NCBI GenBank assembly: GCA_001805695.1
Contig: MHGT01000019.1
Span: 45,438 to 79,470, forward strand
From: Omnitrophica WOR_2 bacterium RIFCSPHIGHO2_02_FULL_67_20
GTDB taxonomy: Bacteria; Omnitrophota; Gorgyraeia; Aquiviventales; Aquiviventaceae
Direction of reading: 5' to 3'
DNA: 34,033 nt
The position numbers and the translations under genes were made by a program. The notes under the pieces were generated by a model. The model worked only from the letters and a program-made list of their open reading frames with translations. It ran no database searches and was not told the DNA's origin. Positions 1 to 34,033 of this stretch are shown one piece after another (within the stretch, counting starts at the first letter, position 1; each line of letters begins with the position of its first letter).

Positions 1-251
1 GTCCACGCGCCAATCGACTGGATGGCGAGGTCCGCCAGGCCCCATTCCGGCCGGTTCTCGCAGAGAAGCAGCACCCGGTCACCCGGGTTGACTTGTTGAG
101 ACAGGAGAAAGAGACTGAGGGCGAGGACGTCGTCGGCCGCCTGCTCCCACGTCACCAGTTGGTAGGTCCCGTGGCGCTTGACCAGGAAGAGCGGGCGCTG
201 CTTGAAGGCGGCGGCCTGCCGGGCGAACAGCTCAGGAATCGTCTCATCCAT
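1..251 (-). CDS. Acyl-CoA synthetase (AMP-forming), N-terminal fragment
   Basis: Only the first 83 codons are in the window; the gene runs off the left edge. The protein starts MDETIPELFARQAAAF and continues with a region reading VTWEQAADDVLALS and NPGDRVLLLCENRPEWGLAD. This is the usual opening of long-chain fatty acid:CoA ligases of the ANL superfamily (substrate-entry N-domain; the ATP-binding motifs would lie beyond the edge). It would activate free fatty acids with ATP and CoA and so feed the beta-oxidation enzymes encoded just upstream. The ATG at 251 is preceded by a repeat element and no clear Shine-Dalgarno sequence. Family is fairly certain from the N-terminal pattern; chain-length preference cannot be read. 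Confidence 0.82.
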   Translation of the reverse strand, partial: MDETIPELFARQAAAFKQRPLFLVKRHGTYQLVTWEQAADDVLALSLFLLSQQVNPGDRVLLLCENRPEWGLADLAIQSIGAW

Positions 252-270
252 AGAGAGTAGTAACCAGGCT

Positions 271-384
271 GATTACGCCGATTCGCCGTAAATCCGCAAG
301 CCTTAGAGCTGATTTCGCAGATAGAACGCCTTATCTGCGAAATCCGCCTTGAGGGGTGGTTCTTCTCCGCGAATCTGCGAAATC
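271..384. repeat. Inverted word element, GATTNCGCNGAT type
   Basis: The 138-bp gap between the acyl-CoA dehydrogenase stop and the synthetase start is filled by this element. Two 12-nt words on the left (271-282 and 311-322) are answered by two reverse-complement words on the right (333-344 and 373-384). Both pairs are spaced exactly 40 bp. The inner pair forms a perfect 13-bp stem (311-323 with 332-344) around an 8-nt loop. The spacers between words pair poorly. The same word family recurs at 16541-16613. Confidence 0.85.
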
Positions 385-389
385 ATTCT

Positions 390-2255
390 TCACAGGATGC
401 CGTCTTCCAGCCACGCGAACCGCCCGGCAAGGACGTCCTGGGACACCCCGAGGGCCGGGCGGTCTTCATTCTGATGCAGGGCGCGCATCGCGTGGGTGAC
501 GCGGCGGCGCGCCAGGCGGCAGAAGAGGTCGGCCAGCTCCACCGGGCTCTGCTCGGAGGGCTGCAGCCGGACCATCGCCTGCGCCTTGGAGCAGGCCGCG
601 GCCATGGCGAAGAGGTCGGCGCCCACGTCCACCAGGCGGCCGAGGAGCTGTTGGCGGTAGGCCAGGCGGGTCTGATGGCGCACAGCGCCGTGAAAGAGCG
701 CGCGGGCCAAGCGGTGGCTGGCGCGTTCCACGAACCGCAGGTGCCCGGAGAGGCGCGGCCCGAGGGCGGTGTAGCCCGGCCTTCCCAACGCCGCCAGCCA
801 CTGCCGGGGGTACCACAGCGCGTAGAAGCCGAAGGCGGAGAGCGCCGCGCGCGCCTTGGCGGCCGGCGGCTCGGCGGGGTTCAGCAGCCTGCTGACGATG
901 CGCATGTGGGCGTCGAGTGATTCCCGCGCGATGAAGAGCCGCATGATCTGGCTGGTGCCCTCGATGATGAGGTTGATGCGGGAATCGCGCATGATGCGCT
1001 CGACCGGCAGCGCCGGCTCCCCGCGGGCCCGCAGCGACCGGGCGGTCTCGTAGCCGCGCCCGCCCCGGATCTGCACCGTGTCGTCCACGATCCGCCAGCA
1101 CGCCTCCGAGCAGAAGAGCTTGGCCGTCGCGGCCTCCAGGCGGATGTCGGCCGTCTTGCGGTCCACGAGCGCTGCGGTGAGCCACACCATGGCGTCCATC
1201 GCGAACGTCGTGGCCGCCATCTCGCCGATCTTCACGGCAATCGCCTCGTGCTTGCCCACCGGAGCGCCCCACTGCTTGCGCTCCTTCGCCCACTGACGGG
1301 TGATCTGCAGGCACCGCTTGGCGGTGCCGACGCAGCCCGCCGGAATCGCGAGGCGCCCCGCGTTGAGCGTGATGAGGGAGAGCTTGAGCCCGAGGCCCGG
1401 CCCCCAGAGGATGTTGGTCTTCGGCACCCGGAGGTTGGTGAACCGCAGCACGCCGTTCTGGATGCCCTTCAGCCCCATGAAATCGCACCGGTGCACGACT
1501 TCGAAGCCGGGCATGGACTTCTCCACGAGGAAGGCGGTGATCTGCTTGCGCTCCCGGCCGCCCACGGCGACCGACGGGGTCCGCGCCATCACGACCACGA
1601 CGTCGGCCACCGGCCCGTTCGTGCACCAGAGCTTCTCGCCGTTGAGCACGTAGTGCTCGCCCCCCTCGACCGGGGTGGCCGTCGTGAGCATGTTGGCCGG
1701 GTCGGAGCCGGCGCCGGGCTCGGTCAGGGCGAACGCGGAGACGGTGCCGGCGGCCAGGCGCGGGAGATAGCGGCGTTTCTGCTCGTCGGTGCCGAAGAGC
1801 ATGAGCGGCTGGGGCGCGCCGATGCTCTGGTGGGCGCTGAGCCACACCGTCGTGGAGCCGCAGTAGCTGCCGAGGAGCGCGATGACCCGGTTGTAGTTGG
1901 TCAGGGAGAGCCCCAGGCCGCCGTACTCCCTGGGGATCTTCATCCCGAAGCAGCCCAGGTGCGCCAGCCCCTGGAGGACGGAGGCCGGCATCTCCCCGGT
2001 CCGGTCGATCTCATCCGGGTCCACGTGCTCTTTCAGGAAGGGTTCGAGCTTCGCGAGGAACTCGTCGCCAACCGTTCGGTCCGCTTCAGGCTGCTCCGGA
2101 TACGGGAAGATGAGGTCGGTCCGCAGCCGGCCCATGAAGAGCTCCGCGATGAAGCTCGGATGGCTCCACTCGGCTTCCCGCGCGGCTTCGGTGACCTCCA
2201 GCGCCTCGGGCGAGCCAGTGCCGAGCATCGCGTGCGGGCCTGCGGGCGGGTTCAT
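390..2255 (-). CDS. Acyl-CoA dehydrogenase, long VLCAD/ACAD9-like form
   Basis: A 621-residue flavoprotein that would catalyse the first beta-oxidation step, acyl-CoA to trans-2-enoyl-CoA. The N-terminal half carries the FAD-contacting segments ALTEPGAGSDPAN and LWCTNGPVADVVVVMA. The C-terminal half has IIEGTSQIMRLF, where the Glu is the expected catalytic base, and RGGRGYE. At about 620 residues it is much longer than the ~380-residue short/medium-chain enzymes. The extra ~170 C-terminal residues match the layout of VLCAD and ACAD9, which act on long chains at the membrane. Its ATG overlaps the TGA of the upstream dehydrogenase (ATGA at 2252-2255), so translation is probably coupled. Family certain; chain length inferred from size. 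Confidence 0.93.
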   Translation of the reverse strand: MNPPAGPHAMLGTGSPEALEVTEAAREAEWSHPSFIAELFMGRLRTDLIFPYPEQPEADRTVGDEFLAKLEPFLKEHVDPDEIDRTGEMPASVLQGLAHLGCFGMKIPREYGGLGLSLTNYNRVIALLGSYCGSTTVWLSAHQSIGAPQPLMLFGTDEQKRRYLPRLAAGTVSAFALTEPGAGSDPANMLTTATPVEGGEHYVLNGEKLWCTNGPVADVVVVMARTPSVAVGGRERKQITAFLVEKSMPGFEVVHRCDFMGLKGIQNGVLRFTNLRVPKTNILWGPGLGLKLSLITLNAGRLAIPAGCVGTAKRCLQITRQWAKERKQWGAPVGKHEAIAVKIGEMAATTFAMDAMVWLTAALVDRKTADIRLEAATAKLFCSEACWRIVDDTVQIRGGRGYETARSLRARGEPALPVERIMRDSRINLIIEGTSQIMRLFIARESLDAHMRIVSRLLNPAEPPAAKARAALSAFGFYALWYPRQWLAALGRPGYTALGPRLSGHLRFVERASHRLARALFHGAVRHQTRLAYRQQLLGRLVDVGADLFAMAAACSKAQAMVRLQPSEQSPVELADLFCRLARRRVTHAMRALHQNEDRPALGVSQDVLAGRFAWLEDGIL

Positions 2256-3262
2256 GTGCCTGACACGAGGTTGACGGGTGCGCCGCCGAGGAAGCCGGCG
2301 ATGTTGGTGACCGTCGTATCGAGAATGCGCTGGAGCGCCTCTTTGCTGTCGAAGGCGATGTGCGGCGTGATGACGACGTTCTCCCGATGGAGCAGGATGT
2401 GGTTCTTCAAGGCCGTCGCGAGCTTCTCCTTCGGGAAGTCATGTGAGAGCAGTTGGCGCTCCTCCTTGACCAGCTCCTCCCCTTCCAGCACATCGAGCCC
2501 TGCCCCACCCACAATCCCCTGGTCAAGCGCCCACACGAGCGCATCGGTCTCCACGATGCCGCCACGCGCCGTATTGATGAGGAGTGAGCCGCGCTTCATG
2601 AGCCGGAACATCCGCCGGTTCATGAGATGGTGCGTGGCCGGCATATAGGGCACGTGGAGGCTCACGATGTCCGACCGGCGCAGGAGCGTGTCCAGCGGGA
2701 CGTACTGGTAGTCCAGCACCTCGCTCAGGAACAGGTTCTGGCGCGCGTCGTGGACGAGCACCTCCATGCCGAACCCCTTCGCCATCTTGATGACGTGCAG
2801 GCCGATATGCCCGCCGCCCACGACGCCGAGCGTTTTGCCTTTCAGGTCGAACCCCTGCAGCCCCTCGAGCGAAAAGTCGCCCTTGATCGTCTTCACGTAG
2901 GCCTTGTGGATGTTGCGCGAGAGGGCGAGGATGAGTGCGAAGGTGTGCTCGGCCACCGTGTTCTCCCCGTACGAGGGGACGTTGGAGACGACGATGCGGC
3001 GGGAGCGGCAGGCCGCGAGGTTGATGTGGTCGAACCCGGTTGAGCGCGTCGCGATGAACGTGAGGCGGGGCAGCCGGCGGAGCACCGCCGAGGTCAGCGT
3101 GGAGTAGATGAAGACCGAGAGGACCGCCGCACCATCGGCCAGCCGGCGCGTCGCCTCGGTGAGCGGCTCCGCCAGGAATCGGACCTGGAGCTTGCTCTTC
3201 GCCAGCGCCCGGGTCAGATACCGGCGCTCCCAGGGCGCCGTTTCAAAGAAAACTGCTTTCAT
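2252..3262 (-). CDS. D-isomer-specific 2-hydroxyacid dehydrogenase (D-lactate dehydrogenase-like)
   Basis: NAD-dependent 2-hydroxyacid dehydrogenase of 336 residues with the usual two-domain layout. The Rossmann motif is GVVGGGHIGLHV, with a third Gly where many family members have Arg or Lys. The catalytic set is visible as Arg in NTARGGIVE, Glu in LDVLEGEE and His in ITPHIAF. The segment HDFPKEKL before the His resembles the D-lactate dehydrogenase branch. A TTG lies one codon upstream, but ATG at 3262 is the natural start. There is no Shine-Dalgarno sequence, because the repeat element ends directly at the start codon. It overlaps the acyl-CoA dehydrogenase by 4 bp. Its role among beta-oxidation genes is unclear; 2-hydroxyacid or lactate oxidation is possible. 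Confidence 0.88.
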   Translation of the reverse strand: MKAVFFETAPWERRYLTRALAKSKLQVRFLAEPLTEATRRLADGAAVLSVFIYSTLTSAVLRRLPRLTFIATRSTGFDHINLAACRSRRIVVSNVPSYGENTVAEHTFALILALSRNIHKAYVKTIKGDFSLEGLQGFDLKGKTLGVVGGGHIGLHVIKMAKGFGMEVLVHDARQNLFLSEVLDYQYVPLDTLLRRSDIVSLHVPYMPATHHLMNRRMFRLMKRGSLLINTARGGIVETDALVWALDQGIVGGAGLDVLEGEELVKEERQLLSHDFPKEKLATALKNHILLHRENVVITPHIAFDSKEALQRILDTTVTNIAGFLGGAPVNLVSGT

Positions 3263-3265
3263 CAA

Positions 3266-3338
3266 ATTTCGGATTTGCGATTTCGGATTTCGGACCGGCG
3301 GCGTTTACTTCCGAAATCCGCAATCCGAAATCCGCAAT
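3266..3338. repeat. Inverted word element, ATTTCGG type (7-bp units, 4 + 4)
   Basis: Four tandem 7-mers (ATTTCGG, ATTTGCG, ATTTCGG, ATTTCGG at 3266-3293) are followed by a 17-nt loop and four opposite 7-mers (CCGAAAT, CCGCAAT, CCGAAAT, CCGCAAT at 3311-3338). The arms are about 86% complementary. The element fills the gap between the enoyl-CoA hydratase stop (3346-3348) and the start codon of the downstream dehydrogenase (3262). Confidence 0.9.
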
Positions 3339-3345
3339 CTGCCTG

Positions 3346-4137
3346 TCATCGATCCTTGAATTGCGGCTGGCGTTTCTCGAGGAAGGCCGACACGCCCTCG
3401 CGGCAGTCCTCGGTCGCGGCGATGCGCCCGAAAGCGTCGGCCTCGCGGGCCAGCCCCTGCTCCAGCGGCAGATGCAATCCTTCTTCGATGGCCCGCAGCG
3501 ATTCGCGGATGGCCACGCTACCCTTTGCGGCGATCTTCCGCGCCAGGTTCTTCGCCGCCTTGAGCACCTGATCCTGCGGCACCACCTGGTTGACGAGGCC
3601 CAGCCTGAGCGCTTCCTGCGCCGTGACCATATCGCCCGTCAGGATCCATTCGATGGCTTTGGCCCGGCCGATGAGGCGAGGCAGCCGCTGGGTGCCGCCC
3701 CAGCCGGGGATGATGCCGAGGTTGATCTCCGGCTGGCCGAACCGGGCCCGGTCGCCGCTGATGCGCAGGTGGCAGGCCATGGCCAGCTCGCACCCGCCGC
3801 CGAGGCAGACGCCGTTGATGGCGGCGATGACCGGCTTGGACAGGCGTTGGATCTTCAGGAACACCGACTGGCCCAGCGCCGCCATCTCCTTGGCCGCCTC
3901 GACGGAGCCGAGCTGGGAGACTTCTTTGACGTCCGCGCCGGCGACGAAGGCGAGCGACCCGCCGCCGGTGATGACCACGACTTTCGCGGCCGGATCGCCG
4001 GCGATGGCGTCGAGTGCGCGGTCCAGCTCCTGCAGCGTCTGCCGGTTGAGCGCGTTGACCGGCCGGTGGTCGATCGTCACGACCGCCACGCGGTCCTCCA
4101 CGGCCACTTTCACGTTCTCTCCCGACGCAACAGCCAT
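3346..4137 (-). CDS. Enoyl-CoA hydratase/isomerase (crotonase family)
   Basis: 263 residues; would hydrate trans-2-enoyl-CoA to 3-hydroxyacyl-CoA. The oxyanion-hole segments are FVAGADVKEV and INGVCLGGGCELAMACHLRI. Both catalytic Glu positions of true hydratases are present: GGGCELAMA, and EINLGIIPGWGGTQRL shortly after. I choose ATG 4137 because AAGGAG sits 7 nt upstream; the in-frame ATG at 4158 lacks such a site and would add MSSQGDH. It lies between the 3-hydroxyacyl-CoA dehydrogenase and the acyl-CoA dehydrogenase, separated from each by a repeat element. The family is sure; the exact substrate is not. Confidence 0.93.
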   Translation of the reverse strand: MAVASGENVKVAVEDRVAVVTIDHRPVNALNRQTLQELDRALDAIAGDPAAKVVVITGGGSLAFVAGADVKEVSQLGSVEAAKEMAALGQSVFLKIQRLSKPVIAAINGVCLGGGCELAMACHLRISGDRARFGQPEINLGIIPGWGGTQRLPRLIGRAKAIEWILTGDMVTAQEALRLGLVNQVVPQDQVLKAAKNLARKIAAKGSVAIRESLRAIEEGLHLPLEQGLAREADAFGRIAATEDCREGVSAFLEKRQPQFKDR

Positions 4138-4165
4138 GTGATCTCCTTGGGAACTCATGGGGCAA

Positions 4166-4244
4166 CCAGTAACTGGTAACCAGTAACCGGTAACCAGTAA
4201 CCAGCACCCCTGTCCCGGTAACCGGTGACTGGTTTCTGGTTACT
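4166..4244. repeat. Inverted word element, GGTAACCAGTAA type (7-bp units)
   Basis: Five 7-mers of the form CCRGTAA (4166-4200) and a partial sixth face four 7-mers of the form GGTNNCT (4217-4244) across a short loop. The TAA stop codon of the upstream 3-hydroxyacyl-CoA dehydrogenase (4240-4242) lies inside the right arm, so the last codons of that gene and the first repeat unit are the same bases. Confidence 0.88.
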
Positions 4245-5460
4245 CGGCATAGTCAAAGAAACCCCTCTTCGCCTTCTTCCCAAGATGCCCCGCCGCCACC
4301 TTCCGCTTCAGGAGCGGCGAGGGCCAGAACCGCTCGCCATGCTCCTTGGTCAGCTGCTCAAGCTCCTTGAGTACGACGTCCAAGCCCACCTCGTCGGCGT
4401 AGTGGAGGATGCCGCCCTTCGACTGGGGGAAGCCTAGCCCCGCGATGATGGAGAGGTCCGCGTCGGCGGCGGTGCAGACGTGCTCCTCGAGGCACCGGAT
4501 CGTTTCGTTGATCATCGGCAGGACGAGCCGGTGGATGGAGAACGCCGTCGGCTTGCGCGAGCGGCACAGCTCCGTGATGATCCGCTCCAGGTCTGGGTCC
4601 GGCTGTCCCGCCCGGTCGCCGTAGAGGTAGAAGCCCGCACCCGACTTCGTCCCATAGCGCTTGAGGGCGTAGAGCCGTTCCCAGATGGCGGCCGGTGCTA
4701 CCCGCGAGCCGTACGCGTCGAGCAGAACGTTGACCACCTCGCGGCAGACGTCGAAGCCGAGGTTGTCCACGAGCGTGAAGGGGCCCATCGGGAAGCCGAA
4801 CTGGACCGCCGCCTCGTCGATCTCGCGGGCCGAGGAGGCGCCCTCCTGCACGCAGTAGGCCGCCTCGTTCAGGTACGGCATGAGGATGCGGTTGACGAGA
4901 AACCCCGCACACTCGTTGACGCGGACCGGCAGCTTGCGCAGGCTTTCGGCGAAGGCGGTGATGTCGCCGGTCGTCTCCTCGGAGGTGTCGAGGCCGGGGA
5001 TCACCTCGACGAGCTTCATGATGTGGGCCGGGTAAAAGAAGTGCATCCCGATGACCTTGTGCGGCCGCGTGGTCGCCTGTCCCAGCGCGGAGATGGAGAG
5101 CGAGGAGGTGTTCGAGGCGAGGATGGCCGTTTCGGGCGTGAGGCGGTCGAGCTCCGCGAAGATCTGCCGCTTGAGGTCCAGTTTCTCCGGCACCGCCTCG
5201 ATGACGAGGTCCGCCTCCCGAAAGCCGTCAAACGTGGTCACCCCGGTGACGAGCGTGAGCTTCTTTTCCAGCTCGTCCTGGGTCATCTTACCGCGGTCCA
5301 CCCGGCGCTGGTAGATCTTCCGGATGACCTCGAGGCCCTTGTCCACGCGGCCCTGGTCCACGTCCTTGAGGAGGACCGGCACGCCGCTGAAGCTAATCGC
5401 CTGGGCAATCTCCGCCCCCATGGCGCCCGCGCCGATCACTGCAGTCTTATAAATATACAT
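4240..5460 (-). CDS. 3-hydroxyacyl-CoA dehydrogenase (3-hydroxybutyryl-CoA dehydrogenase type)
   Basis: 406 residues; would oxidise L-3-hydroxyacyl-CoA with NAD+. The N-terminal Rossmann domain opens with AVIGAGAMGAEIA. The signature MHFFYPAHIMKLVEVIPG includes the catalytic His, and the substrate-site Asn lies in NECAGFLVNRIL. Two C-terminal 3HCDH domains follow (roughly 185-285 and 310-400). That makes it longer than the 280-residue single-domain form, and there is no fused hydratase. The ATG at 5460 is the only sensible start and lies 7 nt from a repeat arm; the Shine-Dalgarno match is weak. The stop codon overlaps the next repeat element. Confidence 0.92.
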   Translation of the reverse strand: MYIYKTAVIGAGAMGAEIAQAISFSGVPVLLKDVDQGRVDKGLEVIRKIYQRRVDRGKMTQDELEKKLTLVTGVTTFDGFREADLVIEAVPEKLDLKRQIFAELDRLTPETAILASNTSSLSISALGQATTRPHKVIGMHFFYPAHIMKLVEVIPGLDTSEETTGDITAFAESLRKLPVRVNECAGFLVNRILMPYLNEAAYCVQEGASSAREIDEAAVQFGFPMGPFTLVDNLGFDVCREVVNVLLDAYGSRVAPAAIWERLYALKRYGTKSGAGFYLYGDRAGQPDPDLERIITELCRSRKPTAFSIHRLVLPMINETIRCLEEHVCTAADADLSIIAGLGFPQSKGGILHYADEVGLDVVLKELEQLTKEHGERFWPSPLLKRKVAAGHLGKKAKRGFFDYAE

Positions 5461-5466
5461 AGCTTC

Positions 5467-5543
5467 AGTCCGTAGTCCGTAGTCGATAGTCCGTGGACGG
5501 GCCAGCTGACGCGCTATGGACTACGGACTGCGGACTATGGACT
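5467..5543. repeat. Inverted word element, AGTCCGT type (7-bp units, 4 + 4)
   Basis: Four tandem 7-mers starting at 5467, 5474, 5481 and 5488 (AGTCCGT, with one AGTCGAT) face four opposite 7-mers starting at 5516, 5523, 5530 and 5537 (ATGGACT, ACGGACT, GCGGACT, ATGGACT). The loop is about 20 nt. It lies between the thiolase stop (5551-5553) and the start of the 3-hydroxyacyl-CoA dehydrogenase (5460). Confidence 0.9.
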
Positions 5544-5550
5544 CTCGACA

Positions 5551-6744
5551 TCATACTTTTTCGAACACAATCGCCGCCCCCTGCCCGCCGCCGATGCAGG
5601 CGGTGGCGACTCCGATCGACACGTTGCGGCGCTTCATCTCATGGAGGAGGGTGACGACCAGGCGCGTCCCGGTGGCACCGACCGGATGGCCGAGCGCAAT
5701 GGCGCCGCCGTTCACGTTCGTGGTCTCACGGTTGAATCCCATGGCCTTCTCGCAGGCGAGGAACGTCGCGGCGAAGGCCTCGTTGAGCTCCATGAGCTGA
5801 ACGTCCTTCATCGTCAGTCCGGCCCGCTTCAGCGCCGCGGGCACCGCAAGCGCGGGCCCGAGCCCCATCCGCTCAGGCTCCAGCCCGGCGAAGGCGTAGC
5901 TCCGGACGCGGGCCAGCGGGGTGTAGCCCAGCGCCTTCGCCTTGGCGGCCGTCATCAGCAGGACCATGGCGGCCCCGTCGGCGTTGAAGCAGGCGTTGCC
6001 CGACGTCACGCTGCCCTGCTCCTTGAAGATCGCCGGGTACTGGCCGAGGAGCGGCTCGCTTAAGGCCGGGTTGATGCCTTCGTCCTGCGTGAACGGCTCC
6101 GGCGGCAGGTCGCGGCCCATCGAGCGCTTCGGCACCAGGACCGTCACCAGCTCGTCCTTGAACCGGTTCTCCCGGGTCGCGCGGAACGCGCGCTGGTGCG
6201 AGAGCAGCGCGAACCGGTCCTGGTCGGCGCGGCTGATGGAAAACTCCGCCACGAGGTTCTCGGCGGTCTGCCCCATGATCTGGCCGCACACGGGGTCGGT
6301 CAGCCCTTCCCAGATCGTGTCGATCATCTCCGCGTGGCGCAACCGCTTGCCCCACCGCATGTCGCGGCTGACATACGGGGCCGCACTCATGCACTCCGCG
6401 CCGCCGGCGATCTGGACGTCCCGGTCGCCGCAGAGGATATTCTGGCAGGCGCTGACGATCGCCTGCAGGCCGGAGGCGCAGTTGCGCTGGACGGTGAAGG
6501 CGGGCGTTTCGTTCGGGACGCCGGCTCGCAGGGCAATCACGCGGGCGATGTTCGGCGCGTCCGAGCCCTGGCCGACGCAGCCGACGATGACCTCGTCGAC
6601 CTCCGCCGGCTTGAGGTTCGTGCGCTTCAGGAGCTCCCGCACCACCGCCTCGCCGAGGAACTGGGCGGTAAGCTGTTTGAGCGCGCCGCCGAACACCCCC
6701 TGCGGCGTGCGGAACCCGGCCACAATCACCACATCCTGCGCCAT
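5551..6744 (-). CDS. Acetyl-CoA acyltransferase (thiolase)
   Basis: 397 residues, the usual size for a homotetrameric thiolase; closes the beta-oxidation cycle by cleaving 3-ketoacyl-CoA, or makes acetoacetyl-CoA in reverse. The nucleophile is Cys89 in QRNCASGLQAI. The second site is GHPVGATG with its catalytic His, and the second Cys is in ACIGGGQG. ATG 6744 gives the normal MAQDVVIVAGFRTPQG start and has GAGG about 9 nt upstream; the in-frame GTG at 6759 would add five residues. A good sigma70-type promoter lies just upstream (6775-6803), so the beta-oxidation genes can be expressed apart from the lipases. Confidence 0.95.
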   Translation of the reverse strand: MAQDVVIVAGFRTPQGVFGGALKQLTAQFLGEAVVRELLKRTNLKPAEVDEVIVGCVGQGSDAPNIARVIALRAGVPNETPAFTVQRNCASGLQAIVSACQNILCGDRDVQIAGGAECMSAAPYVSRDMRWGKRLRHAEMIDTIWEGLTDPVCGQIMGQTAENLVAEFSISRADQDRFALLSHQRAFRATRENRFKDELVTVLVPKRSMGRDLPPEPFTQDEGINPALSEPLLGQYPAIFKEQGSVTSGNACFNADGAAMVLLMTAAKAKALGYTPLARVRSYAFAGLEPERMGLGPALAVPAALKRAGLTMKDVQLMELNEAFAATFLACEKAMGFNRETTNVNGGAIALGHPVGATGTRLVVTLLHEMKRRNVSIGVATACIGGGQGAAIVFEKV

Positions 6745-6774
6745 GTACACGAGCCTCACAGAGACAAGAGCATC

Positions 6775-6803
6775 ATCCTACTGGGCGTGGGGGAGGTTGT
6801 CAA
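6775..6803 (-). promoter_or_regulatory. Sigma70-type promoter before thiolase
   Basis: On the minus strand a perfect TTGACA (6798-6803), a 17-nt spacer and TAGGAT (6775-6780). The -10 hexamer includes the TAG stop codon of the upstream lipase gene (6778-6780). The expected transcription start is about 25 nt before the thiolase ATG. It would serve the beta-oxidation genes down to the acyl-CoA synthetase, if the repeat elements between them do not stop transcription. Confidence 0.6.
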
Positions 6804-8961
6804 CGCTCCGGACTCTCGCAATCCGCTTCAGCTCAGGCAGATACTGCAACGCCACCTCTTCGCCGCGGCGGATGAAGGGCTCGGGGTTGAAGAACTCGAG
6901 CCAGTGGGAGCCGGGGACCGTCGGGCGCAGCGTGAGGTCCGCTTCGCGGCAGGCGACCTCGGCGATCTGGTACTCCATCGCCTGCATCGAGCGCATGATG
7001 ACGTCGAAGACGAGCGGTGACACGGAGCGGACGAGCTCCTGCCGGACCCGGAACAGGAGCCGGAACGGCAGGCTGCGCGAGGCCAGCTGCATGTCCCGCT
7101 CGGCGCGGCGGCGCTGCACGTCCTGCTGGTGCGCCGTGATCTCCGCGGTCGTCGGGAAGACGTTCACCGCGATCACGTGGTGCGCCCCGGAGCGCTTCAA
7201 CACGCTCACCGGAATCGGGTTGACGACGCCGCCATCGAGGCACAGCCTGCCCTTCCGGACGACCGGCTTGAAAATGCCGGGGATGGACACCGACGCCCGC
7301 ACCGCATCGGCGATCGACCCCGAGTCGAAGATGACCTCCTCGCGCGCGATGGGGTTGGCCGCCACGATCTTCAGCGGCAGCCACGTGTCGTCGAACGTCT
7401 TGCCGGCGAAGTCCTGCTCCAGCTTGGCCATGAGGCGCGCGCCCTGGATCGGGCCGCCGGCGAGCGGGCCCAGCACCACGCCGACCGCCACGCACACGAT
7501 GAACCCGAAGAGCAGCCCGGTCCAGAATTCCGCCAGCCACCCCACCAGGATGCCGGCTGAGAGGCCGATGAGCACGCTGAAGAGCGGAATCCCCAAGTCC
7601 AGCATAAAGAGCTTGCGGATGTCCCAGGGGTTCTTGAAGCTCAGCGCCATCCGCTCCAGGTCGTCGGCGGAACGGCCCGAGGCCCAGAGGCCTGCGATAA
7701 ACGCCCCGATGCTGGAGCCCGCGATGAGGTCGATCGGGATCTGCTCGCGCTCGATGACTTTGAGGACCCCAATGTGCGCCAGCCCGAGCGCCGCCCCGGA
7801 GCCGAGCGCTAGCCCGACGAGCTGGCCGCCCAGCTCGCGGGCGATGCGCCGCACCGTCCGCGCATAGGCCGTGGCCGGCTGCTCCATCATCTGCCGCAGC
7901 CGGTCGGGCAGCTGAGCGCCTTCCAGCTCGTCGGCATGGGGCAGGACGACCGCGACGGGCTGCTCCATCAGCGCCGCCGCGTCCGGCGGGCTGAGCTGCC
8001 ATTCGCCGGTCCGGGCCAGCTGGTTCAGGACCACCTTGATGCGCTGCTCGGCCGGCCCGACCGACGCGTGGAGCTGGTGGATGAGGGCGTTCGTGCGGAT
8101 GATGTGCTCCTTCTGGGGATCGGTCAGGAGATAGACGAGGTCCGACTGGGTCAGCGCCTTCAAGACCTGGCTGTTCAGCTCGACCGGCAAATCGAGGAGG
8201 ACGTAGTGGAACCGGTTGGTCAGCGAGCTGAGGAGCGGCGCGATCGCCTGCTCTCCGCCCGGCTCGGCGAGGAGTGCCTTGGCGGGCAGCAGGTCGTGGC
8301 CAAGCGGGTGGGGGACAATCGCCCCCTCAGCCGGCTCGCCTTCGGCAGTCACCGGAAGCAGCCGCCCGGCCCGGCCGGCGGCGCCGAAGTCGACCACGAT
8401 GACGCTCCGTCCGGTTTCATGCCGCAGCGACACCGCCAGCGCGGCGGCGAAGGACGTCCGCCCCACCTGCTTGACGGCGCTGTACACGGCGACGATGGTG
8501 GCATCCGAGAACTCCCCACCCCGGTTGCTGGTGCGCAGCCGCCGCGAGAGCGACCGGCTCAGGTACAGGACGAGCGACGGGATGCGGTTGATGACCTCTT
8601 CGAAATCTTTCTTCTGGAGCTGGAGGATGAGCGCGTCGTTGAGCGCCTGGATGGTGGCGGAGTGGGTCTCGCCGATGAGGAGCGAGATCTCGCCGAACGA
8701 GTCGCCGTTGTGGAGGACCGTCAGCGTCCGCTCCTCCCCCTGCGCCGTCCGGGTGAAGACGCGCACGCGCCCGGAGCTGATGATGTAGAACGCGTCCGCC
8801 GAGTCGCCCTCGCGGTAGACGAGCTCGCCCTTCTTGTACTCGACGAGGCGGGTCCGGTCGGCGATGAGATGCAGCTGGTCCTCGGTGCAGGACGCGAAGA
8901 CGGGGACGCGCCGCAGAATGACGAGCTTGTCCTGCGGGTGCGGGGGCTCAAAGGTGGTCAT
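6778..8961 (-). CDS. NTE-like lysophospholipase: cNMP-binding domain, Rossmann-like domain, patatin domain with membrane insert
   Basis: 727 residues, laid out like neuropathy target esterase. Residues ~15-140 form a cyclic-nucleotide-binding fold (FGEISLLIGETHSAT), but the usual phosphate-binding Arg is His. Residues ~153-340 resemble the MinD-like segment found in this family; the P-loop is degenerate (VKQVGRTSF). The patatin domain starts near 380: oxyanion loop GSGAALG, nucleophile Ser417 in GSSIG, and Asp576 in LDGGV. Between Ser and Asp, residues ~451-503 hold two hydrophobic stretches that should be membrane helices. ATG 8961 is chosen because it overlaps the GDPD stop (ATGA); longer frames only read into that gene. 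Predicted role: deacylation of (lyso)phospholipids at the membrane. Confidence 0.85.
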   Translation of the reverse strand: MTTFEPPHPQDKLVILRRVPVFASCTEDQLHLIADRTRLVEYKKGELVYREGDSADAFYIISSGRVRVFTRTAQGEERTLTVLHNGDSFGEISLLIGETHSATIQALNDALILQLQKKDFEEVINRIPSLVLYLSRSLSRRLRTSNRGGEFSDATIVAVYSAVKQVGRTSFAAALAVSLRHETGRSVIVVDFGAAGRAGRLLPVTAEGEPAEGAIVPHPLGHDLLPAKALLAEPGGEQAIAPLLSSLTNRFHYVLLDLPVELNSQVLKALTQSDLVYLLTDPQKEHIIRTNALIHQLHASVGPAEQRIKVVLNQLARTGEWQLSPPDAAALMEQPVAVVLPHADELEGAQLPDRLRQMMEQPATAYARTVRRIARELGGQLVGLALGSGAALGLAHIGVLKVIEREQIPIDLIAGSSIGAFIAGLWASGRSADDLERMALSFKNPWDIRKLFMLDLGIPLFSVLIGLSAGILVGWLAEFWTGLLFGFIVCVAVGVVLGPLAGGPIQGARLMAKLEQDFAGKTFDDTWLPLKIVAANPIAREEVIFDSGSIADAVRASVSIPGIFKPVVRKGRLCLDGGVVNPIPVSVLKRSGAHHVIAVNVFPTTAEITAHQQDVQRRRAERDMQLASRSLPFRLLFRVRQELVRSVSPLVFDVIMRSMQAMEYQIAEVACREADLTLRPTVPGSHWLEFFNPEPFIRRGEEVALQYLPELKRIARVRSVDNLPHAQ

Positions 8962-9719
8962 CGGCTGATTCGCGCCAGCCGCGCGGGATCGTTGGTGAAG
9001 ATGCCGTCCACTCCCATCCGTGTGAGCCGGCGCGCCGCGCGGACCTCGTCCACCGTCCACGCGTGGACCCGCAGGCCGGCGGCGTGGGCCGCGGCGACCC
9101 GGCGGGGGGTCACGAGCGTATGAAAGGGGTGCCAGGCGGCACAGCCGAGCCGGATCGCCTGCCGAAGCGAACGGTCCGGCTGAGCGCGGCAGATGAGCGC
9201 CCGGGGGCGGCGCGAGGACGCGGCCAGACGGATCAGACCGGGGTCAAAGGAGGACAGGAGAATGCGTCGTTGTTTGGGGACATGCCGGAGCAGCCGCAGG
9301 AGCCGGCGGATGAGCGGCCGGGGTGCCGCGGTCCGCTTCAGCTCCAGGTTCACGCCCATGCGCGGCGGGATGCGGCGGAGCGCCTGGGACACCAGCAAGA
9401 TACGCTCGCCCGAGAACCGTGGATGGAACCAGCCGCCCGCGTCGAGCCGGGCTGCGTCCGCATAGCGCGTGTGCGTCAACACTCCTCGTCCGTCCGTCGT
9501 CCGTTCCAGCCGCTTGTCGTGGAAGATCACCAGCCGGCCGTCGAGCGTCACTTGGACGTCCAGCTCGACCATGCCCGCACCCGCGCGCGCAGCCTCGCGG
9601 ATCGCGGCCGCCGTGCTCTCCGGAGCCCTCGCCGAGGCACCCCGGTGGGCGATGATGATGGGGTGTGACCCCGCATCGTGGGCATATGATAATATCACGC
9701 CGCCGCGGCCCGCGCTCAT
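8958..9719 (-). CDS. Glycerophosphodiester phosphodiesterase (GDPD family)
   Basis: About 253 residues; would cleave deacylated glycerophosphodiesters to glycerol 3-phosphate and an alcohol. The metal site is visible as IIIAHRGAS, ELDVQVTLDG, VIFHDKRLERTTDG and NLELK. The C-terminal HAWTVDEV and DGIFTNDPA segments are also typical. The usual PENT motif reads PEST here; the Glu ligand is kept. ATG 9719 is formed at the edge of a structured repeat (GGTGGTGGG then ATGA); a GTG at 9698 is an alternative start. The product of the overlapping downstream lipase is the natural substrate, which supports a two-step phospholipid breakdown. No signal peptide, so likely cytoplasmic. Confidence 0.88.
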   Translation of the reverse strand: MSAGRGGVILSYAHDAGSHPIIIAHRGASARAPESTAAAIREAARAGAGMVELDVQVTLDGRLVIFHDKRLERTTDGRGVLTHTRYADAARLDAGGWFHPRFSGERILLVSQALRRIPPRMGVNLELKRTAAPRPLIRRLLRLLRHVPKQRRILLSSFDPGLIRLAASSRRPRALICRAQPDRSLRQAIRLGCAAWHPFHTLVTPRRVAAAHAAGLRVHAWTVDEVRAARRLTRMGVDGIFTNDPARLARISR

Positions 9720-9816
9720 CCCACCACCTGCCTCGGTCCGCCGGAGGCGGACCGGACAACAACAGTGGCATCCGCGTGGGTTGTCCCGGCCTTCGGCCGA
9801 GAGGCAGGTGGTGGGA
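9719..9816. repeat. Structured interspersed element, copy A (98 bp, TCCCACCACCTG ends)
   Basis: Terminal inverted repeats TCCCACCACCTG (9719-9730) and its reverse complement (9805-9816). Inside are two hairpins: an 8-bp stem with loop GGA at 9735-9753, and a GGCC-TTC-GGCC stem near 9788-9798. TCA direct repeats flank it (9716-9718 and 9817-9819). On the coding strand the right TCA is the TGA stop of the alpha/beta hydrolase, and the left TCA plus the element's terminal base gives the ATG of the GDPD gene. Copies B, C and D lie at 19472, 20144 and 27243. Confidence 0.9.
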
Positions 9817-10674
9817 TCATCCCGTCAGCGCCCGTGAAAAAAAGTTCGCCACCCGGGCGCAGTACTCCTCCGGGTGGCGGGCGAACATCCCGACGTGCGC
9901 CACCGTCGGCTCGTACCAGCGCTCCTTCGGACCGGCCCACCGCTCGTAGAACTCCTGCCCGAGGATCGGCGCCACGCGCTGGTCTTCCCCGCCCTGAATC
10001 GCGAGCAGCGGCTGGCGCAGCCGCGGCGCCAGTGTTACCGGGTCGAGCCGAGACAAGCGCCGGCCGAGTGTGAGCTGAAGGCCCCACCACGCAAGCCAGG
10101 CCGCCAGCGCAGCGACGTCGCCGTCGCGCTGGATGAGAGCGCGGCGGAGCACCGGAAAGAATCGTGAATAGGGAGAATCGGCGACCACCGCGCGCACGTC
10201 CGGATCGCGCGCCGCCATCTGGCACGCCACCGCGGCTCCCATGGACAGGCCGAGCACGCCGGCCGGCACGCGGGCCGCCCCCTCCCGCATGCGCGCCCAC
10301 CGGAGCACGGTCAGCCCGTCCTCCGTTTCGCGCACGCCGAGCGTGCAGGGACCGGGCCGCTCGCCGTGCCCGCGCAGCTCGAAGATCAGCGCCTCGTAGC
10401 CGCGCCGGCGCAGCCCGTCGGCGATGCCGAGGACCTGGTACCGGTTGGCGGAGTAGCCGTGACAGAGCAGGATGCGGCCGCGGGGAGCGGAGGACGGGGC
10501 CAGCTGCCACACGTCGAAACCAACACCGTCCGGCGCGCGCAGGGTGTGCGAGGTGGACGCGGGCGCGGGCGTCGGCGGCGGGATGGGCCGGCGCTCAGGA
10601 TAGAGGAGCCGCCGGCTCAACAACCCCGCCCACCCCGCGAGGCCGAGTCCCAGGAGTGCCAGGAACCAGATCAA
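9817..10674 (-). CDS. Alpha/beta hydrolase, membrane-anchored
   Basis: 285 residues. Residues 1-22 are hydrophobic (FLALLGLGLAGWAGLL) and likely form an N-terminal anchor. The fold shows an oxyanion HG motif (LLCHGYSANRYQ), the nucleophile elbow VLGLSMGAA, the acid region IQGGEDQRVAP and a late His in PTVAHVGMF. This resembles FrsA/YqjL-type or monoglyceride-lipase-type hydrolases; the substrate is unknown, but an ester lipid is plausible from the neighbours. The start is TTG 10674, overlapping the PilZ stop as TTGA; no better start lies before the anchor. Its TGA stop is the boundary of repeat copy A. Confidence 0.82.
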   Translation of the reverse strand: MIWFLALLGLGLAGWAGLLSRRLLYPERRPIPPPTPAPASTSHTLRAPDGVGFDVWQLAPSSAPRGRILLCHGYSANRYQVLGIADGLRRRGYEALIFELRGHGERPGPCTLGVRETEDGLTVLRWARMREGAARVPAGVLGLSMGAAVACQMAARDPDVRAVVADSPYSRFFPVLRRALIQRDGDVAALAAWLAWWGLQLTLGRRLSRLDPVTLAPRLRQPLLAIQGGEDQRVAPILGQEFYERWAGPKERWYEPTVAHVGMFARHPEEYCARVANFFSRALTG

Positions 10675-11075
10675 GACGTCGATGGGCGAGAGAGGCGCTG
10701 GCGCACGAACCGGGAAAGAACCGACCGGTTGCGCTCACTCAGGTCGGTGAAGAAGATGGCGACGTGGTACCGGCCCTTGTCCGGGCTGACGATGACCGGC
10801 TCCGACCGGACGACGACGCCGGCGCAGCGGATGCGCACGCGCCGGCCGCCGCCTACCCCCCCGCCGGGGGGGTCGGGCAGCTCGTAGTCGAGCTGCAGCT
10901 TGGTCATGGGTGCCAAGAAGCGGTCGAGGGTGCAGTAGGCGCCGGCGGCGCTGAGGTTGACCGTCTCGGCCTGGATCGGCGCGCCGCCGTCGGTGATGGC
11001 GAGCGGCACGCGCTCGCTCACGCGCGGTGAGCGGCGGCGTTCCGAGGCTTCGGTGCGAGGTCGGCGCTGACGCAT
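10671..11075 (-). CDS. PilZ domain protein
   Basis: 134 residues, essentially a lone PilZ domain, the usual c-di-GMP receptor. The Arg-rich N-terminal motif is RRSPRVSER and the second motif is NLSAAGAY ([D/N]xSxxG), both needed for c-di-GMP binding. An unusual Pro/Gly insertion (LPDPPGGGVGGGRR) sits in the beta-barrel. The ATG overlaps the HIT stop by one base (TAATG at 11073-11077), and the TGA overlaps the hydrolase TTG, so it is locked into the lipid-hydrolase transcript. A target cannot be read from sequence; control of the overlapping hydrolase genes is a guess. Confidence 0.85.
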   Translation of the reverse strand: MRQRRPRTEASERRRSPRVSERVPLAITDGGAPIQAETVNLSAAGAYCTLDRFLAPMTKLQLDYELPDPPGGGVGGGRRVRIRCAGVVVRSEPVIVSPDKGRYHVAIFFTDLSERNRSVLSRFVRQRLSRPSTS

Positions 11076-11425
11076 TACCCTGGCGGCCAGGTCATCGGTC
11101 GTCCTCCCAGGAGATGCCAGTGGAGATGCCAGACCGACTGGCCGGCCGCGGCACCGCAGTTCACGACGAGCCGGTAGCCGTGCTCGGTCAGCCGGCGCTC
11201 CCGCGCGAGCCGGTTGGCGAAGTGGACGGCGCGGCCCAGGAGTGGGGTGTGCGACTCGGAGACATCGGCGAGCGTCGGGATGTGCTCGGTCGGGATGATC
11301 AAAAGATGCGTGGGGGCCTGGGGGTTGATGTCCGTCACGGCGAGCAGGCCGTCGGTTTCAGCGACGATGTCGGCCGGCACCGCCCGGCGGGCGATGCGGC
11401 AGAAGAGGCAGTTCGCGTCGCTCAT
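11075..11425 (-). CDS. HIT family nucleotide-binding hydrolase
   Basis: 116 residues, typical for HINT/Fhit-branch bacterial proteins. It has the N-terminal CLFCRIARRAVPAD start and the histidine triad SVWHLHWHLLGGRPM near the C terminus. Family members cleave nucleoside phosphoramidates or dinucleoside polyphosphates. ATG 11425 has AGGA a few bases upstream; a second ATG 4 nt earlier is out of frame. It heads a chain of overlapping genes (HIT, PilZ, hydrolase) and follows a small Cys-containing protein after 48 nt. Confidence 0.93.
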   Translation of the reverse strand: MSDANCLFCRIARRAVPADIVAETDGLLAVTDINPQAPTHLLIIPTEHIPTLADVSESHTPLLGRAVHFANRLARERRLTEHGYRLVVNCGAAAGQSVWHLHWHLLGGRPMTWPPG

Positions 11426-11473
11426 CCATCCTGTCGCAGGCTTCGTCCGGGAGGCAACCTGCGCTGCGGTCGC

Positions 11474-11680
11474 TCAGGAAGCGGCCGGCTTGGCCGCTTC
11501 GGCCTTCGCCTTCTCCTCGGCGTCGGCCTTGACCTTGGCGGCGTCCGCCGCCAGCTTTTCCCGCTCCGTGACCCAGACCTGCTTGTTGTAGAAGTACTTC
11601 CCGTCCTGGTAGAACCACGACTTGGCCCGCAGGCGCTTGCCCGTGACCGAGCAGACGGCGGGGCGGCTTCCCTTCGACAT
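11474..11680 (-). CDS. Small conserved-looking protein with CxxTGKR motif, function unknown
   Basis: 68 residues starting MSKGSRPAVCSVTGKRLRAK. The N-terminal half is compact and aromatic (SWFYQDGKYFYNKQVW); the C-terminal third is an Ala/Lys/Glu-rich helix likely to be disordered or coiled. The CSVTGKR opening is reminiscent of ribosomal protein L28 (CxxTGK), but the rest does not match, and a single Cys cannot form a zinc ribbon. ATG 11680 is preceded by AGGTG; frames extending further upstream run through the next small gene and its promoter. I do not recognise the family. Confidence 0.7.
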   Translation of the reverse strand: MSKGSRPAVCSVTGKRLRAKSWFYQDGKYFYNKQVWVTEREKLAADAAKVKADAEEKAKAEAAKPAAS

Positions 11681-11712
11681 CACACCTGATCCCCTATGGT
11701 TGTGCCGGCCAA

Positions 11713-11817
11713 TTAGTGGAACGCCCACGCGGCCCAGTGGCAGGCCAGCGCGAACGTGAGGCCGAGCGCCACGCCCAAGATGAAATCCGGCGCGCGAGGA
11801 TGGAAGAACCCGAACAC
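11713..11817 (-). CDS. 34-residue predicted membrane peptide
   Basis: A short gene starting at GTG 11817 and ending TAA at 11713-11715. The peptide is one hydrophobic helix (DFILGVALGLTFALACHW) flanked by FFHPRAP and WAAWAFH. Support: AAGGGGG lies 5 nt before the GTG, and a TTGCGC-17-TATACT promoter is 48 nt further upstream. It ends 32 nt before the CxxTGKR gene, so the two probably share a transcript. Unknown function; the single-span, aromatic-ended design resembles small membrane-complex subunits. The non-ATG start and short length keep confidence moderate. Confidence 0.55.
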   Translation of the reverse strand: MFGFFHPRAPDFILGVALGLTFALACHWAAWAFH

Positions 11818-11864
11818 AGGAACCCCCTTGCGGATCAGCAACACCGTCGAGAAACAGCGACGGC

Positions 11865-11893
11865 AGTATAGCGGTTTCCGTCGACCAGCGCAA
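11865..11893 (-). promoter_or_regulatory. Sigma70-type promoter for the small-gene/HIT/lipase operon
   Basis: Minus strand TTGCGC (11888-11893), a 17-nt spacer, and TATACT (11865-11870). It lies directly behind an intrinsic terminator that ends the previous transcript, an arrangement expected for a true operon start. The next start codon is the GTG at 11817. Confidence 0.65.
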
Positions 11894-11894
11894 T

Positions 11895-11932
11895 AAAAAA
11901 ACGTCCCCCCACCTGCGACAGGTGGGGGGACG
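11895..11932 (-). terminator. Intrinsic terminator after the 49-aa membrane protein gene
   Basis: A perfect 14-bp stem (11902-11915 with 11919-11932), built on CGTCCCCCCACCTG, with a 3-nt loop. On the minus strand it is followed by seven T (11901-11895). This is the clearest rho-independent terminator in the window. Confidence 0.9.
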
Positions 11933-11956
11933 AGCCGTTCTCGGATCCTGGCGGGC

Positions 11957-12106
11957 TTACTTGGTCGAGACGACCTTTAGGCCCATGACCACGCCAAGGA
12001 TCACGAGAATTCCCTTGTACGCCTCCAGCGGGAAGTAGAGGCCGATGAGGGCCCCTATGACTGCTCCCGTGAGGACGTGATGATCAAACAACTTGTCAAG
12101 TTTCAT
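11957..12106 (-). CDS. 49-residue small membrane protein
   Basis: Begins MKLDKLFDHHVLTGAVIG and has two hydrophobic stretches (LTGAVIGALIGLYF and GILVILGVVMGLKVV) joined by PLEAYK, so a small helical hairpin is likely. Expression signals are very strong. A full AAGGAGGTGA Shine-Dalgarno lies 7 nt before the ATG, a TATACT promoter lies upstream, an 18-bp palindrome sits in the leader and an intrinsic terminator follows. It therefore looks like an independent, well-expressed single-gene unit. No family recognised; surrounding DNA is visibly more AT-rich than the neighbours. Confidence 0.75.
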   Translation of the reverse strand: MKLDKLFDHHVLTGAVIGALIGLYFPLEAYKGILVILGVVMGLKVVSTK

Positions 12107-12124
12107 TCTCGCTCACCTCCTTCT

Positions 12125-12142
12125 TCTAGACATTTGTCTAGA
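12125..12142. promoter_or_regulatory. 18-bp perfect palindrome in the leader of the 49-aa gene
   Basis: TCTAGACA and TGTCTAGA around a 2-bp centre. It lies between the putative -10 (12193-12198) and the Shine-Dalgarno sequence, so it could be a repressor operator or an mRNA hairpin that controls ribosome access. Confidence 0.6.
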
Positions 12143-12192
12143 GTAGAGCGGGTTGAACCTCCTCCAAGGGATCCAGAACCGCTCTCAAGGCA

Positions 12193-12222
12193 AGTATACC
12201 CGATGGAGGAAGCAAGCGACAA
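12193..12222 (-). promoter_or_regulatory. Sigma70-type promoter for the 49-aa membrane protein
   Basis: Minus strand TTGTCG (12217-12222), an 18-nt spacer and TATACT (12193-12198). This leaves a leader of roughly 80 nt containing the 18-bp palindrome. Confidence 0.5.
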
Positions 12223-12226
12223 GTCT

Positions 12227-12259
12227 TCAGTAACTTATTGTTATACAAGAAGTTACTGA
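12227..12259. terminator. Hairpin directly after the PilZ gene
   Basis: A 10-bp perfect stem (TCAGTAACTT, 12227-12236, with 12250-12259) and 13-nt loop start 4 nt past the PilZ stop codon. No T-run follows, so it is either a weak terminator or an mRNA 3'-end stabiliser. Confidence 0.45.
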
Positions 12260-12263
12260 TTAA

Positions 12264-12620
12264 CTAGGCGGGAATGAGCGGGAATTTTTCGGAGAGGCGT
12301 CCCAGATAAGCAGACAAACGTCGCTTATCCGTCTCTGGCATCTCGAGGAAGGCGACCCCGAGATCGAACTGTTCGCTGTACGGGATGGACCGGAACCAGG
12401 CGGTACGTCCTCGGGCGGAGATCGGCCCCTCCCCGGTGGAGAGGATGAGCTCGAGGTTGAACTGGGTGGAAACCGGAAAAGCGGTCGAGCTGATGCAGCA
12501 CACGCCGCCGATCGAGATATCCTTGGTGAGCGTTTCGAGGAGGCGCGGAGAGCGCGGCAGGTGCAGCCGCACCGGCCGGTAGGCGCGAACCCGTGAGCTT
12601 GTCCGCCGTTCGTTAAGCAT
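12264..12620 (-). CDS. PilZ domain protein (second copy)
   Basis: 118 residues, a lone PilZ domain. The Arg motif region reads RVRAYRPVRL and the second motif DISIGG fits [D/N]xSxxG. A C-terminal helix (ETDKRRLSAYLGRL) completes the fold. It is divergently oriented from the exeA-like secretion ATPase gene, with 192 bp between them that hold a 38-bp palindrome and the promoter of the other gene. c-di-GMP control of the pilus/secretion machinery is a common role for such proteins, but that is inference here. Confidence 0.83.
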   Translation of the reverse strand: MLNERRTSSRVRAYRPVRLHLPRSPRLLETLTKDISIGGVCCISSTAFPVSTQFNLELILSTGEGPISARGRTAWFRSIPYSEQFDLGVAFLEMPETDKRRLSAYLGRLSEKFPLIPA

Positions 12621-12693
12621 GGCAACAGGCTACCAAAGTGTCCGCGCGGCGTCAAGCACGAAGTGGCTGTCGCCAGCCAGCGGCCAAGCGTCC

Positions 12694-12731
12694 TCCCGGG
12701 TAAACGTTTCCCGGGAAACGTTTACCCGGGA
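12694..12731. repeat. Perfect 38-bp palindrome in divergent promoter region
   Basis: The sequence is built from self-complementary words: CCCGGG, then AAACGTTT, CCCGGG, AAACGTTT, CCCGGG, joined by single T and A. The whole 38 bp equals its own reverse complement. A further partial match (GCGTCC left, GGACGC right) extends it. It lies 74 bp left of PilZ codon 1 and about 36 bp right of the edge of the plus-strand -35. Confidence 0.92.
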
Positions 12732-12766
12732 CGCAGGCTGGGAACGCCCGTGAGGCGCGTCCCTGC

Positions 12767-12795
12767 TTGCATCATGCCTGCCGCCGCGCTACAAT
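12767..12795 (+). promoter_or_regulatory. Sigma70-type promoter for the exeA/gspB-like pair
   Basis: TTGCAT (12767-12772), 17-nt spacer, TACAAT (12790-12795). The ATG at 12813 lies only about 11 nt past the expected transcription start, so the leader is very short and the Shine-Dalgarno match is weak. Confidence 0.6.
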
Positions 12796-12812
12796 GAACG
12801 GCGAGCAGCGAC

Positions 12813-13634
12813 ATGTATCTCGAATATCTTGGCCTGCGTGAAAAGCCGTTCTCCATCACGGCCGACCCCTCGTTCCTCTACCTCTCCCGCAAGCACCGCG
12901 AGGCGCTCTCCCACATGGTCTACGGCATCCGGGAGCGCAAAGGCTTCGTCGAAATCACCGGCGAGATCGGCACCGGCAAGACCACGCTCTGCAAGGCGCT
13001 CCTGCGCCAGCTCGACCCATCGACCAGGACGGCGCTGATCCTCCAGCCCCAGCTCTCGGAACTCCAGCTGCTGCAGTCCATCGTCCAGGACTTCGGCCTC
13101 AACCCGATGCGCGGCAACAACCGGCTCGGCCTCTTCACCCAGCTCAACCAATTCCTCCTCGAAGAAGCTCAGCTGGGCCGCAACATCGTCCTCGTCATCG
13201 ACGAGGCGCAGAACCTCAGCCTGCGGCTCCTGGAGCAGATCCGCATGCTCTCCAACCTCGAGACGGACAAGCAGAAGCTCATCCAGATCATCCTCGTCGG
13301 CCAGCCCCAGCTGCGCGAGAAGCTCGCCCTGCCCGCCCTCGAGCAGCTGCGCCAGCGCATCGGCGTGCGCTACCACATGATGCCGCTCGACATCGACGAG
13401 GTCCGCACGTACATCCAGCATCGCCTGCGCGTCGCAGGCTCGGACGGCGGGCTCGAATGGACGCCGGAAGGCCTGGATGAGGTCTACCACCTCTCGCGGG
13501 GCATTCCCCGCCTCATCAACCTCATCTGCGACCGCAGCCTGCTCGCCTGCTACGTCTTCCGCGTAAAGCGGGTGGACGCCGACATCGTCCGGCACAGCTA
13601 CCAGGAACTCTCGGGGCAGGTGTTGGTCTCGTAG
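12813..13634 (+). CDS. GspA/ExeA-like AAA ATPase
   Basis: 273 residues. Opens with the family signature YLGLREKPFSITADPSFLYLS. Walker A is GEIGTGKT (50-57), Walker B IVLVIDEAQNL (about 125-135), and an arginine-rich AAA lid follows. It corresponds to the cytoplasmic ATPase half of ExeA; the transmembrane and peptidoglycan-binding part of Aeromonas ExeA (~550 residues) is absent. Such ATPases help assemble the type II secretion or pilus secretin through the cell wall. The next gene, 12 nt on, is the expected GspB-like partner. Product family confident, exact machine unknown. Confidence 0.88.
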   Translation: MYLEYLGLREKPFSITADPSFLYLSRKHREALSHMVYGIRERKGFVEITGEIGTGKTTLCKALLRQLDPSTRTALILQPQLSELQLLQSIVQDFGLNPMRGNNRLGLFTQLNQFLLEEAQLGRNIVLVIDEAQNLSLRLLEQIRMLSNLETDKQKLIQIILVGQPQLREKLALPALEQLRQRIGVRYHMMPLDIDEVRTYIQHRLRVAGSDGGLEWTPEGLDEVYHLSRGIPRLINLICDRSLLACYVFRVKRVDADIVRHSYQELSGQVLVS

Positions 13635-13646
13635 GAGGGGCTCGCC

Positions 13647-14267
13647 ATGAGCATCATCGAAGAGGCGCTCCGGCGCGTGCAGGACCCGCGGCTTCCCCCG
13701 GCGAAGCAATCGCCGGCTCCCGCTCCGGACCGGCCGGCCGAGCCGAAGCACCGTCCGGTGGCGCACCCATGGCAGACGGCCGCACCGTCGAGCCCGGCCG
13801 CGCCGACGCTCCAGCCCCAGACCGCGCCGCTCACCGCCGTGGCGCTGGCCGTGCTGCTGCTGACCACCGCCCTGATCATCGGAGGAGCGCTCTGGATCGG
13901 ACGCGCTCTGGCCACCGCTTCGCGCGCCGGTAGCGCCGCCGTCCAGGTCCCCATCCCCTCGCCGCCGGCGACGGTGCTCGTCGAGCCCCAGCCGCAGGCC
14001 GAGCCGGAGCCCGAGGAAACCACACCCGCCCGCCCCGAGCGCCCATGGAACGCCCCCTGGGCAAGCACTCACGCGGGCGCCGACAAACCGGGTCTGGTGC
14101 TGAGCGGGGTGGTAGAAGGGCTGGGGGATCCGTACGCGGTGATCAACGGACTGATCGTCGCCGTCGGGGAGCGGGTCGGCGACGCCACGATCGAACAGAT
14201 CGCCAAGGGCTCGGTGACGCTCCGCCACGACGACGGGCGCCAGACGATCCTGCGCGTCCCGCGGTAA
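13647..14267 (+). CDS. GspB/PulB-like single-span membrane protein
   Basis: 206 residues. Starts MSIIEEALRRVQD, as many GspB-like proteins do. It has a Pro-rich cytoplasmic segment, one membrane helix (about 62-86), a Pro/Glu-rich linker, then a small periplasmic domain with LSGVVEGLGDPYAVINGLIVAVGERV. That segment fits the GspB C-terminal pattern (LxGxxxxxDPxxAxINGxxxxVGDxV). AGGAGGGG lies 6 nt before ATG 13647. It pairs with the upstream ATPase as ExeA pairs with ExeB. Confidence 0.82.
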   Translation: MSIIEEALRRVQDPRLPPAKQSPAPAPDRPAEPKHRPVAHPWQTAAPSSPAAPTLQPQTAPLTAVALAVLLLTTALIIGGALWIGRALATASRAGSAAVQVPIPSPPATVLVEPQPQAEPEPEETTPARPERPWNAPWASTHAGADKPGLVLSGVVEGLGDPYAVINGLIVAVGERVGDATIEQIAKGSVTLRHDDGRQTILRVPR

Positions 14268-14268
14268 C

Positions 14269-14292
14269 GCAGAAACACATCTGTGTTTCTGC
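14269..14292. terminator. Perfect hairpin between convergent genes
   Basis: GCAGAAACACA (14269-14279) and its exact reverse complement (14282-14292), starting 2 nt after the gspB-like stop and 18 nt from the aroB stop. Likely a two-way transcription stop; neither side has a long T-run. Confidence 0.65.
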
Positions 14293-14309
14293 GGTGCAGG
14301 GAGGACGTC

Positions 14310-15395
14310 TTACCGCACTATATCCGAAATGACCCGTTCCGCCGCCGAGGGCGGGACCGCTTCCGTGACCGTCACCTGGCCGAGGCGCGCGAGCAGGACC
14401 CACCGCGCTCGGCCGTGGATGAACTTCTTGTCGTAGCGCAGCGCCGCGCGCACGGCGTTGCGCGACACCCCGCGTGATTCCGTCGGCAGCCCGGCCGCGC
14501 GAATCAGCCGCACTACTCGCTCGCAATCCCGCTCTGCCAATTTCCCCAGCGCCGCGCTCAGCCGGGCCGCCGCGCACATCCCGATCGCGATTGCCTCGCC
14601 GTGCGTCCAGCGCCGGTAGCCGCCGGCCGCCTCGAGCGCGTGGCCCAGCGTATGGCCGAAGTTGAGCTGGGCGCGCAGGCCGCGCGTCTCCCGCTCATCC
14701 CGCGAGACCACCGCCGCCTTGATCGCGCACGAGCGCTCCACCATCACGCGCACCGCGCGCAGCTCCAGGCGCAGGCACTCGCGCAGGTGCGTTTCGAGGA
14801 ACCGGAAGAGCGTGGGGTCGGCGATCGCGCCGTACTTGATGACCTCGGCCAGGCCCGAGCGGCGCTGGCGCAGCGGCAGGGTGCGCAGAAGGCTGAGGTT
14901 GTTCCACACGAGGCGCGGCTGGTGGAAGCTCCCCACGAGATTCTTCGCGTGGGGGAGGTCCACGCCGACCTTGCCGCCGATGGCGGAGTCCACCTGTGCC
15001 AGCAGTGTCGTGGGCAGCTGCACGTACGGCACGCCGCGCCGGTACACCGCCGCCACGAAGCCGGCCAGGTCGCCCACGACCCCGCCGCCGAACGCGAAGA
15101 GGACGGGGATGCGCATCGCGGCGCGTCGCGAGAGCTGGGTGATGAGCCGCTGGGCGTGCGCGAACGACTTCGACGTTTCCGATTCCGGGACCACAAGCGT
15201 CTCCACGGTCCAGCCGGCGCGCCGGAGCGGCCCGAGGAGGTCGCGGCCGCTGCGCGCCAGCACCGACCGGTGCGAGACCACCCACCCGTGGCGTCCCAGG
15301 CCCAGGTGCCTCAGGCGCTCGGGCAGGCGCGCGTAGGAGTCCGCCACGGTGATGGCGTAGGAGCGCTCGCCCAGCGAGACTCGGATGTCCTTCAT
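14310..15395 (-). CDS. aroB: 3-dehydroquinate synthase
   Basis: 361 residues; second step of the shikimate pathway, DAHP to 3-dehydroquinate, with NAD+ and a metal ion. Clear motifs are FGGGVVGDLAGFVAAVYRRG, QLPTTLLAQVDSAIGGK and KNLVGSFHQP. The metal ligands are seen as Glu in LAEVIKYGAIAD, His in NFGHTLGHALE and His in THGEAIAIGM. ATG 15395 (MKDIRVSLGE) is chosen because the upstream in-frame extension merely translates the repeat element. Other shikimate genes are not in the window; trpA and trpB lie 13 kb away. Confidence 0.96.
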   Translation of the reverse strand: MKDIRVSLGERSYAITVADSYARLPERLRHLGLGRHGWVVSHRSVLARSGRDLLGPLRRAGWTVETLVVPESETSKSFAHAQRLITQLSRRAAMRIPVLFAFGGGVVGDLAGFVAAVYRRGVPYVQLPTTLLAQVDSAIGGKVGVDLPHAKNLVGSFHQPRLVWNNLSLLRTLPLRQRRSGLAEVIKYGAIADPTLFRFLETHLRECLRLELRAVRVMVERSCAIKAAVVSRDERETRGLRAQLNFGHTLGHALEAAGGYRRWTHGEAIAIGMCAAARLSAALGKLAERDCERVVRLIRAAGLPTESRGVSRNAVRAALRYDKKFIHGRARWVLLARLGQVTVTEAVPPSAAERVISDIVR

Positions 15396-15405
15396 CGTCG
15401 TCCAA

Positions 15406-15512
15406 CACCACAGAAACACAGAATGCCACAGAGACACAGAGAAGACCTCAACATCCACCCTGCTCTGCCTGCTCTCTTCTGTGCTTCTGTGGGTTTCTGT
15501 GTCTCTGTGGTG
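15406..15512. repeat. Inverted word element, CACAG type (8-10-8 spacing, 4 + 4)
   Basis: Four CACAG words at 15409, 15417, 15427 and 15435 face four CTGTG words at 15479, 15487, 15497 and 15505, across a 31-nt loop. Spacing is 8-10-8 in both arms. It fills the gap between the NAD(P)HX epimerase stop and the aroB start. Confidence 0.9.
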
Positions 15513-15540
15513 TACCTGTTGAATGCAACGCGCAGCTCCT

Positions 15541-16263
15541 TCATGGAACCAACAGTGATGACGGAATGGTGATGGGGTCGATGACCAGCTCGCCGACGTG
15601 CGCGGGCCCGTTAGCGATGAGACAGCCGCGCTTGGGCAGGCCGAACGTCACGGTCACGGCCGCCCGCACGGCGACGCCCTGGATGCGCCCGGTGTCGCCG
15701 TCCAGGCCGGAGGGGATGTCCGCCGACACCACGGGCTTGCCCGCCCCGTTGATGCGGCGGATGAGCGAGGCGACGGGCTCCCGCACCGTCCCGGCGGCGC
15801 CGATCCCGAGCAGCGCGTCAATGATCACGCCGGCGTCGGCCAGCCACGACCCCAGCTCGGCCGCTTCCTCCGCGGTGGCGCACTCGCGGAGCGCGCAACC
15901 GAGCCCGCGCAGGATGCGGGCGTAGACCGCGGGCTCCTCCCGCAGCCGGTCCGCCCGCCCCGCCACGAGGATGCGCAATGGATAGCCCCACTCATGGAGG
16001 TGGCGGGCAGCGGCCAACCCGTCGCCGCCGTTGAAGCCAACACCGCAGCAGACGGCGATGGGCGCGGGACTGGCCGAGGTGAGGGTGCGGACGGCGCGGG
16101 CGAGTGCGAGGCCCGCGTGGTCCATGAGGAGGAGCCGGGGAATGCCGAGCGTGCCAATCGCGGCGGCGTCGATCGAGCGCATGCGCGCCACCGACACGGC
16201 CGGCGGCGAACCGTCGTACACGGAAGCGGCTGGGGGCGGGCCGGACGCGCTGCGGCCGCTCAA
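15541..16263 (-). CDS. nnrE: NAD(P)H-hydrate epimerase (YjeF N-domain)
   Basis: About 240 residues; would epimerise damaged NAD(P)HX so that the dehydratase can repair it. It has MRSIDAAAIGTLGIPRLLLMDHAG, the loop GVGFNGGDGL (usual form NNGGDG; first Asn replaced by Phe), DALLGIGAAG and SADIPSGLDGDTG. Only the epimerase domain is present; no fused ADP-dependent dehydratase. The start is uncertain: TTG 16263, 3 nt after the previous stop, gives a Pro-rich leader; GTG 16197 or ATG 16182 are alternatives, and the last would cut into the family core. Confidence 0.87.
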   Translation of the reverse strand: MSGRSASGPPPAASVYDGSPPAVSVARMRSIDAAAIGTLGIPRLLLMDHAGLALARAVRTLTSASPAPIAVCCGVGFNGGDGLAAARHLHEWGYPLRILVAGRADRLREEPAVYARILRGLGCALRECATAEEAAELGSWLADAGVIIDALLGIGAAGTVREPVASLIRRINGAGKPVVSADIPSGLDGDTGRIQGVAVRAAVTVTFGLPKRGCLIANGPAHVGELVIDPITIPSSLLVP

Positions 16264-16266
16264 CGG

Positions 16267-16524
16267 CTACGACGCCTTCGGGGAGGAGCCGGCAGCCGCG
16301 GCGCCAGCGCCGGCGGCCGGTGCGGCGGCGGATGCCGCCTCTTCTTTTTCCTTCTTGCGGGCCTTCATCTTGACCTGCTTGATCTTCGGCAGGCCGAACA
16401 TCGAGCGCCCGTCCGGCCACAGACCGCGCTCCATGAGATGCCGGACGCGCTCGTGGCGCTTGAGGACGTTACGCAGGGCTCCCCCGGCTTTGCCGGCGGA
16501 TTTCAAGGACGTGTGAATCGACAT
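16267..16524 (-). CDS. PVC-superphylum small basic signature protein
   Basis: 85 residues starting MSIHTSLKSAGKAGGALRNV. The pattern MSxHxSLK...RNVLKRxER....L...G.W.......GLPK.K matches the family annotated as TIGR04137, known to me as restricted to the PVC superphylum. Residues 1-55 hold the conserved core. The tail is Lys-rich, then Ala/Gly/Pro low complexity, longer than the usual ~60-residue protein. The family's strongly basic character suggests RNA or ribosome association, but function is unproven. ATG 16524 has no good Shine-Dalgarno sequence; a repeat element lies just upstream. This gene is the best taxonomic marker in the window. Confidence 0.85.
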   Translation of the reverse strand: MSIHTSLKSAGKAGGALRNVLKRHERVRHLMERGLWPDGRSMFGLPKIKQVKMKARKKEKEEAASAAAPAAGAGAAAAGSSPKAS

Positions 16525-16540
16525 CGAAAGGGCTTTTTCT

Positions 16541-16613
16541 GATTACGCAGATTTTGGGACGATTACGCAGATACAGACTACATCTGCGAAATCACGGCAC
16601 AATCTGCGAAATC
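16541..16613. repeat. Inverted word element, GATTACGCAGAT type (20-bp spacing, 2 + 2)
   Basis: GATTACGCAGAT at 16541 and 16561 faces ATCTGCGAAATC at 16582 and 16602; both pairs are spaced 20 bp. The words differ from perfect complement at one base only (GTAATC against GAAATC). It lies between the SPOR gene stop (16627-16629) and the small basic protein start. Same word family as 271-384. Confidence 0.9.
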
Positions 16614-16626
16614 ATCCTTTGTTTTG

Positions 16627-17238
16627 TTACAGCGTCTTCACGAAACAGTCGCGGTACTTCGTCTTCAGCGTGGACACCTTCTCGACCGCATGGTCCTTCG
16701 ACGGGAACGGGCCGACGTACACCATCGTCCGGCCGCCGTCGCGAATGACGAGGAACGCCCGCTCCCCCTTCGACCGCAGCCGGTCCATCTCTTTCTTCGC
16801 CAGCTGCGGCTGGCTGAAAGTCACGACCTGGACCGCGTAGCGCGACTTGCCCGCTTTCGCCTTCGCCGGCTCCTTCTTGCGAGCCGGCACCGGGCCGGCC
16901 GGCGTGGCCGCCTTCATCGCGGGAGCGGGAATCGCCGTCGGGGCGGGCATGGGAGCCGGGGCGGCTGCGCTGACCTGCCGCTCAGCCTGCGGCGTCTGCG
17001 GACTGGTCTGCTGGCGCGCGAGGATGGCTCGCTCGGTCCTGGCCAACTGCTTGCCCCGCTCGACGCCTGAGGCGAAGATGATGGTGAGGCCGATCACGCC
17101 CGCCATCGCGGCCAAGACGAGCTGGTCATGGCGCAACTGAAACAGCACCCGGCCCAGCGTGTCGCGATGATGCGGACGCGGAGCTGACTTCTGCGTCAGC
17201 TCAAAGAGCTCAAGCTGTTTTCCCTGCTCCGGTCCCAT
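16627..17238 (-). CDS. SPOR-domain membrane protein
   Basis: 203 residues: cytoplasmic N terminus, one membrane helix (about 42-57, LVLAAMAGVIGLTIIF), a Pro/Ala-rich linker, and a C-terminal SPOR domain (about 130-203) starting RYAVQVVTFSQPQLAKKEM. SPOR domains bind denuded septal peptidoglycan, so a cell-division or cell-wall role is likely. ATG 17238 has AGAAGG 7 nt upstream, and a strong promoter precedes it (17252-17280). It is the first gene of a transcript that may include the small basic protein and nnrE. Confidence 0.87.
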   Translation of the reverse strand: MGPEQGKQLELFELTQKSAPRPHHRDTLGRVLFQLRHDQLVLAAMAGVIGLTIIFASGVERGKQLARTERAILARQQTSPQTPQAERQVSAAAPAPMPAPTAIPAPAMKAATPAGPVPARKKEPAKAKAGKSRYAVQVVTFSQPQLAKKEMDRLRSKGERAFLVIRDGGRTMVYVGPFPSKDHAVEKVSTLKTKYRDCFVKTL

Positions 17239-17251
17239 TCAACAGCCTTCT

Positions 17252-17280
17252 ATTGTACGCACCCGCCGTCCGTTCGTCAA
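17252..17280 (-). promoter_or_regulatory. Sigma70-type promoter for the SPOR gene
   Basis: Minus strand TTGACG (17275-17280), 17-nt spacer, TACAAT (17252-17257). Five of six bases match consensus in each hexamer; the best promoter-like pair in the window. It begins just past the edge of a repeat element. Confidence 0.72.
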
Positions 17281-17286
17281 CCCCCC

Positions 17287-17436
17287 ACGCAGATGGCGGT
17301 ACAGATGACCGCTGATCGTCGTATCTGCGGCAATCCCTGCCCGCCGAAGCCCTGCTTCGCCGGAGCGAAGCCCCGGCTTCGCAGAGGCGAGCCTCGGCGC
17401 AGGCGGGTGCGCCCTCCGATCTGCGAAAATCTGCGT
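17287..17436. repeat. Inverted word element, CGCAGAT type, interrupted by a second repeat
   Basis: CGCAGAT-like words at 17288, 17300 and 17310 face ATCTGCG at 17323, 17419 and 17429. Between the first and second right-hand words sits an unrelated block (17335-17409), so the element looks split by a later insertion. Word family and 10/12 spacing match the intact copy at 30407-30497. Confidence 0.78.
17335..17409. repeat. Nested hairpin-rich block (CGAAGC words)
   Basis: About 75 bp containing CGAAGC-CCT-GCTTCG, CTTCGC-CGGA-GCGAAG and CGAAGCC-CC-GGCTTCG hairpins. It is bounded by CCTGCCCGCC on the left and GCAGGCGGG on the right. It separates words of the CGCAGAT element in which it lies. Confidence 0.7.
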
Positions 17437-17458
17437 CCTCACGAATCGCATTAGGACA

Positions 17459-18070
17459 CTACCGCGCCGCTCGTCCGCGGCCGAAGCGGTGCTCGGTGCC
17501 CTGCCGGAGGCGCTGGATGTTGGCGCGGTGCCGGACCGCGATGAGGAGCGCGAGGGCGCCGCCGAGGAGGATTTCCTCCGGCGGACGATGGAAGAGCGCT
17601 TGCGCGAGCGGCACCGTGGCCGCGGCGGCGAGCGAACCGACGGAGACGTAGCGCCAGGCGAGGAAGCACGCGAGCCACACCGTCGCGCACGCGAGCGCGA
17701 TGTCTGGGTACACGCCGACGAGGACGCCGATCGTCGTCGCCACGCCCTTGCCGCCCTGGAACTTCAGGAAGACGGGCGCCACGTGGCCGATGACCGCGGC
17801 GAGCCCGCAGGCGAACCGGAAGGCCGGCCCGGCGTCCGGCTGGAGGAGCGGTGCTACGAGGAGCGCCGCCGCGAGGCCCTTGGCCAGGTCGACGGCAAAC
17901 ACGAACGCGCCGGCCGTGAAGCCGGCGGAGCGCGTCACGTTCGTGGCACCCACGTTGCCGCTGCCGACGCTGCGAATGTCCACCCGCTTGAGCCGCTTCA
18001 CGACGAGGTACGCGGTCGGGATCGAGCCGAGGAGATAGGAGCCCGCCAGCGCGATCAGCCACGCCGCCAT
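17459..18070 (-). CDS. plsY: Glycerol-3-phosphate acyltransferase PlsY
   Basis: 203 residues; transfers acyl from acyl-phosphate to glycerol 3-phosphate, the first step of phospholipid synthesis. Multi-span membrane protein with the three PlsY motifs: GSIPTAYLV with SVGSGNVGATNVTR, KGLAAALLVAPL, and FLKFQGGKGVATTIGVLVG. GGAGG lies about 6 nt before ATG 18070. The gene starts inside the end of der (16-bp overlap), so translation is coupled. The C terminus ends in an Arg-rich tail. Confidence 0.95.
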   Translation of the reverse strand: MAAWLIALAGSYLLGSIPTAYLVVKRLKRVDIRSVGSGNVGATNVTRSAGFTAGAFVFAVDLAKGLAAALLVAPLLQPDAGPAFRFACGLAAVIGHVAPVFLKFQGGKGVATTIGVLVGVYPDIALACATVWLACFLAWRYVSVGSLAAAATVPLAQALFHRPPEEILLGGALALLIAVRHRANIQRLRQGTEHRFGRGRAAR

Positions 18071-19443
18071 GCCGCCCTCCGTCGCTGGCGGCTTGCCCGC
18101 TCCTGGTGCGAGACGTCCATCACGACCAGGCGGACCGGCACCCCGACCAGCGCCGGCGAGGCGTGCAGGCGCTTCAAGAGGTAGTGCCGGTATGGTCGCG
18201 GCAGGGCGCCGATGGGGCGCGTGGCGAGCTCCACCCGCGCCGGGCGCCCCGGCACCCACCGCGCCCGCTCGAGGCGGATCGCGCGCCCCCGCAGACGGGG
18301 TGGGGCGTGGGCGGCCCATGCCTGCCGCATCAGCGCCTCGCAGGCGCCATCCGAGAGCCCGTCGCGCAGGGCGCGCGCGACCCGCATCGCCTCGGCGACC
18401 GCGCGCATGACTTGAAACCCGGTCTTGGCCGACACCGGCAGGACTGGCGCTGCGGACGCGTCGGGCAGCAAATCCCGAATCGACTTCGCGAGTGCCTCTT
18501 CGCTGAGACGGCGCCGGCCGCCGGGAGCGCCGGGTGCCTGCATGAGATCCCACTTGTTCAGGAGCACCACGATGCCGCAGCCCGTCCCGCACAACCGGCA
18601 GAGCAGTCGCCGGTCGTCGCTGGTGATGCCCTGCGTCGCGTCCAGCACCACCAGCGCCACGTCGCAGCGCTGGATGGCCTCCATGGCGCGCGACATGGAG
18701 AAGGTATCGATGGGGTCGGTGACTTTCCGCCGGTGGCGCAGGCCCGCCGTGTCGATCAGCGCGATGGCGGCGCCCTGGAACTGGAGGCTGGATTCGACCG
18801 CGTCCCGCGTCGTGCCCGGCGCGTCGCTGACAATCGCCCGCTCGTCCCGCAGCAGCGCGTTGAAGAGCGAGGATTTGCCGACGTTCTGCCGCCCGACGAT
18901 CGCGAGGGCCAGCTCCGGCGCCGGCCCGCCGCCGGCCGAGGGCGGGCTGAAGCGGTCCACGAGGACATCGAGCAGATCGCCGGTGCCGGTGCCGTGCAGG
19001 GCCGACACGGCCGCCGTGTGCGGAGCACCCAGCGAGAAGAAGTCCGGCGGCACGACGGGCCGCTCGTCCGCCTTGTTCACCGCGAGCAGGACCGGCTTCC
19101 CCGTCCCGCGCAGGACGTCCATCACCATCGCGTCGGCCGGCAGCAGCCCGTCCCGGGCGTCGCAGACGAAGAGGAACCCCTCCGCCTCCTCCAGCGCCCG
19201 GCGGATCTGGCGCTGGACCGAGGCGGGCAGCCCCTCGGTGCGGGAAAACTCGAGGCCACCCGTGTCCAGCAGCCGCAGGACCCTCCCCCGCCACTCCACC
19301 CGCCCCTCGATCCGGTCGCGCGTGGTGCCGCGCGTCGTGGAGACGACCGCCCGGCGCTCGCCGAGGAGGCGGTTGAACAGGGTGGACTTGCCGACATTGG
19401 GGCGGCCGACGATGGCGATAAGGGGTGGACGGTTCGTGCTCAT
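18055..19443 (-). CDS. der: Ribosome-associated GTPase Der (EngA)
   Basis: 462 residues with two tandem G domains and a C-terminal KH-like domain; needed for 50S assembly. Domain 1: GRPNVGKST (G1), DTGG (G3), NKAD (G4). Domain 2: GRQNVGKSS (G1, with Gln where nearly all Der proteins have Pro), DTAG, NKWD. The KH-like end is diverged (APPRLRGRAIRLERARWVPG) and lacks the usual FVLFVN stretch. ATG 19443 (MSTNRPPLIAIVGRPN) is the family-typical start; in-frame extension upstream only translates repeat copy B. It follows pgsA and overlaps plsY. Confidence 0.95.
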   Translation of the reverse strand: MSTNRPPLIAIVGRPNVGKSTLFNRLLGERRAVVSTTRGTTRDRIEGRVEWRGRVLRLLDTGGLEFSRTEGLPASVQRQIRRALEEAEGFLFVCDARDGLLPADAMVMDVLRGTGKPVLLAVNKADERPVVPPDFFSLGAPHTAAVSALHGTGTGDLLDVLVDRFSPPSAGGGPAPELALAIVGRQNVGKSSLFNALLRDERAIVSDAPGTTRDAVESSLQFQGAAIALIDTAGLRHRRKVTDPIDTFSMSRAMEAIQRCDVALVVLDATQGITSDDRRLLCRLCGTGCGIVVLLNKWDLMQAPGAPGGRRRLSEEALAKSIRDLLPDASAAPVLPVSAKTGFQVMRAVAEAMRVARALRDGLSDGACEALMRQAWAAHAPPRLRGRAIRLERARWVPGRPARVELATRPIGALPRPYRHYLLKRLHASPALVGVPVRLVVMDVSHQERASRQRRRAAWRRG

Positions 19444-19471
19444 GATGCGGGAACGGGACGCGGGACGCTCA

Positions 19472-19590
19472 TCCCACCACCTGTTTGCCCCGCCAACGGC
19501 GGGGCTGGAATAAACCAATGAGACCGAACGTCCCGCCTGCCCGGTGAATTCCAGCGGGCTGCCTTCGGCAGCCCCGAACAGGTGGTGGGA
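19472..19590. repeat. Structured interspersed element, copy B (119 bp)
   Basis: Ends TCCCACCACCTG (19472-19483) and its complement (19579-19590). Internal perfect hairpins: GCCCCGCC-AAC-GGCGGGGC and GGGCTGCC-TTC-GGCAGCCC; a further TGGAAT/ATTCCA pairing lies between them. TCA direct repeats flank it (19469-19471, 19591-19593). It separates pgsA from der. Confidence 0.88.
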
Positions 19591-19595
19591 TCAAC

Positions 19596-20144
19596 TCAGC
19601 TCAGCGCGCGGATACCCATGCGGACGTACATGGCCGCCGAGAGCAGGGTCAGCGCCGCGGCCGCCGCCAGCAGGGGCGTCGTCACGGCGGGCGGGCCGCC
19701 CAGGAGCACCGAGGGGATCACGAGCATTTGGGCGAAGGTCGTCGTCTTGCCCACGCGGCTCGGGTGGACGCTCCAGCGTCCCTTGATGACAAACAGTACC
19801 ACCGTGCCCGCCACGAGCAGGGCGTCCCGGCTGATGACGACGAGGTTGAACCACGCGGGAATGCGCATCCAGGCCGGCAGCCCCTGGATGACGGAACAGC
19901 TGATGAGCGCGCTGAGGATGAGCGTCTTGTCCGCGATCGGGTCGAGGAGGGTGCCCAGCTCGGTCTGCTGACGCTGGAGTCGGGCGAGGAACCCGTCGAT
20001 GGCGTCCGAGACGACCCCCACCGTGAAGAGCCCGAGCGCCAGGAAGCGGAGCCAGTCACGCTCCGGATGGTAATAGACCAGCGAGGCGACGATGGCCGGC
20101 GCCAATAAGATCCGGAAGATCGAGATCTTATTGGGTAAATTCAT
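19596..20144 (-). CDS. pgsA: CDP-alcohol phosphatidyltransferase (PgsA-like)
   Basis: 182 residues, multi-span membrane protein; probably makes phosphatidylglycerophosphate from CDP-diacylglycerol and glycerol 3-phosphate. The catalytic CDP-alcohol motif D-x2-DG-x2-AR-x8-G-x3-D-x3-D is complete in the stretch starting DAIDGFLARL and ending LDPIADK. The opening MNLPNKISIFRILLAP is typical of PgsA. The ATG at 20144 is formed at the edge of repeat copy C. With plsY close by this is a phospholipid-synthesis cluster. Other CDP-alcohol enzymes cannot be fully excluded. Confidence 0.88.
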   Translation of the reverse strand: MNLPNKISIFRILLAPAIVASLVYYHPERDWLRFLALGLFTVGVVSDAIDGFLARLQRQQTELGTLLDPIADKTLILSALISCSVIQGLPAWMRIPAWFNLVVISRDALLVAGTVVLFVIKGRWSVHPSRVGKTTTFAQMLVIPSVLLGGPPAVTTPLLAAAAALTLLSAAMYVRMGIRALS

Positions 20145-20286
20145 CCCACCACCTGCGCCTCACGGCGGCTCGTCGAATATCCCCGTAGGCCGCCGTGGCG
20201 GCGCGCGTCATCGCAATGGAACGAATCCGATCTAGGCCTGCACAACGCCGCGTCCCGCCGCAGGCGGGACGGCGCAGGTGGTGGGA
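20144..20286. repeat. Structured interspersed element, copy C (143 bp)
   Basis: Ends TCCCACCACCTGCGCC at left and complement at right (last 12 bases 20275-20286). Internal stems: CACGGCGGC with GCCGCCGTG (a longer loop than in the other copies), and GTCCCGCC-GCA-GGCGGGAC. TCA direct repeats flank it (20141-20143, 20287-20289). The left end forms the pgsA start codon; the right end adjoins another repeat element. Confidence 0.87.
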
Positions 20287-20301
20287 TCATCCGCCCGGCA
20301 T

Positions 20302-20379
20302 CGCTGATGAACGCTGATGACGACGCTGATTCACGCTGATATCAGCGACAATCAGCGTTGAAATCAGCGGGGATCAGCG
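20302..20379. repeat. Inverted word element, CGCTGAT type (10-12-10 spacing, 4 + 4)
   Basis: Four CGCTGAT words at 20302, 20312, 20324 and 20334, then with no gap four ATCAGCG words at 20341, 20351, 20363 and 20373. All eight are exact. Spacing is 10-12-10 in both arms, while the 3- and 5-nt spacers do not pair. It lies between the glycine-zipper gene and repeat copy C, in the only stretch carrying two element types side by side. Confidence 0.95.
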
Positions 20380-20389
20380 TTACCGCAGA

Positions 20390-20767
20390 TCAGTTCTCTT
20401 TGTAGCGGAGCTCGACGCCGTGGTTCGGGCAGTACTTGACGTCCTCGCCGTAGAGCTCGCCGCCCACCGGGCAGAATTTCGTGCGGTTCGTCGCGACCGG
20501 AGTCGTCTGCTGCTGGGCTTTCTGCTCGCTCTCCTCGAGCGCGTGGCCCATCAACCCTCCGCCCAACGCCCCCAGCCCGGCGCCGATCGCCGTGCCAGCG
20601 CCCGCGCGGTCGCTCTGGTTGCCGACGATGGCGCCGGTCCCTGCGCCGAGCAGGCCGCCCAGCACCGCGCCCTGGGTCGTCTTCGACTGGGCCGCCGTCC
20701 CCATGGACTCGCACCCGACCGCGCCAACCGCCAACAGCGCTATGCCGACCACTGCACCGTATCTCAT
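20390..20767 (-). CDS. Glycine-zipper lipoprotein with C-terminal zinc-ribbon-like motif
   Basis: 125 residues. The signal peptide ends in a lipobox-like AVGC (Cys19), so a lipoprotein is likely. Residues ~35-75 are a glycine zipper (GLLGAGTGAIVGN, GAGLGALGGGLMG) as in 17-kDa surface antigens and OmpA-linked proteins. The tail has two CP motifs (FCPVGGELYG and YCPNHG), a two-Cys pair unusual for this family and suggestive of metal binding or a disulfide. AGGAGGG 7 nt before ATG 20767 decides the start; another ATG 5 nt earlier is out of frame and too close. Own promoter at 20806-20834. Confidence 0.8.
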   Translation of the reverse strand: MRYGAVVGIALLAVGAVGCESMGTAAQSKTTQGAVLGGLLGAGTGAIVGNQSDRAGAGTAIGAGLGALGGGLMGHALEESEQKAQQQTTPVATNRTKFCPVGGELYGEDVKYCPNHGVELRYKEN

Positions 20768-20805
20768 CTCATGTCCCTCCTGTTGAGCGTGATGACAACG
20801 CTTCT

Positions 20806-20834
20806 ACTCTAGCACGGTGAGCCGCCCCACGCAA
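20806..20834 (-). promoter_or_regulatory. Sigma70-type promoter for the glycine-zipper gene
   Basis: Minus strand TTGCGT (20829-20834), 17-nt spacer, TAGAGT (20806-20811), in the gap between lepB and the lipoprotein gene. Confidence 0.52.
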
Positions 20835-20853
20835 CCACTCGTCCCGCCCCGCT

Positions 20854-21441
20854 TCAGCGCAACACCCGCCACCGGGTCACGGGCCAGAAGATGCACATCG
20901 CCCGCCCGATCAGCAGCTGCCGCGGGACAAACCCCCAGAAGCGGCTGTCGTGGGACGACGAAGAGTTGTCCCCGAGGACGTAGAACGAGCCTTCCGGCAC
21001 CCGCACCGCCTGCTGCTCCTGGCCGTACGCGCCCTGGTTGTAGTAGAAGTTGGCCGAGAAGATGCCCTGACCGTTCGGCGGCTGGCCGTTGACCAGGACC
21101 CGGCCGCTGCGGATCTCGACGGTGTCGCCGCCGACCGCGGCCAGGCGCTTGATGAAGGGGCGCTTCGGGTCGTCGGGGTAGCGGAAGACGATGATCTCGC
21201 CGCCGCGCGGCGCCCGGAAGTGATAGAGGAACTTGTTGACCAGGATGCGGTCGCCCTCGATCAGGGTCGGCCGCATGGAGCCGGACGGGATCTTGAAGGG
21301 CGCCATGATGAACGTCCGGATGAACAGGGCGAGCGCGACCGCCCACAGGAGCGACTCGATGTTCTCGCGCCATGGCGAGGCCGGTTTCGCGGGAGCGAGC
21401 GCCGCGCGGGAAGCGCGGGACGGACGGCGCCGGAAGGGCAT
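20854..21441 (-). CDS. lepB: Signal peptidase I
   Basis: 195 residues; removes signal peptides on the outer face of the membrane. N-terminal membrane helix about 30-47, then the catalytic Ser55 in KIPSGSMRPTL and Lys98 in PFIKRLAAVGGD. Box E reads GDNSSSSHDSRFWG. ATG 21441 (MPFRRRPS) shares its A with the TGA of lepA (TGATG), so the genes are coupled as in many bacteria; longer in-frame starts lie inside lepA. The Arg-rich cytoplasmic start is normal. Confidence 0.95.
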   Translation of the reverse strand: MPFRRRPSRASRAALAPAKPASPWRENIESLLWAVALALFIRTFIMAPFKIPSGSMRPTLIEGDRILVNKFLYHFRAPRGGEIIVFRYPDDPKRPFIKRLAAVGGDTVEIRSGRVLVNGQPPNGQGIFSANFYYNQGAYGQEQQAVRVPEGSFYVLGDNSSSSHDSRFWGFVPRQLLIGRAMCIFWPVTRWRVLR

Positions 21442-23234
21442 CAGATTTTCAGGACCGCCAGGAACGCTTCCTGCGGAATCTCGACGTTGCCGAACTGCTT
21501 CATGCGCTTCTTCCCCTCCGCCTGGCGCTCCCACAGCTTCCGCTTGCGGGTGATGTCGCCGCCGTAGCACTTGCCCGTGACGTTCTTCGCGAGCGGCCGG
21601 ACGCTCTCGCGCGCGATGACGTGGCTGCCCACCGCCGCCTGGATGGCCACCTCGAAGAGCTGGCGCGGGATGAGCCCCTTGAGCCGTTCCACGAGGACCT
21701 TGCCCTTCTCGTACGCCTGGTCCTTCGCCACGATGGACGAGAGCGGCTCGCAGATCTTGCCGTTGAGCAGGATGTCGAGCTTCACGAGCTTCGCCGGCCG
21801 GTAGCCGATCACCTCGTAGTCGAACGAGCCGTAGCCGCGGGTGAGCGACTTGAGCCGGTCGTAGAAGTCGACGAGGATCTCGGCGAGCGGCATCTCGTAG
21901 ACGAGCTTCACGCGCGTCTCGCTCAGGTACTCGGTCGAGCGGTACAGGCCCCGCTTCTGGATGGCGAGGTCCATGAGCGCACCCACCGACTCCGCCGGGC
22001 AGAGGATGACCGCCTGGACGTACGGCTCGGCGATCTCCTTGATGGCCGAGGGGTGCGGCAGGTCGTTGGGCCGGTGGATCTCGATGAGCTTGCTCCCGTG
22101 CGTCGCGACCTGGAAGACGACGCTGGGTGTGGTGAGGACGAGGTCCACGCCATACTCCCGCTCGAGCCGCTCCTGGACGATCTCCATGTGGAGGAGGCCG
22201 AGGAACCCGCAGCGGAAGCCCTGGCCGAGCGCATCGGACTGCTCGGGCTCGAACCGGAACGCCGCGTCGGTGAGCGCAAATTTCTCCATCGCCGTCCGGA
22301 GGGTGGTCAGCTCCTGAGTGTTGGCCGGATAGATGCCGGCGAACACCATCGGCTTCAGGCGCGTGAAGCCGGGCAGCGGCTCGGCCGAGGGCCGGCCGGC
22401 TTCCGTCACCGTATCGCCGGCGATGACATCGTGCGGGCTGCGGATGTTCGCCGTCAGGTAGCCCACTTCACCGGCGTGGAGCTCCGGCACCGGGTCGGGC
22501 TGGGGCGTGAAGACGCCCAGCTCCTGGATGTCGAATGTCTTGCCGTTGCCCATGAAGACGACCCGCATGCCCTTGCGGAGGGTGCCGTTGACGAGCCGCA
22601 CGAACACGATGACCCCCTTGTACGAGTCGTAGGTCGAGTCGAACACGAGGCACGAGAGCGGCTTCGCGGGGTCGCCGCCCGGCGGCGGGATGTCGCGGAC
22701 GATGCGCTCGAGGAGCTCATCCACGCCGCGCCCCTCCTTGGCGCTGACGCGGAGCGCGTCGACGTCGGAGCGCTGGAGGAGGCGGGCGATCTCTTCCTCA
22801 ACCCGTTCGGGCTGGGCGTTGGGCAAATCGATCTTGTTGATAACCGGGATGATCGCGAGGCCCTTGTCCCTGGCGAGCTGGTAGTTGGCCACGGTCTGCG
22901 CCTCCACCCCCTGCGCCGCGTCCACGACGAGGATGGTGCCCTCGCAGGCCTGCAGGCTCTTCGTCACCTCGAAGGAAAAGTCCACGTGGCCCGGCGTGTC
23001 GATGAGGTTCAGGATGTGCGTCCGCCCATCCGCCGCGGGATAGCGCAGGCGCACCGCGGAGGCCTTGATGGTGATGCCCCGCTCCCGCTCCAGGTCCATG
23101 TCGTCGAGCACCTGCTCGCGGAACTTGCGCTGGTCGCCGGTCCCGGTCGCCTGGATGAGGCGGTCGGCGAGCGTGGACTTGCCGTGGTCGATGTGCGCCA
23201 CGATGCAGAAGTTGCGGATGAGCCGGAGATCCAT
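21441..23234 (-). CDS. lepA: Elongation factor 4 (LepA)
   Basis: 597 residues, normal length; ribosome-associated GTPase related to EF-G. The GTP-binding motifs are AHIDHGKST (14-21), RGITIKA, DTPGHVDF and NKIDL. The LepA-specific C-terminal domain is present, with RRKLWERQAEGKKRMK near the end. The start MDLRLIRNFCIVAHID is family-typical; no good Shine-Dalgarno sequence, 14 nt after the phosphohexomutase stop. Overlaps lepB by one base. Confidence 0.97.
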   Translation of the reverse strand: MDLRLIRNFCIVAHIDHGKSTLADRLIQATGTGDQRKFREQVLDDMDLERERGITIKASAVRLRYPAADGRTHILNLIDTPGHVDFSFEVTKSLQACEGTILVVDAAQGVEAQTVANYQLARDKGLAIIPVINKIDLPNAQPERVEEEIARLLQRSDVDALRVSAKEGRGVDELLERIVRDIPPPGGDPAKPLSCLVFDSTYDSYKGVIVFVRLVNGTLRKGMRVVFMGNGKTFDIQELGVFTPQPDPVPELHAGEVGYLTANIRSPHDVIAGDTVTEAGRPSAEPLPGFTRLKPMVFAGIYPANTQELTTLRTAMEKFALTDAAFRFEPEQSDALGQGFRCGFLGLLHMEIVQERLEREYGVDLVLTTPSVVFQVATHGSKLIEIHRPNDLPHPSAIKEIAEPYVQAVILCPAESVGALMDLAIQKRGLYRSTEYLSETRVKLVYEMPLAEILVDFYDRLKSLTRGYGSFDYEVIGYRPAKLVKLDILLNGKICEPLSSIVAKDQAYEKGKVLVERLKGLIPRQLFEVAIQAAVGSHVIARESVRPLAKNVTGKCYGGDITRKRKLWERQAEGKKRMKQFGNVEIPQEAFLAVLKI

Positions 23235-23248
23235 GCAGGGGTGGGAGG

Positions 23249-24670
23249 TTACGCCGTCCGGGCCAGCCGAATGCCGGCCCGCATCAGTTCGGGCAGGCGG
23301 CTCCGCGATGGCGTCTCGGCGTAGATGCGGACGATGGGCTCCGTGCCGGAGCGCCGGAAGAGGAGCCAGCTGTCATCCTCGGCGATGACCTTGACGCCGT
23401 CCATCGTGCTGAACTCCCGGACGCGCAACCCGGCAACCCGCGCGGGCCGCCAGCGCGTGAGCGCATCGAAGAGCCGGTTCACTTTGGCCGTGGTGAGGTG
23501 GAAGTTCTGAAGGTCGCTGTGCCAGCGGCCGTAGCGCCGCTCAAGCTCCTTGACCATGGCGCCGAGTGTCTGGCGCCGGACCGCCATCGCCTCGAGCACG
23601 AACAGGCCGTTGAGAATGCCGTCGCGCTCGGGCAGGTAGCCGCGAATGCCAATTCCGCCGCTCTCCTCGCCGCCGATGAGGACATCCTCCTTGAGCATCC
23701 ACTCGACGATATACTTGAAGCCGACGGGTGTCTCCCGGACTTTCAGGCCGAGGTCGCGCGCCATGCGCTTGACCATCACGGTATTGGAGACCGTCGTGGC
23801 CACCGAGCCCGTCCGTCCCTTGGTTTCGACGAGATATTGGAGCAGAACGCACAAAATGATTCCGACTGGCAGCCGCTGGCCCGACGGACCGATCACGGCG
23901 ATGCGATCGGCGTCGCCATCGTTGGCGATCCCGAGGTGTGCGCGCTCTCGGCGGACCCGCGCGCACAGCGTGACGAGATTCTTTGCCACCGGCTCTGGGG
24001 CGTGGCCGCCGAACAACGGATCGCGTGCGCCGCGCAGCGTCTCGACCCGGCAGCGCCCGCCTCGCAGGAGCCGCTCGATGTACCGGTCCCCCGCCCCGTG
24101 CATCGAGTCCACGAGCACCCGCAGCGGCGCACGCCGGATGGCCGCGAGGTCCACGAACGCGCGGATGCCCGAGAGGAAGCGCGGGAGCATGTCGACCGTC
24201 CGGATGCGCCCCGCCTTGGCCGCCCCCTCGAAGGCGATTCGCTTCACCGCCGAGCGGCCGATGCGGCGCTCGATGGCGGCCACCGTATCCGAGGTCGCGG
24301 AGCCGCCGTAGCCCGCCTTCACCTTGAGGCCGTTATAGTCCGGCGGGTTGTGGCTGGCGGTGATCATGATCCCGGCGGACAACCGGGCGTCCTTGACGTA
24401 GCGGCTCACCGCGCACGTCGGCACCATGCGGTCGCTGAGGAGGACGCGGACGCCGTTGCCCGCCAGCACCTCGCTCACCGCCCGCGCGAACGAGTCGGAG
24501 AGGAACCGCGTGTCGTAGCCGACCGCCATCGTCACCCTGCCGCTCCGCCCCGCCGTGGCATGGTAGTGCTCGGCGATCGCCTGGGCGACGAGGCGGACGT
24601 TTGGAACGGTGAACTCCTCCGCCATGACCGCCCGCCAGCCCTCGGTGCCGAACTTGATCGTTGTTGTCAT
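23249..24670 (-). CDS. Phosphoglucomutase/phosphomannomutase family protein
   Basis: 473 residues of the alpha-D-phosphohexomutase superfamily. The phosphoserine loop is TASHNPPDYNGLK (Ser106), the metal loop DGDADR, the sugar loop GGEESGG and the phosphate-binding loop RRSGTEPIVRIY. All four are intact, so it should be active; whether on glucose, mannose or glucosamine phosphates cannot be decided, though GGEESGG favours glucose/mannose. ATG 24670 follows a weak GGTGGG. It lies 38 nt after rpe, consistent with a sugar-phosphate pair. Confidence 0.92.
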   Translation of the reverse strand: MTTTIKFGTEGWRAVMAEEFTVPNVRLVAQAIAEHYHATAGRSGRVTMAVGYDTRFLSDSFARAVSEVLAGNGVRVLLSDRMVPTCAVSRYVKDARLSAGIMITASHNPPDYNGLKVKAGYGGSATSDTVAAIERRIGRSAVKRIAFEGAAKAGRIRTVDMLPRFLSGIRAFVDLAAIRRAPLRVLVDSMHGAGDRYIERLLRGGRCRVETLRGARDPLFGGHAPEPVAKNLVTLCARVRRERAHLGIANDGDADRIAVIGPSGQRLPVGIILCVLLQYLVETKGRTGSVATTVSNTVMVKRMARDLGLKVRETPVGFKYIVEWMLKEDVLIGGEESGGIGIRGYLPERDGILNGLFVLEAMAVRRQTLGAMVKELERRYGRWHSDLQNFHLTTAKVNRLFDALTRWRPARVAGLRVREFSTMDGVKVIAEDDSWLLFRRSGTEPIVRIYAETPSRSRLPELMRAGIRLARTA

Positions 24671-24708
24671 AGCAGAACCCACCTGTTGGGGGAGATATTG
24701 AAATGCGT

Positions 24709-25365
24709 CTATCCCCGCAGCGATTGGATCGCGTCCTTGTACGACGCGGCCTTGAACACATAGGTCCCCGCCACCAGGACGTTCGCCCCGGCCTCGCGGC
24801 AGGCTCGTCCGGTCTCGGCGTTGATCCCCCCGTCCACCGCGAGGTCGCGACTGAACCCCTCGCGCACCTGCCGCACTTTGGGAACGACCTCCGGCATGAA
24901 CGCCTGGCCGCCGAAGCCCGGCTCCACCGTCATGAGGAGCACGAGGTCGACCGCCTCGAGGAACGGCCGGAGGGCGTCGGCGCTCGTGCGCGGACGCACG
25001 GAGAGGCCCGGCCGCGCGCCGAGCGCTCGGATCGCGTCGAGCGTCTTGCGCAAGACGCTCTCGGTGCGCAACCCGGGCGCTTCGAGGTGCACCGTCAGAT
25101 ACTGGGCGCCCGCCTCGATGAAGGGCTTCACGTGCTGCTCCGGGTGGTTGAGCATGAGGTGGACATCGAGGGGCAGGCGGCTCGCGCGGCGGATCGCCTC
25201 GACGACGACCGGCCCGACGGTGAGGTTCGGCACGAAGTGGCCGTCCATCACGTCCACGTGGAGCCAGTCCGCGCCCGCCGCCTCGACGGCGCGGACCTCC
25301 TCGGCGAGCCGGCCGAAGTCGCACGCGAGGAGACTCGGCGACACCATGATCGAACGCGCGCTCAT
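24709..25365 (-). CDS. rpe: Ribulose-phosphate 3-epimerase
   Basis: 218 residues, TIM barrel; interconverts ribulose 5-phosphate and xylulose 5-phosphate. Metal and catalytic positions lie in VSPSLLACDF, LHVDVMDGHFVPNLTVGP, DVHLMLNHP, VEPGFGGQAF and AVDGGI. ATG 25365 has AAGG 6 nt upstream; a second in-frame Met is six codons later. A repeat element lies between this gene and the M16 peptidase gene upstream. Confidence 0.95.
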   Translation of the reverse strand: MSARSIMVSPSLLACDFGRLAEEVRAVEAAGADWLHVDVMDGHFVPNLTVGPVVVEAIRRASRLPLDVHLMLNHPEQHVKPFIEAGAQYLTVHLEAPGLRTESVLRKTLDAIRALGARPGLSVRPRTSADALRPFLEAVDLVLLMTVEPGFGGQAFMPEVVPKVRQVREGFSRDLAVDGGINAETGRACREAGANVLVAGTYVFKAASYKDAIQSLRG

Positions 25366-25381
25366 CTGCTGCCTTGCACTT

Positions 25382-25467
25382 GAATTTCGGATTTTGGATT
25401 TTGGATTTTGGATTTGCCGTACGGGAAATCAACCAATCCAAAATCGAAAATCCAAAATCTAAAATTC
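25382..25467. repeat. Inverted word element, GGATTTT type (7-bp units, 5 + 5)
   Basis: Five 7-mers from 25382 (GAATTTC, then GGATTTT-type units at 25389, 25396, 25403 and 25410) face five opposite units from 25435 (AATCCAA type at 25435, 25442, 25449, 25456 and a partial at 25463). The arms differ at 3 of 33 positions. It is a conspicuous AT-rich patch inside a GC-rich gene cluster. Confidence 0.9.
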
Positions 25468-25477
25468 GCCTGTCGTT

Positions 25478-26785
25478 TCATCGAATATGGCACAGCTCGG
25501 TGAGCCGCCTCGTCTCGGGCTCGCCGACCGCCCCCACGACCGCCAGGTGCATCCGCGGTGTTTCGAAGAGCTCGCGGGCGACGCGCCGGATGTCCCGCTC
25601 GGTCACCTTGGCCATGTGCGCGAGGAGCTCGTCCGGCTTCGCGATGCGCCCAAGTGTTACCGCCTGCTCGCCCATCCAGAGCATCTGGTCCATGGTGTCC
25701 TCCAGCCCCATGAGGAGCTGTCCCGCGTAGTAGTCCTTCGCCCGCCGCAGCTCGGCGCGCGGGATCGGGCCGCGCCGCACGCGGGAAAGCTCCGTGAAGA
25801 TCGTCGCCACCGTCTCCGCCAGCTTGCCCGTGTCGCAGCCCGCGTGGATGACGAAGGCGCCGGTGTCCTCGAACCGCTTGATCTGCGTGCCGATCTCGTA
25901 GACCAGCCCCCGCCGCTCCCGCACCTCGCGGAAGAGCCGCGAGGACATGTTCGCGCCCAGCATGACATGGAGCAGCTCCAGGGCGAACCGGGCCGGGTGC
26001 GTGCGCGGAATCGCGTAGGTGCCGACGCACAGGTGCGCCTGCTCGGTCGGCTTGTTCCACACGCGCACCTGCGGGCCCCGCCGGGGCCGGGGCGCGCGGA
26101 GGAACCGGCCGCGGGCTCCGCCTTTCGCACCCGTCGGGGCGGGGTGTTGGCCGGCGCCGAAGGCCCGCCGGATATGCCGCGTCGCCGCGCCGGGCTCCAC
26201 CGCCCCCGCCACCGTCACGAGGAGGTTGGCCGGCCGGTACATCCGCCGCCAGTAGCCGACGAGGTCGGCGCGCGTGATCCGGCGCACGGTGTCGATCGTC
26301 CCCGAGAGCAGCATCCCGAGCGGATGGTCGGGCCACAGGAGCTGGCTGAAGAGGTCGTGCACGTACTGGCCCGGCGCATCCTCGCACATGCGGATCTCTT
26401 CAAGGATGACCTCGCGCTCCTTTTCGATGTCCTGGGGGCTGAACCGCGGCCCGCGGACCATGTCCGCCAGCACGTCCACCGCCCGGCGCGCGTGGCGGTG
26501 CGGCACCTTCGCCAGGTAGCAGGTGAACTCTTCGGCGGTGAAGCCGTTCAGCATCCCGCCGACCCCCTCCACCTGCTGTTTGAGCTCCTCGCAGGAGCGC
26601 CGGCGCGTACCCTTGAAGAGCAGGTGCTCGAGGAAGTGCGAGATGCCCGCCACCGCGGGCAGCTCGTAGCGCCCGCCCGCCCGCGCCCAGACGCCGACTG
26701 CCACCGACTGGGCGTGCGGCATCGGCTTCAGGACCAGGCCCAGGCCGCCGGGCAAGGTGGAGACGTGGGAGGCCGGAGGGCTCAT
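25478..26785 (-). CDS. M16 family zinc peptidase
   Basis: 435 residues, the single-chain two-domain form related to mitochondrial processing peptidase and B. subtilis MlpA/YmxG. The inverted zinc motif HFLEH is at residues 50-54, with the third ligand Glu about 76 residues later in REVILEEIRM. The C-terminal half has the Arg/Tyr-type segment RERRGLVYEIG. All catalytic residues are kept, so it is probably active. ATG 26785 overlaps the ruvX stop (ATGA). Substrate unknown. Confidence 0.92.
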   Translation of the reverse strand: MSPPASHVSTLPGGLGLVLKPMPHAQSVAVGVWARAGGRYELPAVAGISHFLEHLLFKGTRRRSCEELKQQVEGVGGMLNGFTAEEFTCYLAKVPHRHARRAVDVLADMVRGPRFSPQDIEKEREVILEEIRMCEDAPGQYVHDLFSQLLWPDHPLGMLLSGTIDTVRRITRADLVGYWRRMYRPANLLVTVAGAVEPGAATRHIRRAFGAGQHPAPTGAKGGARGRFLRAPRPRRGPQVRVWNKPTEQAHLCVGTYAIPRTHPARFALELLHVMLGANMSSRLFREVRERRGLVYEIGTQIKRFEDTGAFVIHAGCDTGKLAETVATIFTELSRVRRGPIPRAELRRAKDYYAGQLLMGLEDTMDQMLWMGEQAVTLGRIAKPDELLAHMAKVTERDIRRVARELFETPRMHLAVVGAVGEPETRRLTELCHIR

Positions 26786-27243
26786 CGAAAATTCATTCCA
26801 AATGATCTCGGGTTTTGAAGAGAACCCCCGGGACGCGCCATGTCGAGATACTGTTGGAGGATCAACTGCGCCGCCACCTGGTCGATGACCGCTTTCCGCT
26901 TGCGGCCGCGCGTGCCGATCTCCTGCAGCGCACGCGAGCCCTGCACCGTGGTCAGCCGCTCGTCGATGAGCTCCACGGGCATCGCGAGCCGCCGGCGGAG
27001 CTCGTCGGAAAACGCCGCGACCTTCCGGGCTTGCGGGCCACGCTCGCCGCGCATCGTGAGCGGCAGCCCCACGACCACCGTCCGCACGCCGTGCCGCTCG
27101 ACGAGCGCGCGCACCGCCTCCACGTCCTGCGACAGCCCCGTCCGCTCGAGGACGGTGAGCCGCTGCGCGGTCAGCCCCAGCGGGTCGCTGAGTGCGACCC
27201 CGATGCGCACGTCTCCCACGTCGAGGCCGAGCACGCGGGTCAT
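26782..27243 (-). CDS. ruvX: Putative pre-16S rRNA nuclease / Holliday junction resolvase (YqgF/RuvX)
   Basis: 153 residues with an RNase H-like fold. Conserved segments are LGLDVGDVRIGVALSDP, VVVGLPLTMRGERG, ELIDERLTT and a late DQVAAQLILQQYL, which supply the acidic residues. Members process the 5' end of 16S rRNA in E. coli. ATG 27243 is formed at the edge of repeat copy D, and the stop overlaps the M16 start. The region after residue ~140 is short and Asn/Arg-containing. Confidence 0.93.
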   Translation of the reverse strand: MTRVLGLDVGDVRIGVALSDPLGLTAQRLTVLERTGLSQDVEAVRALVERHGVRTVVVGLPLTMRGERGPQARKVAAFSDELRRRLAMPVELIDERLTTVQGSRALQEIGTRGRKRKAVIDQVAAQLILQQYLDMARPGGSLQNPRSFGMNFR

Positions 27244-27340
27244 CCCACCACCTGCCTTGGTTCGCCGGAGACGAACCGGACACGGACGATGAGATGCGCG
27301 TGGTGTGTCCCGGCCTTCGGCCGGAAAGCAGGTGGTGGGA
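27243..27340. repeat. Structured interspersed element, copy D (98 bp)
   Basis: Same length and layout as copy A. Ends 27243-27254 and 27329-27340. The first hairpin (GGTTCG...CGAACC, loop CCGGAGA) differs from that of copy A by a paired C-G to T-A change, which is compensatory. The second hairpin is CCGGCC-TTC-GGCCGG. TCA repeats flank it (27240-27242, 27341-27343). On the coding strand it sits exactly between the TGA of trpA and the ATG of ruvX. Confidence 0.92.
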
Positions 27341-28147
27341 TCATACCGCCTTCCGGAGACGCGCGACGAACGCCGCCGCGCGCCGGAGGGCCGCGCGGCC
27401 TCGCGCGAGCGCCATCGCCTGGATGAGCGCGCTGCCGACGATGACCCCGTCGGCGACGCGGGCCACCGCCGCGGCCTGGGCGCTCGTCGAAATGCCGAAG
27501 CCCACGCACACCGGCTTGGTCGTCAGCAGCTTGAGCTGGCGCACCCCGTGCACTAGGCCCGGCGGCAGCTCGCGTCGCGCGCCGGTCGTGCCGGCCACGG
27601 AGACGTAGTAGATGAACCCCTGCGCGGCGCGCGCGATCATCCGCAGCCGCGCAGGCGGGCTGGTGGGTGCCGCCAATAACACGGCGCAGAGCCGCTCGGC
27701 CGAGGTCGAGCGGCGCAGCAGCAGGCTTTCTTCGACCGGCAGGTCCGGCACGATGACGCCCGCCAGGCCGCTCGTCCGCGCCGAGCGCGCGAACGCGCGG
27801 ACCGCCTCCGGCGCGCCCCCGGGCCCGAACGACAGGACCGGGTTCCAGTACGTGAGCGCCACCACCGGGACGCGCAGTTGCCCGCGCACCGAGGCCACGG
27901 CGTCCAGCACCCGCGGCGGGGTCGCACCCCGCGCGAGCGCGCGCGACGAGGCCGCCTGGATGACCGGCCCGTCGGCGAGCGGGTCCGAAAACGGAATGCC
28001 GACCTCGATCACGTCCGCTCCGGCCTCCTGGAGCGCCAGGAGGAGTGGGCCGGTCGTGCGCAGGTCCGGGTCGCCCGCCATGATGAACGGGATGAGCGCC
28101 TTCCGGCCCGCGCCCCGGAGGCGCTCAAACGCGGCGGGCAGGTCCAT
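27341..28147 (-). CDS. trpA: Tryptophan synthase alpha chain
   Basis: 268 residues; cleaves indole-3-glycerol phosphate. The catalytic Glu48 ([14 protein letters not shown]) and Asp59 are in place. Phosphate-binding loops follow, with [12 protein letters not shown] and [13 protein letters not shown] 28147 ([14 protein letters not shown]) begins inside trpB (23-bp overlap), as in many trpBA pairs; the longer in-frame extension lies wholly in trpB and is not used. The stop codon TGA borders repeat copy D. Confidence 0.96.
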
Positions 28148-29342
28148 TCGGGAAGAGCCGCTCGGCCATCGTCTGGACGTCTTTGTCGCCGCGCCCGGAG
28201 AGGCCGACGATGACAAGCGCGTTGCGCGGCAGGCGGCGAGCCAGCGGCTCCAGATAGCCGATGGCGTGCGCCGGCTCCAAGGCCGGCAGGATGCCCTCGG
28301 TGCGCGCGAGGAGCGCGGCACCCCGCAGGGCCGTCGCGTCGCTGGCGGCGGCGTACTCCGCGCGCTTCGCCAGCTGGTAGTAGGCATGCTCCGGCCCGAC
28401 GCCGGGATAGTCCAGGCCCGCCGAGATGGACTGGGTCTCCATCACCTGCCCGAACCGGTCCTGCAGGAGCAGGCTGCGTGAGCCGTGCAGGACGCCCGGC
28501 CGCCCCTTGACCAGCGTGGCGGCGTGATGCCCCGGGGTGAGCGATCGGCCGCCCGCCTCGACGCCGATCATCCGCACGCGCCGGTCGTTGCGGAACGGGT
28601 GGAAGAGGCCGATGGCGTTGGAGCCGCCGCCGACGCAGGCCAGCAACACGTCGGGCAGCCGGCCCGCCACTTTCCGGATTTGCCGGCGGGCTTCCTCGCC
28701 GATGACCGACTGGAAGTCGCGCACCAGGCGCGGGTACGGGTGCGGCCCGACGACGGAGCCGATGCAGTAGTGGGTCGTGCGCACCGTGGTCACCCAGTTG
28801 CGGATCGCGTCGTTGCAGGCGTCCTTGAGCGTGCGCGTGCCGCTGCGCACCGCGGTGACGCGAGCACCCAGCAGGCGCATCCGCACGACGTTGAGTGATT
28901 GGCGGCGCATGTCCTCCTCGCCCATGAACACCTCGCACTCGAGGCCGAAGAGGGCGGCCACCGTCGCGGTCGCGACCCCGTGCTGGCCCGCACCGGTTTC
29001 GGCGATGAGCCGCCGCTTGCCCATGCGCACGGCGAGCAGCCCCTGGCCGAGCGTGTTGTTGATCTTGTGGGCGCCGGTGTGCAGGAGGTCTTCCCGCTTG
29101 AGGTAGACGCGGACGCGGCCGAGTGAGCGGCTGAGGCGCTTGGCGAAGTAGAGGGGCGTCGGTCGGCCGGCGTACTGCGCGAGCAGCTCGCCGAGCTGGC
29201 GGCGGAAGCCGGAATCCCGGCGGGCCTCGGCGTAGGCGCGCTCGAGCTCATCCAGCGCGGCCATGACGGTCTCCGGGACGAACTTGCCCCCGAAGGGCCC
29301 GAAGTGGCCGGTGCGGTCTGGGAGGGTCGGTTGGAATCTCAT
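28125..29342 (-). CDS. trpB: Tryptophan synthase beta chain
   Basis: 405 residues; PLP enzyme joining indole and serine. The PLP Lys93 is in [29 protein letters not shown] and the phosphate loop [10 protein letters not shown] follow. It is the TrpB1 type, which partners trpA. The start ATG 29342 is the second of two ATGs 5 nt apart; only this one is in frame. No other trp gene is nearby, so the rest of the pathway is elsewhere. Confidence 0.97.
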
Positions 29343-29357
29343 GGCATGGAAACCCTT

Positions 29358-29386
29358 ATGGTAACCGTCGGGAGAGGATGTGTCAA
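29358..29386 (-). promoter_or_regulatory. Possible promoter before trpB
   Basis: Minus strand perfect TTGACA (29381-29386, overlapping the stop codon of the upstream gene), 17-nt spacer, TACCAT (29358-29363). The predicted transcription start would be so close to the ATG that the AAGGG ribosome site lies outside the message. Either translation is near-leaderless or this is chance. Confidence 0.4.
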
Positions 29387-30387
29387 ACGACGGAGGAGGC
29401 TGACCAGAGGCGCACGCGGCGGCCTACCCTGGCCCGGCGGGCCCGGCGCACGACCTCAGCACCCAGGGCGATGTCATGGATGGCCAGGCCGGTGGAGTCG
29501 AAGACGGTCAGCTCGGCGGCCGAGCGGCGGCCGCGCGCGCGGCCAATGAGGATCTCGCCCAGGCTGGCGTGGATGTCGCGCCGCCGGAAGAACCCGCGGC
29601 GCACCGGCACGTTCAGCTCCCCGCCGTGGAGCGCCTGCTCCCGCTCGTCGACCACGACGAGCGCGTCGGTGAGGATGCGCGGGTCGAGTTCCTGCTTGCC
29701 CGGGGCGTCCGCCCCGACCGCGTTGACGTGCGTGCCGAGCGAGAGCCACGCGCGCCTGACGATGGGGCGGCGCGAGGGGGTGAGCGTCACGACGATGTCG
29801 GCCTCCCGTACGCACCGCTCGATCCCGGCGCAGGGCTCGAAGGCGATGCCGCGGTGGGTGCGGCGCATCCGCGCGCAGAAGTGCCGCGCCTCGCCCGGAA
29901 GCGCCCCCCAGACGCGCACCCGGCGCAGGCGGAAGACCGCGGCGAGCGCGGCCAGCTGGGCGTCCGCCTGCGCCCCGCAGCCGACGAGCCCGACGGTGCG
30001 GCTGTCGCGCCGCGCGAGTGTGCGCGCCGCCACCGCTGCGGCGGACGCCGTGCGCAGCTTCGTGATGAGCAGCCCGTCCATCACGGCGAGCGGCACCCCC
30101 GTCGCCGGGTCGTTGAGGACGATGACCGCCATGACCGTCGGCAATCCGCGCGCGGGGTTGTGCGGGTGCACGTTCACCCACTTGATACCGCAGGCCGGCG
30201 GGTGCGCAAGGTAAGCCGGCATCGCCCGGAAATCGCTGCCGCGCGACAGCGGCAGATAGATTTTCGGCGGCATGACCGTTTCGCCGCGCGCCATGGCCTT
30301 GAACGCCTCGCGCGTCGTGCGGATGGCGGTGCGGATGTCCACGAGGCGGGCGACATCCCGCTGAGTCAAAATCAACGTGTCTTGCAT
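29383..30387 (-). CDS. Ornithine cyclodeaminase / mu-crystallin family protein
   Basis: 334 residues of the OCD family (ornithine cyclodeaminase, alanine dehydrogenase, ketimine reductase). Seen: substrate-binding Lys in [12 protein letters not shown], dinucleotide motif [16 protein letters not shown], and [17 protein letters not shown] with the catalytic Asp. ATG 30387 ([12 protein letters not shown]) fits the family; an upstream in-frame extension would translate repeat DNA. The exact reaction cannot be assigned; with no arginine or proline genes nearby, an imine reductase is as likely as ornithine cyclodeaminase. Confidence 0.87.
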
Positions 30388-30406
30388 GAAGAGCCGGGCC
30401 CGCTCA

Positions 30407-30497
30407 GGAGGACGCAGATGACCGCTGATTGCTGCGCAGATCACCGCAGATCAGCGAAAATCTGCGCTCTGTCATCTGCGGCAATCTGCGTCCTCCT
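30407..30497. repeat. Inverted word element, CGCAGAT/CGCTGAT type (4 + 4)
   Basis: Words at 30413, 30423, 30435 and 30445 (10-12-10) face ATCAGCG/ATCTGCG words at 30450, 30460, 30474 and 30484 (10-14-10). The outermost AGGAGGACGCAGAT is nearly perfectly mirrored. It lies between the ychF stop (30515-30517) and the OCD gene start. Confidence 0.88.
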
Positions 30498-30514
30498 CAT
30501 TTGTGAAGCTCGTC

Positions 30515-31606
30515 CTAGGATCCTACCCGGAAATGGATCACGTCGCCGTCCTGCACCGCGTAGTCCTTCCCCTCCAGCCGTAGGAAACCCTGCGCCTTCG
30601 CGTTCGCCTCGCTGCCGCACTGCAGCAGCGCCTGGGCCTGGATGACCTCGGCGCGGATGAACTTCCGCTCGAAGTCGGTATGGATGGTCCCGGCCGCCTG
30701 CGGCGCTTTCGTGCCGCGCGGGACGGTCCAGGCCTGGAGGATCTTCGAGGCGGTCGTGAAGAAGGTGATGAGCGACAGGAGGGCCGAGCCCTCCCGGATG
30801 ACCTGCGGCAGGACCGACTCCTTCACCCCCAGCTCCCGCATCATCTCGGTCCGGTCCGCCGGCGGAAGCTCCATCAGCTCCGCTTCGAGCTTCGCGCACA
30901 CGACCACCACGCGGGCCCCCTCGCGCTCCGCGAGCGCGCGGAGTGCTGCGACCGACGGCTCCGACGAGCCGCTTCCCTCCCCGACGTTCGCCGCGTAGAG
31001 CACCGGCTTCGCGCTGAGCAGATCCACCCCCCACGTCCCGGGGTGCTGCTCCGGTGCCAGGCTCAGGCTGCGGATCGTCCGTCCGGCGCCGAGTGCTGTG
31101 TCCCATGCGGCCAGCCGCTCGACGAGAGCCGCCGCCTTCTTGTCGCCGCTCTTCGCCAGCTTCTGCTCCTTCTCCTTGCGGCGCTGGACGACCTCGAGGT
31201 CCTTGAGGAGGAGTTCGGTGTTGACGACCTCGGCGTCGCGCGCCGGATCCGTCCCGCCCATCGGGTGGGCGACGTTTTCCTCCTCGAAGCAGCGCACGAC
31301 GTGCAGGAGCGCGTCCACGCCGAAGACGTGGCTGAGGAACTGGTTGCCGAGCCCCTCGCCCTGGGAAGCACCCTTCACCAGGCCGGCGATGTCCACGACC
31401 TCGAGCGTCGTCGGGATCACCCGCTCCGGCAAGAGGAGCGCCGCCAGCGCGTCGAGGCGCGCATCCGCGACTGGTGCGACGCCGACGTGCTGGTCAATCG
31501 TCGTGAACGGGTACGGCGCCACCGCGGCGTGGCCGGCGGTCAGCGCGTTGAAGAGCGTGGACTTGCCGGCGTTGGGCAACCCCACCAGGCCGAGCTTTGT
31601 ACTCAT
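30515..31606 (-). CDS. ychF: Redox-regulated ATPase YchF
   Basis: 363 residues; Obg-family P-loop protein that prefers ATP and binds ribosomes. G1 is GLPNAGKST; G3 is DIAGL. The nucleotide-specificity motif is NVGE rather than NKxD, which is the mark of YchF. A coiled-coil segment (RRKEKEQKLAKSGDKK) and the C-terminal TGS domain (FTTASKILQAWTVPRGTKAP, then HTDFERKFIRAEV) follow. ATG 31606 (MSTKLGLVGLPN) is family-typical; a GTG at 31627 would add seven residues translated from a small palindrome. Confidence 0.97.
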   Translation of the reverse strand: MSTKLGLVGLPNAGKSTLFNALTAGHAAVAPYPFTTIDQHVGVAPVADARLDALAALLLPERVIPTTLEVVDIAGLVKGASQGEGLGNQFLSHVFGVDALLHVVRCFEEENVAHPMGGTDPARDAEVVNTELLLKDLEVVQRRKEKEQKLAKSGDKKAAALVERLAAWDTALGAGRTIRSLSLAPEQHPGTWGVDLLSAKPVLYAANVGEGSGSSEPSVAALRALAEREGARVVVVCAKLEAELMELPPADRTEMMRELGVKESVLPQVIREGSALLSLITFFTTASKILQAWTVPRGTKAPQAAGTIHTDFERKFIRAEVIQAQALLQCGSEANAKAQGFLRLEGKDYAVQDGDVIHFRVGS

Positions 31607-31613
31607 CGTCGTT

Positions 31614-31630
31614 CCGGTGTCTGACACCGG
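31614..31630. repeat. 17-bp hairpin of the GTCTGAC family before ychF
   Basis: CCGGTGTC and GACACCGG around a single T, directly between the transporter stop codon and the ychF start. The core GGTGTCTGACACC resembles the GGGGTCTGACACC cores in the tandem repeat at 32057-32171. Confidence 0.7.
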
Positions 31631-31633
31631 CCA

Positions 31634-32053
31634 TTAGCGACGCAGCAACAGGACTCCGACAACGACGCACACCACCCCCAGCAGGCGCGAAAGGGTCAGC
31701 GGCTCGCGCAGCACCCACCAGCCGAGGAGGGCGGCCACCAGCGGGTAGGCGCCGGCGACCGGCGTCACCTGGGAGAGCGCGCCGCTCTTGAGCGCATGGT
31801 AGAACGCCATCTGCCCCACGAAGCTGGCGAGCAGGCCGCTGAGTGCGAGCAGCACCACCGACGTCCAGGGCATCGCGCGCACCGCCGCCCAGGGCGACCA
31901 GAGCCACGTGGCGACCACGAGGCCGACCACCACTCCCGCGCTGCGGACGACGACGCCCGCGGCGGGTGGGGCGCCGCCCAAGCCCACTTTCTCCATGAGG
32001 GGGACGATGCCCCAGATGCACGCCGTCAGCAAGGCCCAGAGAAACGCATTCAT
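31634..32053 (-). CDS. Half-size EamA/DMT family transporter
   Basis: 139 residues with about five hydrophobic helices, equal to one EamA repeat (full transporters have two). It would work as a dimer, like SMR-type exporters. Typical segments are IWGIVPLMEKVGL, ALSGLLASFVGQMAFYHALKSG and SQVTPVAGAYPLVAALLGWWVLREPLT. ATG 32053 is preceded by GGAGG 5 nt away; those bases belong to the 54-bp repeat unit. Substrate unknown. Confidence 0.85.
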   Translation of the reverse strand: MNAFLWALLTACIWGIVPLMEKVGLGGAPPAAGVVVRSAGVVVGLVVATWLWSPWAAVRAMPWTSVVLLALSGLLASFVGQMAFYHALKSGALSQVTPVAGAYPLVAALLGWWVLREPLTLSRLLGVVCVVVGVLLLRR

Positions 32054-32056
32054 GTA

Positions 32057-32164
32057 ACCTCCACTGGTGGGGTCAGACACCTCGCTTCAGCCACCCGACG
32101 GCGAGGTGTCACCTCCACTGGTGGGGTCAGACACCTCGCTTCAGCCACCCGACGGCGAGGTGTC
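32057..32164. repeat. Perfect 54-bp tandem duplication
   Basis: Two identical 54-bp units (32057-32110 and 32111-32164), followed by AGACCCC which completes the last inverted arm. Each unit holds GGGGTCAGACACCTCGC and a facing GCGAGGTGTC arm, 16 of 17 bases complementary in the second unit (32123-32139 with 32155-32171). On the coding strand the end of unit 1 reads GTGGAGGT and is the ribosome site of the transporter gene. Confidence 0.95.
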
Positions 32165-32173
32165 AGACCCCAA

Positions 32174-32905
32174 CTATTCGCGGCGAAATTGCTGCCAGAG
32201 CCGCCGGAAGCGGCTCTCGTACAGCAGCTGGTAGAGCGCCTGCTTGTCGGGGAACGCGCGCGCCGCCGCCTCGCGGAGCGCTGCCTGCTGGATCTCGATG
32301 TCGATGAGCGGCACATCCCCGGAGACGATCAGCTCGCAGATGCGGTCCGCCTGCCGCTGGAGCGCGCGCACCGTCTCGTCCTCGGCGCAGAGTGCGGAGA
32401 GCCGTGCCAGCAGCTCCTCCTTCACGTCCTCGCGGTTGACGGCCGAGAGCGGGATCAGCTCGACGTCCCGGCGCCGCTTCAGCGCCGTCAGGAACGGGAT
32501 CGGCGACACACCCGCCGTCGCGACGATGGAGGGGCCGCGGTCGAAGGCCTCCTGCACCGCCTGCTCGAACGCCTTCGAGGAGAGCTCCATCTTGCCCAGC
32601 TCATCGAGGAAGAGGAGGAAGGCGCGCTGGACCCCGCGCCGGATCACCGGCACCGCCACGTTCTCGAGGACGGAGGGATTGACCAGGTACGGCCCGACGC
32701 GCGTGCCATGCTCGAGGCGGCGGTGCGCCAGCAGGACCTGCCGCCCGTCGAGCGGGCTGAGCCAGAACCCCACGCGCTGCTCCCCTTCCCGGCACTCCTC
32801 GGTCAGGAAGCCGTCGATCGGGCAGTGGCGCAGGGAGCGGACGAGCTCCTTCACGAGGGTGGTCTTGCCGCTGCCGGGCCGGCCGACGATGAGGAGGTGC
32901 TTCAT
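32174..32905 (-). CDS. THEP1-like nucleoside-triphosphatase with C-terminal extension
   Basis: 243 residues. P-loop VGRPGSGKTTL at the very start, then IDGFLTEECREGEQRVGFWL and the Walker B-like LFLDELGKMELSS, all as in the THEP1 NTPase family (archaeal/thermophile and human cancer-related NTPase). Family members are about 180 residues; here some 75 extra residues form a helical, charged tail (VRALQRQADRICELIVSG onward). ATG 32905 is chosen because the frame upstream reads into a repeat. Function of the family is poorly known: slow NTP hydrolysis in vitro. Confidence 0.83.
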   Translation of the reverse strand: MKHLLIVGRPGSGKTTLVKELVRSLRHCPIDGFLTEECREGEQRVGFWLSPLDGRQVLLAHRRLEHGTRVGPYLVNPSVLENVAVPVIRRGVQRAFLLFLDELGKMELSSKAFEQAVQEAFDRGPSIVATAGVSPIPFLTALKRRRDVELIPLSAVNREDVKEELLARLSALCAEDETVRALQRQADRICELIVSGDVPLIDIEIQQAALREAAARAFPDKQALYQLLYESRFRRLWQQFRRE

Positions 32906-32997
32906 CAGAGTGGCGAAGTGACTGAGTGGCAAAGTGGCCTGGCTCTATAAGGCGAGTGGACCCTTCCACTCTGCCACTTAGCCACTGGGCCACTTCA
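32906..32997. repeat. Inverted word element, AAGTGGC type (8-bp units, 4 + 4)
   Basis: Four 8-mers (32906, 32914, 32922, 32930; core AGTGG, one AGTGA) face four 8-mers (32966, 32974, 32982, 32990; core CCACT). The last right-hand unit contains the TGA stop codon of the upstream gene (32995-32997), and the left arm begins one base after the NTPase start codon. Confidence 0.9.
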
Positions 32998-33411
32998 TTC
33001 GAGCGGGAGGGACTTGCGCCGGTCCGACTTCTTGTAGTACTCCAGGGTCGGCAGGATGGGCGCGAAGTCCTCGGGATACGGGAGGAAGAAGGTCGCCGCC
33101 TCATAGACGCCCACGCTGGTCCGGACGGCCCCCTTGAAGACGCCGTACGCCGCGCCCGTGAAGAAGCTGCCGCCGGTGTCGCCGCTCGACATTCGCTGGC
33201 CGATGTTGAGCGGAATCTCCATCCACCCGCCGAGCGCATTGGCCAGCCCCCGCCCCAGCTTGTTGAAGGCCGGGTGGAGGTTGTACCGGCCCATCACCTC
33301 ATCGACGCGGTCCTGCGCCGGCGGCGTAGGCGGCAGCTCGGCCCACACCGCCGAGGCTCCGACGCACACCGCCACGACCGCGATCCCGCTCAAGCGTCGC
33401 CACACCGTCAT
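32995..33411 (-). CDS. Exosortase-system-associated protein, TIGR04073-like
   Basis: 138 residues with a signal peptide (about 1-24, cleavage near VWAEL). The body matches my memory of the TIGR04073 family: KLGRGLANALGGWMEIPLNI, a Gly-rich middle (GSFFTGAAYGVFKGAVRT), VGVYEAATFFLPYP and a final APILPTLEYYKK. Members occur in genomes with exosortase/PEP-CTERM systems and are exported; function unknown. ATG 33411 lies one base past the radC stop and has GGAGG 7 nt upstream. No exosortase gene is in the window. Confidence 0.72.
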   Translation of the reverse strand: MTVWRRLSGIAVVAVCVGASAVWAELPPTPPAQDRVDEVMGRYNLHPAFNKLGRGLANALGGWMEIPLNIGQRMSSGDTGGSFFTGAAYGVFKGAVRTSVGVYEAATFFLPYPEDFAPILPTLEYYKKSDRRKSLPLE

Positions 33412-33412
33412 G

Positions 33413-34033
33413 TCATGTCCTCCGCCGGGCTCTGTGTGTGATGCGGCGCGCTGCCGGCCGCGCGGCCATGAGGCCCCGCGCGGCCAGGCTCACCACGCCG
33501 TCGGCGCCGATGATGAGATGGTCCAGCACTTCGATGCCCAGGAGTAGCCCCGCCTCGACGAGCCGCCCGGTCAGCTCCACGTCGTGCTCGGACGGCTCGG
33601 GATCGCCCGAGGGATGGTTGTGGGCGACGAGGACCGCGGCGGCGGAGGCGGCGATTGCCTCCTTGAAGAGCTCGCGGGGGTGGACGAGGCTCGCCGAGAG
33701 GCTGCCGACGGCGATGGGGCTGACGCGGAGCAGGCGGTGGCGGGCATCCAGGAGGAGGGCGACCACGTGCTCCTTGCGCTTGTCGAGGAGCCGCGGCCGC
33801 AGGACCGCGGCGGCCGCGTCAACGCTGTCGATGACCGGCCGTCCGCCGTCGGCGGGCAGCGCGATCCGCCGCGCGAGCTCCACCGCCGCCTTGAGCTGCG
33901 CCGCTTTCGCCGGACCGATGCCGTGGACCGACGAGAGCTGCTCCACCGACGCCTCCGCGAGGCTCCGCAGCGTCCCGAAGGCGGCGAGGAGCCGCCGCGC
34001 GCTGACGAGCACCGACTCGCCCGCGACCCCGCG
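33413..34033 (-). CDS. radC: RadC-family JAB domain protein, N-terminus beyond window
   Basis: About 207 residues visible; the reading frame continues to the right edge (RGVAGESVLVSARRLL is mid-protein RadC sequence), so the first ~30 residues are missing. A helix-hairpin-helix region (VHGIGPAKAAQLKAA) precedes the JAB/MPN metalloprotease-like domain with HNHPSGDPEPSEHD (His-x-His and Asp metal ligands). The C-terminal end is Arg-rich and overruns the family end slightly. RadC has no proven DNA repair role despite its name. Confidence 0.93.
   Translation of the reverse strand, partial: RGVAGESVLVSARRLLAAFGTLRSLAEASVEQLSSVHGIGPAKAAQLKAAVELARRIALPADGGRPVIDSVDAAAAVLRPRLLDKRKEHVVALLLDARHRLLRVSPIAVGSLSASLVHPRELFKEAIAASAAAVLVAHNHPSGDPEPSEHDVELTGRLVEAGLLLGIEVLDHLIIGADGVVSLAARGLMAARPAARRITHRARRRT

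Follow-up and report, generated by a model that had tools for sequence, protein, structure and literature searches.

The window analysed here, a stretch of 34,033 nucleotides (C19:45438-79470), comes from the metagenome-assembled genome of an uncultured Omnitrophota bacterium, an assembly of 845 kb in 42 contigs with an estimated completeness of 73%. A gene for a PilZ-domain protein (12264..12620, minus strand; Pfam PF07238, 1.7e-12) and a gene for an ExeA-like AAA ATPase (12813..13634, plus strand; PF13401, 6.6e-29) diverge from a common intergenic region, as the preliminary description of this DNA had stated. Promoters were assigned to both genes on the basis of conservation only. The predicted PilZ promoter (12628..12655, minus strand) consists of TTGACG (12655-12650) and TAGCCT (12633-12628), and its TTGAC-type -35 box is conserved in relatives. 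The predicted exeA-like promoter (12767..12795, plus strand) consists of TTGCAT (12767-12772), a 17-bp gap and TACAAT (12790-12795), and the relatives show TTGnnn...TANAAT. The latter had been called a good promoter; it is conserved, but TTGCAT-17-TACAAT scores below the threshold of a consensus scan. The two -35 boxes are separated by a spacer of 111 bp (12656..12766, no strand), and midway in it, 38 and 35 bp from the boxes, lies the sequence TCCCGGGTAAACGTTTCCCGGGAAACGTTTACCCGGGA (12694..12731, no strand), which equals its own reverse complement across the full 38 bp. The symmetry ends at the flanking pair 12693/12732 (C/C). Within the palindrome, CCCGGG and AAACGTTT alternate as previously described; the latter, searched with up to one mismatch, has no further occurrence in the window. 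The number of perfect 38-bp palindromes expected in the window from its base composition is 1.6e-6, the runner-up in the window measures 22 bp, and 60 first-order Markov simulations yielded palindromes of up to 30 bp, against 38 bp in the real sequence. The earlier judgement that such perfection is not due to chance was thus borne out.

Conservation in relatives had been proposed as a check, and its outcome was negative for the palindrome. The nearest relatives found are at most 86% identical in the ExeA-like protein, and the nearest named ones are mostly groundwater Candidatus Omnitrophota MAGs. In fifteen relatives PilZ and exeA lie side by side in divergent orientation. The 38-bp palindrome is absent from their orthologous PilZ/exeA spacers. 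Since the promoters are kept where the palindrome is absent, the palindrome is dispensable for this promoter pair. In ten relatives with a short spacer the script measured 6-31 bp from one -35 box to the other, whereas other relatives carry material of their own: L071 has a 63-bp spacer with three TCTGGAGCTC units, L089 a 72-bp spacer with AGGGGTCAGACCCC / AGGGGTCTGACCCCT, and L083 a 126-bp spacer. CCACGGAA-type words occupy the spacer in L079, where the exeA promoter was not called by the script, and in L087, whose whole intergenic gap is only 68 bp, the rule applied by the script made the two -35 boxes overlap and so gave no distance. The spacer therefore tolerates different repeats in different genomes and perhaps attracts them.

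The preliminary description had also suggested a genome search for second copies, and these were found. The palindrome contains a near-palindromic word of 13-15 bp (GGTAAACGTTACC / GGGTAAACGTTTCCC) that is present in about 16 copies at nine intergenic loci of the same genome. Composite-query BLAST located them on contigs C1, C7, C9, C17, C19 (the window copy), C30, C31, C32 and C42, by which we name them below; the copy number is thus low, nine loci in 845 kb of a 73% complete genome. The 13-mer GGTAAACGTTACC has 9 exact matches in the genome, the 10-mer GGTAAACGTT has 12, and CCCGGGTAAACGTTT has 10 when up to two mismatches are allowed, against 0 for the reversed-pattern control. The word occurs singly, as inverted doublets (window copy and C30) and in short arrays (C17 and C1, tandem with a 15-bp period). 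The C30 copy, TCCCGGGTAAACGTTACCCCGGTAACGTTTACCCGGGA, is an inverted doublet of near-perfect symmetry that equals the window copy in size; the remaining copies are C32 (ACCCGCTTCCCCGGTAAACGTTACCCGGGGAGCGGGT), C42 (ACCGCTTCCCAGGTAAACGTTACCCAGGAAGCGGT, C42:17643-17675), C9 (GCTTCCCGGGTAAACGGTTCCCAGGAAGC), C7 (GGGTGAACGTCACCCGGGTAACGTTTACCC) and C31, which holds a single word and a decayed one. In the fuller copies the word is flanked by self-complementary arms, CSYCTTCCCG...CGGGAAGCGG. Five stem pairs inside the word are kept in 13-16 of the 16 aligned copies, and the outer arms agree less, with CGTC in the window, C30 and C17 copies and CCGC or CTGC in the others. Covariation rests on a sole compensatory change among the 16 words, from an A-T to a G-C pair at C7.

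In the window, the first copy of the word, GGGTAAACGTTTCCC (12698..12712, plus strand), is palindromic apart from one bulged T, and the second (12713..12727, minus strand; GGGAAACGTTTACCC as read on the plus strand) is its inverse, so that the 38-mer is an inverted doublet of a 15-bp word. Because that word is itself palindromic save for the bulged T, the 38-mer looks like a palindrome built of palindromes. The CG-to-CG distance of the two words is 14 bp, equal to that in the C30 and C7 copies. The left outer arm GCGTCC (12688..12693, plus strand) matches the CGTC-type outer arm of the C30 and C17 copies, and in the predicted DNA fold the arms resume past a 3-nt offset or bulge, where GCGT (12688-12691) pairs with ACGC (12731-12734). 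The single-stranded DNA fold of the window element has a predicted energy of -22.6 kcal/mol (z = -5.8), and its RNA fold has z = -4.9. However, the C9 and C1 copies fold as DNA no better than shuffled sequence, indicating that the family as a whole does not depend on forming a hairpin or cruciform. The earlier proposal of a cruciform-forming site is therefore possible for the window copy, but does not extend to its relatives C9 and C1.

The word is private to this genome. None of the 26 other genomes in the family contains GGTAAACGTTACC, and the 383 other genomes of the class contain eight isolated single matches, compared with four for the reversed control. These eight matches look chance-like: they lie in unrelated contexts, and none of them is in a palindromic CCCGGG context. 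No match to CCCGGGTAAACGTTACC was found in IMG/VR viral contigs.

Each of the nine loci is intergenic with respect to the inferred genes, whose calls were based on ORFs and Pfam only. Besides PilZ/exeA-like, the divergent pairs are M24 peptidase/NuoJ and a gene without assignment/short-chain dehydrogenase. Other copies lie beside CstA and a converging gene, between SpoVG and a RAYT gene (14 bp past the SpoVG stop codon), between a lipid-A acyltransferase gene and LptC, between the codirectional cupin and Lpd genes, next to GpsA, and next to tRNA-Thr. These neighbours form no recognisable regulon, and several copies are not at promoter positions. A tRNA-linked attachment site was considered and rejected, as a tRNA adjoins the C17 copy only.

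The RAYT gene next to the C42 copy is the sole PF01797 gene of the assembly (C42:16944-17537) and encodes a 198-aa protein in which the HIH and YIERNP motifs are visible. The C42 repeat copy is located about 105 bp from this gene, and a decayed copy of the word, CTTCTCGGGTAACCGTCACCCG, lies past its opposite end. However, the gene is immediately bounded on both sides by a different double palindrome, GGTACCAGGTACTCCAGGTACCTGGTACC, with a GGTACC word (L163 1247-1275 and 1899-1933), which occurs as a doublet at only one further place (C16:26182-26210). Since the gene is bounded by this other word, it may not encode the enzyme for the family of the 38-mer, and the proximity of the repeat copies to it could be coincidence. 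A class-wide protein search for a cognate RAYT was unsuccessful, the closest homologues of the C42 protein (53-62% identical) bearing other end words. The quarter of the genome that the assembly lacks may encode the cognate enzyme, or the enzyme may be extinct. In members of the same family, a double palindrome or part of one stands at either end of the RAYT gene, for example AAAGTGTCAGACACTTGAAGTGTCTGACACTTT (L174), AGCAGAAAAAGTACCGCGTACTTTTTCTGGT (L181) and AAGGTGACAGTCACAGCTTGTGACTGTCACGTT (L194). At about half of 30 RAYT loci the two flanks share more 10-mers than shuffled flanks do, in a count that was rough and used crude flank borders. The double-palindrome design is typical of RAYT/TIRYT ends. 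The terminal words of the related RAYT genes of L174, L181, L194, L216, L219 and L220 are unrelated to one another, which suggests that the sequence recognised by the transposase turns over rapidly in Omnitrophota.

From sequence alone, the most natural alternative is an operator for a dimeric or tetrameric regulator, as the preliminary description had proposed. In the form considered here, two adjoining sites of the LacI/GalR type (GGTAAACGTTTCC, central CG) would bind such a regulator of PilZ and exeA, and the other copies would form its regulon. The word, a palindrome with a central CG, resembles operators of the LacI family, the window copy occupies a central position between divergent promoters, and the C9 and C32 copies are likewise upstream of promoter-like sequences. 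Nevertheless, we consider this explanation quite unlikely. The LacI helix-turn-helix domain PF00356 is absent from the assembly (73% complete), whereas the same search was positive in 9 of 14 control genomes; the nine neighbourhoods are unrelated, with copies also past stop codons and between converging genes; and relatives possess the same promoter pair without the palindrome. In addition, the spacing of 14-15 bp corresponds to about 1.4 helical turns, which would be awkward for dimers bound side by side. The strong predicted hairpin, as DNA and as RNA, could instead point to a structural or RNA element acting in place, such as a cruciform, a site for gyrase or a nucleoid protein, or an insulator between the divergent promoters, and secondary roles of this kind have been reported or proposed for REPs elsewhere (PMC2817692, PMC3733652). 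Against it, the element is upstream of both predicted promoters and outside both transcripts, it has no T tract (for which reason a terminator was rejected as well), relatives do without it, and several copies fold weakly; we consider such a role in place highly improbable.

An explanation that dispenses with a transposase is a non-mobile palindrome family, in which hairpins at the replication fork would have given rise to the palindromes and their copies through template switching or gene conversion. The perfect window copy, the near-perfect C30 copy and the tandem 15-bp arrays of C17 and C1 would all fit local hairpin-templated copying. This process alone, however, does not explain the presence of one word at nine loci, and the sister genomes contain RAYT-bounding palindromes of the same design, so we regard it as unlikely, too.

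We therefore favour the interpretation that the 38-mer is a copy, in doublet (REPIN-like) form, of a genome-specific family of REP/TIR-like extragenic palindromes that was inserted into the PilZ/exeA spacer, and we consider it probable that this family was spread by a Y1 transposase. It agrees best with one of the three suggestions in the preliminary description, that of a compact relative of the word arrays. The repeat unit would be the near-palindromic word GGTAAACGTTACC and its variants, with arms in the fuller copies. It would most likely have spread as a single-stranded hairpin, mobilised by a RAYT/TIRYT-type Y1/HUH transposase, and one such element would have entered the spacer between the two promoters. 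The perfect symmetry would then reflect an inverted REP doublet that is either recent or kept symmetrical through hairpin-templated repair.

The closest known systems are the repeats associated with RAYT-like genes. Such genes can be bounded by TIRs, some of which are double palindromes and some of which constitute moderately abundant families of single, dimeric or clustered repeats (Di Nocera 2013, PMC3733652); TIR-associated tyrosine transposases (TIRYTs) belong mostly to TnpA-Y1 subclass 2.1 (PMC6006769). Like these TIRs, the family described here is self-complementary or double-palindromic, short and moderately abundant, with singles, dimers and clusters, and the sister genomes have transposase genes bounded by such repeats, with words that vary by lineage. 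It differs in that no cognate transposase was found for the word of the 38-mer in this assembly or among the class-wide homologues, the Y1 transposases of sister genomes being bounded by other words, and in that GGGGWSAS, a motif common to many TIRs but not all, occurs neither in the word nor in its arms. With REP/REPIN/BIME elements and their RAYTs (Nunvar 2010, PMC2817692; PMC3116915) the family shares an extragenic location, palindromy, restriction to one genome and a RAYT gene nearby. REP doublets that form hairpins have been described as the mobile unit (Bertels and Rainey 2011, PMC3116915), and the folding of two inverted REPs into one larger hairpin has its counterpart in the window and C30 copies. 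Yet the halves of the 38-mer abut without a spacer, and nine loci contrast with tens to hundreds of copies. No shared GTAG/GTGG foot was present at the word edges of the 16 aligned words. In GTAG REPs inverted copies flank the RAYT; in C42 the immediate flank is the GGTACC word, and the word of the 38-mer lies farther out, intact on one side and decayed on the other. The CGTC at the outer arm of the window, C30 and C17 copies recalls CGTC-tagged REPs (PMC3733652); however, the unpaired end CGTC, stem of 8-9 bp, loop of 4-5 nt and CCA-like tail described for these do not fit, and CGTC is here partly paired and limited to a subset of copies. Because the GT(A/G)G foot, GGGGWSAS and the CGTC design all found no match and the sole RAYT gene of the assembly has another word at its immediate ends, we did not file the family under GTAG REPs or proven TIRYT repeats; the best name for it is REP/TIR-like extragenic palindrome in doublet form. 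A limited literature search returned no prior report of REP/TIR-like repeats in Omnitrophota, to which this interpretation would extend such families. The locus illustrates cleanly how a single promoter spacer has been enlarged by repeats that differ between genomes, and it cautions against taking every perfect palindrome between divergent promoters for an operator.

More speculatively, each Y1 transposase of the Omnitrophota might write its own private palindromic word, many intergenic arrays including the 38-mer might have been made in this way, and the spacers of divergent promoters might be preferred targets, with the word differing per genome. If this tentative idea is true, the same promoter spacer holds a different word in each genome.

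Several other repeats were observed. Near the C17 array, GGTGGCGCAGCGGCAGAACCCGTCGCAGCCGACAC occurs twice (L165 about 1248-1283 and 2284-2322), and a similar stretch, GGGGTGGCGCAGCGGCAGGACCCC, is located in the PilZ/exeA spacer of L083. The window has further inverted word arrays at 270-385, 3263-3341, 5467-5536, 15426-15510, 20296-20385, 25382-25467 and 30406-30497, with the words AATCTGCG, CGGATTT, AGTCCGT, CACAGAG, ATCAGCG and GGATTTT. Each consists of repeats of a short word and, on the far side of a short centre, of the inverted word; these arrays are larger than the 38-mer but analogous to it. At 32068-32172 of the window, two copies of TGGGGTCAGACACCTCGC lie 54 bp from each other and precede the near inverse GCGAGGTGTCAGACCCCA; this stretch resembles the word bounding the L174 RAYT gene (GTGTCAGACAC), and GGGGTCAG within it conforms to GGGGWSAS, the motif reported for the TIRs of TIRYTs.
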